From positions 1 through 64,000 of the forward strand of contig PGXB01000009.1 in assembly GCA_002838945.1 (NCBI GenBank): DNA of 64,000 nt, written 5' to 3'. Below, one piece after another: positions 1 through 64,000 of the stretch. Every line of letters starts with the position of its first letter. Positions within the stretch are counted from its first letter, which is position 1. The notes below the pieces were generated by a model that searched no databases, was not told the origin of the DNA, and worked only from the letters and a program-made list of their open reading frames with translations. The stretch is from a candidate division Zixibacteria bacterium HGW-Zixibacteria-1. Lineage in GTDB: Bacteria; Zixibacteria; MSB-5A5; GN15; PGXB01. The translations under genes and the position numbers were made by a program.

Positions 1-30
1 AGATCGATCAAATCTACGCCGCTTTTCCAT
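1..30 (-). CDS. Transposase OrfA-like protein, 5' end only (truncated by window edge)
   Basis: An ATG on the minus strand at 30 opens ten codons (MEKRRRFDRS) that run off the window. It is preceded at good spacing by a strong ribosome binding site (AGGAGG, complement of 38-43). Short basic starts of this kind are typical of the helix-turn-helix OrfA of IS3-family elements, and the adjacent sequence looks like an IS end. Only ten residues are visible, so the family is inferred mainly from context. A different gene start cannot be excluded. Confidence 0.4.
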   Translation of the reverse strand, partial: MEKRRRFDRS

Positions 31-97
31 CAGGACACCTCCTGGATTAAATGTAATCCAACCTACTCAAAGTGTCCACTAAATTGGGGCAAGATCA
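1..97 (-). mobile_element. Terminus of an IS3-family-like insertion sequence
   Basis: Read on the minus strand, 97 to 71 is GATCTTGCCCC followed by AATTTAGTGGACACT. It is followed by a short leader, a strong ribosome binding site and a transposase-like start codon at 30. A TTGCCCC...GACA end is what I recall for IS3-family terminal inverted repeats of the IS2 type. The other end and the target-site duplication lie outside the window, so the element boundary at about 97 is approximate. Confidence 0.45.
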
Positions 98-357
98 AAC
101 CCCTATGGTTTCGACATCATTTCGTTTCTATTATAATCAAAGAATTGTCAAAACCTCCTTCGCTTCGTTTTTGATTTCTGACCCTTCATATCATTCAGGG
201 GCTTCGACGGGGGTTTGGCCTCCCCATGATCTCATTCCCTTATAAAAACGCCACCACTTTATTGTTAATTCCGGTCGGGGGGTAATATAGAGGGATGTGA
301 ATATAATTATGGCTATAGGTGCGTCAAAAATGGGGATTGTCAAGAAGATATGTGGAG

Positions 358-414
358 GGACAGAACATTGCTCTGTCCGCTTTCATCAAACGCGGACAGG
401 GCACTGCCCTGTCC
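358..414. repeat. Paired short palindromes with a GGACAG core
   Basis: Two hairpins lie side by side. The first has arms GGACAGA (358-364) and TCTGTCC (372-378). The second is an almost uninterrupted 10-bp inverted repeat, GGACAGGGCA (394-403) and TGCCCTGTCC (405-414). Both share the GGACAG/CTGTCC core, so this is probably one repeat unit made of two related palindromes, as in REP/BIME-like elements. Neither hairpin is followed by a T-run, so they are not ordinary terminators. Confidence 0.6.
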
Positions 415-432
415 CTAAGCCTTATTTAGTTT

Positions 433-497
433 GTAGGGGTGACCCATGTGGTCACCCGTTTCATACAATCGCGGGCGGGGGCAAGCCCCGCCCCTAC
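433..497. repeat. Composite palindromic repeat with GTAGGGG/CCCCTAC ends
   Basis: The unit is bounded by GTAGGGG (433-439) and its inverse CCCCTAC (491-497). Inside are two perfect 8-bp hairpins: GGGTGACC/GGTCACCC (437-444 and 450-457) and GGGCGGGG/CCCCGCCC (473-480 and 486-493). Nested palindromes within an outer inverted repeat are typical of dispersed REP-like or MITE-like intergenic elements. No protein is encoded. Confidence 0.6.
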
Positions 498-688
498 CGT
501 TTCTATATGGCAGGCCGAAGGCCAGAAAGCGCTTTTGCGCCCGATTTTACTATCAAAATGAAGTCGAAACTTTAAAAATGGGAAAACGAACCCAATTCCG
601 TGTAATTGAATGATGGTAAATATAGTACAAGGGAATTTTCGCAAAAGACGCTGCAAAAACGATAGTAATTTGATGGTAATTTTGTCCC

Positions 689-720
689 TGTGGTGTCGGG
701 TGCGGAGACCCGACACCACA
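689..720. repeat. 13-bp perfect hairpin repeat
   Basis: Arms TGTGGTGTCGGGT (689-701) and ACCCGACACCACA (708-720) form a perfect 13-bp stem around a 6-base loop. No T-run follows on either strand, so it is unlikely to be a simple terminator. It resembles a dispersed palindromic element and is unrelated in sequence to the hairpins at 358-414 and 433-497. Confidence 0.6.
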
Positions 721-785
721 TTTGAATTTTCTCGTAGTTTGTCGGCATCACCGCGCGGCATAATCAAATTTGTCTGGGGTTGTAC

Positions 786-1220
786 TTAATCCTCTTCGGA
801 GGTGCGTTTGGAGCCGTAGACGATATCATCATAGAAAACATAATCGGCTTTTTCAAAAGCAGACAGCGAGGGTGTGTTCCAGTCCTCGATCAGGACGGCC
901 AGAACCTTGATACCAAGACCATGCAGGAAATCTTCCGCCGCTTTAATCAATTGCGCCGCCAGGCCGCGCCCGCGAAAATCCGGGTCGATCGCCAGACGGT
1001 TGAGCCATCCCTTGCGGCCGTCCGAAGTACCGACAATGACGCCGATCATGATGCCGCCGTCGAACATTCCGAGAAAGCAGGTATCGGCCCGGGCAAATTC
1101 AGGGCTCATCGCCTCGCGCGAATCGCGCCCATTCGGGCGGTATTTCAGCCCGGCGCGGGACCACAATGCGATTATATCATCATAATCCGAGACATCAAGA
1201 TGACGCATCGGGTAATCCAT
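786..1220 (-). CDS. GNAT-family N-acetyltransferase
   Basis: This is a protein of about 145 residues with the GNAT fold. Strand 4 and the acetyl-CoA pyrophosphate loop are visible as LAIDPDFRGRGLAAQLI, which fits the family's R/QxxGxG/A motif. It is followed by a helix and the C-terminal 'NTPSLSAFEKADY' region common in the family. Members transfer an acetyl group from acetyl-CoA to an amine, and the substrate cannot be read from sequence. The start at 1220 (MDYPMRHLD) is chosen because GGAGGAG lies just upstream; a longer frame reaching 1271 has no such site. The gene overlaps the end of the DUF116 gene by 26 bases, so the two are probably co-transcribed and translationally coupled. Confidence 0.85.
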   Translation of the reverse strand: MDYPMRHLDVSDYDDIIALWSRAGLKYRPNGRDSREAMSPEFARADTCFLGMFDGGIMIGVIVGTSDGRKGWLNRLAIDPDFRGRGLAAQLIKAAEDFLHGLGIKVLAVLIEDWNTPSLSAFEKADYVFYDDIVYGSKRTSEED

Positions 1221-1902
1221 ACTTCTCCTCCAGAATTGCGGCAACTTTTTCAATCTTCGTTTCAGTGGCAAACGGTTTCTCGGCCCAGTGCTCGCAGCCG
1301 GTGAAATTGAGAAAGACCCCGCGCGAGGGCACCCCGGCTTCTTTGGCCGACCGCATCCCCGAGGCCAGCGTCAGGATGCAGGAGATGCCGATAACGCCCA
1401 GCGACGGCTTATGTTTTTTGATCCTCTCCAGTTGCTCGGTTAGTTTTCGTTTGGAAAAGTACCCCTCGACACCATACCTGTCCGCAATCTTCATGATCTT
1501 ATGGATACTGCAATTGGGGACACAGCGGGTGCAGATTTTACCGTATTTTTTTCTCTTCCGCTCGCACTTGTCGCCCATCAGCGACATGCAGTCCGGCAGA
1601 ATGATGACGGTATCCCGGGTCTGATTGAAAGCATCCCGGTTGATATATTCGAAGACCTGGTAGTACAGCGCTTCGATTAAATAAATCTGTTTCGGCGTCT
1701 GCCGGAATGTCTGATCGCCGCGATCCGAGGATTCCTGGAGGGTTTTTAGATAAAACCCGTCGATATTTTTGAACTCTTCGGAAAACAGGTCAAGTCCTTC
1801 ATTGAGTATTTTTCTGGTGAAAGCATCCAGCTTTTCATAGAAACTGTCGCCGATGCGGAACGTGATGACAGGTTTTTCGGCCATATTAATAATATAATCC
1901 AT
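1195..1902 (-). CDS. DUF116 domain protein
   Basis: This 235-residue protein matches the DUF116 family known mainly from archaea and anaerobic bacteria. The central part has the family's cysteine cluster: 'LPDC', then KC, 'ICTRCVPNC', and further on 'GISC' and 'FTGCEHW'. These cysteines could bind a metal or an Fe-S cluster. The function is unknown. The N-terminal 90 residues are mostly helical. An internal start at 1884 (MAEKPVITF) is possible because neither start has a good ribosome binding site. The gene lies upstream of, and overlaps, the GNAT acetyltransferase gene. A terminator at 1924-1957 separates it from the lipoprotein gene further upstream. Confidence 0.75.
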   Translation of the reverse strand: MDYIINMAEKPVITFRIGDSFYEKLDAFTRKILNEGLDLFSEEFKNIDGFYLKTLQESSDRGDQTFRQTPKQIYLIEALYYQVFEYINRDAFNQTRDTVIILPDCMSLMGDKCERKRKKYGKICTRCVPNCSIHKIMKIADRYGVEGYFSKRKLTEQLERIKKHKPSLGVIGISCILTLASGMRSAKEAGVPSRGVFLNFTGCEHWAEKPFATETKIEKVAAILEEKYGLPDASS

Positions 1903-1923
1903 TTGACGTCAATTTGCCCACAA

Positions 1924-1957
1924 ATAAAAAAACCGGTTGAGAAAATTCAACCGGTTT
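1924..1957 (-). terminator. Rho-independent terminator
   Basis: Read on the minus strand, an 11-bp stem (AAACCGGTTGA / TCAACCGGTTT) with a six-base loop is followed by a T-rich run. It lies just after the stop of the lipoprotein gene at 1984 and ahead of the DUF116 gene, so it ends the lipoprotein transcript. Confidence 0.85.
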
Positions 1958-1983
1958 GAAGGAGCGTTTAATGCCAAACGCAA

Positions 1984-2538
1984 TTAGGGTCGCATATTTT
2001 TCTTTTTGCCCCAGTTGTCCATGGTTTTGTCGACCGTGATCCGGTTACGGGCCTCGATGGCTTCCTGGTTATCCGGATTGTATTCGAGCGCCAGGGCATA
2101 TTCGGTCTGGGCATTCTTGATTTTGCCGAGATTTTCCCAGTTGTGGCCGATGGCCATATGCAATTCGGAGCGAATCATATGATTCTCGGGCGAGTATTTC
2201 AGGCTGACACTCAGAATCTCGACTGCCTGGGCATACTCTTTCCGGCCCTGCATGGTCAGGCCGAGATAGTAATGGGCCTCCCAGTTACTGTGATTGAACT
2301 GGATCGCTTTTTCGCAGTGCTTTTGGGCCTGTTTGTATTTTCCGCTATAGTAAAATTTCTTGGCCTGGCGGAGATGATTTTCAGACGATACAATATCAGG
2401 TTTACCGGGCTTGTCCGGCTGGACAATGACCACCTCTTTGGTGGCGGGCGGCTGTGTTTTGACGACAACCACACCGCGGCTGCAGCCGATTGCAAGCAAG
2501 AGCATGACCAATATGGAAAGCAACATTAATTGACGCAT
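1984..2538 (-). CDS. TPR-repeat lipoprotein
   Basis: This 184-residue protein starts with a lipoprotein signal peptide (hydrophobic residues 4-17, lipobox LAIGC with Cys19), so it should be anchored to a membrane facing the periplasm. After a proline/valine-rich linker (about 25-50) come roughly three to four tetratricopeptide repeats, recognisable as 'AKKFYYSGKYKQAQKHCEKA', 'YYLGLTMQGRKEYAQAVEIL' and 'ENLGKIKNAQTEYALALEYNP'. TPR lipoproteins usually scaffold protein complexes; the partner here is unknown. The gene stands alone between its own terminator and the divergent coaX gene. Confidence 0.8.
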   Translation of the reverse strand: MRQLMLLSILVMLLLAIGCSRGVVVVKTQPPATKEVVIVQPDKPGKPDIVSSENHLRQAKKFYYSGKYKQAQKHCEKAIQFNHSNWEAHYYLGLTMQGRKEYAQAVEILSVSLKYSPENHMIRSELHMAIGHNWENLGKIKNAQTEYALALEYNPDNQEAIEARNRITVDKTMDNWGKKKNMRP

Positions 2539-2591
2539 GGTGACCTCCAGACTCTAATGGAATTGACCTATTATCCTTATAATTATCGGCA

Positions 2592-2620
2592 TTGACAGCC
2601 CTTTCCTGAAAGAGAATTAT
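2592..2620 (+). promoter_or_regulatory. Possible sigma70 promoter for coaX
   Basis: TTGACA at 2592-2597 is followed after 17 bases by AATTAT at 2615-2620. The -35 box is perfect and the -10 box is weak. Transcription would start near 2627, close ahead of the coaX coding region. Confidence 0.4.
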
Positions 2621-2664
2621 ATTCTGCAATTGACATGAGCCGGGGAAAGGAATATATTCGCGCT

Positions 2665-3435
2665 ATGCTACTGGCCATAGACATAGGTAATTCCAATACG
2701 GTTGTCGGCGCCTTCGATAACGGCAATCTGATCAATCATTTCCGGCTGGCTTCGAACCACAGTTTCACCATCGACGAATGCGGTTTTTTCGTGATGGGCC
2801 TGCTGGAGAAGCTGAATCTGAAACCGGCGCAGGTTGATCGGGTGATTATCTCATCGGTGGTCCCGCGTCTGACACCGGTGTTTAAGGAAATGTCGAAAAA
2901 ATATTTGTCGGTCGAGCCTCTTATGGTATCATGTAATCTCAAGCTGCCGATTAAGATAGCTTATGATGACCCGAATGCGGTCGGGGCCGATCGCATTGCC
3001 AATGCGGTGGCCGGATTTGTCAAATTCGGCGGGCCGATTATTATTGTCGATTACGGGACAACGACCAATTTCGATGTTATCAATGATTTGGGAGTATATC
3101 TGGGCGGAGCTATTGCGCCGGGGCCGGAAACTTCGGCCCAGGAACTGGCCAACCGGGCGGCGCGATTATTTGAAGTTACGGTCGAAAAACCCCGATCGGC
3201 AGTGGGGAGAAATACCGCCGATTCGATCAAATCGGGGCTGTTTCATGGCACGGTGGGGCAGGTTGACCACATTATTCGGCTTATTCGCGATGAATTGGGC
3301 GGGGATGCCCGCGTCATTGCCACCGGCGGCCTGGCCGAGCAGTTCGTGCAATATTCCCAGTTTATTGAGGCCTCATATCCGGCCCTGACGCTTGAAGGAC
3401 TAAAAATAATCGCCGACCACCAATCTTCGGAATAA
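2665..3435 (+). CDS. coaX: Type III pantothenate kinase
   Basis: This enzyme phosphorylates pantothenate with ATP, the first step of coenzyme A synthesis, in the cytoplasm. The chosen start gives 256 residues, the usual size. The N-terminal phosphate loop DIGNSNT (6-12), the central GADR motif (near 107) and DYGTTTNFD identify the ASKHA-fold type III enzyme. The C-terminal half keeps the 'GLFHG' and 'ATGGLA' motifs. The start at 2665 (MLLAIDIGN) matches the family's normal N-terminus. An in-frame ATG at 2635 would add ten residues, and GGAAAGGA at 2643-2650 could serve the inner start at somewhat long spacing. The gene is followed by the groESL promoter. Confidence 0.93.
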   Translation: MLLAIDIGNSNTVVGAFDNGNLINHFRLASNHSFTIDECGFFVMGLLEKLNLKPAQVDRVIISSVVPRLTPVFKEMSKKYLSVEPLMVSCNLKLPIKIAYDDPNAVGADRIANAVAGFVKFGGPIIIVDYGTTTNFDVINDLGVYLGGAIAPGPETSAQELANRAARLFEVTVEKPRSAVGRNTADSIKSGLFHGTVGQVDHIIRLIRDELGGDARVIATGGLAEQFVQYSQFIEASYPALTLEGLKIIADHQSSE

Positions 3436-3501
3436 TCTAAGGCATTGCCATATAATAAATTACCTTGCCACGGCAATTTTCCCAAAAATAATTGAAATTT
3501 C

Positions 3502-3529
3502 TTGACAATTAAGCGTAAAAGAGTATATT
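3502..3529 (+). promoter_or_regulatory. Sigma70-type promoter of groESL
   Basis: TTGACA (3502-3507) is followed after 16 bases by TATATT (3524-3529). Transcription would begin within or just before the CIRCE element, the usual arrangement for HrcA-repressed chaperone operons. Confidence 0.8.
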
Positions 3530-3539
3530 TGACGTCTTG

Positions 3540-3566
3540 TTAGCACTCGTCGATTGCGAGTGCTAA
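3540..3566 (+). promoter_or_regulatory. CIRCE element (HrcA operator)
   Basis: TTAGCACTC (3540-3548), nine bases, then GAGTGCTAA (3558-3566) is an exact match to the CIRCE consensus. In bacteria with CIRCE, HrcA binds this inverted repeat and represses groESL until heat shock titrates GroEL. The element predicts an hrcA gene elsewhere in the genome. Confidence 0.97.
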
Positions 3567-3618
3567 CAGATGATAAACTGGAGAAGTTCATTTAAGACAA
3601 AATACAGGAGGAAATTCA

Positions 3619-3903
3619 ATGAACGTAAAACCGTTAGCTGACCGTGTTCTGGTAAAACCGAATGAGGCGACAGAGGTCAAAAAGGGCGGGATCATCATTC
3701 CCGATACTGCCAAGGAAAAACCGCAGGAAGGTACCATTATCGAAGTCGGCCCGGGCCGCACCGAAGATGGAAAGATAATTCCGATTGCCGTGAAGAAGGG
3801 TGATCGTGTGCTTTATGGAAAATATTCCGGCACCGAAATTTCAATCGAGGGCCAGGAATTATTGTTTATTCGTGAATCCGATATTCTGGCCATTGTCGGT
3901 TAA
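3619..3903 (+). CDS. groES: Co-chaperonin GroES
   Basis: This 94-residue protein has the full GroES signature. The N-terminus is '[25 protein letters not shown]', the mobile loop includes '[18 protein letters not shown]', and the C-terminal beta strands are 'ILAIVG'. It forms the heptameric lid of the GroEL folding chamber in the cytoplasm. AGGAGG lies just before the start. The gene leads a two-gene operon with groEL, 20 bases apart, under a sigma70 promoter and CIRCE operator. Confidence 0.98.
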
Positions 3904-3920
3904 TTAAGAAGGAGAATTAA

Positions 3921-5561
<1,641 letters not shown>

Positions 5562-5584
5562 TTCCCGATTATTCCAATTGTAAT

Positions 5585-5619
5585 AAAGACCTCTGTCGTT
5601 TCCGGCAGAGGTCTTTTTT
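5585..5619 (+). terminator. Rho-independent terminator of groESL
   Basis: An 11-bp stem, AAAGACCTCTG (5585-5595) with CAGAGGTCTTT (5606-5616), is followed by a T-run. It ends the groESL transcript. The mirrored A-run may also let it serve the minus-strand gene that ends at 5632. Confidence 0.9.
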
Positions 5620-5631
5620 ACATTTAATAAT

Positions 5632-7719
5632 TTATTTGCGGAAGATCAGACTTTCCAATTCGCCGCAATTGGTGTCGTAATTCAGGGAATTGATACCGAC
5701 AGCTTTGAATTTCTGATAATTTACCAGCGCCTTTTCAATGTCGCCTGTCATGGCATAAGTCTTGGCCAGAATAAAATAAGAGGCGGAATAGGTTGAATCT
5801 TTCAGGGTCATTTTCTGAGTATATTTATAAACCGAATCAACCCTGGCGTTTTTCATGTATGTCGTCGCCAGCCCTTCGAGGATGACCATATTGGTGCTGT
5901 CCAGGCGATAGGCCCGCGTGAGAGCCGCCGCGGCTTCGTCATCGCGATTCATGGTGGATAAAATCATGGCATGATTGCACATTAGAAGCGGATCATATTG
6001 ACGCAATTGCAGGGCCATTTTTGACTCTTCAAGTGCCCCCTCAAAGTCATTGGCGTAAAGATCAAACATGCTTAAGAGATTATGGTAATTTGACGAGTAC
6101 TTGTCCGGGTCAATCGATTTGATGAGCGTTCCGGCAAGTTCAAGATTGTAATTATCAAGGGCCCGGAAAGCCTGATCCATTCTTTTTTCGTTGGGGAAAT
6201 TCCTGTCAATAATGTTTATGATTCTATCGGCCTCTTTTTTCTGACCAAGGCCAAGATAATAATTTTTCAAGGTGACCAGTGATGGGAATGATTTATTTTG
6301 ATCCAGCTCAATAATGTAGTTGAAGTATTTAATCGAGTTTGCCCGATTCAAATTGACCAGCAGGAGGGGTGCTACTGCTATAAGCAAATATATGATTAAT
6401 GTCGGCATTATTTTTTTAATGACGGGGATTTGCTTGGTGGCAATCAGTGTGATTAATGAGAGATTCAACCCGACGGCCATGAATGAGAACAGATCCCAGT
6501 CGCGAGGCATGGCCAGTTTGGGATCGATTATGAAAAGAAATGTAAGACTGAAAATTGCAATAAGAGCCAGGAAAAGTGAATCTTTTGCCTTTTTAATTTT
6601 TGTGAAGTCCCCAATAGACATGTATAGCAACCAGGGTAATAATGGTGACAGCAGAAACAGTTGGTTGGCTATGTCTAATAAATGTCTCAAGCCAAGGAGT
6701 GAGTATTCGGGATAAATATCCTTGCCTTTGAAGAGCGGAAGGAAAATATTCTGGAAGTACAGATCAGATTTGTATTTAAGAATGAACAGGATAATAAAGC
6801 CTATGGCGCCGATCGCAGTTAGTATCCATAGTCCGGCTTTGAACTTTTTATAAAAAGTGAGTCCTTTGCCGTTGCAGAAGATGAGAAACAAATATGCCGG
6901 CAGGAGCACCGCCATTTGTAAATGCACCAGAATTCCAGCCAGGAGGAACAAGCCGGCAGCGATTATTCCACGGCCATTTTGTGTTCTTTTCAACCCGAAA
7001 TAGACAAAACTGCACAGCGGCGGCCATATTAGCGGATAATTCTCGACATATCCGAAAAACAGGAGAATCGCGGATGATATCATAAGGGTTGAAAAGCTCA
7101 AAAGTCGTAGCATATTATCTTTTGTGATCAGTTCGGCAATCAAAAAATAAGACCAGATTGAAACCATCCCGGAAAAGACGGAAACTAATTGAAATGCGGC
7201 GCGGGCGGTATGCTCGTTTTTGGGGCCGATTAAAGATTGTATCTGTGAGAGAAGAACAGTGATCCACCTTTCGCTCCACTTGTAGAAAGTCCCGGAATCG
7301 GAACCGAGATTGGCAATCAGGGTGTACCCATCACCAAGAAAATGGGTCGGCGCCGCGAAGATTGTAAACAGTGCACCCGCGACGGCCACAAAAACCAGTC
7401 GGTAGAAATATTTCCGCCGGCTATCGAAAAATACTCCCGAGAATCCGGACGATAGGTCAAAATTTCCGCGCCAACTGCCGGAAATAAAAGGCAGCATGAG
7501 GGCGACCAATGAAGCGATCGCAAATAATAGGGTATATGAGTCGGGAAGAAATATAAAATGGTTAAATCCCCAAATTCGAGCCGAGGGGAATAAAACCGCT
7601 ATGAATCTGATCAGCAGAAGGAAGACAATTAAGCTGAATGAGATCCAGAAAACGGCATTCCCTCTGTCAGGAATATTCTCCGGCGTATTATTATGACTAC
7701 TTTTTCCACCTGATGTCAT
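5632..7719 (-). CDS. Multispanning membrane protein with C-terminal TPR-like repeats (GT-C-like), copy 2
   Basis: This protein of about 695 residues is a close paralogue of the upstream gene at 7736-9766. Residues 25-465 hold about ten to twelve hydrophobic spans. A large early extracytoplasmic loop carries 'PTHFLGDGYT' and 'GTFYKWSERW'; an acidic GDG-type motif there is suggestive of GT-C glycosyltransferases. 'FFGYVENYPLIWP' and 'DPKLAMPRDWDLFSF' are shared word for word, or nearly so, with the paralogue. After the last span, residues 470-690 form helical TPR-like repeats. No known function is recognised, and GT-C activity on a lipid-linked sugar is inference. The start at 7719 (MTSGG) has GGGTG upstream; a GTG at 7731 is an alternative. 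Confidence 0.7.
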   Translation of the reverse strand: MTSGGKSSHNNTPENIPDRGNAVFWISFSLIVFLLLIRFIAVLFPSARIWGFNHFIFLPDSYTLLFAIASLVALMLPFISGSWRGNFDLSSGFSGVFFDSRRKYFYRLVFVAVAGALFTIFAAPTHFLGDGYTLIANLGSDSGTFYKWSERWITVLLSQIQSLIGPKNEHTARAAFQLVSVFSGMVSIWSYFLIAELITKDNMLRLLSFSTLMISSAILLFFGYVENYPLIWPPLCSFVYFGLKRTQNGRGIIAAGLFLLAGILVHLQMAVLLPAYLFLIFCNGKGLTFYKKFKAGLWILTAIGAIGFIILFILKYKSDLYFQNIFLPLFKGKDIYPEYSLLGLRHLLDIANQLFLLSPLLPWLLYMSIGDFTKIKKAKDSLFLALIAIFSLTFLFIIDPKLAMPRDWDLFSFMAVGLNLSLITLIATKQIPVIKKIMPTLIIYLLIAVAPLLLVNLNRANSIKYFNYIIELDQNKSFPSLVTLKNYYLGLGQKKEADRIINIIDRNFPNEKRMDQAFRALDNYNLELAGTLIKSIDPDKYSSNYHNLLSMFDLYANDFEGALEESKMALQLRQYDPLLMCNHAMILSTMNRDDEAAAALTRAYRLDSTNMVILEGLATTYMKNARVDSVYKYTQKMTLKDSTYSASYFILAKTYAMTGDIEKALVNYQKFKAVGINSLNYDTNCGELESLIFRK

Positions 7720-7735
7720 TATGTATTTCACCCTG

Positions 7736-9766
7736 TCATTTGTTTTGAATCAATTGCTGCAGCTCAGCGCTTCTGGCATTATACAACGGATCTCTGGTTC
7801 CTCTGGAAAGATATATCTCGGCATTGTCATGCGCCTGTGTCAATCTGCCGAGTTGTATATTTATTTTTGCCAACAGGTAATAACCGGCCACGTTGGCCGA
7901 ATCCAGTTGAATCAATTTTTCCGCGTAATAATATGCCGAATCCGGTTTGGCGCTGTTGAGAAAGACATTTGACACCATCTCCACGACTTCAGGGGAAGTG
8001 TTGTTGTATTTATAAGCCTGCCGGACAGATTCAATTGCCTCGCCGGGCTGCCGTAGCGCGGAAAAGATATATGTTCGAGTCAGATAATATTTATAGTTGT
8101 ATTTTTGAAGCTGAATAAGCTTATCGGATTCTTCCAGAGCTTTTTGATACTCGCCGGAACTCATGTAGAGCGTACTCATAAAGTTGTGATAATTGGCCGA
8201 GAACTTGTCCGGTTTGATGGAGGCGGCAATGCTGCGGGCCCGATTTAGATCGCGCCGGCGCATCGCCGAGAAGGCTTCCTGCATTTTTGATTCATCGGGA
8301 AACCAGACCTGAATAATATTATTAATCGAATCGCCGCTGATTTTGTCATTAATGTCGCCGTAATAACCGCGAAGCGTTATCAGGCTCGACATCGACTTGC
8401 CCTTATCGAGGTCGATCATGTACTTGAAATAGTCTTTGGAGCGGGCCGCATTGAGATTGGTCGCAAGATAGGGGATAACCGCGGCAATTAAATATATGGT
8501 TATGCTTATTATCAGGCGGGAAAGCGATTCAATATGTTTTTTATCGATCAGATAAATAAACAACAAGGTGGGTGCGAAAGCGGCCAGTGAAAACAGATCC
8601 CAGTCGCGGGGCATCGCCAGTTTAGGGTCAATCGCGAATAGAAACAACAGGCCGGCGGCGGAGATCAATACCAGAAATATAGAAATATCCTGCCTGAACA
8701 TTTTCTTCAGATTTCCAAACGAAGCTGCCAGAAGAAGTATAATTGCCGGTGACAGAAGAATAAGTTGATTGAAGATATCAGCCAAATGCGGAAAGCTTAA
8801 TAATGAATATTCGGGGGCAATTGGCTTACCTCTCAATAAAGGCAGAAAGATATTCTCGAAATAGAGATCGCGGTTATATTTATAGAAGAATATCGCGATA
8901 AACGCGACCAAACCCAAAATAAGCAGACTCCAAATATAAATTCGAAGTTGTCTATAAAGGTTCTTTCCCATACCGCGGCACAGCAAAAGAAAAACCATGG
9001 CCGGTATCATAAATACGAATTGGAGATGGACCAACATTCCAAATATCAGGAAGAGGCCGCAGAGGGCAAGCCCCCGGCCATTTTTTATGTAATTGGAGCC
9101 GAAAAAGATGAAGCCGGTTAGGGCGGGCCACAGAAGCGGATAATTTTCGACATAGCCAAAAAAGAGCAACAGAACAGCCGAAAATAATGACGAGATAAAA
9201 ATAAGCAACCGTTTGAAGCGATCTTCGGCCAGGATTCCGGCGATTTGAAAGAAAAACCAGGTGGAGACTATTCCCGAAATGACAGAGATGGTTCTGAAGG
9301 AACAAAGTGCCGTCTGCTCATTCCGTCCGCCCAATAAGGCCTGGATGCCGGATAATAGTAAAGTGATACTTTTTTCGCTCCATTTATAAAAGGTGCCTTG
9401 TGCGGAAGCCAGATTGCTCAAGACAGTGTAGCCATCACCGAGAAAATGGGTCGAGGCCGCAAAAAAAACAAAAGCAACGGCGGCCAAAATAATAAAACCG
9501 AACCTGAAATAATATTTCTTTGTTGATTCATAGAAGAACTGATGGAATTTCTCCGAGACTTTTTTTCCAGCGGCGGGTTCAGTCAGGAAAGGGATTCCTA
9601 ATGCGATAATGGCGGCTATTATATATGCGATGGTATAACCGGACGGCAGGAACAACAAATGATTCAGTCCCCACAGCCTTGCCCCCGGCATCAGAAGCGG
9701 GACCAGTCGCATCAGGAAGAGAATAGTCAGAACCAGATATAACGGCAGGAACAGATTTTTTCGCAT
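7736..9766 (-). CDS. Multispanning membrane protein with C-terminal TPR-like repeats (GT-C-like), copy 1
   Basis: This protein of about 676 residues has roughly a dozen membrane spans in the first 450 residues, then TPR-like helical repeats such as 'MSSGEYQKALEESDKLIQL' and 'LLAKINIQLGRLTQAHDNA'. Blocks shared with the downstream paralogue include 'STHFLGDGYTVLSNL', 'GTFYKWSEKSITLLLS', 'FFGYVENYPLLWP' and 'IDPKLAMPRDWDLFS'. The pair clearly arose by tandem duplication and is separated by under 20 bases, so they share an mRNA. The GDG motif after the first spans is compatible with a GT-C glycosyltransferase, but that is inference. An ATG at 9766 is preferred over an upstream TTG at 9784. A candidate promoter lies at 9816-9844. 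Confidence 0.7.
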   Translation of the reverse strand: MRKNLFLPLYLVLTILFLMRLVPLLMPGARLWGLNHLLFLPSGYTIAYIIAAIIALGIPFLTEPAAGKKVSEKFHQFFYESTKKYYFRFGFIILAAVAFVFFAASTHFLGDGYTVLSNLASAQGTFYKWSEKSITLLLSGIQALLGGRNEQTALCSFRTISVISGIVSTWFFFQIAGILAEDRFKRLLIFISSLFSAVLLLFFGYVENYPLLWPALTGFIFFGSNYIKNGRGLALCGLFLIFGMLVHLQFVFMIPAMVFLLLCRGMGKNLYRQLRIYIWSLLILGLVAFIAIFFYKYNRDLYFENIFLPLLRGKPIAPEYSLLSFPHLADIFNQLILLSPAIILLLAASFGNLKKMFRQDISIFLVLISAAGLLFLFAIDPKLAMPRDWDLFSLAAFAPTLLFIYLIDKKHIESLSRLIISITIYLIAAVIPYLATNLNAARSKDYFKYMIDLDKGKSMSSLITLRGYYGDINDKISGDSINNIIQVWFPDESKMQEAFSAMRRRDLNRARSIAASIKPDKFSANYHNFMSTLYMSSGEYQKALEESDKLIQLQKYNYKYYLTRTYIFSALRQPGEAIESVRQAYKYNNTSPEVVEMVSNVFLNSAKPDSAYYYAEKLIQLDSANVAGYYLLAKINIQLGRLTQAHDNAEIYLSRGTRDPLYNARSAELQQLIQNK

Positions 9767-9815
9767 ACTCAAACTCGTTTTCAAAAAGGTCGGCTTTTAT
9801 ATTTTAATATCCTCT

Positions 9816-9844
9816 AATTTATTGACTAATAGTGATTTTTTCAA
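9816..9844 (-). promoter_or_regulatory. Sigma70-type promoter for the tandem membrane/TPR genes
   Basis: On the minus strand, TTGAAA (complement of 9839-9844) is followed after 17 bases by TAAATT (complement of 9816-9821), which would start a transcript about 40 bases before the ATG at 9766. It covers the region around a potential TTG start of the divergent gene, which supports the later start of that gene at 9861. Confidence 0.5.
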
Positions 9845-9860
9845 TAACATATATGCCGCC

Positions 9861-10625
9861 ATGAGTATTGAGAGTTTTTTAAGCATAATCGGGAAGGAAT
9901 TTCCCGATGACAGGCTGACTTATCAGAAAGGGGTGCCCACTTTTCATCCAGAGTCGGCTCATGAAGCGGCGCATCTTTTTGGTTTAGCCAACCAGAACAA
10001 TCAACAACTGTTTATCACCGGATTTGGCAATAATATTTCGCCGGTCGGGGAGAAATTTGCCAATATTGTAGCCATCCACACCGACCGCCTTAATAAATTG
10101 GTTAAGGTCGTTCCGGCCGATTATTATGTCGAAGTCGGGGCAGGGTATCCGCTGAAAGAGCTGAATCTTCACCTTAAGGAATTCGGGCTTTTTTTGCCGC
10201 TGGCGGACTTACCTTATGTCGGCTCGATCGGCGGGGCGCTGGCGGCAGGGTTGGCGGCGATGCGTCTGGGCCACCCGTTGCCGATCGGCCGCTACTTTCT
10301 CATGGCCGAAATCGCCGTTCCCGAGGGAAAGGTAATTGAGCCGGGTTCGGCTTGTTTTAAGTCGGTCTCGGGTCTGGATATAGTGAAAATCTTTTCGCCC
10401 TCATGGGGTATGCTGGGCCTGATAGTTACGGCCACATTGCGCGTCCTGCCATTGACCGCCAGGGATGAATATGTCGATATGTGTATGCTCCCTATAGAGT
10501 ATGAGAAATTTGCCCTGAATTATACTCATCCCGGTGACAACCAATCAGCCGTTTACTCGCTTAAAATCAAAGAAAAATTCGATCCGAATGACATTCTGCC
10601 ATTGGTCGATATTACCCGAGAATAG
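9861..10625 (+). CDS. FAD-binding oxidoreductase, PCMH-type (GlcD/GlcE-like)
   Basis: This protein of about 254 residues has the FAD-binding PCMH fold. An N-terminal subdomain with 'ITGFGNNISPVG' is followed by 'VEVGAGYPLKELNLHL' and the glycine-rich 'GSIGGALAAGLAAM' contacts for the FAD pyrophosphate. The short length fits the GlcE-like half of glycolate-oxidase-type complexes, since the C-terminal substrate cap of GlcD is missing. GlcE partners (GlcD, GlcF) are not nearby, so its electron acceptor and substrate are unknown. The ATG at 9861 is preferred; a TTG at 9822 in frame lies inside the opposing promoter. It ends eight bases from the convergent alcohol dehydrogenase gene. Confidence 0.75.
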   Translation: MSIESFLSIIGKEFPDDRLTYQKGVPTFHPESAHEAAHLFGLANQNNQQLFITGFGNNISPVGEKFANIVAIHTDRLNKLVKVVPADYYVEVGAGYPLKELNLHLKEFGLFLPLADLPYVGSIGGALAAGLAAMRLGHPLPIGRYFLMAEIAVPEGKVIEPGSACFKSVSGLDIVKIFSPSWGMLGLIVTATLRVLPLTARDEYVDMCMLPIEYEKFALNYTHPGDNQSAVYSLKIKEKFDPNDILPLVDITRE

Positions 10626-10633
10626 CCGGTTAA

Positions 10634-11833
10634 TTATGGCAAGCCGGCCATCGACATCTCGAATATCTTGACAATATCCTGTTTATAAAGCGGCTTGGGA
10701 TTATCCAGGTAACCGGTTCCGTGCGAATAAATCCTCAGCGTGTCATCAGCCATTTGCTCGAATTTGGAATCGTCAATTTCGATATCAGTCATGGTAATAT
10801 AGCGATCGACCGATTTCAGGAAGTTAATCATGCCCATGACCGCCGCTTCGGCCTGTTCTATATCTGAAAGACCGGGATAGACATCGAACAGCTCGCGGGC
10901 CATCAGGGCATATTTTTCCGGCCGTGATCTATAAGTATAGGTCATTAACCGCGGCAGGAGTAACGCCAGACCGCGCCCGTGAGAAATGTCATAATGGGCC
11001 GAGAGGGCGTGTTCCATGGCATGAAGCGGGAAGGGGCCGCCGCGGCCGGAGTTGACCATGCCGGATAAGGCGATAGCCGAGGCCCAGGATAATTGCGCGC
11101 GCGCGCCGATATCATCAGGTTTTTTCAGCACTTTGGGCAGGTAATCCATGACGGTTTTCACGATAGCAAGGGAGAAGTGGTCTTGAATCGGGGTTTCCTC
11201 GACACCGGTGAAAAAGCCTTCTATTACATGGCAGATGATGTCGATAGCGCCATCGATAGTATAATCTCTCGGAACGGTGACAGTCAGTTCCGGGTCGATT
11301 ATCGAGACCTTTGGAAAAAGAATAGGGCCGCCGATTATTGCTTTCTCATGTTTTTCCCAGTTGGTAATGACACCACCGGCGTCGGCTTCGGAGCCGGTTG
11401 CGGCCAGGGTGGGGATTTCGATAATCGGAAGAGCTTTGGTGATTTTTGGCGGGACCGGTTGTCCGTGATAAACCAGATCCCAAACGGGAACATTCATGGC
11501 AGCGGCGGCCGCGATACCCTTGGCGGCATCCATCGGTGAGCCTCCGCCGAGTCCGATGATCAGGTTAATCTTGTTCTTACGGACCAGATCGGCCGCTTCA
11601 TCAATAGTCGATGAGCGCGGATTCGGCTCAATTTTATCAAAGACAATAGCCGCGATGCCTTCCTGTTCGAGTTTGTCGGTTACGCGATTGACAATTCCGA
11701 ATTGCGAGGCGGACCGTTTGCCGGTAACAATCAGGGCCTTGTCACCATATTGTTTGGCCTCAACTCCGATCTTATCAATTTCGCCCTGTCCGAAAATGAG
11801 TTTGGTGGGCAGATAAAAAGTAAAATTTTGCAT
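10634..11833 (-). CDS. Iron-containing alcohol dehydrogenase
   Basis: This 399-residue protein belongs to the group III metal-dependent dehydrogenases and is close in layout to the butanol dehydrogenase/YqhD branch. The nucleotide-binding motif GGGSPMDAAK is at 96-105. The four metal ligands are in the expected places: Asp198, His202, His271 and His285, in 'AIDIICH' and 'PLHAMEHALSAHYDISHG'. It reduces aldehydes to alcohols with NAD(P)H, or the reverse, in the cytoplasm. A consensus promoter (TTGGCA-17-TATAAT) lies upstream at 11875-11903, and an ordinary ribosome binding site (AGGAG) precedes the ATG. The gene is single and convergent with the FAD-binding gene. Confidence 0.93.
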   Translation of the reverse strand: MQNFTFYLPTKLIFGQGEIDKIGVEAKQYGDKALIVTGKRSASQFGIVNRVTDKLEQEGIAAIVFDKIEPNPRSSTIDEAADLVRKNKINLIIGLGGGSPMDAAKGIAAAAAMNVPVWDLVYHGQPVPPKITKALPIIEIPTLAATGSEADAGGVITNWEKHEKAIIGGPILFPKVSIIDPELTVTVPRDYTIDGAIDIICHVIEGFFTGVEETPIQDHFSLAIVKTVMDYLPKVLKKPDDIGARAQLSWASAIALSGMVNSGRGGPFPLHAMEHALSAHYDISHGRGLALLLPRLMTYTYRSRPEKYALMARELFDVYPGLSDIEQAEAAVMGMINFLKSVDRYITMTDIEIDDSKFEQMADDTLRIYSHGTGYLDNPKPLYKQDIVKIFEMSMAGLP

Positions 11834-11874
11834 TTTATTTCTCCTGTATTAATTTCGATTAGTGATATTCTTTA

Positions 11875-11903
11875 ATTATAAGAAAACAACTGCCAAATGC
11901 CAA
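11875..11903 (-). promoter_or_regulatory. Sigma70 promoter of the iron alcohol dehydrogenase
   Basis: On the minus strand, TTGGCA (complement of 11898-11903) stands 17 bases before a perfect TATAAT (complement of 11875-11880). It lies about 40 bases upstream of the start codon at 11833. Confidence 0.75.
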
Positions 11904-11987
11904 AGTTTCTTAAGCACCTTATAATAATTATTAATTTTGGCGTTTTTTTAGTTAAGTTTCGGACATATATTGTATCATTGAATAATT

Positions 11988-13220
11988 ATGAAAGCAAATC
12001 TACATATTGACGGCACAAATGCCGGTAAACCTCTCAAAGTTCTTTTCGTCACTCACAATTATATCCGGTTTGTGGGGGATTTTGCCGGGGTCTTTTTGCA
12101 TTTGCTGGCCAGGAAACTCAGAGAGAACGGGATAGAGGTCCATGTAGTTGCGCCTCATGATGCCGCTATTCCTGAAATGGAAGAGATCCAGGGCATCAAG
12201 ATTTACCGTTTCAGGTATGGTCCCGACGAAAAAGAGACTTTTGCCTATCGCGGCAACATGCACCGCCAGCTATTCAGGAATCCTTTCAAGATTTTCAGAT
12301 TGTTGAAATTCCTGTCGTCGGCCCGGAGACTGGCGTCGGAAGTGATCGAAAAAGAGAATATTCCTGTCGTCTCGGTGCACTGGCTGGTGCCGAATGCGCT
12401 TATCGGTCGTCGATTGAAGCGCAAATATAATGACAAAATCAGGCTGCTTTTTCATTCTCACGGGACCGATGTGCGACTGCTGACCGGAGTTCCGTTTGTA
12501 TATACCTTTCTAAAACCCACTATCAGGAAGGCCGAACGCTGGACGGTGGTTTCGAGTTACCTGAAAAATCTGGTGACAGCAAAAGACAATTCAATCGGAG
12601 ATAAAATCGAAATCATCCCGCTTCCCAATGACGAGAAGATCTTTTATCCCGATGATAATGTTCTCGAGGATTCCAACCTGGTGGTGGCGGTTTCGAGGTT
12701 GACATCACAAAAGCGACTTTATTTGTTACTGAAGGCAATCAAGATTGTCTCTGGAAAGCACCCGAATGTAAAGCTTGGCATATACGGAGCCGGCCCTGAA
12801 AAAGAGAGTCTGGAGAATCTGATAAAAGAATTGGGGCTGGAGGGCCGGGCAAAAATTCACAAACCGGTCGATCAGAGAGACCTGAGGCAGGTTTATAATA
12901 AGGCCGCGGTGGTGGTGCTTAATTCGGTCGATGAAGGCTTCGGGTTGGCGTTGACCGAGGCGATGTTGTGCGAGACGGCGGTAATTGGAGCCCGGTCGGG
13001 TGGAATTGTCGATATTATTGATGATGAAAAGACGGGTCTTCTGGTCGTTCCGGATGATGTCGAGGACTTATCCCGTGCGATTCTAAGGATTCTGGAAGAT
13101 GCCACTTTACGCCAGCGGCTCGGAGAAGCGGGGTATGAGAAGGCAAAAGCGAGTTTTTCATCGGAAGCATCAGCCGCCCGATTTGCGGAGCTATTCAAGG
13201 GTAAAAAATCAACTCAATGA
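11988..13220 (+). CDS. Glycosyltransferase family 4
   Basis: This 410-residue protein is a GT-B-fold retaining glycosyltransferase. The N-terminal domain opens with a 'VLFVTHNYIRFVGDFAGVF' loop. The linker and C-terminal domain hold 'VVAVSRLTSQKRLYLLLKAI' and the nucleotide-sugar site 'EGFGLALTEAM', which fits the ExxFGxxxxE pattern. It acts at the cytoplasmic face on an unknown acceptor. The gene is isolated from the exopolysaccharide operon at 22.7 kb. Its last 12 bases overlap the end of the convergent gatE gene. Confidence 0.88.
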   Translation: MKANLHIDGTNAGKPLKVLFVTHNYIRFVGDFAGVFLHLLARKLRENGIEVHVVAPHDAAIPEMEEIQGIKIYRFRYGPDEKETFAYRGNMHRQLFRNPFKIFRLLKFLSSARRLASEVIEKENIPVVSVHWLVPNALIGRRLKRKYNDKIRLLFHSHGTDVRLLTGVPFVYTFLKPTIRKAERWTVVSSYLKNLVTAKDNSIGDKIEIIPLPNDEKIFYPDDNVLEDSNLVVAVSRLTSQKRLYLLLKAIKIVSGKHPNVKLGIYGAGPEKESLENLIKELGLEGRAKIHKPVDQRDLRQVYNKAAVVVLNSVDEGFGLALTEAMLCETAVIGARSGGIVDIIDDEKTGLLVVPDDVEDLSRAILRILEDATLRQRLGEAGYEKAKASFSSEASAARFAELFKGKKSTQ

Positions 13221-15143
13221 AGATGTTGATGCCAGCCGGGCATCTATTCTGGTCAGAATATCTCTGACATCAGTATATCTTGCAAGCAATTTTCCCGCAA
13301 AATACCGCCTGAATTTATCTTTGGAATTATTGCTATTCCTGCCCGCGAACTCCGTCAGCGAACTTTTCCAGGCCGCATTAAACTCATCATCGGTGAGAGT
13401 CATTTCCGAGGCTTCGGTATCAATGATGCCATCGGCCGCCAGAATCAAAATCTGCTTCAGTTTATTATAGGACCAGTTTCCGTTGAAGGAACCTTTGATA
13501 ATTTTGGAAAGGTGCAGCGTGTCACATTTGGTGAGGTCATATCCCCGGCGTCTCAACCCGACGAAAAGACCGGTGCAGATATGTGCCATCTTTTTCAGAT
13601 AACCGGAATATTCTTTATCCGAACACTCTTTGGCCAGCCGGTCGAACAGGTCGGCGAAGCGTGACAGCGAGAGCGCCTTAACTTGTTCCTCATGGAGACC
13701 CAGCTCCGACCAGCGGCGATGTTTCTCCCACAGGGGTTCGCCCACGGCGGTCCGGAGAGCATCGACTCTTTCCCCTGCAATTCTGACCGGGGGATGATCG
13801 GTATCCGGATACATTCGATCGGGGCCGGGGAGGATGCGCTCGAAATCGGTAGTTCCGTCTTTTATATCCTGACGGGTTTCATTGGGAACACCCGAGGCTA
13901 GTTCGGATATACGAATTTTTATTTCATTGATGGCGGTCGTGATATCTTCGGACGGTCCGCAAATCAGGACGATATCATCGCCGCGTTCCGGCTTGAGTTC
14001 ATCGACCACATTATTCCAGAGTTCTTCGGGGATATCGTACTTTTCCCGCTGGGAGTAGAAAAACAGGTTGGGTCGGGTGTCGATACAGGCGATGACCCTG
14101 ACTCGTCCCGACAGCTCAAAGCCAAAATCCCGTCCCGGCTGGAGCATATATGATATAATATCCACCATTCGGGGCAGTTTCAATCCGACCACTTTGAGGG
14201 GATGGTCACTTTCCAATCGTCGTCCTATCTGATTGGCGGTGCCGCTGAAATTCAAAGTGAAAACGGCTTCATCGTAAGGTATCTCACCCGGTTTGGGGAA
14301 ATGCTCCCTGAAGATATTTTTCAGCTCCAATAATCCCTGTTGGCGATATGCTTCAGAGGCGGTGAGATCGGGAATATTGCCGACTTTATGTACACCTTTG
14401 ATTTCGACCCGGTCGCCGCCGGTAATGGAGACATTGACGTCCTGGCGGACGGTTCCGATGCCTCGCCGAACGAGCCCCGTAACCTTCATGGCATTGCCCA
14501 GCAGGCGGCAGACCTCGGCCGCTTCACCGGGATCCTTCATGTCGGCACCGGTGATAATTTCCACCAGCGGAATTGACAGTCGGTCGGTGGCAAAGACAAT
14601 GCAATGGCCGATATCGGAAACCTCCCGGCAGGCCTCTTCCTCAAGATTGACCTGCGAAATCTCTATCTTTTTTCCTTTGAAGGGGACCCAGCCATCGATT
14701 CCAATTATCATGGTCCTTTGGAAGCCGGTCGGGATGGAGCCGTCAAGGTACTGCTTTCGAATCACATGAAGTTCATCGACTATTTTGCAGTTAAACAGGA
14801 GGGCCAGTTTTATGGCGATATCGACCGCCTCCTGATTGACCAGGAAGGGAGGCGTATCATCCATTTCATAAGTGCAGGTTCGTTCGCGATAAAGCCGGTA
14901 AATGACATTTTTTTTGGTCTTGAACTCCATCAGGGCGGTGCCGTCATACTCCCCCAGTTCCGAGAGAGTCGGCCGCATATGCCGCAAAATTTCAGCGTCA
15001 TGGGGGGCGCCGGTCAACCCGACGGGACAATGACAAAACAGTTTATTTTTTGTATTAAGCTGCTGGTGAATTTCCAGCCCGCATTTAAATCCCAGTGATT
15101 TCAACAGGGCATAGTTTTTTAATTCAAAATCATTTTTACTCAT
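13209..15143 (-). CDS. gatE: Archaeal-type Glu-tRNA(Gln) amidotransferase subunit E
   Basis: This 644-residue protein opens with the GatB/GatE kinase domain signature 'CGLEIHQQLNTKNKLFCHCP'. The GatE-specific region follows: 'RHMRPTLSELGEYDGTALMEF', 'RERTCTYEMDDTPPF', 'GFQRTMIIG' and 'IGTVRQDVNVSI'. A long middle insertion (about 290-420) fits the AspRS-like GAD insert of GatE, and the C-terminus is the helical tail/YqeY-type tRNA-binding region. GatE activates Glu-tRNA(Gln) with ATP and takes ammonia from the asparaginase-like partner GatD. GatDE is regarded as the archaeal system; most bacteria use GatCAB. No gatD is in the window. The ATG at 15143 is chosen over a TTG at 15155. Confidence 0.92.
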   Translation of the reverse strand: MSKNDFELKNYALLKSLGFKCGLEIHQQLNTKNKLFCHCPVGLTGAPHDAEILRHMRPTLSELGEYDGTALMEFKTKKNVIYRLYRERTCTYEMDDTPPFLVNQEAVDIAIKLALLFNCKIVDELHVIRKQYLDGSIPTGFQRTMIIGIDGWVPFKGKKIEISQVNLEEEACREVSDIGHCIVFATDRLSIPLVEIITGADMKDPGEAAEVCRLLGNAMKVTGLVRRGIGTVRQDVNVSITGGDRVEIKGVHKVGNIPDLTASEAYRQQGLLELKNIFREHFPKPGEIPYDEAVFTLNFSGTANQIGRRLESDHPLKVVGLKLPRMVDIISYMLQPGRDFGFELSGRVRVIACIDTRPNLFFYSQREKYDIPEELWNNVVDELKPERGDDIVLICGPSEDITTAINEIKIRISELASGVPNETRQDIKDGTTDFERILPGPDRMYPDTDHPPVRIAGERVDALRTAVGEPLWEKHRRWSELGLHEEQVKALSLSRFADLFDRLAKECSDKEYSGYLKKMAHICTGLFVGLRRRGYDLTKCDTLHLSKIIKGSFNGNWSYNKLKQILILAADGIIDTEASEMTLTDDEFNAAWKSSLTEFAGRNSNNSKDKFRRYFAGKLLARYTDVRDILTRIDARLASTSSLS

Positions 15144-15323
15144 AACGATGCGCAATATATATTGTATTGCAGAAAATCAAAGATTTTTTTTCAGATTATT
15201 ATACGGTTTCCGGTATTTAAAATCGTCTAAATTTGGGATACAATAGCCCGAAATTCGACAGAGGCAACTGGAAATTATCAGAGCAATTGTACTCTTTCAG
15301 ATATATCATAAAGGGAGGCAGTA

Positions 15324-16031
15324 ATGGGATCAATAGAAGCCATCATAGACCGTCAGCTTCGTAAATGGGAGCTGGAGCAACGGATACGTCGGGAAGCGGC
15401 CGAAAAAGGCAAAAAGCCGATTGTCAAACCGATTGTTACTATCAGCCGTCAGAGGGGCAGCCAGGGGAGACATATTGCGGCGCAATTGGCTGAAAAACTT
15501 GGTTATGATTTTCTGCATCGGGAGGTAATCGACAAGATTTGCGAGTCATCGGGCTACAGACGCAAAATAATAGAATCACTTGATGACAAGGTTCGTCATG
15601 GGATTGAACTCTGGTTCGAGGGGGTATTCAAGGGACCTTATGTCGACGCTTCGGATTATTTTCGCCATCTCTACCGGGTGATTATGACTATTGCGGAGCA
15701 TGGAGGCGTGGTGGTCGTGGGGCGCTGTGCCAATTTTATTGTTAAGGCCGACCAGGGATTTCACCTTAGAATTGTCTGCTCACTCTCCCGGCGGATTGAG
15801 ACCCTGGTCAAACATCAGGGGTTTACCCCGAAGGCGGCGGAGCAGGAAATCAAGGAATTCGATCGCAGCCGGGCCGAATTTGTCAGGCGCAATTTTCACC
15901 GGGATATCAATGACCCGATGGCTTATGACTTGATTATCAACACTACTTTCATAGAGAGCGACCAGGCTGTCAGGCTGATTGAAGAGGGGATGAGGGCCAA
16001 GACCTTATCAGGGATTAAGTTTCCAGAATAG
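15324..16031 (+). CDS. Cytidylate kinase-like protein, copy 1
   Basis: This 235-residue protein of the cytidylate-kinase-like family has a basic helical N-terminus of about 37 residues. It is followed by a P-loop-like 'TISRQRGSQGRHIAAQLAE', where the usual GxxGxGK[ST] is replaced by GSQGR as in that family. Next come 'YDFLHREVID', the central 'GGVVVVGRCANFI', the lid 'CSLSRRIETL', and a helix with 'FDRSRAEFVRRNFHRDI'. True cytidylate kinases phosphorylate CMP; the substrate of this branch is not known. A strong ribosome binding site (GGGAGG) precedes the ATG. A paralogue follows 243 bases downstream. Confidence 0.82.
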   Translation: MGSIEAIIDRQLRKWELEQRIRREAAEKGKKPIVKPIVTISRQRGSQGRHIAAQLAEKLGYDFLHREVIDKICESSGYRRKIIESLDDKVRHGIELWFEGVFKGPYVDASDYFRHLYRVIMTIAEHGGVVVVGRCANFIVKADQGFHLRIVCSLSRRIETLVKHQGFTPKAAEQEIKEFDRSRAEFVRRNFHRDINDPMAYDLIINTTFIESDQAVRLIEEGMRAKTLSGIKFPE

Positions 16032-16091
16032 CAGGATATCGGGACTTAACCCGGGAAAACATGACAAGGCCGGCCTTTTTACATTTTGCAC

Positions 16092-16119
16092 TTGCATCTT
16101 TACACCCCCGCATTATATT
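16092..16119 (+). promoter_or_regulatory. Possible promoter ahead of the second cytidylate kinase-like gene
   Basis: TTGCAT (16092-16097) and TATATT (16114-16119) are 16 bases apart in the gap between the two paralogous genes. The leader to the ATG at 16275 would be about 145 bases. The boxes are reasonable but not perfect. Confidence 0.4.
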
Positions 16120-16274
16120 GAAGTACCATTATCGTCGGCAAAAAACATATGTGGAGGTCATATTTCAATGTGTTATCTGACTGAAGTGTAATTTCAGAAT
16201 CCTTAAGAAGATCATGTATTTTATCCATAAAATAATAGACTTTATTTAAGTCTGAAGGGAGAGGAGAAGCGTTC

Positions 16275-16997
16275 ATGCCTCTTGATATGAAGCCTGATAG
16301 AAAGGCCATAGATAAATTAATTGAAATACAATGCCGGAAATGGGAGTTGAGCCGCCGGCAATTGGCGAGTGGAAAAAAGAGTGAATCCACATGCCAAAGA
16401 CACCCGATAGTCACTCTAAGCCGCATGCGGGGGAGCCAGGGGCGGTATATTGCCGAACAGCTGGCCAAACGTTTCGACTATCGGTTTCTTGACCGCGAAG
16501 TGATTGATGAGATTTGCCGCGTCAGTAAATTCCGAAAGCAGGTTATTGAACTGGTTGATAATTATGCCCGGAAGGAGATTGAACTGATTGACCGCCCGCT
16601 TTTAAGGGAAAAATATATCGGTAAAACCAATTACTTCCAACACTTGACCAATGTAATTCTCTCCCTGTCTTCGCTGGGAGGTGTCGTGGTATTGGGGCGG
16701 TGTGCCAGCTATATTGCTAAACCGTCCGAAACATTCCGTATCAGGATCGTCGCCCCGGTTGCCCGCCGGATAAATAACCTGGTAAAATTCGAAAAGCTGA
16801 CAAGGGAGAAGGCTATGGAGGAAGTGAGAAAGTCAGATAAACAGCGCTCCGATTTCGTCAGGAAATATTTTAAGAAGGCTGTCATGGGACTGGATCAATA
16901 CGATATATTAATCAATACTGCTTACTATGATGTCAATGATGCCATTGACTTGGCGGAAGAGGCGATGCGGCGTAAATTCAAGCTCGAAAGAAAATAA
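16275..16997 (+). CDS. Cytidylate kinase-like protein, copy 2
   Basis: This 240-residue paralogue of the preceding protein shares its architecture throughout: a basic N-terminal helix with 'CRKWELSRRQLASG', the P-loop-like 'LSRMRGSQGRYIAEQLAK', 'YRFLDREVIDEIC', 'GGVVVLGRCASYI', the basic lid 'APVARRINNL' and 'DKQRSDFVRKYF'. Residue-by-residue similarity shows a tandem duplication followed by divergence. The separate promoter candidate at 16092 and the terminator at 17018-17045 suggest that it can be transcribed alone. Kinase activity and substrate are not established for this branch. Confidence 0.82.
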   Translation: MPLDMKPDRKAIDKLIEIQCRKWELSRRQLASGKKSESTCQRHPIVTLSRMRGSQGRYIAEQLAKRFDYRFLDREVIDEICRVSKFRKQVIELVDNYARKEIELIDRPLLREKYIGKTNYFQHLTNVILSLSSLGGVVVLGRCASYIAKPSETFRIRIVAPVARRINNLVKFEKLTREKAMEEVRKSDKQRSDFVRKYFKKAVMGLDQYDILINTAYYDVNDAIDLAEEAMRRKFKLERK

Positions 16998-17017
16998 GAG
17001 GGATTTTCCTGATCCCG

Positions 17018-17045
17018 CCGGACCAAGGCAATTGGTCCGGTTTTT
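17018..17045 (+). terminator. Rho-independent terminator
   Basis: A 9-bp perfect stem (CCGGACCAA / TTGGTCCGG) with a five-base loop is followed by five T residues. It lies just after the second cytidylate kinase-like gene. Confidence 0.88.
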
Positions 17046-17294
17046 CATAAATTCGGCGCCGTCTATTCCCGGCAAAGGCGGTTGACCTCTGACAGAAATT
17101 TTTAAAATAATTGTTTTAATATAAAAATTTTTGTTGCAATACTATTGTGTAATGACGTTAATTTCTTCGTACGGCGTCGAAGTTCATAGACGATTAATGC
17201 AAAATCAAAAGATTGCATCGACGCATGATTCGGGCAAATGTAAAAGACTAGAGCAGCATAAACATTAACACTCCTAAACAAAAAGGAGCCAGGC

Positions 17295-17741
17295 ATGCCA
17301 GTTAAGAAGACGGCAAAGAAGAAACCCGCGGCAAAGAAGCCGGCGGCCAAGAAGAAACCCACCGCAAAGAAAACCACAAAGAAGGCAGCGCCCAAGAAAA
17401 AAGCTGCTACCAAGAAACCCGCTACTAAAAAGGCTGCGCCCAAGAAGGCCGCACCCAAGAAAAAAGCAGCTCCCAAGAAGAAAGTGCCGCGCAAGCCTAA
17501 TCCGGCTTTCATGAAGCCCATGACACCGGATGCTATGCTGGCGGTTGTTGTCGGGAGTAAGCCCATTCCTCGGACCGAGATCACGAAGAAAATCTGGGCC
17601 TACATCAAGAAGAACAAACTTCAGAATCCCGAAAACAAGAGAGAGATCATGGCCGATGACGCTTTGAAGCCGCTCTTTGACGGTAAGAAGAAGGTCAATA
17701 TGTTTGAGATGACCAAGCTGGTCAACAAGCATATGAAATAG
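17295..17741 (+). CDS. SWIB/MDM2-domain protein with histone H1-like lysine/alanine-rich tail
   Basis: This 148-residue protein has two parts. Residues 1-70 are almost entirely Lys, Ala, Pro and Thr in short repeats such as KKAAPKK and KKPAAKK, like histone H1 C-terminal tails and bacterial H1-like proteins. Residues 71-148 are a SWIB domain, visible as 'KPMTPDAMLAVVVGSKPIPR', 'ITKKIWAYIKKNKLQNPENK', 'MADDALKPLFDGKKKVNMFE' and 'MTKLVNKHM'. SWIB domains occur in eukaryotic chromatin remodellers and, in bacteria, in Chlamydiae and scattered groups. The tail should bind DNA without specificity, so a nucleoid-associated role is likely but inferred. The gene has its own terminator and a leader of about 250 bases without another gene, with a possible weak promoter near 17082-17111. 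Confidence 0.92.
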   Translation: MPVKKTAKKKPAAKKPAAKKKPTAKKTTKKAAPKKKAATKKPATKKAAPKKAAPKKKAAPKKKVPRKPNPAFMKPMTPDAMLAVVVGSKPIPRTEITKKIWAYIKKNKLQNPENKREIMADDALKPLFDGKKKVNMFEMTKLVNKHMK

Positions 17742-17763
17742 GTCGGATTACAGTATTTACAAG

Positions 17764-17789
17764 GGCCGGGTTTATCCCGGCCTTTTTTT
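17764..17789 (+). terminator. Rho-independent terminator of the SWIB gene
   Basis: A 7-bp GC-rich stem (GGCCGGG / CCCGGCC) with a five-base loop is followed by seven T residues, 22 bases after the stop codon. Confidence 0.92.
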
Positions 17790-17946
17790 GTGCCTATTTT
17801 TCGGCAGGGCATTGACGATAAAAGTCTTCTTTCATATAATCAAATATTATTCGCCTGCAGGGAATACAACCGCACGGGCTGTGATGACCTCGGTCGGTAA
17901 TACCCTGAAGGATGCTTATACGACAATGAAGCCGAAAGGGACCGCG

Positions 17947-20088
17947 ATGCGAACCAATGATATTAAAATAAAAGTTACCTTGACCATTTTGGCGCTGTTG
18001 GTCGGTTTGGCTATCGGCAGTTGTGGTGACTCGAAAACATCTCTATCGTTTCCGGAAACCCCAGTCAGAACCGTGGTGGACACTTTGCATGGAGTGGAGA
18101 TAGCCGATGACTACCGTTGGCTCGAGGATGGTAAATCTCCCGAAGTGAAAAAATGGGCCGACGAGCAGGACAAATACTGCCGGCAGCTCCTGGGTGAATA
18201 TGCCGGGAGAAAGGACTTAGAAGCCTCAATTGAAAAATTGATGAAAATCGGGAGTATGAACAGCCCGGCTGTTTATGGCGGGAAATACTTTTATATGAAG
18301 AGAATCGGCGATGAAAACCATGCTATTTTATATATGCGTCGTTCTCCCGAAGGTCCGACTGAAACTGTCCTCGATCCGAATGCTTTCAGCACCGACGGCA
18401 CCGTCGCGCTGGACTGGTGGTATCCTTCGACCGACGGCGGTCTTATGGCTTACGGGAAATCCGCCGGCGGGACCGAAAACAGCACCCTCTTTCTGATGAA
18501 TATAGACAGTCGGAAAATGCTTAAGGATACGATCCCTTTTACCGATGCGGCGAGTATCGCCTGGCTGAAGGATAACAGCGGATTTTATTACACGCGCTAT
18601 CCCGCTCCGGGGACGGTTCCCGAGGGGGATGAAGTCTACTATCGGCGAGTTTATTTTCACAAAATCGGTTCCGATTATTATAGCGACCCGCTGATATTCG
18701 GCGAGGGCCGCGACAAAACTGAATGGCTCACGGTTCAGATTTCGCCTGATGACAAGCACCTGATTATCGGCGCTTACATGGGCTGGAGCAAATGCGACCT
18801 ATTCCTGAAGAATCTTGCCGGCGGGGGCGATTTCATGCAGATTACCGACGGCGAAGAAGCGATACACACGGTATTCCCCCTGAACGACGCCATGTATATT
18901 TTCACGAATTATCAGGCACCCCGCTATCGGATTATGAAGGCGGATTATAATCGTCCCAAATTGAAAGAATGGAAGGTGCTTGTTCCCGAAAAGGAATCAA
19001 TTATGGAAAGCTTTACCATTGCGGCGGGAAATATTGTCGTGATCGGGCTGCAAAATGCCGCCAGCAAGGCATCCATATATGGTCTCGACGGGACCTTCAA
19101 GAACGACATCGCTCTTCCGGCCATCGGTTCGATCGATACTTACTACGAGCACAGTCTGGGGGCCGAGCCGGGGGGCAAAGATCTGTTGTTTGCCTACAAT
19201 TCTTATTTTATACCTCCGTCCATTTATCGATATCAATTCGATACCGGGGAATTGACCGTCTTTGATGAAATAAAAACCGACCTCGATCTGACACAATTCG
19301 AGGTGGAGCAGGTCTGGTATCCATCAAAAGACGGCACGAAAGTTTCGATGTTTCTCACTCATCGCAAAGATATCAAACTTGACGGCGGCAATCCGACCCT
19401 GGTCTATGGCTACGGCGGTTTTAACAGTAATGAGAAGCCGTACTTTTCACGGACAATGACACTGTTTTTGAGCAAAGGCGGGGTTTACGCACATACTCAG
19501 CTTCGGGGCGGCGGCGAGTATGGCGAGGAATGGCATCGGGCCGGGATGCTGGAAAACAAGCAAAACAGTTTTGATGATATGATTGCCGCCTGCGAATGGC
19601 TGATTGCGAACAAATATACCAGTTCGCAAAAGCTGATTATCGAGGGCGGCAGTAATGGCGGTCTGCTGGTCGGTGCGGTTCTGGTGCAGAGGCCGGACCT
19701 GATGAAGGCGGTTGTCTGCTCTCGGCCGCTGCTGGATATGCTTCGCTACCAGAAGTTCCTGATCGGCAGCCTCTGGGTTCCGGAATATGGCTCGGCTGAT
19801 GATTCCACACAGTTTGAGTATCTTTATGAATATTCGCCCTATCACCATATCAAAAAGGACGTAAGCTACCCGGCGGTGTTATTGCAAAGCGCCGACAACG
19901 ACACCCGGGTCGATCCGCTGCATGCCTACAAAATGGCCGCGGCGCTTCAGGCGGCGACGGCTTCAAATGAGCCGATTTTGCTGCGGATCCAGCGCCAGAC
20001 CGGTCATGGCCAGGGAGCCCCGCAGAGAATTATAATCGAAGAATTGGTGGATGAGTGGAGCTTTGTTTACTGGCAACTGGGGCTGTAG
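17947..20088 (+). CDS. Prolyl oligopeptidase family (S9A) lipoprotein
   Basis: This 713-residue protein begins with a lipoprotein-type signal: a basic start, hydrophobic residues about 8-24, then 'LAIGSC'. It is therefore expected to be membrane-anchored and outside the cytoplasm. The N-terminal S9 signature 'DPYRWLED'-like 'ADDYRWLEDG' and a seven-bladed beta-propeller follow, then the alpha/beta hydrolase domain. The catalytic triad is visible: Ser569 in 'EGGSNGGLL', Asp652 in 'ADNDTRV' and His687 in 'TGHGQG'. S9A enzymes cut short peptides after proline. GAAAGGGA precedes the ATG at 17947. The open frame extends to 17788, but the signal peptide and ribosome binding site favour this start. 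A strong terminator follows. Confidence 0.93.
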   Translation: MRTNDIKIKVTLTILALLVGLAIGSCGDSKTSLSFPETPVRTVVDTLHGVEIADDYRWLEDGKSPEVKKWADEQDKYCRQLLGEYAGRKDLEASIEKLMKIGSMNSPAVYGGKYFYMKRIGDENHAILYMRRSPEGPTETVLDPNAFSTDGTVALDWWYPSTDGGLMAYGKSAGGTENSTLFLMNIDSRKMLKDTIPFTDAASIAWLKDNSGFYYTRYPAPGTVPEGDEVYYRRVYFHKIGSDYYSDPLIFGEGRDKTEWLTVQISPDDKHLIIGAYMGWSKCDLFLKNLAGGGDFMQITDGEEAIHTVFPLNDAMYIFTNYQAPRYRIMKADYNRPKLKEWKVLVPEKESIMESFTIAAGNIVVIGLQNAASKASIYGLDGTFKNDIALPAIGSIDTYYEHSLGAEPGGKDLLFAYNSYFIPPSIYRYQFDTGELTVFDEIKTDLDLTQFEVEQVWYPSKDGTKVSMFLTHRKDIKLDGGNPTLVYGYGGFNSNEKPYFSRTMTLFLSKGGVYAHTQLRGGGEYGEEWHRAGMLENKQNSFDDMIAACEWLIANKYTSSQKLIIEGGSNGGLLVGAVLVQRPDLMKAVVCSRPLLDMLRYQKFLIGSLWVPEYGSADDSTQFEYLYEYSPYHHIKKDVSYPAVLLQSADNDTRVDPLHAYKMAAALQAATASNEPILLRIQRQTGHGQGAPQRIIIEELVDEWSFVYWQLGL

Positions 20089-20115
20089 AAGCTGCCTGAT
20101 TTATAGGATATTATA

Positions 20116-20149
20116 AAAACTGCCGGGCCGATTCGCCCGGCAGTTTTTT
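20116..20149 (+). terminator. Rho-independent terminator
   Basis: A 13-bp stem (AAAACTGCCGGGC / GCCCGGCAGTTTT) with a six-base loop and a T-run follows the peptidase gene. Confidence 0.93.
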
Positions 20150-20221
20150 AATGCCTCTTTATATTAAAGCTGACTGCAATAAGGGGTTTCCAACTAAGTC
20201 TGAAAAATATATATTACTTCT

Positions 20222-21952
20222 ATGCCGAAGGAATTATCCAGCAGGAAATCGGCGTATATACCGCCGGTCATTTTCTTTGTTATCTCACTTGTTTTTACTT
20301 TGCCATATTTGCTGAAATGGGATTTTATCGGGGTCGGCGATTGGGAGCTGTTTACGTTAATGGCGGCGGTGCCACAGCAGACAATTCTGCATTATCACCA
20401 ATTTCCTTTCTGGAACCCATATATCGGCGGCGGTAATATTCTTTTCCCGCACCCTGAAGTCGGTATTCTCTCACCGTTCTTTCTGCTGATGCTGATTTTC
20501 GGAGCGGTTGGTGGCCTCAAGCTGCAGGTTTTGGTGGCGTATTTTCTCGGTTTTTACGGAAGTTATCTTTTTGCACGGAAACTGGGGATATCGGAGGTCG
20601 GATCCTACCTGGTATCATTTGTCTATTTCGGGAGTTCGTATTTTGCGCTGCATTTTTCAATAGGACATATACCATTCACCCACTTTTGCTTTTTACCCTG
20701 GTTTATATACTTCATTCTGAAAGTCGATGAGAACTGGAAATATATATTTTCGGCGGCGTTGTGTATCGCCCTGATAATCATCGGCAACGGCGCCGCGGTG
20801 CCGCTGTTGTACACCTGTTTTTTTGCAGGATTGTTTTTTCTTCTTTATTCCTTTGAAAAAAAGAAGCCGACTTATTTCAAAACATATCTGGGGGCGATTA
20901 TTATTGGGGTGCTGCTGGCGGCGGTGAAATTTATTCCGATGTATCACTATCTGTCGCAGAATCAGTGGGAAGGGATGGCCGAAGACACCACGCTTTGGGC
21001 CATTATCCCCAAAGCTTTCTTTTCATTTAATCAGGAAATATTCCGTCTGGCGGCGCCGGATCAATACTGGGGCTGGCACGAGTACGGCGCCTACATCTCG
21101 CCGCTGGTTGTAATTCTGGCCCTGACAGGCCTGTTATTATCTTTCAAGAAATGTCGTATCTGGCTGGTGCTGATGCTGTTCTTTTTTATTTTTGGCCCGG
21201 GGCATTTTTCGGACTTTTCACTCTGGGGACTGATGCATCACTTGCCGGGGTTTTCTTCAATCAGGTCCCCGGCCCGCGCTTTTCAATTTGTAATACTGGC
21301 CGTGGCGGTAATATCGGCATTCGGTCTGGATGGGGTATTATTGCGGCTGAAGTTATCAATGTTTTCAAAAAAGCTGATGGCCGGGGCGCTGGTTGTTATA
21401 ATAATTGCCGTCAATTTTTTTGTAAATCTTCCGGCTCTGAAATCCATCGCTTACAAGAAGCCACCCATGGCACAATATAATAATGAATTTCAACAGGTCA
21501 TCGGCGACAAATTCAAAATCTATGATCTCTTTCTGGAGAATAAAGGTTCCCTGGTGGCGCCATGGCTCTCGGCTTATAAGGACAGCCGCGGGATAGTAGC
21601 CGAGAATAATCAAGTTTTTATGGAATATATAACCCGGGGGCAGGCGACTATCAGTCACTGGATATATACTCCCAATCGGGTCGATTATGATATTGCTCCC
21701 GCAATCGCCGGCACGATTGTTTTTTCCATCGGTTTTGATGAAGGGTGGTATTCTTCCGATAGTAGGCGCCTATTTGAGACCAATGGGCTTGTCTCGACCG
21801 ATTTTCTGACATCCGACAGGCATATCACGCTTCGATATCGAACACCATATTTTTATTCTGGTCTGATACTGTCGTTGCTGGCGATTGCCGGATGTCTATT
21901 GATCAATTTTAATCGAAATCTTGGAAAACGGTTTAAGGCGATATTTAATTAA
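20222..21952 (+). CDS. YfhO-like multispanning membrane protein
   Basis: This 576-residue protein has about twelve membrane spans in the first 400 residues and a last span near 545-565. Between them is an extracytoplasmic domain. The first loop contains 'GVGDWELFTLMAAVPQQTIL' and 'FPFWNPYIGGGNILFPHPE', the pattern of the YfhO family (a GT-C-related group involved in glycosylating envelope polymers in Firmicutes). 'FSSIRSPARAFQF' in the middle is also family-like. It probably handles a lipid-linked sugar or polysaccharide at the outer face of the membrane; the exact role is unknown. Its 3' end overlaps the convergent glycosyltransferase by 57 bases. Confidence 0.7.
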   Translation: MPKELSSRKSAYIPPVIFFVISLVFTLPYLLKWDFIGVGDWELFTLMAAVPQQTILHYHQFPFWNPYIGGGNILFPHPEVGILSPFFLLMLIFGAVGGLKLQVLVAYFLGFYGSYLFARKLGISEVGSYLVSFVYFGSSYFALHFSIGHIPFTHFCFLPWFIYFILKVDENWKYIFSAALCIALIIIGNGAAVPLLYTCFFAGLFFLLYSFEKKKPTYFKTYLGAIIIGVLLAAVKFIPMYHYLSQNQWEGMAEDTTLWAIIPKAFFSFNQEIFRLAAPDQYWGWHEYGAYISPLVVILALTGLLLSFKKCRIWLVLMLFFFIFGPGHFSDFSLWGLMHHLPGFSSIRSPARAFQFVILAVAVISAFGLDGVLLRLKLSMFSKKLMAGALVVIIIAVNFFVNLPALKSIAYKKPPMAQYNNEFQQVIGDKFKIYDLFLENKGSLVAPWLSAYKDSRGIVAENNQVFMEYITRGQATISHWIYTPNRVDYDIAPAIAGTIVFSIGFDEGWYSSDSRRLFETNGLVSTDFLTSDRHITLRYRTPYFYSGLILSLLAIAGCLLINFNRNLGKRFKAIFN

Positions 21953-22609
21953 GGTCCAGATGGCTTCGAGGCCGTCAATCCATCTGATTTTTTTCCCTTG
22001 TTCGAAATTTCTGGGCATGTAGGAAATCGGAATCTCATGTATCGTAATTTCATTTCTTCCCAGTTTGGCCACCACTTCGGGGCAAAATTCGAACTTTCTG
22101 CTTTCGAGTTTCATGGCCTTAAGAATATCGGTACGGATCATTTTATAGCAGGTCGATTCATCGGTAATATTCACCCTGAAAAGCAAATTGGCCAGGAATG
22201 TCAGTAACTTCCCGCCCCATAGATATCGTTTATAGGATATCCCGGCTCCGGGATTGAGGATTCTGGAACCAAAGACGACCAGGGCTTTTTCCTGTTCGGC
22301 CAACCGGGTCATCCGGATAATATCCTCGGGATCATACTCGAGATCGCCGTCCTGGATGACGGTATATCGGCCGGCGGCATGCTTCAGCCCCTCTATGATT
22401 CCATCACCCTTGCCGATATTGCGGGATTTTTCTATGATTCTGACATTGTTTCTGTTCTGGAATTGACTGATGACGGCACTGGTGTTATCCGTGGAACCGT
22501 TGTTGACAATAATCAACTCCAGATCCAGCTTGAGGCCGAGAACCTTTTCGATAATTTGGGCGGCGGTCGATTCCTCGTTGTAGAGAGGCATTATTACAGA
22601 AAGAATCAT
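21896..22609 (-). CDS. Glycosyltransferase family 2 (dolichyl-phosphate mannose synthase-like)
   Basis: This 237-residue GT-A-fold protein has the N-terminal 'SVIMPLYNEESTAAQII', 'LIIVNNGSTDNT', the metal-binding 'VIQDGDLEYDPEDI' (DxD-type), and 'KMIRTDILKAMKL' and 'EFCPEVVAKL' further on. It has no membrane spans. Enzymes of this branch transfer a hexose from a nucleotide sugar to a polyprenyl phosphate, giving the donor used by GT-C enzymes. The neighbouring YfhO-like gene is a plausible consumer. The gene is monocistronic, converges on and overlaps the YfhO-like gene, and is divergent from the exopolysaccharide operon. Confidence 0.88.
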   Translation of the reverse strand: MILSVIMPLYNEESTAAQIIEKVLGLKLDLELIIVNNGSTDNTSAVISQFQNRNNVRIIEKSRNIGKGDGIIEGLKHAAGRYTVIQDGDLEYDPEDIIRMTRLAEQEKALVVFGSRILNPGAGISYKRYLWGGKLLTFLANLLFRVNITDESTCYKMIRTDILKAMKLESRKFEFCPEVVAKLGRNEITIHEIPISYMPRNFEQGKKIRWIDGLEAIWTLIKYRLKPFSKISIKIDQ

Positions 22610-22677
22610 GGCTCAATATAATGCACAACGACCGAAAGTCAATAACTGATAATACGTTACATGATGGGAATAGGCGC

Positions 22678-22706
22678 TTGACTTTTCCCGGCGTTTTTAG
22701 TATAAA
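22678..22706 (+). promoter_or_regulatory. Sigma70 promoter of the exopolysaccharide operon
   Basis: TTGACT (22678-22683), a 17-base spacer and TATAAA (22701-22706) give a near-consensus promoter about 50 bases before the first gene of the operon at 22760. Confidence 0.8.
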
Positions 22707-22759
22707 GTAGCTTTAATAAAGACTTTATAACAGGTTGACTGACTTGTTAAGGAGATTTT

Positions 22760-24265
22760 GTGTTATCGGATAGCAGGCCTCAAAAGCTGTTTTTTTATGC
22801 CTGTCTGTTTGCCTTCCTTTATGTCATGGGCGGGATAGTTTTAATAATCGGCGACCCGGCCGGCGCTGAGGACGGCGCCTTTTATACTACGATTGATCCG
22901 GACAGTTATATTGTTGGTCCCGGTGATGGTTTCCGTGTCGATTTCTGGGACGCGACGAATCCGCCGATCACTTTCACCGTCACATCCGAAGGCACGGTCT
23001 TGTTGAATTCCATCGGCTTGATTGAGGTAAACAATCTCACCTTGACCGAAGCCAAAGAGCGTCTGACCCAACTGCTCCGAAAATATTATTCCGGCGTCGA
23101 TTTTTCGATAAGTTTGACGGGAGTCCGGCCTGTAAAGATTATGGTGACCGGCGCGGTAAAGAATCCCGGTCTTTATATGGCGAGTGCCTCGGCGCGTGTT
23201 TCCGAGGTTATTGAGAAAGCGGGCGGTTTTATCAGGGGCGCATCACAGCGGAATATCACTCTTTTTGGTGCGAACCATGAAAGCAGCGTAGATTTATTTC
23301 GTTTTGAGAGAATGGGCGACTTCAATAGTAATCCATATATATATTCCGGCGATAAAATTCATGTGCCATTGGTGACCGATTCGTCGTCATTTGTTCAGAT
23401 TTCCGGTGAAGTAGTCAAACCGGGTGGATTCGAATTCAAGGAAGGGGATGACCTTGGCGCCCTTGTGAACCTGGCCCTTGGCTTCACAGGTTTGCAGGGA
23501 GATTCAATATATGTTTTTAATGGAGTCGAGTCTTCGTCCGACCGACAGGCGGTTGGCATTTCGGATCTGGGACGGCCCATTCTGCCGGGCTCCAAAATCA
23601 TAGTCAGCCGCATCGACAAGGGTCATTTCAGCAATTATTTTTCAATCACCGGCGAAGTTGTTTTGCCGGGCCGCTACCCGTTTCTTGAAAACCTGACCTT
23701 TGATCGGGCCCTGGTGGGGAGCGGCGGCCCGACGGACAAGGCGGATATGTATTCGGCCGTCATATACCGCTGGCAGGAATTCAGCCGGACACCGGATGCG
23801 AAGAATTTATTGACAGGTGCTTTCACTAATGGTGTCACATTCGTGGATGACAGAGAGCCGGTCTCCATCGATTTTCGAGAAATCAATCCTGATCGACTGG
23901 ATCAGGTTTTGATCATGCCCGGTGATTCGATAATAATTCCGGTAAAAACCGAATTGGTATCGGTATATGGTTTGGTCAAGCGCCCCGGTTTGATACGTTA
24001 TGACGGCCCGGGGACCGCCTCGAAATATATAAAGAAAGCCGGAGGGTTTGCTTCGGGAGCGGACAAAGGGACAATCAAAATTATCCGCAAAACATCGGGG
24101 ATACAGATAATCAGCGGTCCCGGAATCGAAATTTTTGACGGTGATACCATAATCATTCCGGAAAATAAAGAGAAAAAAAGTGTCTGGGAAAAGGTCAAGG
24201 ACGGCGCCATGATTCTGGGTGGACTGGGGATCCTGTATTTGGCTGTCGATAACGCCACGGATTAA
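22760..24265 (+). CDS. Polysaccharide export protein with four SLBB domains (Wza-like)
   Basis: This 501-residue protein starts with GTG after AAGGAG. A hydrophobic segment at 10-32 is followed by the polysaccharide biosynthesis/export domain ('YIVGPGDGFRVDFWD'). Four SLBB units then share the [VI]xGxVxxPG motif: 'VTGAVKNPGLY', 'ISGEVVKPGGF', 'ITGEVVLPGRY' and 'VYGLVKRPGLI'. A second hydrophobic stretch closes the protein at about 480-497. Proteins of this type form the periplasmic/outer-membrane conduit for capsule or exopolysaccharide. There is no lipobox, so outer-membrane anchoring as in E. coli Wza is not evident. It is the first gene of the operon, under the promoter at 22678. Confidence 0.92.
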   Translation: MLSDSRPQKLFFYACLFAFLYVMGGIVLIIGDPAGAEDGAFYTTIDPDSYIVGPGDGFRVDFWDATNPPITFTVTSEGTVLLNSIGLIEVNNLTLTEAKERLTQLLRKYYSGVDFSISLTGVRPVKIMVTGAVKNPGLYMASASARVSEVIEKAGGFIRGASQRNITLFGANHESSVDLFRFERMGDFNSNPYIYSGDKIHVPLVTDSSSFVQISGEVVKPGGFEFKEGDDLGALVNLALGFTGLQGDSIYVFNGVESSSDRQAVGISDLGRPILPGSKIIVSRIDKGHFSNYFSITGEVVLPGRYPFLENLTFDRALVGSGGPTDKADMYSAVIYRWQEFSRTPDAKNLLTGAFTNGVTFVDDREPVSIDFREINPDRLDQVLIMPGDSIIIPVKTELVSVYGLVKRPGLIRYDGPGTASKYIKKAGGFASGADKGTIKIIRKTSGIQIISGPGIEIFDGDTIIIPENKEKKSVWEKVKDGAMILGGLGILYLAVDNATD

Positions 24266-24269
24266 GGAT

Positions 24270-25472
24270 ATGGAAGAAAAAGAATTTAATCTCTGGAAAC
24301 TGCTTGAAATAGTCGCTCGCAGGATCAGATTCATAATTATCTTTGTTCTCCTGGTGACCATAATTGCGGCCGTTATCTCATTGCTTTTGCCGAAATGGTA
24401 CCTGGCGACAACTTTGGTCCTGCCGCCCAAAGATGAGGGTCTGAAGCTGGGATGGGGTGGCAGTATCGACAAAATGACTTCCCTGACATCGGGGCTGAGC
24501 CTGCCGCTTATGGCGACGCCGACCGATGTCTACGCCCGCATAGTCGGGAGCCGTGCCCTGATCGATCGCGTCATCGAAAAAAATAATCTGGCCGAGTATT
24601 ACGGTATCGAATCGCGGGGGGACCTTTATACCCGCATCGACCTGGAGTCCGATTACCGGGTTACGCCCGAGGGATTGATGGAGATATCTTTTATGTCCAA
24701 AGATCCTGAAATGGCGGCGCAGGTGGCCAACTCCTTCGCCGAGGAACTCGATGGCCTGAATCGGGAGCTGGCGACATCGCGCGCACGGCTGGTTAAAGAC
24801 TTTATCAAAGACCGTCTGAGTATGGCCGCGGCTGACCTGGAGGCGGCACGGCGGGATCTTCGCGATTTCCAGGATAAAAATATGGCGATCGATCTTGACC
24901 GGCAAACCCAGCTGGCGATCGAATCGGCGGTTGGGCTGAAAGTAGATCTGGCCCGCAATGAAATCGAGCTGAGCCTGAAGGAAAAGACGCTTACTTCCAG
25001 TCATCCTGATGTCGTTATGCTTCGCCGGCGAATTGAAGAAATTAAAAAGCAGATTAACATGTTGGAATTCGGCGGCAAAGACAGCACTTTTCTTAGTTTG
25101 CCCATTTCCGAAGTACCTCAGCTTAAGATCGCCTACGCCGAATTGACCAGCCGGGTGCAGATTGCGGAAACCCTGTTTCGGCTTCTGTCCGAGCAGTATG
25201 AGCAGGCCAAGATACAGGAGATGATGAACACGCCGACGATATCTGTCATAGATCGCGCTTACCCACCCGAATTGCCGATTAAACCGCAGAAGCGGATAAT
25301 CGTTGTTATCGCGTTCATCGTGTCCCTCGTGGCTGCGATTTTTATGGCATTGTTCTTTAACTATCTGGAAAATCTCAAGCTTAAATCACCGGCCGATTAT
25401 GAACGGGCCAGATATTTTATAAGAGTCATTTTTGGCTGGCTTCCAGGGGTAAAAAAAACCGGTGATACCTGA
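24270..25472 (+). CDS. Polysaccharide chain-length determinant (Wzz/PCP family)
   Basis: This protein of about 400 residues has two flanking membrane spans (about 23-46 and 345-368) around a long periplasmic domain with coiled-coil helices ('AAADLEAARRDLRDFQDK'). The Wzz signature includes 'TLVLPPK' after the first span and the proline-rich 'IDRAYPPELPIKPQK' before the last. It controls polymer length together with the polymerase and export pore. No Walker motifs are present, so this is a PCP without the tyrosine kinase domain. The ATG at 24270 starts five bases after the stop of the export gene; an earlier frame start at 24219 lies inside that gene and is rejected. Confidence 0.92.
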   Translation: MEEKEFNLWKLLEIVARRIRFIIIFVLLVTIIAAVISLLLPKWYLATTLVLPPKDEGLKLGWGGSIDKMTSLTSGLSLPLMATPTDVYARIVGSRALIDRVIEKNNLAEYYGIESRGDLYTRIDLESDYRVTPEGLMEISFMSKDPEMAAQVANSFAEELDGLNRELATSRARLVKDFIKDRLSMAAADLEAARRDLRDFQDKNMAIDLDRQTQLAIESAVGLKVDLARNEIELSLKEKTLTSSHPDVVMLRRRIEEIKKQINMLEFGGKDSTFLSLPISEVPQLKIAYAELTSRVQIAETLFRLLSEQYEQAKIQEMMNTPTISVIDRAYPPELPIKPQKRIIVVIAFIVSLVAAIFMALFFNYLENLKLKSPADYERARYFIRVIFGWLPGVKKTGDT

Positions 25473-25563
25473 CCCTGAGCGTATAACAGATATGTAAATA
25501 AATTGCCCTGGGGGATATCGACATTCTGAAAATGAACCAGTTTAAAAAGAACTTGAGGATATT

Positions 25564-26322
25564 ATGAGCAGTTCTGTAATAGATAAATCGGCTAAGATCG
25601 GAGACGGCACCACTTACGGGCATTTCTGTTTTATTGATAAAGATGTGACGATAGGACGCGGCTGTCGAATCGGCAGCAACGTGATTATTCATGGCGGCTC
25701 CCGAATCGGTGACAATGTCAGAATCGATGATGGGACCATTATCGGCAAGTTCCCGATGCGGGCGGCCAATTCCGCGGTCACCAAAGATCAGGAGCTACCT
25801 CCGACGGCGATTGCCTCGGATTGCATTATCGGCACCAATGTTGTCATTTACAGAGGAGCGGAAATAGGGCGAAAGGTTCTTGTTGCCGACCTGTCGACTG
25901 TCCGCGAGAATGTTTCCATCGGTGATTTCACCATTGTCGGGCGCGGTGTGGCGATTGAGAATTTTTGTAAAATCGGCCGTTACTGCAAACTTGAGACCAA
26001 TGTATATATCACCGCATATTCCGAGCTTGAAGATCGGGTTTTTGTCGCGCCGTGTGCGGCAACCTCGAACGACAATTATGTCGGGCGGACCGAGGAACGT
26101 TTCAAGCATTTCAAGGGAGTGATTATAAAAAAGGGCGGGCGCATCGGCGTGAATGCAACTATTCTGCCCGGGAAGACGATAGGAGTTGACGGCTTGATCG
26201 CCGCGGGAGCTTTGCTGACTACCGACTGCCCGGACAAAAAAATCATGGCGGGCGTTCCCGCAAAGCAGTTTCGTGACGTACCTGATGAACAGCTTCTGGA
26301 AAACCAGGGCTGGGAAGAATAA
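25564..26322 (+). CDS. Left-handed beta-helix (hexapeptide) acyltransferase
   Basis: This 252-residue protein consists largely of [LIV]GxxxX hexapeptide repeats ('KIGDGTTYG', 'TIGRGCRIGSNVIIHG', 'RIGDNVRIDDGTIIG', then 'CIIGTNVVIYRGAEIG' onwards) typical of trimeric acyl- or acetyltransferases. An extended loop near 150-185 carries 'APCAATSNDNYVGRTEERF'. The C-terminus 'IMAGVPAKQFRDVP' is the usual ending of sugar O/N-acetyltransferases. Being next to a DegT aminotransferase and a UDP-GlcNAc 2-epimerase, it most likely acetylates the amino group of a UDP-3-amino sugar, as WbpD/WlbB does. That substrate assignment is inference. Confidence 0.88.
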   Translation: MSSSVIDKSAKIGDGTTYGHFCFIDKDVTIGRGCRIGSNVIIHGGSRIGDNVRIDDGTIIGKFPMRAANSAVTKDQELPPTAIASDCIIGTNVVIYRGAEIGRKVLVADLSTVRENVSIGDFTIVGRGVAIENFCKIGRYCKLETNVYITAYSELEDRVFVAPCAATSNDNYVGRTEERFKHFKGVIIKKGGRIGVNATILPGKTIGVDGLIAAGALLTTDCPDKKIMAGVPAKQFRDVPDEQLLENQGWEE

Positions 26323-26333
26323 AGGAGTTGGTT

Positions 26334-27434
26334 ATGGCGGTTCCATTGCTGGATTTGAAACGTCAGTATATAAAAATAAAGGATCGCATAGATCAGGCTG
26401 TTCTGGATGTTTTTGACAAGGGTTATTTTATTCTGGGCCCGCCGGTCGATAAGCTTGAAAAGCGAATCGCGGAGCTTTGCCGGGTGAAATATGGTATTGG
26501 CGTCGCATCGGGCACCGATGCGTTGCTGGTTTCGCTGCGCGCGGCGGGAGTCGGCCCGGGTGATGAAGTAATAACTTCGGATTACTCCTTTTTTGCATCA
26601 GCCAGCGTAATCAGCAGGGCCGGTGCCGTTCCGGTGTTTGTTGATGTCGAAAAGGATACTTACAACATTGACCCATCAAAAATAGAGAAGGCCATAACTT
26701 GCAGAACAAAGGCCATAATTCCGGTGCACCTGTTCGGCCAGGTGGCCGATATGGACCCGATTATGAAAATTGCACGGAAACATAAGCTGGTTGTTATCGA
26801 GGATGCGGCGCAGGCAATCGGGGCCGAATACAAGGGTAATCCGGCGGGGTCGATTGGCGATTTTGGGTGTTTTTCGTTTTATCCTTCTAAAAATCTGGGC
26901 GCGGCCGGTGACGGCGGCATGATTGTGACGAAAACCGAGGCCAACCGCGATATGGCCAAAATGTACCGGTTACATGGCTGGAAAGTGAAATATCGGCCGG
27001 AAGTTATCGGATATAATTCGCGGCTGGACAGCCTGCAGGCGGCGGTGCTTGATGTCAAACTGGATTATCTGCGGGAATGGTCGGAAGCAAGAATTGCCAA
27101 TGCCAAAAAATATGACGCCGCTTTTGCCGGAACCACGATAAAAATTCCGGTGGTGAGGGATTTCTCATATCATATTTATAACCAGTACACGATTGCTGTG
27201 GAAAATCGTGAGGACCTGCTGAAAGCACTGACCGAAAAACAAATCGGCCATGATATTTATTATCCGGTGCCGTTTCATTTGCTGGCCTGTTACAAGGATC
27301 TTCCTTATAAAAAGGGTGATTTCCCCATCAGCGAATGGGCGGCCGATCATGTCGTCTCGATTCCGATCTATCCCGAATTGACGGCCAAGGAACAGGAAGA
27401 GGTCATCGAGGTTGTGAAATCGGCATCGGCATAG
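26334..27434 (+). CDS. DegT/DnrJ/EryC1/StrS aminotransferase (WbpE-like)
   Basis: This protein of about 366 residues is a PLP-dependent sugar aminotransferase. Visible are 'VPLLDLKRQYIKIKDRID', the substrate loop 'GVASGTDALLVSLRAAGVGPGDEV', the cofactor aspartate in 'VIEDAAQAIGAEY', and the PLP-binding lysine in 'FSFYPSKNLGAAGDGG'. It moves an amino group from glutamate to a 3- or 4-keto nucleotide sugar. The ATG at 26334 has AAGGAG at the right spacing, and an upstream TTG is rejected. Together with the acetyltransferase before it and the epimerase after it, it fits a UDP-2,3-diacetamido sugar route. The dehydrogenases of that route are not in the operon. Confidence 0.93.
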   Translation: MAVPLLDLKRQYIKIKDRIDQAVLDVFDKGYFILGPPVDKLEKRIAELCRVKYGIGVASGTDALLVSLRAAGVGPGDEVITSDYSFFASASVISRAGAVPVFVDVEKDTYNIDPSKIEKAITCRTKAIIPVHLFGQVADMDPIMKIARKHKLVVIEDAAQAIGAEYKGNPAGSIGDFGCFSFYPSKNLGAAGDGGMIVTKTEANRDMAKMYRLHGWKVKYRPEVIGYNSRLDSLQAAVLDVKLDYLREWSEARIANAKKYDAAFAGTTIKIPVVRDFSYHIYNQYTIAVENREDLLKALTEKQIGHDIYYPVPFHLLACYKDLPYKKGDFPISEWAADHVVSIPIYPELTAKEQEEVIEVVKSASA

Positions 27435-27449
27435 ATATAATGAAAGCAG

Positions 27450-27477
27450 AAACGGCCCGCTATTCATCGGGCCGTTT
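27450..27477 (+). terminator. Intra-operon hairpin, possible attenuating terminator
   Basis: A perfect 10-bp inverted repeat (AAACGGCCCG / CGGGCCGTTT) with an eight-base loop ends in TTTATAATTA, a weak U-tract. It lies between the aminotransferase and the epimerase, only ten bases before the next ATG. It may partly terminate transcription or set the relative level of downstream genes. Confidence 0.6.
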
Positions 27478-27486
27478 ATAATTAAT

Positions 27487-28581
27487 ATGTCTCAAAAAAA
27501 GAAACTGATTGTCTCCATTGTCGGCGCCCGACCACAATTTATAAAGCTGGCCCCGCTGGCTCCGGCAATATCAAAAAAATTCGATCACGTCATTGTCCAT
27601 TCCGGTCAGCATTATGATAAGATGATGTCGGAAGTGTTTTTCCGACAGCTCGAAATACCGGAGGCCGACTATAATCTGGCGGTCGGATCGGGCGGTCATG
27701 GGGCGATGACCGGCCGTATTATGAGCCGCTTCGAAGCACTATTGCTGAAACTCCGACCGGATATGGTGCTGGTTTACGGTGATACGAACAGCACTCTGGC
27801 CGGGGCACTGACGGCGGCGAAACTGCAAATTCCGGTCGGGCATATCGAGGCCGGGTTGCGGTCGTTCAGGATGGATATGCCGGAAGAGATCAACCGCCGC
27901 CTGACCGATCATGTTGCCCGCATTTTGTTTTGTCCCACCCGGCAGGCTATCGTCAACCTGAGAAAAGAGGGGATTGGAAAAGGTGTCGTCCATTCGGGCG
28001 ACCTGATGTACGAATTAATTGATCTTTCCCGAAAAAAAATTTCCGGTAACATCGGGATCCTGACGCAATTACAGCTTGAGAAATATAGTTATATGCTGAT
28101 GACAATGCACCGGGCAGGCAATGTCGATTCTGGCGAAACGATGCAGAAAATAGTGAATATTTTGTCGGAGCTGAATTCGATAGTCATCTTTCCGATACAC
28201 CCCAGAACCAGAAAAAATCTAAAGCGATTCGGGCTCTTCAGGGCGATGAAATCGCTGCCCCATATTAAGCTGATCGAGCCGGTATCTTATCTGGATAACC
28301 TCAGTCTGCAAAATTACGCTAAAGCGGTTCTGACCGACTCAGGAGGGATTCAAAAGGAGGCGGTGGCCTTGGGAACGCCTTGCTTCACGCTCCGTGATGA
28401 GACCGAATGGACAGAGACTCTGAGCCGTGGCAACCATCTGGTGGGGCTGTCCTCCCGCAAGATTGTCCAGGGCCTGAAGAATGTTCATCGACCCCGGGGA
28501 AAGACTTCATGCAAAATTCGCGGTAAAAAGCCATCAGAAATAATAATTTCCAGTATATCGAGATTTTTCAGGGAAAATTAA
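27487..28581 (+). CDS. wecB: UDP-N-acetylglucosamine 2-epimerase (non-hydrolysing; WecB/WbpI-like)
   Basis: This 364-residue GT-B-fold epimerase has 'SIVGARPQFIKLAPL' at its N-terminus, 'HSGQHYDKMMSEVFF', 'VYGDTNSTLAGALTA', 'HIEAGLRSFRMDMPEEINRR' and the C-terminal 'LTDSGGIQKEAVALGTPCF'. These are the full set of active-site motifs. It converts UDP-GlcNAc to UDP-ManNAc or, in the Wbp pathway, a 2,3-diacetamido uronate to its C2 epimer. The preceding acetyltransferase and aminotransferase make the second substrate plausible. A hairpin precedes it, and the flippase gene follows after one base. Confidence 0.9.
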   Translation: MSQKKKLIVSIVGARPQFIKLAPLAPAISKKFDHVIVHSGQHYDKMMSEVFFRQLEIPEADYNLAVGSGGHGAMTGRIMSRFEALLLKLRPDMVLVYGDTNSTLAGALTAAKLQIPVGHIEAGLRSFRMDMPEEINRRLTDHVARILFCPTRQAIVNLRKEGIGKGVVHSGDLMYELIDLSRKKISGNIGILTQLQLEKYSYMLMTMHRAGNVDSGETMQKIVNILSELNSIVIFPIHPRTRKNLKRFGLFRAMKSLPHIKLIEPVSYLDNLSLQNYAKAVLTDSGGIQKEAVALGTPCFTLRDETEWTETLSRGNHLVGLSSRKIVQGLKNVHRPRGKTSCKIRGKKPSEIIISSISRFFREN

Positions 28582-28582
28582 T

Positions 28583-30124
28583 TTGTCTGGCACCGTCAGC
28601 ATAAAGCAGGCGATTCTCGGAGTATCGGGGATTGTGCTGATCTCAAAACTGTTGGGATTCATTCGGGAAATGGTTATTGCCGAACGTTTTGGGACATCAC
28701 TGGAGTATGATGTTTTTTTGATCGCCATCGCCGCGCCCATTTTCTTCAATGTCGTGATAGTCCGCTCGACCAACTTTTTACTGGTCCCGTTTCTCTCCAA
28801 AAAAATAGACAAAACCATTAATGCCGACTCCGATCGGGAAATCTGGAGCGTAATCAACTCGCTATTGGCTGTAGTGCTGTTTCTGATTTTAATCATTATC
28901 CTGGCGGCGCCGTATCTGGTCAAGCTGATCGGGCCGAATCTGGAGGGCGAGACGCTGTCAAAAGGCATTTTTTATTGCCGGGCGATTTCAATCCTGGTCT
29001 TCTTTGGTTTTGCCGAGTCATTGCTGCGTTCGGCCCTGAATGTCAGGAAATCATTTGTTTATCCGGCGCTCGGGACGATTGTGCTCAATATTGTCGCTAT
29101 CTCGACCATATATTTGTTTTCGGGGGGGATGTCCGTTACGGCAATATTGCTGGGACTTATTCTGGGATATTTTCTTCAGGTCACTTTTCTTTATCTCAAA
29201 GTTAAAAACATCGGCGCCCTCGGAAATTTCCATCTAAAGTTATTCGGCCCTGAAGCAATCCGGATTTTTTCGGTCGGCGGAGTGATCGTTGCGGTGGAAC
29301 TGCTGGTCAGCACTTATTTCCTGATTGACCGCTATTTTGCCTCCGGGCTTCAGGAAGGCGTTGTCTCGGCGCTGAATTATTGCAGCCTGCTGGTGATGCT
29401 TCCGGTAAGTATCGTCGGATTCGCGATTGCTTCGGTGACATTCCCATATCTGAGCGAAAATGCCCATGAGAGCGGGAAGTCGCAATTCGGCAGGATGCTT
29501 CATTCCGCCTTATCATTGGCGCTGGTAATCGGCCTGCCATGCGGCCTGTTTTATCTGATTTTCCCTCGGGAGTTGACGGCGGCGGTTTTTTTCCGCGGCG
29601 CCTTCGATTTATATTCTCTTGAGATAACCTCAAAAATATTGATAATGCTGGCGCCGTATCTGGTATGTCTGTTTCTTTATACAATTTTGATTCAGGCCTG
29701 CTATTCATCGGGCCGCCAGAGGGCCGTATTTTATATCGCTGTTGTTTCCATAATTATGAAGGGTCTTTTAACCTGGTTACTTAAAGGGTTGATGGGTTAT
29801 CCCGGGATCGGACTGGCGACGTCAATCGTCCAGTTATTCATGGTCGTGATGCTGGTATGGCTCCTTCATTATGATGGCAGATTGACGGAGATCAAAAGTC
29901 TGATGCCGACCATTGCCAGGGTAGTAGTTGCCTCCGTGCCATTACTGGCCACCGGCTATTTTTTCGGTAAATTGCCTGATTTTACGATGGATATGGAAAT
30001 TCTCTCAAGGCTGCGGGTTATTCCGGCCGGTTTGATTTCTATCCTTGGATTTGTTATTATTGGTTATCTGGTTAAAATAGAAACAATCAGAGAAACAGTC
30101 AATAAAGTAATTGGAAGAGCATAA
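28583..30124 (+). CDS. MurJ/MVF-family lipid II-type flippase
   Basis: This 513-residue protein has about fourteen membrane spans. The N-terminus, with 'ISKLLGFIREMVIAERFG', carries the MVF (MurJ) signature. The central part has 'ATVTFPYLSE'-like 'ASVTFPYLSENAHESGKSQF'. MurJ itself flips lipid II; copies inside polysaccharide operons are thought to replace Wzx and flip the lipid-linked repeat unit, which is the likely role here. The start is TTG with AGGGAAA upstream, one base after the epimerase stop. The stop overlaps the ligase start by one base (TAATG). Confidence 0.88.
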   Translation: MSGTVSIKQAILGVSGIVLISKLLGFIREMVIAERFGTSLEYDVFLIAIAAPIFFNVVIVRSTNFLLVPFLSKKIDKTINADSDREIWSVINSLLAVVLFLILIIILAAPYLVKLIGPNLEGETLSKGIFYCRAISILVFFGFAESLLRSALNVRKSFVYPALGTIVLNIVAISTIYLFSGGMSVTAILLGLILGYFLQVTFLYLKVKNIGALGNFHLKLFGPEAIRIFSVGGVIVAVELLVSTYFLIDRYFASGLQEGVVSALNYCSLLVMLPVSIVGFAIASVTFPYLSENAHESGKSQFGRMLHSALSLALVIGLPCGLFYLIFPRELTAAVFFRGAFDLYSLEITSKILIMLAPYLVCLFLYTILIQACYSSGRQRAVFYIAVVSIIMKGLLTWLLKGLMGYPGIGLATSIVQLFMVVMLVWLLHYDGRLTEIKSLMPTIARVVVASVPLLATGYFFGKLPDFTMDMEILSRLRVIPAGLISILGFVIIGYLVKIETIRETVNKVIGRA

Positions 30125-31533
30125 TGCAGAGCGCGACACATAGCCAGGAACTATCTTCAGCATCATGGGGAAGATTTTCAATCTGGTCAGCGGCGTTTCT
30201 GCTCCTGGCCTCCATTCCGGCCGTGTGGCTTTTGATGGGCGGCCGGACGATTATGGCGGCTGCTTATATGCTGGTGCCGGCGGCCGTCTTTTTTATTTCA
30301 TCACCCCGCTATAGTTTCTATCTGTTTATGGCTTTGAATTTTGTATATGCGCCTTATTACCTGACCGGCCTGGCGATCCATCCGTGGGATATTGCCGCCC
30401 TTCTGTTTGCCGCCGCGGCATTGGTTTCGTGGCTGCTGAAATACTCGCCCATGGTTGATAAAACCAGCCTGGATTATAATCTTCTCTTTCTGATTCTGGC
30501 CACCGCCTTTTCGGCAGTCTTTGCCTATAAGCCGGCTCTTTCGGTTATCCCGACGGTCAGAATCATACTTCTGTTTGTCATTTTCAGGGCCATTTATTAT
30601 TTGTCCGGGAAAGTGTCGCCATCAAAGATATTTCGGTTTTTCATTCATGCATATACTCTTGTCTCGTTATATAACTGCCTGATATTCTTTTTTCATGGCG
30701 GGGCGATGAGAATCTTCGGTTTTTCCGGCATTGCCTTTGAGACTTTTTGCATGGTTGGTGTGCCGGTTTCCCTCGCTTATGCCATCTGGCATCCGCGAAG
30801 TTCGGGCCGGGCGTATTATTCAATTGTTTTTCTGATAAATCTAATGGGTGCCGTTGCGACCGGATCGCGCGGGCCGCTGTTGACGATCGCAATTGCCATC
30901 CCGGTTCTGCTGTTGGTCTCATATCTAAAAGCCCGCAGAACCGGATGCAATTATGCCCGGAAGTATGTGCGCGGTTTTGTAATGATTCTTATCCCGGTCC
31001 TGCTGGTCATTATGGCCGGTTCCGGCTATTTCCTTATGGTTGGTGAAAGATTCGAAGAACTTGGCGCGGAACAGCCCAAAGGAACGATTCTTCTGCGCCT
31101 GTCCCTGTGGAAAGCGGCGATTGAAAGCTTTTTACTGGATCCTGTTTCGGGAATCGGTGTCGGGAATTTTCGTGTCATTGATGATTTGCTGGTGCATCTG
31201 AAATTTGATGCGGTGCGTTATTATTTGATCGGCTTGTCATTTCATAATGTTTTCCTCCAGTACCTGGCCGAAACCGGACTGCCGGGGGCGCTGGCGATCC
31301 TGCTTCTGGGCTGGAATGTCCTGAGGATAGGGCGGCGAGTATTACGATTCAATGAAACAAGTGAAGAGTTGCCATTGGCGGCGGCCTTATTCATAAGCGC
31401 GTTTATTTTCTTTATAACCATTTTTTATATGCGGGCCTGGACCTGGGGCCAGGAGGGGTATGTTCTGGCACTGATTATGGCGCTTCTGGCCCGCGTATAT
31501 CGGCCGATTCAAATGACGGCCGGCCAAAAGTAA
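30124..31533 (+). CDS. O-antigen ligase/polymerase family membrane protein
   Basis: This 469-residue protein has about twelve membrane spans. A periplasmic loop before the final spans holds 'GTILLRLSLWKAAIESFLLDPVSGIGVGNF', and an earlier 'VATGSRGPLLTIAI' fits the Wzy_C signature of O-antigen ligases and polymerases. It should polymerise or ligate the glycan repeat at the periplasmic face. Sequence alone does not separate ligase from polymerase; as the only such protein in the operon, it is most simply the Wzy polymerase. It overlaps its neighbours on both sides by one base. Confidence 0.88.
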   Translation: MQSATHSQELSSASWGRFSIWSAAFLLLASIPAVWLLMGGRTIMAAAYMLVPAAVFFISSPRYSFYLFMALNFVYAPYYLTGLAIHPWDIAALLFAAAALVSWLLKYSPMVDKTSLDYNLLFLILATAFSAVFAYKPALSVIPTVRIILLFVIFRAIYYLSGKVSPSKIFRFFIHAYTLVSLYNCLIFFFHGGAMRIFGFSGIAFETFCMVGVPVSLAYAIWHPRSSGRAYYSIVFLINLMGAVATGSRGPLLTIAIAIPVLLLVSYLKARRTGCNYARKYVRGFVMILIPVLLVIMAGSGYFLMVGERFEELGAEQPKGTILLRLSLWKAAIESFLLDPVSGIGVGNFRVIDDLLVHLKFDAVRYYLIGLSFHNVFLQYLAETGLPGALAILLLGWNVLRIGRRVLRFNETSEELPLAAALFISAFIFFITIFYMRAWTWGQEGYVLALIMALLARVYRPIQMTAGQK

Positions 31534-32609
31534 TGTCTCATAAAATTGTCATACTGGGCTATTCCGGTTCGGTGCATGTAATCCGCTGGGCACAGGGATT
31601 GGCCGGACTGGGTTTTGACATCACCGTCATATCGCTTGGCGGCGATAAAATCGACGGGGTCGAGACAATTATTCTGTCGGCCGGCCCGAATCGTAATCTG
31701 GGCTATATTCTTCAGTCGCGCCGTGTCAGGGATATCATCCACAGCATTAAACCCGATTTGCTTCATGCTCACTATGCCACCGGTTTCGGACTCTGGGGCA
31801 GGCAATCGAAGTTCCACCCCTTCGTTATTTCGGTCTGGGGCGCCGATGTAATTGATTTTCCGAGAACCTGGCTTAAGAAAAAACTGCTGGGCAGCATACT
31901 TCATTCAGCCGACTGCATCACCTCGACAAGTCATTTCCTGAAGCAAAAGACCGTTCAGTTATTTGGTGATCTTGCCGAACGGATCAGGATAATACCATTC
32001 GGCGTTGAAATTCCCGATGTATTAAAACAGGTCCGCCGTGATGAGTGTACCCGCTTGGTTTTTATTAAGGCACATCGCAAAAAATACGGCCCCGATATTC
32101 TGATTGAGGCCGTGAATGAAGCCGTGAAATCCGGTCTTAAACTGCACCTGACCATGGCCGGAGAAGGGGAAATGACACCTCTGTTGAAGGAACAGGTGAA
32201 GCGTTTGAAACTGGATGATATTGTGACCTTTGCCGGTTTCATTGAAAATCGGCGTATGCCTGAATTTTTGGTCGGGCATGACATCATGGTGATGCCATCG
32301 ACAATGGATTCGGAATCATTCGGGGTGGCGGTTCTGGAGGCCTCCGCGGCCGGACTTCCGGTTATTGCCAGCAGGATCGGCGGTGTTCCCGAGGTTCTTA
32401 AAGACAACGCGACCGGATTACTGGTGCCGCCGCGTGATGTTCATAGTTTGACCGAGGCAATTATAAAGCTCGCCGGAAATGCCGAAATACAGAAAAGTAT
32501 GGGACTGGCCGGAAGGAAATTCGTCGAAGAGAATTATCTCTGGGGCGCTTGTTTGAATATGATGAGTCAATTGTATGAAGATATAATGGCCGGAAGGAGT
32601 GACGTTTGA
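31533..32609 (+). CDS. Glycosyltransferase family 4
   Basis: This 358-residue GT-B-fold protein has the family's N-terminal 'KIVILGYSGSVHVIRWAQGL', the interdomain 'HAHYATGFGLWGR', and the C-terminal nucleotide-sugar site 'DSESFGVAVLEASAAGLPV'. It would add one sugar to the lipid-linked repeat unit at the cytoplasmic face. It is the only glycosyltransferase in the operon, so assembling the repeat must draw on transferases elsewhere. Start and stop overlap the adjacent genes (TAATG at the start, four bases at the end), indicating tight translational coupling. Confidence 0.92.
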   Translation: MSHKIVILGYSGSVHVIRWAQGLAGLGFDITVISLGGDKIDGVETIILSAGPNRNLGYILQSRRVRDIIHSIKPDLLHAHYATGFGLWGRQSKFHPFVISVWGADVIDFPRTWLKKKLLGSILHSADCITSTSHFLKQKTVQLFGDLAERIRIIPFGVEIPDVLKQVRRDECTRLVFIKAHRKKYGPDILIEAVNEAVKSGLKLHLTMAGEGEMTPLLKEQVKRLKLDDIVTFAGFIENRRMPEFLVGHDIMVMPSTMDSESFGVAVLEASAAGLPVIASRIGGVPEVLKDNATGLLVPPRDVHSLTEAIIKLAGNAEIQKSMGLAGRKFVEENYLWGACLNMMSQLYEDIMAGRSDV

Positions 32610-33757
32610 AAGTGCCGTTTTTCAGGCTTTCCTTTGCGAATGAAGAAAAAAAGGAAGTCCGCGATGTTCTCGAATCCGGCTGGGTGACATCCGGCCCGAA
32701 GGTAAAGTTGCTGGAAAAACAGGTCATCGGTCTGACCGGGGCCCGTTATGCGGCCGCTGTTTCATCGGCCACGGCCGGGTTGCATCTGGCGCTGACAGGG
32801 CTTGATATCGGTCCGGGTGATGAAGTTATTACGACGCCGTACACTATGGCCGCGACAGTCGAAGCCATACTATATACCGGGGCGCAGCCGGTTTTGGCCG
32901 ATATCGATCCGGTCAGTCTGAATATCGATCCGGTCGCAGTGGAAAGGAATATCACCAAAAGGACAAGGGCAATCTTGTCGGTTGATATCGCCGGGTGTGC
33001 CTGCGATTACCGGGCCTTGAGGCAATTGGCGCGAAAATATAAAATTCACCTCATAGATGATGCCGCGCATTCATTCGGAGGAAAGTACGAGGGCCGGATG
33101 ATCGGTTCCATTGTCGATGCCACCGTCTTTTCCTTCTATTCCACAAAAAATATTACCACCGGCGAAGGCGGCATGGTTGCCGCAAATAACAAAAAACTGA
33201 TTGATCGGGTAAGGCATTTGTCGCTGCATGGAATGACGTCATCCGGGTGGAAAAGGTACCGGGGAGGAAGCTGGCGGTATGATATAACCGACCTGGGTTA
33301 TAAATACAATCTGTCTGATCTTGCGGCAGCGCTCGGCGTCGGGCAGATAAAAAGGTTTGCGAAATTGCAGAAAAAGCGCCGGCTTCTGGCCAAAAGATAT
33401 TTTGATAATCTTAAAGGTTTGAAAGATTATATTGAACTTCCTTTTTATCATGAATTCAATGAACATACCTGGCATTTATACATAATTAAAATCAATTCGG
33501 ACAGGTGGAAAATCGGGCGTAATCGTCTCATTGAAGAGCTGGAAAAGGCGGGGGTTGGCTGCGGCGTGCATTTTATTCCGATTTACCGGCTGTCTTATTT
33601 TGGAAAAAGATTAGAGTACACCAAATCCGACCTGCCACATTGTGAAAGCGCCTACCAGCGTGTCATATCATTACCCTTTTATCCCGACCTCGAAATGCGG
33701 GAAGTGGATTATGTCTGCGGCATGCTGAAAAAAATGACGGAAAAATTCGGCCGTTAA
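32606..33757 (+). CDS. DegT/DnrJ/EryC1/StrS aminotransferase (ArnB/PseC-like)
   Basis: This 383-residue PLP enzyme is the second sugar aminotransferase of the operon and is clearly distinct from the first. It has 'ESGWVTSGPKVKLLEKQV', 'AVSSATAGLHLALTGLDIGP', 'LIDDAAHSFGGKY' and the PLP lysine in 'FSFYSTKNITTGEGGM'. The pattern is nearest to C4 aminotransferases such as ArnB, PglE and PseC. Two aminotransferases suggest two different amino sugars in the glycan. The start is TTG with AAGGAG at correct spacing. It is the last gene of the operon, before the terminator at 33773. Confidence 0.92.
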   Translation: MKVPFFRLSFANEEKKEVRDVLESGWVTSGPKVKLLEKQVIGLTGARYAAAVSSATAGLHLALTGLDIGPGDEVITTPYTMAATVEAILYTGAQPVLADIDPVSLNIDPVAVERNITKRTRAILSVDIAGCACDYRALRQLARKYKIHLIDDAAHSFGGKYEGRMIGSIVDATVFSFYSTKNITTGEGGMVAANNKKLIDRVRHLSLHGMTSSGWKRYRGGSWRYDITDLGYKYNLSDLAAALGVGQIKRFAKLQKKRRLLAKRYFDNLKGLKDYIELPFYHEFNEHTWHLYIIKINSDRWKIGRNRLIEELEKAGVGCGVHFIPIYRLSYFGKRLEYTKSDLPHCESAYQRVISLPFYPDLEMREVDYVCGMLKKMTEKFGR

Positions 33758-33772
33758 AAGTGGAAAAATAGT

Positions 33773-33805
33773 AAAGCCGCTTCCGGGGTGGAAGCGGCTT
33801 TTTTT
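33773..33805 (+). terminator. Rho-independent terminator of the exopolysaccharide operon
   Basis: A 12-bp stem (AAAGCCGCTTCC / GGAAGCGGCTTT) with a five-base loop is followed by T residues. It sits between two converging genes and may also serve the secreted-protein gene that ends at 33823 on the other strand. Confidence 0.93.
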
Positions 33806-33822
33806 GTAAAGGATGTAGATGG

Positions 33823-36156
33823 TTATTTCATAAGCATCATCTTTTTGGATTCGACAAAATCGCCGGCCCTCATGTTATACAGGTAAATACCGGAAGCCAC
33901 CCGACTTCCGCCGGCATCATGGCCGTTCCAGATTACCTCGTAACGTCCGGGCGCCTTCTCTTCATCGACCAGCGTGGTTATGCTCTGGCCAAGAATATTA
34001 AATACTTCGATAGTTACATGAGTCGCAACCGGAACATCGTAGGCTATAACTGTCCGCGGGTTGAACGGGTTGGGCCGGTTGGGATACAGGGCAAAATTGT
34101 TCGGCAGGATTCCATTACCGGGCGTTTCGAATTCGTCCACGATTCGACTCATGCCGCCGCCGCCGCTACCGCACTGTATTGGTATAGTCGCGCCGCATCC
34201 GCCGGAAGTGTTGTTGCACTTGCCACCAACGCCATTGGCACTATATGCAACATAATGCGAGTTTGATGTGTTATCTTCAATATAGCCGTCACTTAAAGTA
34301 GGGGTCATGCCATATGATTTGTTGTACATGCAACTCGGCATGCCGTACCAGATTGTCGCCAGCTTGGTATAGCTGTCACCATTGGCGCCCTCATTGAATG
34401 AGCTGTTCGTCGATGATATCTCATATACACTTGATGATATTCTATGAGCGGTAACGCCAGATTCGCATATAACGCATTTGATGCACCAGCTATTATTAGC
34501 AGTGACTTCTACATAAAATGTATCGACCGTAATGTTATTGCGGAGTCTTAAATCATGCGAAACAAAAACCGACTGGGAGGAGCCTGAGGTGGTAGAGAAT
34601 TCACCCATCAGCACCTCTGCCTGGCCACAAGTAAAGGTCAGCCCGTCACCATATTCAGTGGGGACATTCCCGGTAACATCGACAATCTGGCTCTCATATG
34701 TGGAGGCCTCATCGATGGGGCAGAGGTCGACATATCGATTGGCGTAGTTCGGTGAAAAACCGTCATTATCCCACTCCACCGTGACCAGGCCCAGACTGTC
34801 ATATTCGCCTTCTGTGCAATCAAGGGTGGCTGAATTATATTGACTGATTGCCAAATAACTATAGTCAACAGAGGCTTCGGTAAAGGTAAATCCGTTATAT
34901 GGAGTGTTAAAATCGGCCGTGCCCCAGTCATCGGTAAGATCGAAGACGGCTTCAATCCGATCGCTGGCTCCTCCTGAAGCAAAGTTGGCCTCAAGCTTCA
35001 CGGCTGCAGTCGCCTCATCATCGGACAGGGAGAGATACTTATCGCAATCCTCACAATCGAAGTCGACCTTGATATCGGCGGTATAATCATCCATGGCAAT
35101 CGTGCCATCTTCATAATTCCATGCCTCTGTCAGGCTTGAACAGTAATAATACATGCCGTCGCTGAAATATACGTAAGTCTTAGAACTGTCATCGACGAAG
35201 TCCAGAACAGTTCCATTTGCCACTCCGTCCCATGGTGGATTGGCAATGACGTCGAATTGAAGAGAATAAAGCGTATCTCCATAACCGGGGTAAGTATCGA
35301 AGTTGCGGGCATTATAGGTATCAAAGGAGGCATTTAGCAGAACTCGCAAAGAGTCATTCGACTCGGCGCAATAGGAGTACATATACCAGATATCCGGTTC
35401 ATATATAGTCCAAGATCCGGAAACATAATCCAGTTTTTCGTCATCATAAGTAATTAAATGGGTTGTTGCTCGAGTGCGGAAGTTATTATCGCATAATACA
35501 TAAACGGTGATTCTGTCACCGAGGACGCCACAGGTATAGGTCGCATCGTTGATGATGTAATCTGCGTAATAGTTCGTCACGGACAGAGTCCCATTATCAA
35601 GATTCTCTGCATAGTACCAAGTGGGGCCGCCATCGTCAACCTGCATACCATTAGTACCGGCATCGAGTACAAGATCGGTCGTAAAATATTCGCTCTTGCA
35701 GGCCGTTAACTGAAATCTCAGCGTAATATATGTAGTGGCCGCCTCCTGCGGAAATTCGCTCGGACTGTTGTCCACAAACTCCAGTTCCACTTTGTCATAG
35801 TCGTTGTTGGGGGTGTTGGGGTAAACGGTTATGGTTACGGTACCATCCCAATTCTGCAGAGTGTAGTCTTCTTCCAGGAAGTCGACGTTATCATTGTCAT
35901 AAAAGAAATATCCCTTTATGCTCTTAATCTCGTCTGCTGGCGCCGTTCCTGTCTCCCACCACATCTGAAAATCTACTTCGGCAATGGTATTGTCGTTTAC
36001 ATCGGTAGTGGTCTTAATTTGCGCCGATGCATCGGTTAATTTGCAGCTTAGGTTTGGATTTGTTTCCATTACTTCCGCCGAAACCACGGAAACGATGAAT
36101 ATTAAAAATAAAAATGTAAGTAATGGACTAAGCAGTGATTTATAAGATGAAGTCAT
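33823..36156 (-). CDS. Large secreted protein with cohesin-like repeats and C-terminal sorting-type domain
   Basis: This protein of about 777 residues begins with a signal peptide ('LLSPLLTFLFLIFIVSVVSA'). The middle consists of about four related beta-rich modules, each opening with a 'DGTxxxxxYxADxxV' segment and continuing with 'GDxxTVxVxxxNNF'-like strands, resembling cohesin-type carbohydrate-binding folds. It is rich in cysteine ('DCEDCDKYL', 'WCIKCVICESG', 'CNNTSGGCG'). The last 85 residues are the 'YPNRPNPFNPRTVIAYDVP' and 'ASGIYLYNMRAGDFVESKKM' domain that marks exported proteins in FCB bacteria (FlgD-Ig/type IX-like). It is probably a surface or cell-wall protein. The ATG at 36156 follows GGAGGA; longer frames are rejected. 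Confidence 0.8.
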   Translation of the reverse strand: MTSSYKSLLSPLLTFLFLIFIVSVVSAEVMETNPNLSCKLTDASAQIKTTTDVNDNTIAEVDFQMWWETGTAPADEIKSIKGYFFYDNDNVDFLEEDYTLQNWDGTVTITVYPNTPNNDYDKVELEFVDNSPSEFPQEAATTYITLRFQLTACKSEYFTTDLVLDAGTNGMQVDDGGPTWYYAENLDNGTLSVTNYYADYIINDATYTCGVLGDRITVYVLCDNNFRTRATTHLITYDDEKLDYVSGSWTIYEPDIWYMYSYCAESNDSLRVLLNASFDTYNARNFDTYPGYGDTLYSLQFDVIANPPWDGVANGTVLDFVDDSSKTYVYFSDGMYYYCSSLTEAWNYEDGTIAMDDYTADIKVDFDCEDCDKYLSLSDDEATAAVKLEANFASGGASDRIEAVFDLTDDWGTADFNTPYNGFTFTEASVDYSYLAISQYNSATLDCTEGEYDSLGLVTVEWDNDGFSPNYANRYVDLCPIDEASTYESQIVDVTGNVPTEYGDGLTFTCGQAEVLMGEFSTTSGSSQSVFVSHDLRLRNNITVDTFYVEVTANNSWCIKCVICESGVTAHRISSSVYEISSTNSSFNEGANGDSYTKLATIWYGMPSCMYNKSYGMTPTLSDGYIEDNTSNSHYVAYSANGVGGKCNNTSGGCGATIPIQCGSGGGGMSRIVDEFETPGNGILPNNFALYPNRPNPFNPRTVIAYDVPVATHVTIEVFNILGQSITTLVDEEKAPGRYEVIWNGHDAGGSRVASGIYLYNMRAGDFVESKKMMLMK

Positions 36157-36396
36157 ACTTTCCTCCATGAAAATATATTTAAAGTTAGTGTCAGAATAAA
36201 AGGCTTGTCTATTTTGGTATTTGGGGGGAGGACGGGCGCGTTCCTGCATAGTTATAGTACCGCATTGATACACGATCAATGTACCTCAACTGTACTGTGC
36301 TTTACCAGCGGGGGAAACGTAATTACACAGTAAAGTGCATTAGCGTTAAGCAGTGTTTCTGTCTTGATGTCGTATCACGGTGTCGTAGCTAAAACG

Positions 36397-36425
36397 AATG
36401 TAAATATTGTACTACCCTTTGTCAA
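36397..36425 (-). promoter_or_regulatory. Sigma70 promoter of the first secreted protein
   Basis: On the minus strand, TTGACA (complement of 36420-36425), 17 bases, then TACATT (complement of 36397-36402). The transcript would have a leader of about 230 bases before the start codon at 36156. The stretch 36157-36541 holds no gene, only this leader, the promoter and the terminator at 36491. Confidence 0.8.
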
Positions 36426-36490
36426 GCGAAAAATACAAAATATGGGCATTATATTGCGATATTGTGTACTTAAGCTTTTCGACTCTCATT

Positions 36491-36524
36491 AAAAAACCGC
36501 CCTTTGAACGAGGGCGGCTTTTTT
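36491..36524 (-). terminator. Rho-independent terminator, usable on both strands
   Basis: A 7-bp stem (CCGCCCT at 36497-36503, AGGGCGG at 36511-36517) is flanked by an A-run on one side and a T-run on the other. It lies 18 bases after the stop of the secreted-protein gene at 36542 on the minus strand and ends that transcript. Confidence 0.88.
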
Positions 36525-36541
36525 AAATATTATTCGATGAG

Positions 36542-38890
36542 CTATTTCATCAGCATCATCTTATGGGTTTCGACATAGTCAGCGGCACGCAGACTGTAGA
36601 GATAGATGCCCGAGGCCAGTTTTGAGCCGTAGTCGTCGGTGCCGGTCCAGACAGTTTCATAATGGCCGGGAGCCTTAACCTCATCAACCAAAGTGGCCAC
36701 CTTCTGACCGAGGATGTTGATAATATCAAGAGTGACATGAGTGGCTTCGGGGATGTCATAGGCAATTACGGTTTGCGGGTTGAAAGGATTGGGAGAGTTG
36801 GAATAGAGACAGAACCGGGTCGGCATCGTTTCCGACGGCGATTTGTAGTCATAAGGATTATCGGGATCGCTGTCGGCGAAAATATTGACTAATGAACATT
36901 TGCCGCGAACATTGGCCGGATCCACATCGACGTAATGCGAATGCGCCGGAGCGGCATCATCATAAATTGATGCATTGGTGAAGTTGACATGTCCGTATTC
37001 ATAATAATAGGTGGGGGGTTCGCCGGGCGATGAATCGCCTACTTTATTGATGCCGTTGCAGTAAGTGCGATATTTGATAGTGGCTATCTTGACATTGTTA
37101 TCGCCGGTAGCCTCCAGGAATGTCCCGGGGCCATCATAATATATCGTGGCTGTTTTAAGACCATACGTGTAGGAAACGCCCGGCAGCTCGGCCACGACAC
37201 CGGTAATCTTGCAGTCGTCATTCTGAAGGAGATTGACGGTTACCGAAAACTGACCGATGTCGAAATTGGCGGCTATATAAAGAGGCTGATCGATAGTATT
37301 GTCACCATCGTAGGAGAATGGCGAATAAAAACGGCCCATTTGGAATTCGGCTTCGACCGATTCATAAGTAACTTCGTCCTGCGTTGCTTCAGCCTTGGCA
37401 AACCCTGTCGTATCTTCCATTTCAGTAAACCAGGTGAGATATTGGTCGACATAGCTGTCCTTGAAGTCAATAGTTACTGTCCGACTCTCATACTCGGGGA
37501 CAAACACGCCATCATCCACGTCGCAGGTGAGTGTAAGAAGGTGGACGAAATCTTCGGTGGGGGACATGTAGTTCACGGTTCTGTTGGCATCATAAACCTG
37601 GTAAGTGAAATAGGATTTATCCCCGTTGGTATGGAAAGCACCGTCAAAGGTCAGCGGATCGACCTGGTCATCACCGGCCACGTCGGGATATTCGAAAATA
37701 TCCGGCCAGGTGTAAACAATCGAAATGGCGCCGTTATTGTTAAGATTGGAATAATCACCGGCCGGGAAATTGTTTTTCATCAGAATATCAAATGTCACCG
37801 GCTCGTCTTTGATAATGTAATTGGTGTGGAGTTGAGATTTCAGGCCGGCGGTATAATGCGGAATCTGAACGCCGCCGTCTTCATAGGTTCCCACTTCGAA
37901 TAGTTCCTGACAAAATCCAAATGGGTAGACTAATGAATTGACATCATCAAAATTAACATAATTGAATGAATTGTCGCTCTGGCCGGGGATGAGATTGAAA
38001 TAGAAGGCATAATACCAATCTTCGGTTTCGTTCGGGGGCGTAAAGTAGGTCCATGGATAATCAAATAGAAATTGGAAATGAATGGTATTTCCGTTGACTG
38101 TGGGCGTGCAATATCCAGGTGTGCAACCATACATGGTTGGGAAAATCACCGGATTCATGTCGTACCCGGAGTATGTCAGATTGTCGCTGTCGAAAGTGAA
38201 ATAGTGGTTGAAACCGACCATGTTGAAGTTATGGGTGGCCTTGATTTCAACCCGGACAAGGTTATCGCCCAGAAGGGCCGTTTTTGTTTCAACGCCGAAA
38301 TCCGCCTGGTAATCAGCAATAGTAACGGTGCCGCCATCATAGGTACCCGGCGCCCAGGGAGTCGTGGCGCCGTTATAGGTCTCAACATAGCAGTAATCGC
38401 TGTTTTCCACGAAATCGACGGCGTGCGCGCTTAACTCGGGCTGGCAGTACGCCTGGAATCTAAACGCTACGTAAGAAACCGGAGCGACCGGAATTGGAAT
38501 CCCCGATGCCCCAAAGAGCTCGACGGCGATAACACCATTGGCCGGACTATGGGCGGCCAGGTAGTTTATCTGCCAGGACGTTTCATGAATAGCCCCATAA
38601 TATATCAATTCCGCAGGATTGAAATTAAGACGGACGACTATTTTTGTAACCTCTCCAGTCGGCAAAGGATCAACAAAACCTGTACCGTCGTCAAAGTAAA
38701 AGCTGAACGGCACGGTGACTTCTTGAGTTGGCCCGGTGCCGGTGCTGAAGAGCTCATCGGGATCACCCAAAATAAAATTCAGACGATCATTGCCGATCGC
38801 CATAGTGCCCGCCGAAGCAAAGCTGCCAAGAAGTAACAATATAAAACCGGTAATTAAAATGATGGGACCTTTTATCTTTATTGCAGTCAT
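36542..38890 (-). CDS. Large secreted protein with cohesin-like repeats and C-terminal sorting-type domain (paralogue)
   Basis: This protein of about 782 residues has a signal peptide in the first 28 residues ('GPIILITGFILLLLGSFASA'). Three or more beta-rich modules follow, with boundaries visible at 'GTYDGGTVTIADYQADFGV' and 'GTYEDGGVQIPHYTAGLKS', each followed by a 'KDEPVTFDI...NNF'-type strand. The C-terminal 80 residues ('YSNSPNPFNPQTVIAYDIP', 'ASGIYLYSLRAADYVETHKM') are nearly identical to those of the downstream paralogue and match the sorting-type domain of FCB-group exported proteins. The function is unknown; an adhesive or glycan-binding surface role is inferred. The ATG at 38890 follows GGAGGAGAAA. 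Confidence 0.8.
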   Translation of the reverse strand: MTAIKIKGPIILITGFILLLLGSFASAGTMAIGNDRLNFILGDPDELFSTGTGPTQEVTVPFSFYFDDGTGFVDPLPTGEVTKIVVRLNFNPAELIYYGAIHETSWQINYLAAHSPANGVIAVELFGASGIPIPVAPVSYVAFRFQAYCQPELSAHAVDFVENSDYCYVETYNGATTPWAPGTYDGGTVTIADYQADFGVETKTALLGDNLVRVEIKATHNFNMVGFNHYFTFDSDNLTYSGYDMNPVIFPTMYGCTPGYCTPTVNGNTIHFQFLFDYPWTYFTPPNETEDWYYAFYFNLIPGQSDNSFNYVNFDDVNSLVYPFGFCQELFEVGTYEDGGVQIPHYTAGLKSQLHTNYIIKDEPVTFDILMKNNFPAGDYSNLNNNGAISIVYTWPDIFEYPDVAGDDQVDPLTFDGAFHTNGDKSYFTYQVYDANRTVNYMSPTEDFVHLLTLTCDVDDGVFVPEYESRTVTIDFKDSYVDQYLTWFTEMEDTTGFAKAEATQDEVTYESVEAEFQMGRFYSPFSYDGDNTIDQPLYIAANFDIGQFSVTVNLLQNDDCKITGVVAELPGVSYTYGLKTATIYYDGPGTFLEATGDNNVKIATIKYRTYCNGINKVGDSSPGEPPTYYYEYGHVNFTNASIYDDAAPAHSHYVDVDPANVRGKCSLVNIFADSDPDNPYDYKSPSETMPTRFCLYSNSPNPFNPQTVIAYDIPEATHVTLDIINILGQKVATLVDEVKAPGHYETVWTGTDDYGSKLASGIYLYSLRAADYVETHKMMLMK

Positions 38891-39097
38891 TTTCTCCTCC
38901 ATGAATGTCAATCAAAGTTTCTAGTGTAAGTCAGCAAGCCGACATTTAGGATTTTTACATGTTGATTGGCGGCGGCGGCCGGATATGAAAAACAATATGC
39001 ATAAGAAAATGCATGGAGAAATTCCTCAAATTTTGATCTGATGCGGCAAGGAAGATGCTTATTGAAATGTTGATGACCCTATATCCCAGCCAATAAT

Positions 39098-39126
39098 AAT
39101 ATATCATTTATGACAATATCTGTCAA
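39098..39126 (-). promoter_or_regulatory. Sigma70 promoter of the second secreted protein
   Basis: On the minus strand, a perfect TTGACA (complement of 39121-39126), 17 bases, then TATATT (complement of 39098-39103). The leader to the ATG at 38890 is about 200 bases. The stretch 38891-39222 holds this promoter and leader, plus the divergent promoter of the GTPase gene, and no gene. Confidence 0.85.
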
Positions 39127-39178
39127 CTAATTAGAATGCCTATTTATAGGTCAAAAGGTTCGAATAATGTGATTTTTC

Positions 39179-39206
39179 TTGATTTTTGGGTAGATTTTCT
39201 TATGAT
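39179..39206 (+). promoter_or_regulatory. Probable promoter of the TGS GTPase gene
   Basis: TTGATT (39179-39184) and TATGAT (39201-39206) are 16 bases apart. GGAGGTGA at 39212-39219 is the ribosome binding site. The leader would be very short. Confidence 0.5.
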
Positions 39207-39222
39207 TCAGTGGAGGTGATTT

Positions 39223-40218
39223 ATGCCCGCGAATCTGCCGCCGCAGTATTACGAGCTGGAGCGCGAGTTTAAGGCCGAAAGGGATCCCCGGGAAAAACTT
39301 CGCTTGGCCCAGGAGCTGTTGGCAATGATGCCCAAGCACAAAGGGACCGACAAACTTCAGGCGGAGCTGAAGGGGAAAATCTCCAAACTTAAGCTGGAGA
39401 TTGAGGGAACCCAGAAAAAGCATGGCGCCCGGACGGTCGAGTCGTATGATCATATTGACCGTGAGGGTGCCGCCCAGATTGTTCTTATCGGCCCCCCGAA
39501 TTCCGGCAAATCAACCATTGTCGATGCTCTGACCGGAGCCAGGCCCTTAATCGGCGATTATCCTTATACCACCCGCACCCCTTTGGCCGGCATGGCCGAT
39601 TATGAAGCGGTTCAGCTTCAGCTGATCGACACGCCGCCGATAGCCCCTGATTACATGGAGAGTTTTGTTCCCAATCTGGTCCGGCAGGCCGATCTGGTGG
39701 TAGTCATCGTCGATGTTGCCACGACCGGTTTCGAAGAACGAGTCGATTGCGTCTTCAAACGTCTTGAGGAGAAGCGGATTATTCTGTCGGCAAATGTTCC
39801 CAAGGAGGTTGATGATCCGAGGTTTTATTATAAGAAGACGATTTTGGCGGCGCATAAATATCTCGAAGAAGGCGGCCAGGCGGGTCTGGAGCATCTCAGG
39901 ACCTTGTATCCCGATTTTACCGTTGTTCCGTCGTCGGTTCTTGATGACGAAATCATCTACAATTTTAAGCGGAGTCTTTTTAACTCATTGGGTGTCATAA
40001 GGATTTTTACCAAACGCGTCGGCCACGATCCCGATTTCAGAGATCCGATAGTTCTTCCGATCGGCGGAACCGTGGAGGAAGCCGCCTTTATTTTGCATAA
40101 AGATTTCGCGCGCAAGCTTCAATATGCCAAGGTTTGGGGTCAGGGTAAATTTGAGGGACAGCGGGTCAAGAACAACTATCAATTGATTGATGGTGATATT
40201 GTTGAGTTTCATATTTGA
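39223..40218 (+). CDS. DRG-like GTPase with TGS domain
   Basis: This 331-residue protein is like archaeal and eukaryotic DRG GTPases in order. A helical N-terminus ('REKLRLAQELLAMMPKHKGTDKLQAELKGKISKL') precedes the G domain with G1 'GPPNSGKST' (about 90-98) and a G2 region 'YPYTTRTPLAGM'. G3 is 'DTPPI', and a C-terminal TGS domain has 'DPIVLPIGGTVEEAAFILHKDF' and ends 'LIDGDIVEFHI'. The usual G4 NKxD is not present; the position reads 'ILSANVPKEVDD', so guanine specificity may be altered. DRGs bind ribosomes or translation factors; the role in bacteria is not settled. It precedes two tRNA genes. Confidence 0.85.
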   Translation: MPANLPPQYYELEREFKAERDPREKLRLAQELLAMMPKHKGTDKLQAELKGKISKLKLEIEGTQKKHGARTVESYDHIDREGAAQIVLIGPPNSGKSTIVDALTGARPLIGDYPYTTRTPLAGMADYEAVQLQLIDTPPIAPDYMESFVPNLVRQADLVVVIVDVATTGFEERVDCVFKRLEEKRIILSANVPKEVDDPRFYYKKTILAAHKYLEEGGQAGLEHLRTLYPDFTVVPSSVLDDEIIYNFKRSLFNSLGVIRIFTKRVGHDPDFRDPIVLPIGGTVEEAAFILHKDFARKLQYAKVWGQGKFEGQRVKNNYQLIDGDIVEFHI

Positions 40219-40294
40219 GGCAGGGGCATATCTTCCCGAATTTGTCCATTATTATTTGGAACCGATTTAAGGTAAATTTGTTAATAATATTAGC

Positions 40295-40323
40295 TTGACG
40301 GCCTGTCATACGTATATTATTAT
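40295..40323 (+). promoter_or_regulatory. Promoter of the tRNA genes
   Basis: TTGACG (40295-40300), 17 bases, TATTAT (40318-40323). Transcription would start near 40331, about ten bases before the first tRNA. Confidence 0.75.
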
Positions 40324-40339
40324 TAAGGCTTACTATTGC

Positions 40340-40413
40340 GGGCCCATAGCTCAGTTGGTTAGAGCAGCTGACTCATAATCAGCGGGTCCCAGGTTCGAGT
40401 CCTGGTGGGCCCA
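40340..40413 (+). tRNA. tRNA with CAT anticodon (Met, or Ile2 if lysidine-modified)
   Basis: This is a complete 74-base cloverleaf. The acceptor stem is GGGCCCA / TGGGCCC with discriminator A, the D arm is 'AGCTCAGTTGGTTAGAGC', the anticodon loop is CTCATAA in a stem GCTGA/TCAGC, and the T arm has GGTTCGAGTCC. CCA is not encoded. A CAT anticodon means either elongator methionine or AUA-reading isoleucine after TilS modification; I cannot tell which by eye. It does not look like the initiator, because the acceptor begins with a normal G-C pair and the anticodon stem lacks three G-C pairs. Confidence 0.93.
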
Positions 40414-40443
40414 GATGATATTTGAAAATTTGAGGATTTTAAC

Positions 40444-40517
40444 GGGCAATTAGCTCAGTTGGTTAGAGCGTTCGGTTCACATCCGAGAGGCCACTGGTTC
40501 GAATCCAGTATTGCCCA
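40444..40517 (+). tRNA. tRNA-Val (anticodon CAC)
   Basis: This is a 74-base cloverleaf. The acceptor stem is GGGCAAT / ATTGCCC with discriminator A, the D arm is 'AGCTCAGTTGGTTAGAGCG', the anticodon loop is TTCACAT reading GUG valine codons, and the T arm has GGTTCGAATCC. CCA is not encoded. It lies 30 bases after the CAT tRNA and is presumably processed from the same transcript, which would end at the terminator at 40624. Confidence 0.93.
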
Positions 40518-40623
40518 ATTGATAAAGATTATGGAGATGGCCATATTCATCGCTACTAACGCGGCAAATAAGAAAAGTGATGAAATAAAAATGGGCCCCT
40601 CAAAAAAGGTAAAGGAAAATCGG

Positions 40624-40661
40624 GCGCAGTCTTGGGTGTAAATTCAAGACTGCGCTTTTTT
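40624..40661 (+). terminator. Rho-independent terminator of the tRNA transcript
   Basis: An 11-bp perfect stem (GCGCAGTCTTG / CAAGACTGCGC) with a ten-base loop and six T residues. Confidence 0.92.
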
Positions 40662-40695
40662 AGTTATGTCTATTGGATCAAGTAAGGAGCGCGCG

Positions 40696-42878
<2,183 letters not shown>

Positions 42879-42914
42879 AAAAAATGTGTTAACTATAGAT
42901 TCTAACGAAAGCAC

Positions 42915-43292
42915 AGGAAGAGGAGAAAACGGTCGCGCTTTATGATTGAATGAAGTGAGGAAAGTCCGAGCTCCACAGAGCCATGGCGCCCGGTAACGCC
43001 GGGGCGGAGAGATCCGACGGAAAGTGCCACAGAAAATATACAGCCCACCTGAATGCCGCAAGGCCTTCAGCGGCAATGGTGAAATCGAGGTGTAAGAGAC
43101 CCCGTTCAGGCCGGGTAATCGGTCTGGAGGTAAACCCCGCCAGGAGCAAGGCCAAATAGGGAAAGAGGGGCTGGCTCGCCCCGTTTGATTTCCGGGTAGG
43201 CTGCATGGAACCGGCAGGCAACTGTCTGGTCAAGATAAATGACCGTACCGCCATTTATGGCGGAACAGAACTCGGCTTATTCTGCTCTTTCT
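42915..43292 (+). ncRNA. rnpB: RNase P RNA, bacterial class A
   Basis: About 378 bases hold all the universal RNase P RNA landmarks: GAGGAAAGTCCGAGCTCCACAG (CR-I, about 42956-42977), the central ACAGAAAATATACAGCC region, GGTAAACCCC, AGATAAATGACCG, and ACAGAACTCGGCTTAT (CR-V) near the end. The outer ends pair as stem P1 (42915-42926 with 43281-43292). The RNA cleaves tRNA 5' leaders. A -10-like TATAGAT at 42894-42900 could give it its own start. It lies between guaB and recJ. Confidence 0.95.
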
Positions 43293-43316
43293 GGCTTCTT
43301 ATAAAAGGAATCAGAA

Positions 43317-45065
43317 ATGAACTGGGCAACAAGGTCCGTCCCGCTCAAATGGGTAATTGCGCCCGAGCCGGATACCGAATTGCTTCAAGACATCGCCGTC
43401 AAAACCGGGCTGGAAAAGATAATCGTTAAGATTCTCTTTAACCGCCAGATCGACACGGTCGAAACCACTCAGAAATTTCTCCATCCCACCCTGGCTGATC
43501 TTCAGGATCCCTTTCTCCTGAACGGCATGGATAAGGCTGTCGAGAGAATTCTTGATGCTCTCCGTGAAAATGAAAAGATCATGGTTTATGGCGACTATGA
43601 TGTCGATGGCATCACCGCCGCATCGCTTTTGTATCTGGTGCTGAACAAGCTTGGTGCGCTGGTGTCTTATTATCTTCCCAATCGCCTGATTGAAGGGTAT
43701 GGTCTTTCGATTGACGGCATAAATGAGGCCAACGAAAAGGGTGTCTCGCTTATTATTTCGGTCGACACCGGCGTCACCGCCGTGCAGGAGGTGGAATTCG
43801 CCCGGTCCCTCGGTATCGAATGTATCCTGACCGATCACCATGAACCCGGGGAAGTCCTTCCCAAATCGGTTGCCCTGGTCAATCCCAAACTGAAAGAATG
43901 TAATTATATGCACGGCGATCTTTCGGGCGTTGGCGTTGCCTGGAAGCTGGCTGAGGCTTTGTATCAGCGATTGCAGCAGGACCGCAGCGAACTTGAGGAA
44001 CATCTCGATCTGGTGGCGTTGGGAACGTCCGCCGATATTGTCCCGCTGGTGGGTGAAAACAGGGTTCTGACAAAATTCGGCATCAGGCAGATAGCGCGGA
44101 CGACAAAACCTGGTCTGAAATCGCTGGCCTTTGTATCCGGGCTGATGGGTAAGGAGATCGGGACCGGTCAGGTGGTTTTCATTCTGGCGCCGCGCATCAA
44201 CGCCATCGGCAGGTTAGGCGATGCCGAACTGGCTATCAAACTGCTGACGACAAAAGACGAAAAGCTTGCTTCGGAAATCGCCCGCAAACTTGACCGGGAA
44301 AATCAGCGCCGCAAAAATATTGACGAAAAGACGCTCAATGATGCCCTCGAACAGATTCGCCAGGTGGTCAATCCCAAAGAGGACCGGGCCATTGTGCTCG
44401 CCTCCGAAGGATGGCACCAGGGAGTTATCGGAATCGTCGCCAGCCGGCTGGTGGAAAAATTCCATCTGCCCACGGTGATGATCGCGATTGACAACGGCGA
44501 GGGCAAGGGATCGGCGCGATCCATCCCCGGTTTCCATCTCTGCGATGCTTTGAAGGAGTGCGAAGATCTTCTGCTGCGTTATGGCGGCCATAAATATGCC
44601 GCCGGCCTGACGATCAAACCGGAGAATATTAACAGCTTCCGGGAAAGGCTCAAGGAAGTATCGAAGCGGATGCTGACCGATGAGGATCTGGTGGCCAAGT
44701 TGTTTATCGATTCGGGAATAGAACTTTCCCAGATTGACAACAAGCTTCTTGACGTCATTGAAACCTTCGCCCCCTTCGGGCCGCAAAACATGCGTCCCGT
44801 ATTTCTTACCCGTAACTGTGAAATACTGGGACAGCCCTATTGTGTCGGTAAGAATCACCTGAAGATGAAAGTCCGCAAGGGTGACGCCGTCTTTGATGTT
44901 ATCGGCTTTGGTTTCGGCGACTGGGCGCGTCGGTTGTCCAGCCGCGGCAGCCTGGTCGATCTTGTTTTCGTAATCGAGTATAACTCCTGGGACGGACATA
45001 CCAGAATCCAATTACGCTTGAAAGATATCAAGCTTGCGGCCGGGGATATGAGACAGTTCGGATAA
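43317..45065 (+). CDS. recJ: Single-stranded-DNA-specific exonuclease RecJ
   Basis: This 582-residue protein is the usual size for RecJ. DHH-family motifs are clear: 'IMVYGDYDVDGITAASLL' (motif I), 'IISVDTGVTA', 'CILTDHHEPGEVLP' (motif III), 'GDLSGVGVAWKLAEAL', 'ALGTSADIVPL', and the DHHA1 'RYGGHKYAAGLTI'. A C-terminal OB fold follows. It degrades single-stranded DNA 5' to 3' in recombination and mismatch repair. The start at 43317 follows the RNase P RNA closely. meaB begins five bases after its stop. Confidence 0.97.
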   Translation: MNWATRSVPLKWVIAPEPDTELLQDIAVKTGLEKIIVKILFNRQIDTVETTQKFLHPTLADLQDPFLLNGMDKAVERILDALRENEKIMVYGDYDVDGITAASLLYLVLNKLGALVSYYLPNRLIEGYGLSIDGINEANEKGVSLIISVDTGVTAVQEVEFARSLGIECILTDHHEPGEVLPKSVALVNPKLKECNYMHGDLSGVGVAWKLAEALYQRLQQDRSELEEHLDLVALGTSADIVPLVGENRVLTKFGIRQIARTTKPGLKSLAFVSGLMGKEIGTGQVVFILAPRINAIGRLGDAELAIKLLTTKDEKLASEIARKLDRENQRRKNIDEKTLNDALEQIRQVVNPKEDRAIVLASEGWHQGVIGIVASRLVEKFHLPTVMIAIDNGEGKGSARSIPGFHLCDALKECEDLLLRYGGHKYAAGLTIKPENINSFRERLKEVSKRMLTDEDLVAKLFIDSGIELSQIDNKLLDVIETFAPFGPQNMRPVFLTRNCEILGQPYCVGKNHLKMKVRKGDAVFDVIGFGFGDWARRLSSRGSLVDLVFVIEYNSWDGHTRIQLRLKDIKLAAGDMRQFG

Positions 45066-45070
45066 AGTTT

Positions 45071-46024
45071 ATGACGGTTTTGGATAAATTCAATCAGGGC
45101 GATCAAGCCGCTCTGGCGAAAATAATTTCATTTGTGGAAGATTACCAGGATGGCTATCGCGAGGTCCTGGGAAAGCTTTATCCCGAATCGGGCCGGGCAA
45201 CCCGGATAGGGTTTACCGGTCCGCCCGGTGCGGGCAAGTCATCTCTGGTTAATAATATCTCTAAGGCGCTGGCCTCAAACGGCAAAAAAGTGGCCGTAAT
45301 TGCCGTCGATCCGTCTTCCCCTTTCACCGGCGGAGCGCTTCTCGGCGACCGTATTCGCCTGACTGATATGCCCACCGACGGCACCATTTTTATCCGCTCA
45401 ATGGCGACCCGCGGCTCATCGGGGGGCCTGGCCGCCGCCACCGGGAATGTTGCCACCGTGCTGGATGCTTTCGGCTTCGATTTTATTCTGATCGAAACCG
45501 TCGGTGTCGGGCAGATTGAACTCGATATCGTTGATGCCTGCGACACCGTAATCGTGGTTCTGGTGCCGGAATCGGGAGATTCGATTCAAACACTCAAGGC
45601 CGGGCTGATGGAAATCGCAGATATTTTTGTGGTTAACAAGGCCGACCGTCCCGGCGCCGAGAATATCGTCATGGAATTGAACATGACGCTTGATCTCAAG
45701 CGTGATCAGATGACCTGGGATATACCGGTATTGTCTTCCGAAGCCATCAACAATAAAGGGACCGACATATTGCTTGAGAAGATGGGCCTGCATATGGATT
45801 ATGCGATAAAATCAGGCTGGTTGGAAAAACATCGCCGAAAACAGATTCGCAAGAAAATATACAACATCCTGACATATTACGTCGATAACATGATTCGCAG
45901 CCGTTTGGCCGATATGCCCGATCTCGAGAAAGCGGTGTCGGATATTTACACCGGCCAGGGCGATCCTTATTCGGCCTGCCGTGAGCTGGTCAAGCTGTCC
46001 GGTTTGACCATCAATAATTTTTAG
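45071..46024 (+). CDS. meaB: Methylmalonyl-CoA mutase-associated GTPase MeaB (ArgK family)
   Basis: This 317-residue G3E-type GTPase has the P-loop 'GFTGPPGAGKSSLVNNI', a Mg-binding 'AVDPSSPFTGGALLGDRIR', 'FIRSMATRGSSGGLA', 'ETVGVGQIELDI' and G4 'VVNKADRPGAEN'. MeaB gates delivery of adenosylcobalamin to methylmalonyl-CoA mutase and protects the enzyme from inactivation. The mutase genes lie 2 kb downstream, which supports that role. It is co-directional with recJ, five bases behind it. Confidence 0.95.
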   Translation: MTVLDKFNQGDQAALAKIISFVEDYQDGYREVLGKLYPESGRATRIGFTGPPGAGKSSLVNNISKALASNGKKVAVIAVDPSSPFTGGALLGDRIRLTDMPTDGTIFIRSMATRGSSGGLAAATGNVATVLDAFGFDFILIETVGVGQIELDIVDACDTVIVVLVPESGDSIQTLKAGLMEIADIFVVNKADRPGAENIVMELNMTLDLKRDQMTWDIPVLSSEAINNKGTDILLEKMGLHMDYAIKSGWLEKHRRKQIRKKIYNILTYYVDNMIRSRLADMPDLEKAVSDIYTGQGDPYSACRELVKLSGLTINNF

Positions 46025-46148
46025 ATTATAACCCCTCTTTAATTAACCCCTTATATATAATAAAGATAAGATAGTCAAGTCGTTGTTCGGAATTGACGAT
46101 ATTAAGCTATATAAACTTTATTGAATCAATTATCATCGGGGTTCAATT

Positions 46149-46532
46149 ATGTCGGAAAAAAGGGAATTTGTCGGACGGCAGGCCTGCGGCAATTTCAATC
46201 TGTTCGACCGAAACACCGGCGATTTTATCGGCCGGGTCGTGAATATGTCCATCAACGGCCTGATGCTGGTTTCGGACGAGCCGATTGAAGTGTCGAAACT
46301 TTTTCCATGTAAAATGGAATTGCCGGAGGAGATTCTTGAAAGCCGGCAACTGGTTTTTGATGCCGAAAGCAAATGGTGCAACAAGAATGCAGCGCTCAAT
46401 TGCTATGAGACCGGTTTCCTGATTCGCAATCTGTCCGATAAGGTCTGTGATATCGTCAGACTGCTGATGCATGAGCACTTTACCGAAAAGTCCGATGCCG
46501 TGAGTACCGCTTCGACAAAAGCGAAAGCATAA
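46149..46532 (+). CDS. PilZ-like domain protein
   Basis: This 127-residue protein has a small beta-barrel pattern ('GDFIGRVVNMSINGLMLVSDEP', then 'SKWCNKNAALNCYETGFLIRNL') that looks like PilZ. The family's c-di-GMP residues are RxxxR and [D/N]xSxxG. The NxSxxG part is present as 'NMSING', while the N-terminal RxxxR is not obvious, so binding of c-di-GMP is uncertain. It stands alone after meaB with no good ribosome binding site. It is probably a signalling adaptor of unknown target. Confidence 0.7.
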   Translation: MSEKREFVGRQACGNFNLFDRNTGDFIGRVVNMSINGLMLVSDEPIEVSKLFPCKMELPEEILESRQLVFDAESKWCNKNAALNCYETGFLIRNLSDKVCDIVRLLMHEHFTEKSDAVSTASTKAKA

Positions 46533-46563
46533 AACCAGATTGTCAATTTTGATAATTTTCTGA

Positions 46564-47784
46564 TCAGAAATCATTAATACTTTCCCGACCGAATCTCTGA
46601 GAAATAATTATATCGAATTCAATTCTCGCCGCGGGGAAAACAGTCCAGATAAATATGAGAAGCGCCGTAATGGCGAAGTTTATTCCGGCCCATTGCCGGC
46701 AGTAGTTGGCGCATTGGCGGTATTCAAAGGTGGGAAATAATAAATATGCCGCCCAGATTCCAGCTGCAATCAGGATGGGAATAAACAGGATTATCAGAGT
46801 TCTTTGCAGGCGGGTCATACTTTTGGCGACATATTCAACTACCGCGCGGATAATAATCAGGACCAACGGGTAAACAAACAGAAACGGGGGAAAGAAGATT
46901 CTTGTCTCGCGGGCATGTGTGAAGAAGACCGTCATTATTGTATTAAGGGCCAGCATTATAATCGAACTGCAAAACAGGAAGTCGAGGATGGAATTTCTTT
47001 TTGAACCGGCCAGCCTGATCCAGGCTAGAACCACGGCAACCCAGGCAAACCCGAAAGAAATGAAAAATGAAAATATGGAATCGCTTGCCCGCAGTCTGTT
47101 TGCGAAATTGAAATAGATAAAGCCGACACGCTCCGGCTCGGAATCCTGCCATAATATCAGGTAATAAATGCCGCAGATGATTAAGGGGGTCAGCAGATAA
47201 AGCATCTTTTTCCTGAAGGCTGTTTTGCGGCTGAACTGAAAGACGGCCAGGACCACCGCCGGATAAAAAATGGTCGTGGATTCGCGGGCCAGGCAGGCCA
47301 GAATGAAAAAGAATATCCCGGCGGGATTCCTTCCCCGGATCAAATACAAAAATGACAGAATCAGGAAAAGATATACCCAGAAATCATCCCACGTATGGAC
47401 CGGTTCGAAATGTGCGGCCATGATCGAATATGAACTCATCAGCAGGACGACCCCGACATTGGACCATGTTATTTCGAAGCCAAGCTGCTTTAAAAACCGG
47501 TAGAAAACAGGGCCCAGAAATACGGCCAGACCGAATTGAATTATATAAAAAGACTCGCGGTGGGGAAGCCCGGAGATGTTCGATAGCAACAGAATCAGGT
47601 AAGTGGTGAAGAACCTGATTGACATCGGGGGATGATTCAAATGGTAATCCATCTTATTCCGCCAGACTTCGGAATCGGCCGTCATCGGCGAGCCGCATGA
47701 TTTGAGATGGAGGATTAGTGATATAACCAGGAGCACGATAGTTATTGACAGGGGCGGCAGATATTCTTTGGTGGTCTTATTCAT
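46564..47784 (-). CDS. Multispanning membrane protein, possible GT-C glycosyltransferase
   Basis: This protein of about 406 residues has roughly ten hydrophobic spans. The first extracytoplasmic loop contains 'DSEVWRNKMDYHLNHPPMSI', which would be the place for the acidic catalytic residue of GT-C enzymes. 'FEPVHTWDDFWVYLFLILSF' and 'ARESTTIFYPAVVLAVF' resemble bacterial mannosyltransferase-like proteins. No family is recognised with certainty and the function is unknown. The start at 47784 (MNKTTKEYLPP) is preferred because the first 15 residues of the longer frame are atypical; no strong ribosome binding site is visible. It is a single minus-strand gene between two plus-strand operons. Confidence 0.65.
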   Translation of the reverse strand: MNKTTKEYLPPLSITIVLLVISLILHLKSCGSPMTADSEVWRNKMDYHLNHPPMSIRFFTTYLILLLSNISGLPHRESFYIIQFGLAVFLGPVFYRFLKQLGFEITWSNVGVVLLMSSYSIMAAHFEPVHTWDDFWVYLFLILSFLYLIRGRNPAGIFFFILACLARESTTIFYPAVVLAVFQFSRKTAFRKKMLYLLTPLIICGIYYLILWQDSEPERVGFIYFNFANRLRASDSIFSFFISFGFAWVAVVLAWIRLAGSKRNSILDFLFCSSIIMLALNTIMTVFFTHARETRIFFPPFLFVYPLVLIIIRAVVEYVAKSMTRLQRTLIILFIPILIAAGIWAAYLLFPTFEYRQCANYCRQWAGINFAITALLIFIWTVFPAARIEFDIIISQRFGRESINDF

Positions 47785-47986
47785 AAATTTTGTCGTAAGA
47801 TAATGCCATATTGAGCCATATAAGGCCAAAAAGGGATTAAAATCAAGAAGATTTCAGTCTCAGTATTCGATTGTTCAATCGGCCCATATTTTTGCCAAAG
47901 ACCGGCCCCTTCCGGCGCCGTATAATCTGCAATAAGTTAATGCAAATTAACAGCTTGAGTGTTATAAATTAGGTTTCTAATGGGGC

Positions 47987-48015
47987 TTGATTTTTCCCGT
48001 TAAACTTATTAAATT
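47987..48015 (+). promoter_or_regulatory. Probable promoter of the methylmalonyl-CoA locus
   Basis: TTGATT (47987-47992), 17 bases, TAAATT (48010-48015), about 30 bases before the GTG start at 48045. No cobalamin riboswitch features were seen in this short leader. Confidence 0.45.
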
Positions 48016-48044
48016 GTTAAGTTAATTAATAACCGGAGTGTGCT

Positions 48045-49718
48045 GTGTTTGATAAAGAATTTCTTGAAGAAAACGAAAAAAAAATGAAAAAATGGGATGC
48101 GGAGGCGGAAAAAATCCGCTCCAAGAAGTCTCATCCGCGTTTTATCACTGTTTCCGGCGAAGAAGTTAATGAGCTTTACACCCCGGCCGATGTGGACAGC
48201 GATAAATATTTTGAGAAAATAAGCTATCCCGGCCAATATCCCTACACCAGAGGCGTCCATCACACCATGTATCGCGGCCGGCTCTGGACCATGCGCCAGT
48301 TTTCGGGCATGGGAACGCCGAAACAGACCAATGAGCGTTATCATTACCTGCTGAAGAATGGTCAAACCGGGCTTTCGGTGGCGTTTGACCTGCCGACTTT
48401 GATGGGCTATGACTCCGATCATCCTCGCTCATTGGGCGAAGTCGGCAAGTGCGGAGTGGCGGTTGATTCGCTGGCCGACATGGAACTTATCTTCAAAGGG
48501 ATTAATCTGGGCGAAGTGTCCACTTCGATGACCATCAACGCCCCGGCCTCGGTGCTTCTGGCCATGTACCTGGCCGTGGCGGAGAAACAGGGCATACCGT
48601 TTAACAAACTCCGCGGTACCCTCCAAAATGACATCTTGAAAGAATATATCGCTCAAAAAGAGTGGATTTATCCGCCGGAACCATCGATTCGGCTGATCAC
48701 CGACCTGATGGCCTTCTGCACCGACCATGTGCCGCAGTGGAACACTATTTCTATCTCCGGTTATCATATCCGCGAGGCGGGCTCCACCGCTGCTCAAGAG
48801 CTGGCCTTTACACTGGCCGACGGCTTTACCTATATCGAAGCGGCCATGAAGACCGGACAGGATGTCGATGCTTTTGCACCACGGTTGTCGTTCTTTTTCA
48901 ATGCCCACCAGGATTTTTTCGAAGAAATCGCCAAATACCGCGCGGCGCGGCGAATTTTTGCCCGCCGTATGAAAGAGAAATACAAGGCCAAAAGCGAGCG
49001 CTCGTGGCTGTTGCGTTTTCATACCCAGACCGCCGGATGTTCGCTGACCGCCCAGCAGCCGGAGAACAACATTGTCCGAACCGCTCTTGAGGCGCTCTCG
49101 GGTGTGCTCGGCGGAACGCAATCATTGCACACCAACTCGATGGATGAGACCATGGCGCTGCCGTCGGAAAAAGCGGTATTGATTGCTCTGCGGACTCAGC
49201 AGGTGATAGCGCACGAAACCGGCGTGGCCAATACGATCGATCCGCTGGCGGGATCGTATTTTGTCGAAGCGATGACCGACAAGATCGAGGCCGATGCCGA
49301 GAAATACCTTGATGAGATCGAACGGCGAGGCGGTGTGGTCAATTGTATCGAAGAGGGATTCCTCCAGCGCGAGATTGCCAAGGCGGCTTACCGCTACCAG
49401 AAAGAGATCGAGAGAAAAGAGCGGATTATTGTCGGGATCAATGATTATGTAATGGATGATGAGAAGATCGATATCCCGATTTTGAGAATCGATGAATCAG
49501 TCGAGAAAGAGCAGAGCGCTTTTGTCAAAAAGATTCGCAAGGACCGCGATAACGACAAAGTAAAACGGACACTCGAGGAACTTCAGACCGCGGCCAAAGG
49601 CAGCGGCAACACACTGAAGGCGATGCTTGACTGTGTCAGAGTGTATGCGACCGAAGGCGAGATATGCGATGCTTTGAAGCCGTTATTCGGCGAGTATATC
49701 GAACCTCCGGTGATATAG
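48045..49718 (+). CDS. Methylmalonyl-CoA mutase family, large (substrate-binding) subunit, first copy
   Basis: This 557-residue protein is the TIM-barrel half of a B12-dependent acyl-CoA mutase. Conserved stretches are '[20 protein letters not shown]', '[20 protein letters not shown]', 'IYPPEPSIRLITD', '[18 protein letters not shown]', '[17 protein letters not shown]' and '[13 protein letters not shown]'. It isomerises (R)-methylmalonyl-CoA to succinyl-CoA, or a related acyl-CoA. There is no C-terminal cobalamin domain; the separate B12 subunit follows after 47 bases. It has a GTG start with CCGGAG upstream. A second large subunit at 56528 is similar but clearly diverged, so the two may differ in substrate. 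Confidence 0.95.
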   Translation: MFDKEFLEENEKKMKKWDAEAEKIRSKKSHPRFITVSGEEVNELYTPADVDSDKYFEKISYPGQYPYTRGVHHTMYRGRLWTMRQFSGMGTPKQTNERYHYLLKNGQTGLSVAFDLPTLMGYDSDHPRSLGEVGKCGVAVDSLADMELIFKGINLGEVSTSMTINAPASVLLAMYLAVAEKQGIPFNKLRGTLQNDILKEYIAQKEWIYPPEPSIRLITDLMAFCTDHVPQWNTISISGYHIREAGSTAAQELAFTLADGFTYIEAAMKTGQDVDAFAPRLSFFFNAHQDFFEEIAKYRAARRIFARRMKEKYKAKSERSWLLRFHTQTAGCSLTAQQPENNIVRTALEALSGVLGGTQSLHTNSMDETMALPSEKAVLIALRTQQVIAHETGVANTIDPLAGSYFVEAMTDKIEADAEKYLDEIERRGGVVNCIEEGFLQREIAKAAYRYQKEIERKERIIVGINDYVMDDEKIDIPILRIDESVEKEQSAFVKKIRKDRDNDKVKRTLEELQTAAKGSGNTLKAMLDCVRVYATEGEICDALKPLFGEYIEPPVI

Positions 49719-49765
49719 ATAAATATTCAACAATAATCGTTAACTCTTAGAATAAGATAAAGACT

Positions 49766-50185
49766 ATGCCAGACAAAATAAGAATACTGCTTGCCAAGCC
49801 GGGTCTTGACGGACATGACCGCGGTATCAAAGTGATCGCGGCCGCGTTCCGGGATGCCGGATTCGAAGTTATCTATTCCGGGTTGCGCCAAACCCCGGAC
49901 ATGATTGTCAACGCCGCGATTCAGGAAGATGTCGATGCCATCGGGGTGTCGATACTTTCGGGCGCGCACATGACCCTTTTCCCGGCGATCCTTAAGCTGC
50001 TCAAGGAAAAGAAGGCCGAAAATATTATTCTATTCGGCGGCGGGATTGTCCCGGACGACGACATCGCCGCGCTCGAGAAGATCGGGGTAGCCAGACTATT
50101 CACCCCGGGAGCGACGACCGATGAAGCGATCGAGTACGTCAAACAAGCGGTCGGTTCAAAGAAAAAAGATGAAAAAATAATGTAG
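49766..50185 (+). CDS. Methylmalonyl-CoA mutase, cobalamin-binding subunit
   Basis: This 139-residue protein is a Rossmann-type B12-binding domain with the base-off/His-on motif DxHxxG at Asp15, His17 and Gly20 ('[15 protein letters not shown]'). It also has '[14 protein letters not shown]' and '[16 protein letters not shown]'. It carries adenosylcobalamin for the mutase. It is a stand-alone subunit, as in archaea and some anaerobes, instead of being fused to the large subunit. It is the only B12 subunit visible for two large subunits. It ends in a lysine-rich tail. Confidence 0.96.
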
Positions 50186-50246
50186 TTTCATTCTCGCAGA
50201 TAGAGATTATAGGATTGTATAAATAGCTAAATTTTCAGGAGGAAGA

Positions 50247-51392
50247 ATGCCTTATAACATTGATCCAAAACAGCAGGCAGTGCGCGACCGCGTCAAACTA
50301 TTCGCGGAGAAAGAAATTCTGCCTGTTTATCGGGAACTGGACCGGAAAAAAGAAGAATTCCCCAGAGCGTACTACAAGAAGCTGGCCGATGCCGGTCTGG
50401 TCGGTTTTGCCATGCCCAAAGAATACGGCGGCGGCGGCTTTTCCAATATCGAATATACCACACTGGTCGAAGAGCTGTGCTACTATGATGCCCCGACCGG
50501 GCTCCTGGCGGCCGTTCCGGAACTGGCCGCTTATCCGATTTATACCTTCGGCAGTGAAGAGCAAAAAAAGAAATATGTCCCGAAATGCGCTTCCGGTGAA
50601 ATCATCCCGGCATTTGTCCTGACCGAGCGCAACGCCGGCTCGGATGCCGCCAACCAGCAGACGACGGCGGTCATCGACGGCGATCATTTTGTCATCAACG
50701 GCGAGAAAATATTCATCATGCATGGTGATGCCGCCGACCTGGCCGTTCTGTTTTGCCGTATCGGTGCGGCGGACGAAGGACGTCCGAAAGTTTCGACCAT
50801 TCTGGTCGAGACCAATACCCCCGGCTGGAAGGGTTTTACCCTCCAGCACAAGATGGGTATGCGCGCCGCCACCACCGGCCGTATCGAGCTGAAAAATGTC
50901 CGGGTTCCAGTCACCCAGCAGCTTGGCGAAACCGGTAAAGGTTTCAAATATGCCATGAACACGCTCGACGGCGCCCGTATCGGTGTTGCCGCGCAGGGTG
51001 TCGGTATGTCCCAGCGGGCGCTCGATGAATCAATTAAATACGCCAAGGAAAGACAGGCTTTCGGCGCGCCGATCGCCAAATTGCAGGCGATTCAGTGGAT
51101 GATTGCCGAGATGTCGACTCAGCTCGAGGCGGCCCGCCTGATGACTTATAAAGCGGCTCTGCTGCAGGATAATGGCGAGCGGTTCAGCTTTGAAGCGGCC
51201 CAGGCCAAGATGTTTGCGACCGAGGTCGCACGGTTCTGTGTCGATCGCGCCATGCAGATTCATGCCGGATACGGTTATATCGGCGAGTTCTCGATTATCG
51301 AAAAGCTGTATCGCGATCAGCGCGTCACCGAGATCTATGAAGGAACCAACGAGGTCCAACGCCTGGTTATTGCAGGCACTTTATTGAGATAA
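50247..51392 (+). CDS. Acyl-CoA dehydrogenase
   Basis: This 381-residue flavoprotein matches the short/medium-chain acyl-CoA dehydrogenases. The FAD loop 'AFVLTERNAGSDAANQQTTA', 'FVINGEKIFIMHG', 'ERQAFGAPIAKLQAIQWMIA' and 'AMQIHAGYGYIGEFSIIEKL' are present. The catalytic base is Glu365 in 'EIYEGTNEVQRLVIAG'. It forms an enoyl-CoA and passes electrons to ETF. Its place between mutase and carboxylase genes suggests a role in degrading a branched or short acyl-CoA that ends in propionyl-CoA. A good ribosome binding site (AGGAGGAAG) precedes the ATG. Confidence 0.96.
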   Translation: MPYNIDPKQQAVRDRVKLFAEKEILPVYRELDRKKEEFPRAYYKKLADAGLVGFAMPKEYGGGGFSNIEYTTLVEELCYYDAPTGLLAAVPELAAYPIYTFGSEEQKKKYVPKCASGEIIPAFVLTERNAGSDAANQQTTAVIDGDHFVINGEKIFIMHGDAADLAVLFCRIGAADEGRPKVSTILVETNTPGWKGFTLQHKMGMRAATTGRIELKNVRVPVTQQLGETGKGFKYAMNTLDGARIGVAAQGVGMSQRALDESIKYAKERQAFGAPIAKLQAIQWMIAEMSTQLEAARLMTYKAALLQDNGERFSFEAAQAKMFATEVARFCVDRAMQIHAGYGYIGEFSIIEKLYRDQRVTEIYEGTNEVQRLVIAGTLLR

Positions 51393-52225
51393 TGAAATTC
51401 GGTTCTTTTGAAATAGTACCCTTCGTCGAGCAGTCTTTCAGGCTCGACGGAGGGTCAATGTTTGGGGTGATTCCCAAAAAAATCTGGAGCAGACTGGTTC
51501 CGGTCGATGCTGACAACCTGGTTTCGATGACGGCCAACCTGTTTGTTCTCAGGACCGGCGACATGAATATTCTTCTCGACACCGGCCTGGGCGACTGCCT
51601 GACCGATGGTGAGAAGAAAATTTATGCCGCTTCGGGCGACACCAATATCGAGCGCGGTTTGAAAGAAATCGGCCTGACGCCGGATGATATCGACCTGGTA
51701 TTTTTGAGCCATCTTCATACCGACCATGCGGGAGGCTCAGTCAAAAATTCCGACGGTACGTACATCACGCGATTTAAAAAGGCAAAATATCTGGTTCAAG
51801 AAACCGAGTGGCGAGATGCCGTTAATCCGAACGAACGTACCGCCGCGGTGTATATACCGGAAAGACTGGAAATATTGGAAAAATCGGGGCAATTGGAATT
51901 GATCGACGGCGATTATGAAATAAGGCTGGGAGTGAAGGTGTTTCTCACCGGCGGCCATACGCCGGGGCATCAGGTGATCGAGGCGACATCGGGCGATATG
52001 ATGGTGGTTTACTATGCCGATATTATGCCGTCGTCACATCATGTCAGGGTCCCTTATGTGGCGGCGGTTGACCTCGATCCGGTAAAGACGATGGAGGTCA
52101 AACGGGCCCTGCTGGAAAGATTGATCGATCATAAGCACGCCATTGTCTTTGACCATGACATCGATATAAAAGTGGGATCATTGAGCCGTGACGGGAAAAA
52201 GATTATTGTAAATAAAATCGAATAG
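51392..52225 (+). CDS. MBL-fold metallo-hydrolase
   Basis: This 277-residue protein has the metallo-beta-lactamase fold with the metal motif 'SHLHTDHAGG' (His107, His109, Asp111, His112), 'GGHTPGHQV' for the next ligand, and the later 'ADIMPSSHH' and 'FDHD' positions. The family includes thioesterases, lactonases and glyoxalases, and the substrate here is unknown. The start overlaps the acyl-CoA dehydrogenase stop by one base (TAATG), so the two are translationally coupled. A thioester hydrolase or quality-control role in acyl-CoA metabolism is a reasonable guess. Confidence 0.88.
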   Translation: MKFGSFEIVPFVEQSFRLDGGSMFGVIPKKIWSRLVPVDADNLVSMTANLFVLRTGDMNILLDTGLGDCLTDGEKKIYAASGDTNIERGLKEIGLTPDDIDLVFLSHLHTDHAGGSVKNSDGTYITRFKKAKYLVQETEWRDAVNPNERTAAVYIPERLEILEKSGQLELIDGDYEIRLGVKVFLTGGHTPGHQVIEATSGDMMVVYYADIMPSSHHVRVPYVAAVDLDPVKTMEVKRALLERLIDHKHAIVFDHDIDIKVGSLSRDGKKIIVNKIE

Positions 52226-52268
52226 ATGGTACGACTTTGGGGGCAGGCTTTAACCGGGTGGAATAATT

Positions 52269-53819
52269 ATGGAACTTAAAGAGAAATTGGAAAAGCTTGA
52301 GGAAATGCGCCGTGAGGCGCAGCTCGGGGGCGGACAAAGCAAAGTCGATGCCCAGCATGAAAAGGGCAAGCTGACCGCCCGGGAACGGCTGGAACTTCTG
52401 CTGGACAAGAATTCCTTCGAGGAATTCGATATGTTCGTGACCCACCGCAGCCATGATTTCGGTCTGGAGAAACTCAAGATACTGGGTGATGGTGTCGTCA
52501 CCGGTTGCGGTACTATCGAGGGCCGTAAGGTTTTTGTCTTTTCGCAGGATTTTACTGTCTTCGGCGGCTCCATGTCGCTGGCCAACTCGCAGAAAATCTG
52601 CAAAATCATGGATATGGCCATGAAAGTCGGGGCGCCGGTTATCGGGCTGAATGACTCCGGCGGGGCGCGAATTCAGGAAGGTGTCGTTTCACTCGGCGGC
52701 TATGCCGATATTTTTCTGCGCAATACGCTCGCTTCGGGGGTTGTCCCTCAAATTTCGGTTATTCTCGGCCCGTGCGCCGGAGGCGCGGTGTACAGTCCGG
52801 CCATCACCGACTTTACCTTAATGGTCAAGAAGACTTCATACATGTTCGTCACCGGCCCCAATGTGGTCAAGACAGTGACGCATGAGCAGGTGACATCCGA
52901 AGAGCTCGGCGGAGCCGACACGCATGCCTCCAAATCGGGCGTGGCGCATTTCGCCTGCCAGAACGAGGCCGATGCCATTGCCTGCCTGAGAAAGCTGCTG
53001 AGTTATATTCCGCAGAATAATCTCGAGGATCCGCCCTTTGTCGAGACGGCCGATTCATTCGACCGCATGGATGAGGCGTTGAATACTATCGTGCCGGATA
53101 ATCCCAATAAATCATATGATATAAAAGATGTCATCACGCGAATCATGGACGACCGCCAGTTTTTCGAGGTGCATGCCGATTTTGCCATGAATATCGTGGT
53201 CGGATTCGCCCGGCTGGGCGGTCATTCGATCGGAATCATCGCCAATCAACCGGCGGTGCTGGCGGGATGCCTGGATATTAATTCCTCGATGAAGGCGGCG
53301 AGATTTATCAGGTTCTGCGATGCTTTTAATATTCCGATTCTGACTTTCGAGGATGTTCCCGGCTTTTTGCCCGGCACCGATCAGGAGCACGGCGGGATTA
53401 TCAAGCATGGTGCAAAATTATTGTACGCCTACTGCGAGGCGACCGTGCCGAAAGTGACGGTTATCACGCGCAAGGCATACGGCGGGGCCTATGATGTCAT
53501 GAATTCGAAACATATTCGCGGCGACATGAACTATGCCTGGCCGACCGCCGAGATCGCCGTGATGGGGCCGAAAGGGGCGGTGGAGATCATCTTCAAGAAA
53601 GAAATCGCCGCATCGAAGAATCCGGAAGAGGCGGTCGAGCAAAAGACCGAGGAATTCCGCGATAAATTCGCCAATCCCTTCATTGCCGCCGGACGGGGCT
53701 ATCTGGATGATATCATTGAACCAAAAACCACGCGGCCGAGACTGATACGCGCCTTTGAAATGCTCTCATCGAAGAAAGACACCAACCCGGCCAAGAAACA
53801 CGGGAATATACCGTTGTAG
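52269..53819 (+). CDS. pccB: Acyl-CoA (propionyl-CoA) carboxylase, carboxyltransferase subunit
   Basis: This 516-residue protein of the carboxyltransferase family has crotonase-fold halves with '[21 protein letters not shown]', the oxyanion glycines in '[18 protein letters not shown]', '[18 protein letters not shown]', '[19 protein letters not shown]' and '[14 protein letters not shown]'. It transfers CO2 from biotin to propionyl-CoA (or acetyl-CoA), giving (S)-methylmalonyl-CoA. The mutase and epimerase genes nearby favour propionyl-CoA. The partner biotin carboxylase gene is separated by a small AT-rich gene. A decarboxylase working in reverse cannot be excluded from sequence. Confidence 0.95.
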
Positions 53820-53831
53820 AGACTTATAATA

Positions 53832-54431
53832 ATGGTTAATAACCCTGTAAAATTAAGAAATAAGCTGCTTAGTAGCATAAACAATATCATTTGTGATTTC
53901 CAGGAAAATCCTTATTCATATTTGTATGAGCGGGATATACAATGTGCCCTATTTGCGGAAATGAGAAAAGAAATCAGTCAAATGGTTTCAGTTCCTGGAA
54001 TTAATGAGAAGAAATACCTTCTTAATTTAATTTATTCCGAATATGCCTGCAAAGGACACAAAGAAAGAATAGACCTCGTTTGCCTGAATCCTGACAAGCT
54101 GGCTGATGCCGAGCGCCAACAACATAAAAAAGAAGATACATTTATTTATGGGTTACCAATTTTGGCAGCAATAGAAATTAAGTATATAGCAATGGGCTAT
54201 TTCAATAAAGGCATTGATATTTCTTTTCAGGACTATGATAAGTTGCACAAAATGGGTGAACCCGAAACAATGGGAAATAAATTGGCTTTATGTTTCCGAC
54301 AGAAGGATGCGGAAAATAGTGTTTTTATTACAGAAGACTTTAAGCAAAGTAATAATTTGGATATTGTTTGTGATCTAAATGGTGTTTATGCAATTACTCC
54401 CAAGAGGATAATTAAGGTCACGAAGAACTAA
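53832..54431 (+). CDS. Unrecognised protein with PD-(D/E)XK nuclease-like motif
   Basis: This 199-residue protein belongs to no family I recognise. It has the layout of a PD-(D/E)XK core: Glu33 in a first helix ('LYERDIQCALFAEM'), Asp81 after a strand ('ERIDLVCL'), and Glu115-x-Lys117 in the next strand ('LAAIEIKYIAMG'). Then come a helix ('FQDYDKLHKM') and further strands ('KLALCFRQ', 'DIVCDLNGVYAIT'). The gene is far more AT-rich than its neighbours (19 G+C of 60 bases at 53881-53940). It sits between two subunit genes of one carboxylase, 12 bases after the first. This suggests insertion by horizontal transfer. Nuclease activity is inference. Confidence 0.6.
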   Translation: MVNNPVKLRNKLLSSINNIICDFQENPYSYLYERDIQCALFAEMRKEISQMVSVPGINEKKYLLNLIYSEYACKGHKERIDLVCLNPDKLADAERQQHKKEDTFIYGLPILAAIEIKYIAMGYFNKGIDISFQDYDKLHKMGEPETMGNKLALCFRQKDAENSVFITEDFKQSNNLDIVCDLNGVYAITPKRIIKVTKN

Positions 54432-54474
54432 AGACCAAATTTTCATGATGAAATGAATAGATTAAATTTGTAAT

Positions 54475-56004
54475 ATGGAACGGATTGCCAAAAAGATACT
54501 AGTTGCCAACAGGGGCGAGATTGCCATCAGGGTCATCCGCGCCTGTAGTGATGCCGGAATCAGATCGGTTGCGATTTATTCCGACTGCGATAAGACCGCG
54601 TTTCATGTGCGGCTGGCTGATGAAGCGTACTATGTCGGCCCATCGCCATCGCGAGAAAGCTACCTGAACCAGAAGAAAATAATCGAAGTCGCCAAAAAGG
54701 CGAATGTCAAAGCGATTCATCCCGGCTATGGTTTTCTTGCCGAAAACGCCGAATTCGCGAGGTTGTGTGAAAAAGAAGGCCTTATTTTTATCGGACCGAA
54801 ATCAGACACGATTGCACTGCTGGGCGACAAATTGGAAGCGCGCAAGATGGCGGTCAAAGCGGGACTGCCGGTTGTTCCCGGGACCGAATTCGATATAAAA
54901 GAAATTTCGGTCGTCAAGGAGATGGCCTCCGAGATCGGTTACCCGGTGCTGATCAAGGCGGCGGCCGGAGGCGGCGGCAAAGGGATGCGGATAGTGCAAT
55001 CCGAAGAGAGCCTGACCGAGTCGCTCGAATCGGCCATCCGTGAAGCGGGGTCGGCCTTCGGTGACGGGCGCGTCTATCTGGAAAAATATCTCGAAAAACC
55101 GCGGCATATTGAAATACAAATTTTGACCGATTCGCACGGCAATGCAGTGTATCTCGGCGAGCGTGAGTGTTCCATACAGCGTCGGCACCAGAAAGTCATC
55201 GAGGAATCGCCGTCACCGATTATGAGTGAGGAACTCCGGAAGCAGATGGGTGAGGCGGCGGTCAATATCGCGCGCGAATCGGGTTATCTTGGCGCCGGAA
55301 CGGTCGAATTCCTGGTCGATCAGGAACTCAATTTTTATTTTCTCGAGGTCAATACCCGCCTGCAGGTGGAGCATCCGGTAACCGAAATGGTGACCGGGGT
55401 CGATCTGGTACGCGAGCAGATCCGGATCGCCGAGGGGCGGCCGATGACCTTCACGCAGGAAAGCATCAGCACGCGCGGCCATGCCATCGAGTGCCGTATT
55501 TACGCCGAGGACCCGCATCAGAATTTCATGCCGTCGACCGGCACCATCACCGAGTATCGTGAGCCGTCCGGGCCGGGTATCCGGGTCGATTCCGGTGTCG
55601 TGGCCGGATCGGAGATTCCGATGTTCTATGACCCGATTATTTCCAAATTGATAGTCTGGGGCCGGGACCGCAAGGAGGCCATCGACAGGATGCGCCGGGC
55701 GCTGTCCGAGTACCGCATTTCGGGCGTGCATACAACCATTGGATTCGGCTGTTCGGTGATGCGTTCGCCGCGGTTTCATATGGGCGACTATGCCACGGAT
55801 TTTATCGATGTCGAATTTCCCGACCGCATTTTCGAGTGCGCCGAGGCCGACCAGGCCGAAAAAGCGGCGATTGCGGCAGTCATTTATGAATATATCAACC
55901 GGCAGAAAGTGCAAACGACCTTCAAAAAAAGGCTGGAGTGTCGGAGTAACTGGGTGCATTATCATCGCCGGGAAGGTGTCAAAGGATTAAGCAAGATTAA
56001 ATAG
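54475..56004 (+). CDS. pccA: Acyl-CoA (propionyl-CoA) carboxylase, biotin carboxylase subunit
   Basis: This 509-residue ATP-grasp enzyme has 'ILVANRGEIAIRVIRACSD' at the N-terminus and the glycine-rich ATP loop 'IKAAAGGGGKGMRIV'. The core also has 'EKYLEKPRHIEIQIL', 'GERECSIQRRHQKVIEESPS' and 'NFYFLEVNTRLQVEHPVTEM'. It carboxylates biotin with bicarbonate and ATP. The biotin carrier is a separate small gene immediately downstream (four bases), so the complex is the split type: carboxyltransferase, biotin carboxylase and carrier. It is slightly longer than E. coli AccC. Confidence 0.96.
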   Translation: MERIAKKILVANRGEIAIRVIRACSDAGIRSVAIYSDCDKTAFHVRLADEAYYVGPSPSRESYLNQKKIIEVAKKANVKAIHPGYGFLAENAEFARLCEKEGLIFIGPKSDTIALLGDKLEARKMAVKAGLPVVPGTEFDIKEISVVKEMASEIGYPVLIKAAAGGGGKGMRIVQSEESLTESLESAIREAGSAFGDGRVYLEKYLEKPRHIEIQILTDSHGNAVYLGERECSIQRRHQKVIEESPSPIMSEELRKQMGEAAVNIARESGYLGAGTVEFLVDQELNFYFLEVNTRLQVEHPVTEMVTGVDLVREQIRIAEGRPMTFTQESISTRGHAIECRIYAEDPHQNFMPSTGTITEYREPSGPGIRVDSGVVAGSEIPMFYDPIISKLIVWGRDRKEAIDRMRRALSEYRISGVHTTIGFGCSVMRSPRFHMGDYATDFIDVEFPDRIFECAEADQAEKAAIAAVIYEYINRQKVQTTFKKRLECRSNWVHYHRREGVKGLSKIK

Positions 56005-56008
56005 AACC

Positions 56009-56527
56009 ATGGGTGACCTGAGAAATAGATACATAGTTTCGGTCGATGACGAGGAATTTGACATCGAATTGACCCGTCATGGCGATGGGTATCTGGTAGA
56101 ATATGGGGACGTCAGATATCTGGTTACGGTTGATCAGTTATCGGACAAAAAATTTCTGTTCAAAATCAATGAGCGCGCTTCCGAGGTGGATATTACCCGC
56201 AACGGCGGCGGCCTTGATATCTTTTTGGAAGGGAAAGAGGTCAATGTCAGGGCCGAACCGTATGATCTGGCCGAGCTTCGCAAACGGGCCGGAACCGCCG
56301 TTGGCGGGCCCGAAGACAAAATTATCAAAGCACCGATGCCGGGGCTGGTGCTTTCAACGGCGGTTGCACCGGGCGACAAAGTCGCCAAAGGGCAGACGCT
56401 GGTTATTATCGAAGCCATGAAAATGGAAAACATGATAAAAGCCCCGTATGAGGCAACTGTTAAAGAAGTCTTTGCCGACCCCGGAATGGCGGTCGACAAA
56501 AACGAAAAATTAGTGGAGTTTGAATAA
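56009..56527 (+). CDS. Biotin carboxyl carrier protein
   Basis: This 172-residue protein has a C-terminal biotinyl domain (about 105-172) with the biotin site 'IIEAMKMENMIKAP'. Lys138 is the lysine that carries biotin. The domain starts with 'IKAPMPGLVLSTAVAPGDKV'. The first 85 residues form an extra N-terminal beta domain ('YIVSVDDEEFDIELTRHG') seen in carriers of propionyl-CoA carboxylase and related decarboxylases. It shuttles carboxybiotin between the biotin carboxylase and the carboxyltransferase. It lies tightly between the biotin carboxylase gene and the second mutase gene, with no gap on either side. Confidence 0.95.
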   Translation: MGDLRNRYIVSVDDEEFDIELTRHGDGYLVEYGDVRYLVTVDQLSDKKFLFKINERASEVDITRNGGGLDIFLEGKEVNVRAEPYDLAELRKRAGTAVGGPEDKIIKAPMPGLVLSTAVAPGDKVAKGQTLVIIEAMKMENMIKAPYEATVKEVFADPGMAVDKNEKLVEFE

Positions 56528-58099
56528 ATGGAAGAGGAAAAACGTCTCACCACTTCCGGTATCGAAATTCCGGTGGTGGCGGACCAGGATTCCCGAAAAG
56601 GAAGTATGCCGGGTCACCCGGGTGAGTACCCATATGCCCGCGGCATTTACAACAACATGTATCGCGGCCGTTTGTGGACGATGCGGCAGTATGCCGGTTT
56701 CGGCACGGCCGAAGAAACCAATCAACGCTTTCGATATCTTCTTGAAAACGGCCAGACCGGTTTGTCGGTAGCCTTCGACCTTGCGACCCAGATTGGATAT
56801 GATTCCGACAGCCCGATGGCGCTCGGCGAGGTCGGGCGAACCGGGGTCGCGATCGATTCGCTGGCCGATATGGAAACTCTTTTTAATAAAATACCGCTGG
56901 GACAGGTCTCGACTTCGATGACCATCAATGCTACCGCGGTTGTTCTGCTGGCCATGTATATCACTGTGGCCAGGAAGCAGGGGGTTCCGCAAAATAAGAT
57001 CTCCGGGACAATACAAAATGATATTCTCAAAGAATTCATTGCCCGGGGAACTTACATATATCCGCCGGAACCTTCAATGCGCCTTATCACCGATATCTTT
57101 TCGTATTCCAAAGATAATCTCCCGAAGTTCAATACAATATCGATTTCAGGTTATCATATTCGCGAAGCGGGCGCCAGTGCCGCCCAGGAAGTAGCTTTTA
57201 CGCTTTCCAATGCCAGGGCCTATGTCGAAGCGGCTCTTAAGGCCGGGATGGAGGTTGATTCTTTTGCGCCGCGCCTGTCATTTTTCTTTGCCGCGCATAA
57301 TAATCTGTTTGAGGAGGTCGCCAAATTCAGGGCTGCCCGGCGTATCTGGGCGAAACTGATGAAGGAGCAATATAAGGCGGGGGATGAAAAATCGCTGCTG
57401 CTGAGATTTCATACTCAGACCGGCGGCTCGACCCTGACGGCGCAGCAGCCGGAAAACAACATTGTTCGGACAGCCATGCAGGCATTGGCGGCCGTTCTTG
57501 GCGGAACCCAGTCGCTGCATACCAATTCGTTCGATGAGGCCCTTGGCCTGCCGACTCAGAGATCGGCCGAGATCGCCCTGAGGACGCAGCAGGTTATCGG
57601 ATATGAATCGGGTGTCGTCGATTCCGCCGATCCGCTTGGAGGCTCATATCTTATCGAATATTTGACCGATGAAATCGAACAGAAGGTTCTCGAGATTATG
57701 AAAGACATCGAGAAAATGGGCGGCTCGGTCAAGGGTGTCGAGACAGGCTACTTCAAGCATGAAATCGCCAAATCGGCTTACCGGTTCCAGAAGATGATTG
57801 AAAAAGACGAGATGATTGTGGTTGGTGTCAATAAGTTCAAAGACAAGGCCCAGCCGATGGAGGAAATTCTCAAGGTCGATCCGCATCTTGAAGAGGAACA
57901 GGTCAAACGACTGAAGGAACTTCGCAAAAATCGCGATAACGAAAAGGTCGGGAAATGCCTGAAAGTCCTCGATGAGGTCGCCCGCAGTAATGAAAATATT
58001 GTGCCGCCCGTTATTGACGCGGTGGAACAGTACACAACACTCGGCGAAATTTCCAATTGCCTGAGAGATATCTGGGGAGAGTACCATGAAGTTTTATAG
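56528..58099 (+). CDS. Methylmalonyl-CoA mutase family, large subunit, second copy
   Basis: This 523-residue TIM-barrel subunit of a B12-dependent acyl-CoA mutase has '[20 protein letters not shown]', '[20 protein letters not shown]', '[17 protein letters not shown]', '[18 protein letters not shown]' and '[20 protein letters not shown]'. The arginine of 'PSMR', which contacts the substrate carboxylate in methylmalonyl-CoA mutases, is kept, so this copy is the better candidate for the methylmalonyl-CoA enzyme. It is shorter at the N-terminus than the copy at 48045 and has no cobalamin domain. It starts directly at the carrier-protein stop and overlaps the next gene by 14 bases. Confidence 0.95.
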
Positions 58100-58601
58100 A
58101 ATCATAATTATTTTTATTATTATCCTGTTTCTGAGCGGCTGCAGTAATCAGGAAACTGCAAAAAAATCAGGCAATCCGAGTACCGGTGCCGAAGAAATCA
58201 GCGACCAGAACGCTATCAGGGCGATGATGACAGAATATATTGACCGCATGAAAGAGGGCGACAAAACGGTCCTTTACGAGAATGAGTTCCTGTACTACCA
58301 GGATTTAATCTCGCTGACCGAATATATGGAATATCCCAGAGTAAGGGATTATGTTTATGATTCGCTGTCTCATGTCGAAGTTGACAGTGTTCATGTCTAT
58401 GGCGACTCGGCCGATGTCTGGATCAGGCTGTTTTATGAATCTCTCGATCCCAATGCGAAAGGGCGTGCCTATCAAAGCAGGGTGTTTCGCTCGCGCGGGA
58501 AATGGCTCAAACCCTACCAGTCGCATTTTGACAAGCAACTGGAACTGGAAGAACAGATTAAGGCTTATGAAGATGCCGTCAAACGGGAGCAGACCGAGTA
58601 G
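58086..58601 (+). CDS. Small lipoprotein of unknown function
   Basis: This 171-residue protein has a lipoprotein signal (hydrophobic 5-16, lipobox 'LSGC' with Cys19) followed by a Ser/Lys/Glu-rich linker. The rest is an alpha/beta domain ('[20 protein letters not shown]', '[20 protein letters not shown]', '[13 protein letters not shown]') with the feel of a SnoaL/NTF2-like or nuclear-transport-like fold. No family is recognised and the function is unknown. It overlaps the end of the mutase gene by 14 bases and is followed by the epimerase gene after 14 bases, so it is co-transcribed with the methylmalonyl-CoA genes. Confidence 0.75.
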
Positions 58602-58615
58602 GAAGGAAAATAGAA

Positions 58616-59023
58616 GTGTCTGATATATCGCATATTGGAATCGCAGTTGAAAATCTGGAGAAGGCGATTGAAGCCTTCTCCGATTTGCTTGGTTATCCTC
58701 CGCTCCATACCGAGGAGGTAATGGAGCAAAAAGTAAAGGTGGCCATGTTTGCCGCCAAAGATGATCCCGACTCGGGGCATATCGAATTATTGGCGGCGAC
58801 CGATGACAACAGTCCGATCCGGAAGTTTATTGAAAAGCGCGGGCCGGGATTGCATCACCTGGCCATCCTCGTGGATGATATCGAAAAGAAACTGATCGAG
58901 ATGAAAGCCAAAGGTTATCGGCTGATCGACGAGAAGCCGAAAATCGGAGCGGGCGGCAAAAGGATTGCCTTTGTGCACCCCGCTTCCACCGGCGGCGTCC
59001 TACTGGAATTGCAGGAAAAATAG
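58616..59023 (+). CDS. mce: Methylmalonyl-CoA epimerase
   Basis: This 135-residue protein of the vicinal oxygen chelate fold has the epimerase signature '[20 protein letters not shown]', '[20 protein letters not shown]', '[18 protein letters not shown]' and '[16 protein letters not shown]'. Metal ligands are the His of 'SHIGIAV', the His of 'GLHHLAI' and the Glu of 'LLELQ'. It interconverts (S)- and (R)-methylmalonyl-CoA, linking the carboxylase to the mutase. It has a GTG start with GGAAAA upstream. It is the last gene of the locus and converges on the next gene with one base between them. Confidence 0.96.
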
Positions 59024-59024
59024 T

Positions 59025-59798
59025 TCAACTTTTTCTGATAATATCCGCGGCAACTCTGACTGTCCCGCAGCGACTGCAGGCCTCATTATCAATATGATTT
59101 GCCCGGCCGCATAATGAACAGCGCCAGAGACTACCTGAATCCCTGCCCAATGGGTTTCTTGATTTCTGGACCCGGCGATTGCGCGAATAAAATAAGGCAG
59201 ACAAGGCCAGAATCAGCAGAATCATCATATATGGCGAGAAATTCCTGCGAGGATAAAACTCCTCGGCAAGAGTCTCATCGATTCTGAAAGAATTCGTCAG
59301 GACATTAATTTGGGGTCTGATCGCATCAAATATTTCCGGGGGAGCCATTACCACGATCAGATAAAGCACCTGTTCGCCCGAGGCCAGTCGTCCGATAATT
59401 CCCTTTAATCCGCTGTGAATAAGTGCCTCCGACCGGGCTGGGATATGATTATACTCGGCTTCAAAAGAGGCCGAACCGCCATTGACTGCATATGCAATGC
59501 TGTCTCGGTTGGCCGATTTGATTCCAATGTCATGATATAGCCCGGTAATCGCCTCGGCCAGGTCACCGTCCGACTTAATGGGATTCTCGGTATCAAGTTC
59601 AAATCTGGAAACGGTTACCTCGACGGAGTCCCCGGCGTCGGTATTTATTATCAATATATCGGGCGTGGCCTGCTGAGCCGACCATCCGGCCGGAAGATCG
59701 AACGTGCATTTGAGCATCGAATTATTATAGACCTCGCCGACCGCTCCCGTGGCGAAAAATAATAATCCGAACAATATTAGAGATAATGCAGTTTTCAT
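59025..59798 (-). CDS. Exported membrane protein with C-terminal zinc ribbon
   Basis: This 257-residue protein has a signal peptide (1-21, 'LILFGLLFFATGAVG'). An extracytoplasmic domain at about 25-185 ('CTFDLPAGWSAQQATPDILI', 'SALIHSGLKG'-like strands) resembles PsbP/DUF1795-type lipid- or ligand-binding domains. A membrane span follows at about 190-205 ('YMMILLILALSALFYS'). At the cytoplasmic end is a C4 zinc finger of RanBP2/zinc-ribbon type ('WRCSLCGRANHIDNEACSRC'). No family assignment is secure. It is a single gene, convergent with the epimerase gene. Confidence 0.65.
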   Translation of the reverse strand: MKTALSLILFGLLFFATGAVGEVYNNSMLKCTFDLPAGWSAQQATPDILIINTDAGDSVEVTVSRFELDTENPIKSDGDLAEAITGLYHDIGIKSANRDSIAYAVNGGSASFEAEYNHIPARSEALIHSGLKGIIGRLASGEQVLYLIVVMAPPEIFDAIRPQINVLTNSFRIDETLAEEFYPRRNFSPYMMILLILALSALFYSRNRRVQKSRNPLGRDSGSLWRCSLCGRANHIDNEACSRCGTVRVAADIIRKS

Positions 59799-59842
59799 AT
59801 AATAATTATCGGGAAATTTTCCAACTAAATGAGGCCCGAAGA

Positions 59843-60286
59843 TTAATCGGCAGCTTTCTTCGAGGCCTTGCGGACCTTGTGAAAAAGATTGGCGGTTATG
59901 GTTCGGTATTCATTCATTAGGCCCGCTATGACCGCCGCCACGGCCAGCTTGAGAAAGCCTCTTTCGTCCGTAATCGGTGAATATACATAAGAAGCGCCTT
60001 CTTTATTCCGGGATAGATAACCTTTTTCGTGCAAGCGAACCATTATTGTCATTATGGTCGTGTAAGCGTATTTATTTTTTCTATTGATGAAATAAAGCGC
60101 CCGTTTGACGGTCATCGGACCATTTGCCCAGACAATTTGCATCACCTCGGCTTCAAGCCGGCCCATAAATTTCTCCAGGCCCGGTCTTTCCGGGCGGAAA
60201 GTGATGGAAATGGCCGGTTTTTCGGGCTGTGTGGGATTTTTATCCCGTGCGTTTTCGGGCTGATTGGCTGGTTTTTTTCCGGTCAC
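59843..60286 (-). CDS. BlaI/MecI/CopY-family transcriptional repressor
   Basis: This 147-residue winged-helix protein has a disordered, charged N-terminus of about 30 residues before the family pattern 'LGxLExEVMxxVW'-like 'FMGRLEAEVMQIVWANGPMT'. Then come 'VKRALYFINRKNKYAYTTIM' (recognition helix) and 'TIMVRLHEKGYLSRNKEGAS', with a C-terminal dimerisation helix. BlaI proteins repress target genes and are inactivated by the BlaR1 sensor protease. No blaR is adjacent. The start is GTG and overlaps the stop of the tiny upstream membrane gene by GTGA, so translation is coupled. Confidence 0.9.
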   Translation of the reverse strand: MTGKKPANQPENARDKNPTQPEKPAISITFRPERPGLEKFMGRLEAEVMQIVWANGPMTVKRALYFINRKNKYAYTTIMTIMVRLHEKGYLSRNKEGASYVYSPITDERGFLKLAVAAVIAGLMNEYRTITANLFHKVRKASKKAAD

Positions 60287-60450
60287 TTAATTTCGATATG
60301 TTTCTTTTTGTCAAAAATTATCTTAGCTCCAAGCGCAATCAGGGCAATCGGCCAGAAATAGTCCCAGAATCCGCCTGAAATAATATCCATTTTGGCCAGA
60401 AGTAACAGGACTCCGGCGACTAAAATTGCAAATCCAAAAAACATATTCAT
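60283..60450 (-). CDS. Tiny membrane protein (55 residues), coupled to BlaI-type repressor
   Basis: Minus-strand translation from ATG at 60450 gives 55 residues with two hydrophobic segments, 'FFGFAILVAGVLLLLAKMD' and 'YFWPIALIALGAKIIF', and a basic end 'DKKKHIEIK'. The span-turn-span pattern with 'W' and 'P' in the second helix looks like the LiaI/LiaF-type membrane region (DUF5668-like). AGGAGA is upstream; a second ATG at 60444 has the better spacing. Its stop TGA overlaps the repressor's GTG start. Being translated with a regulator suggests a membrane partner or sensor, which is inference. Confidence 0.7.
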   Translation of the reverse strand: MNMFFGFAILVAGVLLLLAKMDIISGGFWDYFWPIALIALGAKIIFDKKKHIEIK

Positions 60451-60580
60451 CTCTCCTGAAGTATGATTAATATTTAAATATCTTATGCTTCACCGGCGGT
60501 GTCAATTAAAATTATTCAGGAACTTCCCAGAAGTAGATTTCACACCAGCCTGAGCCGCCAAGTATTTAATAACTTTTGAG

Positions 60581-61576
60581 TTACAACGCCCGGCGCAATG
60601 CCCGGAGATTCTCATAGGGCAGTTCCGGGGCAATAGCGCAACTTGGGCCGAAGATGAATCGTCGCCCGGCGAATTTCTCTTTCAGGCGCGCGATCTCATT
60701 GCCGATTTCATCAGGGCGGCTGTGCCACAGCCAGCCGCGGTCGTCAAGGCCGGCTACAACAGTCTTTTCGCCGAAAAACTCGAAAGCCTGCTCGACCGAC
60801 GGATTGGTGGGATGACTTGAGTCCCAGTTGATGAGATCGACCGGGTAGTCGGATAATTGTTTAAGGTAATTGTTGGTGTGGCAGACATGGAGCATATTGA
60901 AGCGGCTTCCCTGCACCGCCTTTAAGATTCTTAAGTCGTATGGCCGCCCGTACTTCATGTAATCTTCGTAGTCCATATTATCTGACGAGGCCCACTCGAG
61001 CGTGGCAAAAAATATCCCGTCGGCGCCGGCATTGAGACATTCAACCGAATATTTCTTGAATGTTTCGGTTATATTCTCGAGGGCGGCAGTGATGCGCCCG
61101 GGATCCTGATCGATATGTTCCTTCAGTTTGTCGGTATCTCCAACCAGGTAGCGGGCGATTCCGAGGGGATTGAAGACGGTCATCAGGAGCGGTAATTCCG
61201 GCCCGACTTTCTTTCTGATCATTCTAATCACTTTGAGGTGCTCGGCCAGCACCGGCGCGGTCATGGGCAGCGGCTCGATCTTGTCCCAATCATGCAGTCT
61301 CTTGACGGCATATTCGAGCTTGATATGCTTCTGAAATTCACTGCATGACCAGCGCAATTTATTTCCCCAGTCCTCGACATGGTAGCTGGCGCGAGGATTG
61401 ATTTTCATGAAGTCCCAGTCGAACTCACTCTGGAAGCCGATCATCGCATCGACCAGACCTTCGGCGGCGGCCTCCCTGTGATAAAAATGTCTCCAGGCCG
61501 AGGCGGCGAAACGGTCCGGTTTTTCGCCGCGCATAATCATTTCGATTCTTTCGCGATGGGAATATTTCTCGGGCAT
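60581..61576 (-). CDS. Uroporphyrinogen decarboxylase (UroD)-family protein
   Basis: This protein of about 331 residues belongs to the UroD/MtaA superfamily. The N-terminus ('SHRERIEMIMRGEKPDRFAA') and 'VFNPLGIARYLVGDTDKL', 'CLNAGADGIFFATLEWASSD', 'LHVCHTNNYLKQLSDYPVDL' and 'GPSCAIAPELPYENLRAL' are present. The metal-binding cysteine and histidine of the methyltransferase branch may be represented by the His/Cys pair in 'HVCHTNN' and the Cys of 'GPSCAI'. It is more likely a corrinoid- or thiol-directed methyltransferase-like protein than a heme-synthesis enzyme. The ATG at 61576 follows the upstream DUF169 gene stop by one base. Confidence 0.85.
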   Translation of the reverse strand: MPEKYSHRERIEMIMRGEKPDRFAASAWRHFYHREAAAEGLVDAMIGFQSEFDWDFMKINPRASYHVEDWGNKLRWSCSEFQKHIKLEYAVKRLHDWDKIEPLPMTAPVLAEHLKVIRMIRKKVGPELPLLMTVFNPLGIARYLVGDTDKLKEHIDQDPGRITAALENITETFKKYSVECLNAGADGIFFATLEWASSDNMDYEDYMKYGRPYDLRILKAVQGSRFNMLHVCHTNNYLKQLSDYPVDLINWDSSHPTNPSVEQAFEFFGEKTVVAGLDDRGWLWHSRPDEIGNEIARLKEKFAGRRFIFGPSCAIAPELPYENLRALRRAL

Positions 61577-61577
61577 T

Positions 61578-62363
61578 TTATTTCTGGTCTTTCTCCTTTT
61601 CTTTCCAGGCATTGGTCAACTGGTAGTAATGCTCGGGATATTCGGGGGTGAAGCGGAGGTAGGCCGGAACCGGATAGCGGATGCCGCCGCTGTGGGTCCC
61701 TTCGAGTCCCTTGATCACCTCTTCTTCGAGGCCGACCGGAATGGACATGGCCATTTCATCGTCGCCGGTCTGCCCGAAAACACGATCTCCGTAGCAGGGG
61801 AGAATTACTTGCGGCTTTCCGGTTTTCATGGTTTCGATGCAAATATCGGCGCAATCCAGACGGGCCGAGAATTTACTGGTCAGATAACCACCTTTTTTAT
61901 AGAGGGTTGCCGCCAGGAGCCGCATGATTTGAGCCGAGTTGCCGTAAACGAGATAAACATGCGGAATAAAATCCGCCTTCGAAACCGGCGCCGCCATCAC
62001 ATGGCTGTATTCTTTGAAAGAAAATCTCGGAACCAGGGCCTCCGTTTTGGCCCCGGCCTGTCGGGTTTCGGTAAACATCCCGGCGCACATGGCGCCGCAA
62101 CTGTAAATAGCCAGTTCCTTTTTCATTCCGAAAGCGGTCAGGGCCAGCGGACAATTGATATCCTCCTCGCCGACGGCCAGTTGCCAGCCATAGCGGCGGG
62201 CCATCGAAAAGGTCTGGCAGATGGCCACCTTAATATTCATATCCCGAAAAGGGCGCCTGGTCCGTTCCGAAATATCCTTGCCGTCTTTGACCATCCGAAT
62301 TGCCAGCGGAAATGAGCCCGGTCTGACATATTTGGCCAAAGCCTCATCAAAATCTTTAAGCAT
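61578..62363 (-). CDS. DUF169 family protein
   Basis: This protein of about 261 residues matches DUF169. The N-terminus has 'YVRPGSFPLAIRMVKDGKDI', then 'ICQTFSMARRYGWQLAVGEE', 'DINCPLALTAFGM' and several Cys ('YSCGAMCAGMF', 'LDCADICIETM', 'LPCYGDRVFG'). The cysteine pattern is suggestive of a metal or redox centre. The function is unknown. It is directly upstream of the UroD-like gene, with two bases between the coding regions, so the two are one operon and may act together in a methyl- or redox-transfer process. The ATG at 62363 with GGAGA upstream is chosen over a longer frame. Confidence 0.8.
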   Translation of the reverse strand: MLKDFDEALAKYVRPGSFPLAIRMVKDGKDISERTRRPFRDMNIKVAICQTFSMARRYGWQLAVGEEDINCPLALTAFGMKKELAIYSCGAMCAGMFTETRQAGAKTEALVPRFSFKEYSHVMAAPVSKADFIPHVYLVYGNSAQIMRLLAATLYKKGGYLTSKFSARLDCADICIETMKTGKPQVILPCYGDRVFGQTGDDEMAMSIPVGLEEEVIKGLEGTHSGGIRYPVPAYLRFTPEYPEHYYQLTNAWKEKEKDQK

Positions 62364-62422
62364 ATCGGGTTCTCCGTTGAGTTGGTCTGTGTCAATTAAA
62401 GGATATACTATTTCTAAAGCAA

Positions 62423-62469
62423 GAATATTTGTCTGTGTAATATCTGAACATTGCAAAAAGCAAATATTC
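62423..62469. promoter_or_regulatory. Inverted repeat in the divergent gap before the NtrC-type regulator
   Basis: GAATATTTG (62423-62431) and its exact inverse CAAATATTC (62461-62469) are 29 bases apart, between the divergent DUF169 and regulator genes. Each half is 9 bases. It could be an operator for a dimeric regulator, or chance in AT-rich sequence. The gap 62364-62538 holds no gene. Confidence 0.35.
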
Positions 62470-62538
62470 AGCGAATCATCTTTCTGCCGAAAACTATTGT
62501 ATTAAGTAATCTCTGTTACTGCATCCGAAAGGAAAGAA

Positions 62539-63903
62539 ATGGCCGGAAAAATATTGGTTGTCGATGACGAGCAGTCGATGTGTGATTTCATGGAAATCAT
62601 GCTGACCAAGGAAGGGTATGATGTTGAGACAACGGTTTCCGGTTCCGAAGCGATTCAACGGACCGCTTCCAGCGAGTATGATCTGATAATTGCCGATTTG
62701 ATGATGCCCGAAATGTCGGGGCTTGACCTCTTGAAAAAGGTCAAAAAGGGAAGGCCGAATCAGGAATTGATTGTCATGACCGCTTTTGCCTCGGTCGATA
62801 CCGCCATCGAAGCCATGCGTGAAGGGGCGCTGGATTATATTACCAAGCCATTTAAGGTCGATGAGATCAAACTGGTGATAGAAAAATCGGTCAACCAGAA
62901 ACATATGGCCGAGGAAAACAGCCGCCTCAAACAGCAGCTCAAGCATGATTATTCATTCATCAATTTCATCGGGCAGTCGGATGAGATAATAAATCTTAAA
63001 AAACTCGCCGCCAAAGTCTCGATTACCGATTCGACGGTTCTTGTTCGCGGTGAGTCGGGCACCGGTAAGGATCTGGTTGCCAAGGCGATACATGCCGGTT
63101 CGGGGCGCGCCACCGGTCCCTTTATCACGATCAACTGCGCCGCGCTCCCGGAAACTTTGTTGGAGTCGGAGCTTTTCGGTTACAAGAAGGGCGCCTTCAC
63201 CGGAGCCATTAAAGATAAAGACGGCTTGTTCAAAATGGCCGATGGCGGCACGTTCTTTCTGGATGAAGTGGGCAATACCTCTCCGGCCATCCAGGTAAAG
63301 CTTTTGCGGGTTCTTGAGGATAAGATCATCACGCCGGTCGGCGACACCAAGCCGATTGAAGTCGATGTCCGGCTGATTGCCGCCACCAACGCCGATCTTG
63401 AACAGGACGTCAAGGCGGGCAAATTCAGGTCGGATCTGTTCTATCGTCTCAATGTTATCCCCCTGTATATTCCGCCGCTTCGTGAGCGGGCCGATGATCT
63501 GCCGATTCTGGTCGATCATTTTCTTAAAAAATACTGTGATCGCAATAAGGTCGAACCAAAGACACTCGGCCCGGAGGCGCTTGAAATACTCAACAAATAC
63601 GATTGGCCCGGCAATGTCCGCGAGCTTGAAAACTGTATTGAGCGGGCGGTGCTCTTTTCACGGGGGAACGTCATAAACATAGATGATTTCCCGTCAAAAA
63701 TTATAGAGGGAAAGAGCCGGGCGATAGTCTCCGAAGAAACGCCGGAGACCCCGACCCTGGAATCAATAGAAAAAGCTTATATTTATTATATTATGAACAA
63801 GGCCAAGGGCAAAAAGGCGCAGGCGGCCAAGCTGCTCGGTATTGATAACTCGACTCTTTACCGAAAACTTGAGAGATACAAAATGCAGGGGGATGAGGAT
63901 TAA
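62539..63903 (+). CDS. Sigma54-dependent response regulator (NtrC family)
   Basis: This 454-residue protein has a receiver domain (1-120) with acidic pocket 'VVDDEQ' and phosphoacceptor Asp53 in 'IIADLMMPEMSG', plus Lys in 'ITKPF'. The AAA+ domain (about 145-380) has Walker A 'GESGTGKDLVA', the sigma54 loop 'GAFTGA' and Walker B 'GGTFFLDEVG'. A Fis-type helix-turn-helix at about 410-450 has 'KGKKAQAAKLLGIDNSTLYR'. It activates sigma54 promoters when phosphorylated. No histidine kinase gene is in view; it could be just beyond the window end. GGAAAGGAAAG precedes the ATG. Confidence 0.97.
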   Translation: MAGKILVVDDEQSMCDFMEIMLTKEGYDVETTVSGSEAIQRTASSEYDLIIADLMMPEMSGLDLLKKVKKGRPNQELIVMTAFASVDTAIEAMREGALDYITKPFKVDEIKLVIEKSVNQKHMAEENSRLKQQLKHDYSFINFIGQSDEIINLKKLAAKVSITDSTVLVRGESGTGKDLVAKAIHAGSGRATGPFITINCAALPETLLESELFGYKKGAFTGAIKDKDGLFKMADGGTFFLDEVGNTSPAIQVKLLRVLEDKIITPVGDTKPIEVDVRLIAATNADLEQDVKAGKFRSDLFYRLNVIPLYIPPLRERADDLPILVDHFLKKYCDRNKVEPKTLGPEALEILNKYDWPGNVRELENCIERAVLFSRGNVINIDDFPSKIIEGKSRAIVSEETPETPTLESIEKAYIYYIMNKAKGKKAQAAKLLGIDNSTLYRKLERYKMQGDED

Positions 63904-64000
63904 TTTTTTCAAAATATCTCGTTTTGAAACAATTCGTCTTGATTTTGCCCGACAGTTGACAAAAAATTAAACAGATATAGATAGAATCAATGTAATGGTC
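63904..64000. other. Non-coding end of window with possible promoter
   Basis: No gene is seen in the last 97 bases. TTGACA at 63956-63961, with TAGATA at 63978-63983 after a 16-base spacer, is a plausible plus-strand promoter for a gene beyond the window. Confidence 0.35.

Follow-up and report, generated by a model that had tools for sequence, protein, structure and literature searches.

Type-B GatDE amidotransferase genes occur together with glutaminyl-tRNA synthetase in Zixibacteria and other bacteria

The tRNA-dependent amidotransferase GatDE was found in bacteria as a complete, conserved and selected system that co-occurs with glutaminyl-tRNA synthetase (GlnRS) and that is neither contamination nor a one-off. 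The main surprise was that the bacterial form of GatE, here called type B, accompanies GlnRS rather than replacing it. Two 2022 reviews describe GatDE as exclusively archaeal: PMC8762117 treats it as a signature protein, and PMC9499178 adds that GlnRS is missing from all known archaea. Their scenarios for LUCA and for the coevolution of tRNA(Gln) rest on archaea-only GatDE and GlnRS-free archaea. The genomes examined here contradict both premises. A search of the open-access literature found no report of bacterial GatDE or archaeal GlnRS; automatic annotation may already name the genes. The pairing of GlnRS with GatDE, if true, would mean that glutamine coding can be arranged in a new way and that GatDE is no archaeal signature, and it offers a testable case of direct and indirect glutamine charging side by side.

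The gatE gene and its host genome

The window, the 64,000-nucleotide stretch of DNA that was analysed, comes from contig C9; the assembly has 82 contigs, a size of 3.8 Mb and a completeness of 96.7%. The gatE open reading frame (13209-15143, minus strand) starts with ATG and encodes a type-B Glu-tRNA(Gln) amidotransferase subunit E of 644 amino acids. The product scored above the cut-offs of both NCBIfam GatE equivalogs (469.2 bits against 456 for NF003107 and 424.4 bits against 319.6 for TIGR00134, gatE_arch), and all NCBIfam GatB models fell below theirs, the top score being 137.6 bits against 338. The nearest PDB chains were the GatE proteins of M. thermautotrophicus (2d6f, 3.5e-91) and P. 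abyssi (1zq1, 5.2e-87), and GatB chains reached about 1e-20 at best. An AlphaFold2 model built from type-B relatives (mean pLDDT 86) matched 1zq1_C and 2d6f_D best in Foldseek (TM-score normalised by target 0.78-0.79), followed by GatB structures. Cut-offs, tree and predicted fold were concordant in identifying a true GatE and not a GatB, as the initial annotation had claimed. The GAD-type insertion that it had also described appeared in the predicted fold as an alpha/beta GAD-like region at about residues 291-424, ahead of a helical tail at about 457-640, but neither the Pfam GAD nor the YqeY profile matched the window protein significantly, this copy being divergent in the GAD and tail regions. 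The GAD insertion and YqeY tail were found in part of the type-B clade; the tail was detected by profile in 24 of 30 versus 8 of 12 type-B GatEs, counts that gave no support to a loss of the tail tracking the presence of GlnRS. Comparison with the gatE of relative G009 gave a dN of 0.22 and a dS of 1.8 (dN/dS about 0.12), and the window gene is under clear purifying selection.

A glycosyltransferase gene (11988-13220, plus strand) converges on gatE and, as previously described, overlaps it, by 12 nt; on the other side of gatE lies a divergent, putative cytidylate-kinase-like gene (15324-16031, plus strand), named for its resemblance in sequence. Both flanking genes recur beside gatE in relatives of the family, and gatE was also present on the single-contig assemblies of relatives G008, G044 and G055 and on two chromosome records. 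Farther along the window is a bacterial class A RNase P RNA (42917-43294, plus strand; Rfam RF00010, 263.5 bits). The closest named relatives of the window GatE belonged to Candidatus Zixiibacteriota, and the host is a Zixibacteria-type bacterium. The conserved neighbours, the single-contig relatives and the RNase P RNA bear out the bacterial chromosome proposed initially, and with the position of the protein apart from type-A archaeal GatE they effectively refute a chimeric assembly or a bacterial bin contaminated with archaeal DNA. A chimera had been raised in the initial annotation, and the explanation draws on the fact that most genomes used here are metagenome-assembled; its probability is now negligible.

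Two further features of the window lie near gatE. The cytidylate-kinase-like gene is followed by a similar one (16275-16997, plus strand), the two forming a tandem pair, and 17295-17741 (plus strand) encodes a small protein whose tail is a long repeat rich in Lys, Ala and Pro, histone-H1-like in appearance.

The initial annotation had reported gatE without a gatD nearby and had proposed searching the genome for partner genes. No gatD was found near gatE within the window, but the genome has one on contig C34 (5174-6376; 519.7 bits against a cut-off of 324), so GatDE is complete in this organism. The Thr, Thr-Asp and Lys of the asparaginase-type site were intact in this GatD, within the motifs GTGGT, HGTDT and RKM. 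GlnRS and a single GltX lie together on contig C17 and AsnRS on contig C10. In the search gatB came out in two pieces, one at an end of contig C36 (L260, 9880-9991) and the other at an end of contig C3 (L261, 1-130), and nowhere intact. Both pieces end at inverted ends with a common TGCTCCCCATT, 5 nt of the target (CAGAT) are duplicated, and the interrupting repeat end also begins contigs C3, C7 and C64; gatB appears to be interrupted by a multi-copy mobile element in this assembly.

Two types of GatE

In a quick maximum-likelihood (ML) tree rooted with GatB as outgroup, GatE and GatB each occupied one side with a support of 100, and the GatB/GatE tree that had been proposed initially thus placed the window protein outside GatB. 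The canonical archaeal GatEs, including both PDB proteins (2d6f and 1zq1), formed type A with a support of 99. Type B comprised every bacterial row together with 11 archaeal ones, with a support of 94 in the quick ML tree and 100 in a wider FastTree set of 157 rows, which gave the same main split; the archaeal rows were mainly from one phylum. The bacterial GatEs made up one side of a branch with a support of 77 (quick ML). The window GatE belonged to type B, outside the archaeal clade of 2d6f and 1zq1. The protein had initially been called archaeal-type, a description that gives way to membership of a broad, mostly bacterial clade with signature residues of its own; it is not a stray archaeal gene. 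The family of the window branched separately from the GatE clade of other Zixibacteria families, indicating two GatE lineages in one order.

Type-B GatDE resembles archaeal GatDE (TIGR00134 and NF003107 for GatE, TIGR02153 for GatD; 2d6f and 1zq1) in that both subunits scored above cut-offs and have the same fold, in the GatD catalytic residues and in 76 GatE columns that both types conserve, many of them common to GatB. It differs in forming a separate clade, in 16 type-specific residues and in its gene order, gatE-gatD as opposed to the archaeal gatD-gatE. The window genome departs further from the canonical archaeal system in being bacterial, in having GlnRS and in a tRNA(Gln) with U1:A72 and G73. 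GatB and GatE belong to the same catalytic-domain superfamily (PF02934) and, judged by their families, carry out the same chemistry, but bacterial GatCAB has GatA instead of the GatD glutaminase, and GatB is the separate clade in the tree above. GatCAB can serve asparagine as well. Deinococcus, Thermus and Bdellovibrio have GlnRS, AsnRS and GatCAB together (PMC4206432). They resemble the present case in having direct and indirect charging enzymes in one cell and differ in that their GatCAB can serve asparagine synthesis. To our knowledge archaeal GatDE acts only on Glu-tRNA(Gln), so the asparagine explanation does not carry over to GatDE.

Co-occurrence of GatE and GlnRS

The relatives searched comprised 60 genomes, including that of the window, and GatCAB was scored through its GatB subunit. 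Clear gatE matches were present in 46 of the 60 and partial ones in two more, and gatD was above cut-off in most of these. Co-occurrence was counted in the 42 relatives that were at least 90% complete, presence being read by hand from the gatE, gatD and GlnRS searches. All 35 genomes with GatE had GlnRS, one genome had GlnRS without GatE, and six were GatCAB-only, with neither GatDE nor GlnRS. The association gave a Fisher p of 1.3e-6, a value that overstates independence because the genomes are related. The complete relatives almost always kept gatE and gatD together. AsnRS was nearly universal among the relatives, also in the GatCAB-only genomes, and GatCAB there therefore most likely serves glutamine; retention of GatB for asparagine is unlikely. 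How Gln-tRNA(Gln) is supplied, the question put by the initial annotation, is thus a real one, but the outcomes listed there did not include the one observed, in which GatDE coexists with both GlnRS and AsnRS, whether GatCAB is there or not.

Archaeal GatDE reads the A1:U72 pair of tRNA(Gln) (PMC9499178). The zixibacterial tRNA(Gln)(UUG) had U1:A72 and G73, alike in GatDE and GatCAB-only genomes, and coevolution of bacterial tRNA(Gln) with GatDE found no backing, as no shift to A1:U72 was seen. The Arg358 position of T. thermophilus GluRS, which is linked to discrimination, mostly kept its Arg in the GltX of genomes with GlnRS. The Arg was also present in GatCAB-only genomes, which must charge tRNA(Gln) indirectly, so this marker is not decisive and was uninformative within Zixibacteria.

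Species representatives of GTDB were scanned with a GatE alignment, which detected 530 encoding stretches; the best 80 of these carried about 19 bacterial phylum labels, a few of them coarse, and included two archaeal records. A GatD-family open reading frame was found in 66 of 94 GatE loci, typically adjoining gatE in the order gatE-gatD; apart from gatD, the GatE neighbourhoods contained nothing recurrent and no neighbour hinting at function. GlnRS was above cut-off in 32 of 45 genomes with such loci and split in one more. Nine of the 12 genomes without GlnRS had GatB. The other three were G064 (1.2 Mb, no GlnRS and no GatB match), G082, which is probably incomplete because a GltX-like match is missing too, and G095 (Neomarinimicrobiota). 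The G095 assembly contained adjacent gatE-gatD, two GltX types and tRNA(Gln) and had no GlnRS or GatB match, making it the best candidate for GatDE as the only route to Gln-tRNA(Gln). Phage and plasmid copies of GatE were also considered, and the matches were only GatB-level except for one haloarchaeal plasmid match. The GatB-like matches in the unannotated phage records OR847198, OR846597 and OR848338 are probably host DNA.

The archaeal sample came from the phylum to which a Candidatus Thermoplasmatota record belongs. Of the type-B archaeal genomes, 9 of 11 had GlnRS above cut-off, as did G183, whose GatE is on a long branch, and the type-A genome G217; none of the 17 other archaeal genomes tested of that phylum did. 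The archaeal GlnRS proteins (from G079, G205, G109, G113, G139, G162, G183, G217, G077, G123 and G132; L265-L275, L338, L339, L360-L363) formed one clade with a support of 100, and in several genomes tRNA(Gln) genes with A1:U72 adjoin glnS, with discriminator G73 in some and A73 in others. The single clade and the adjoining tRNA(Gln) genes argue against contamination. The type-B genomes occupied at least three places in the archaeal GluRS tree, giving 2-4 independent pairs, mostly in the same direction and too few for significance. G123 and G132 carried a type-A gatD-gatE operon plus a separate type-B gatE (L356-L359).

Possible roles of GatDE beside GlnRS

On balance we lean towards GatDE being an intact Glu-tRNA(Gln) amidotransferase that would serve as a second route beside GlnRS and remove Glu-tRNA(Gln), a role assigned from its family. 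GluRS would make Glu-tRNA(Gln), GatD would, as expected for its family, free ammonia from glutamine, and GatE would use ATP and this ammonia to turn Glu-tRNA(Gln) into Gln-tRNA(Gln). GlnRS would supply most Gln-tRNA(Gln), with GatDE clearing the mischarged Glu-tRNA(Gln). GatCAB would be dispensable beside these enzymes, in keeping with the many relatives that lack it and with the apparent break in the gatB of the window genome. In the few bacteria that have neither GlnRS nor GatB, of which G095 is the best case, GatDE would be the only route, and in such rare lineages it probably is. This second-route role is supported by the identity of GatE, the GatD catalytic residues, the 76 conserved columns, the YqeY tails in the clade, the gatE-gatD pairing in most loci, purifying selection, the association of GatE with GlnRS in relatives and archaea, the split gatB and the gene set of G095. 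Against it, the Arg kept in the GltX of most GlnRS-containing genomes suggests that Glu-tRNA(Gln) may be scarce, the bacterial tRNA(Gln) has U1:A72 where archaeal GatDE reads A1:U72, and the tail and GAD regions of the window GatE have diverged.

We favour a second route over repurposing of type-B GatDE, in which an active amidotransferase would act on another tRNA-bound or non-tRNA carboxylate or would take part in GlnRS-linked glutamine sensing. Such a change of function is the rather unlikely alternative: it would accommodate GlnRS in nearly all GatE-containing Zixibacteria relatives and in most GatE-containing genomes elsewhere, the 16 residues fixed differently in the two types, the type-B gatE kept beside a type-A operon in G123 and G132, and tRNA(Gln) that lacks the archaeal pair, but the type-B clade has retained the catalytic and most tRNA-binding features, G095 has no other known route, and no neighbouring gene suggests another role. 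The patchy presence of GatDE, the divergence of the window copy and the separation of its gatD from gatE could instead mark a redundant relic that was once inherited or acquired, no longer has a function and is disappearing. The low dN/dS, the joint retention of gatE and gatD in almost all complete genomes and the invariant motifs make a relic improbable. A wider scenario can be offered tentatively, in which GatE would comprise two old subfamilies. The unrecognised type B would partner GlnRS across many bacterial phyla, and likewise in several archaeal lineages whose GlnRS was acquired alongside tRNA(Gln) genes of their own, with GatDE correcting or supplementing charging by GlnRS and GluRS.

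Two GltX types were present in each of G095, G092 and G093, all of which have GatDE and lack GlnRS (L355, L387, L418-L421). One of the two types has an LWMxxRxxLTGxxHGP-like motif, which may be the mark of a GluRS that charges tRNA(Gln).
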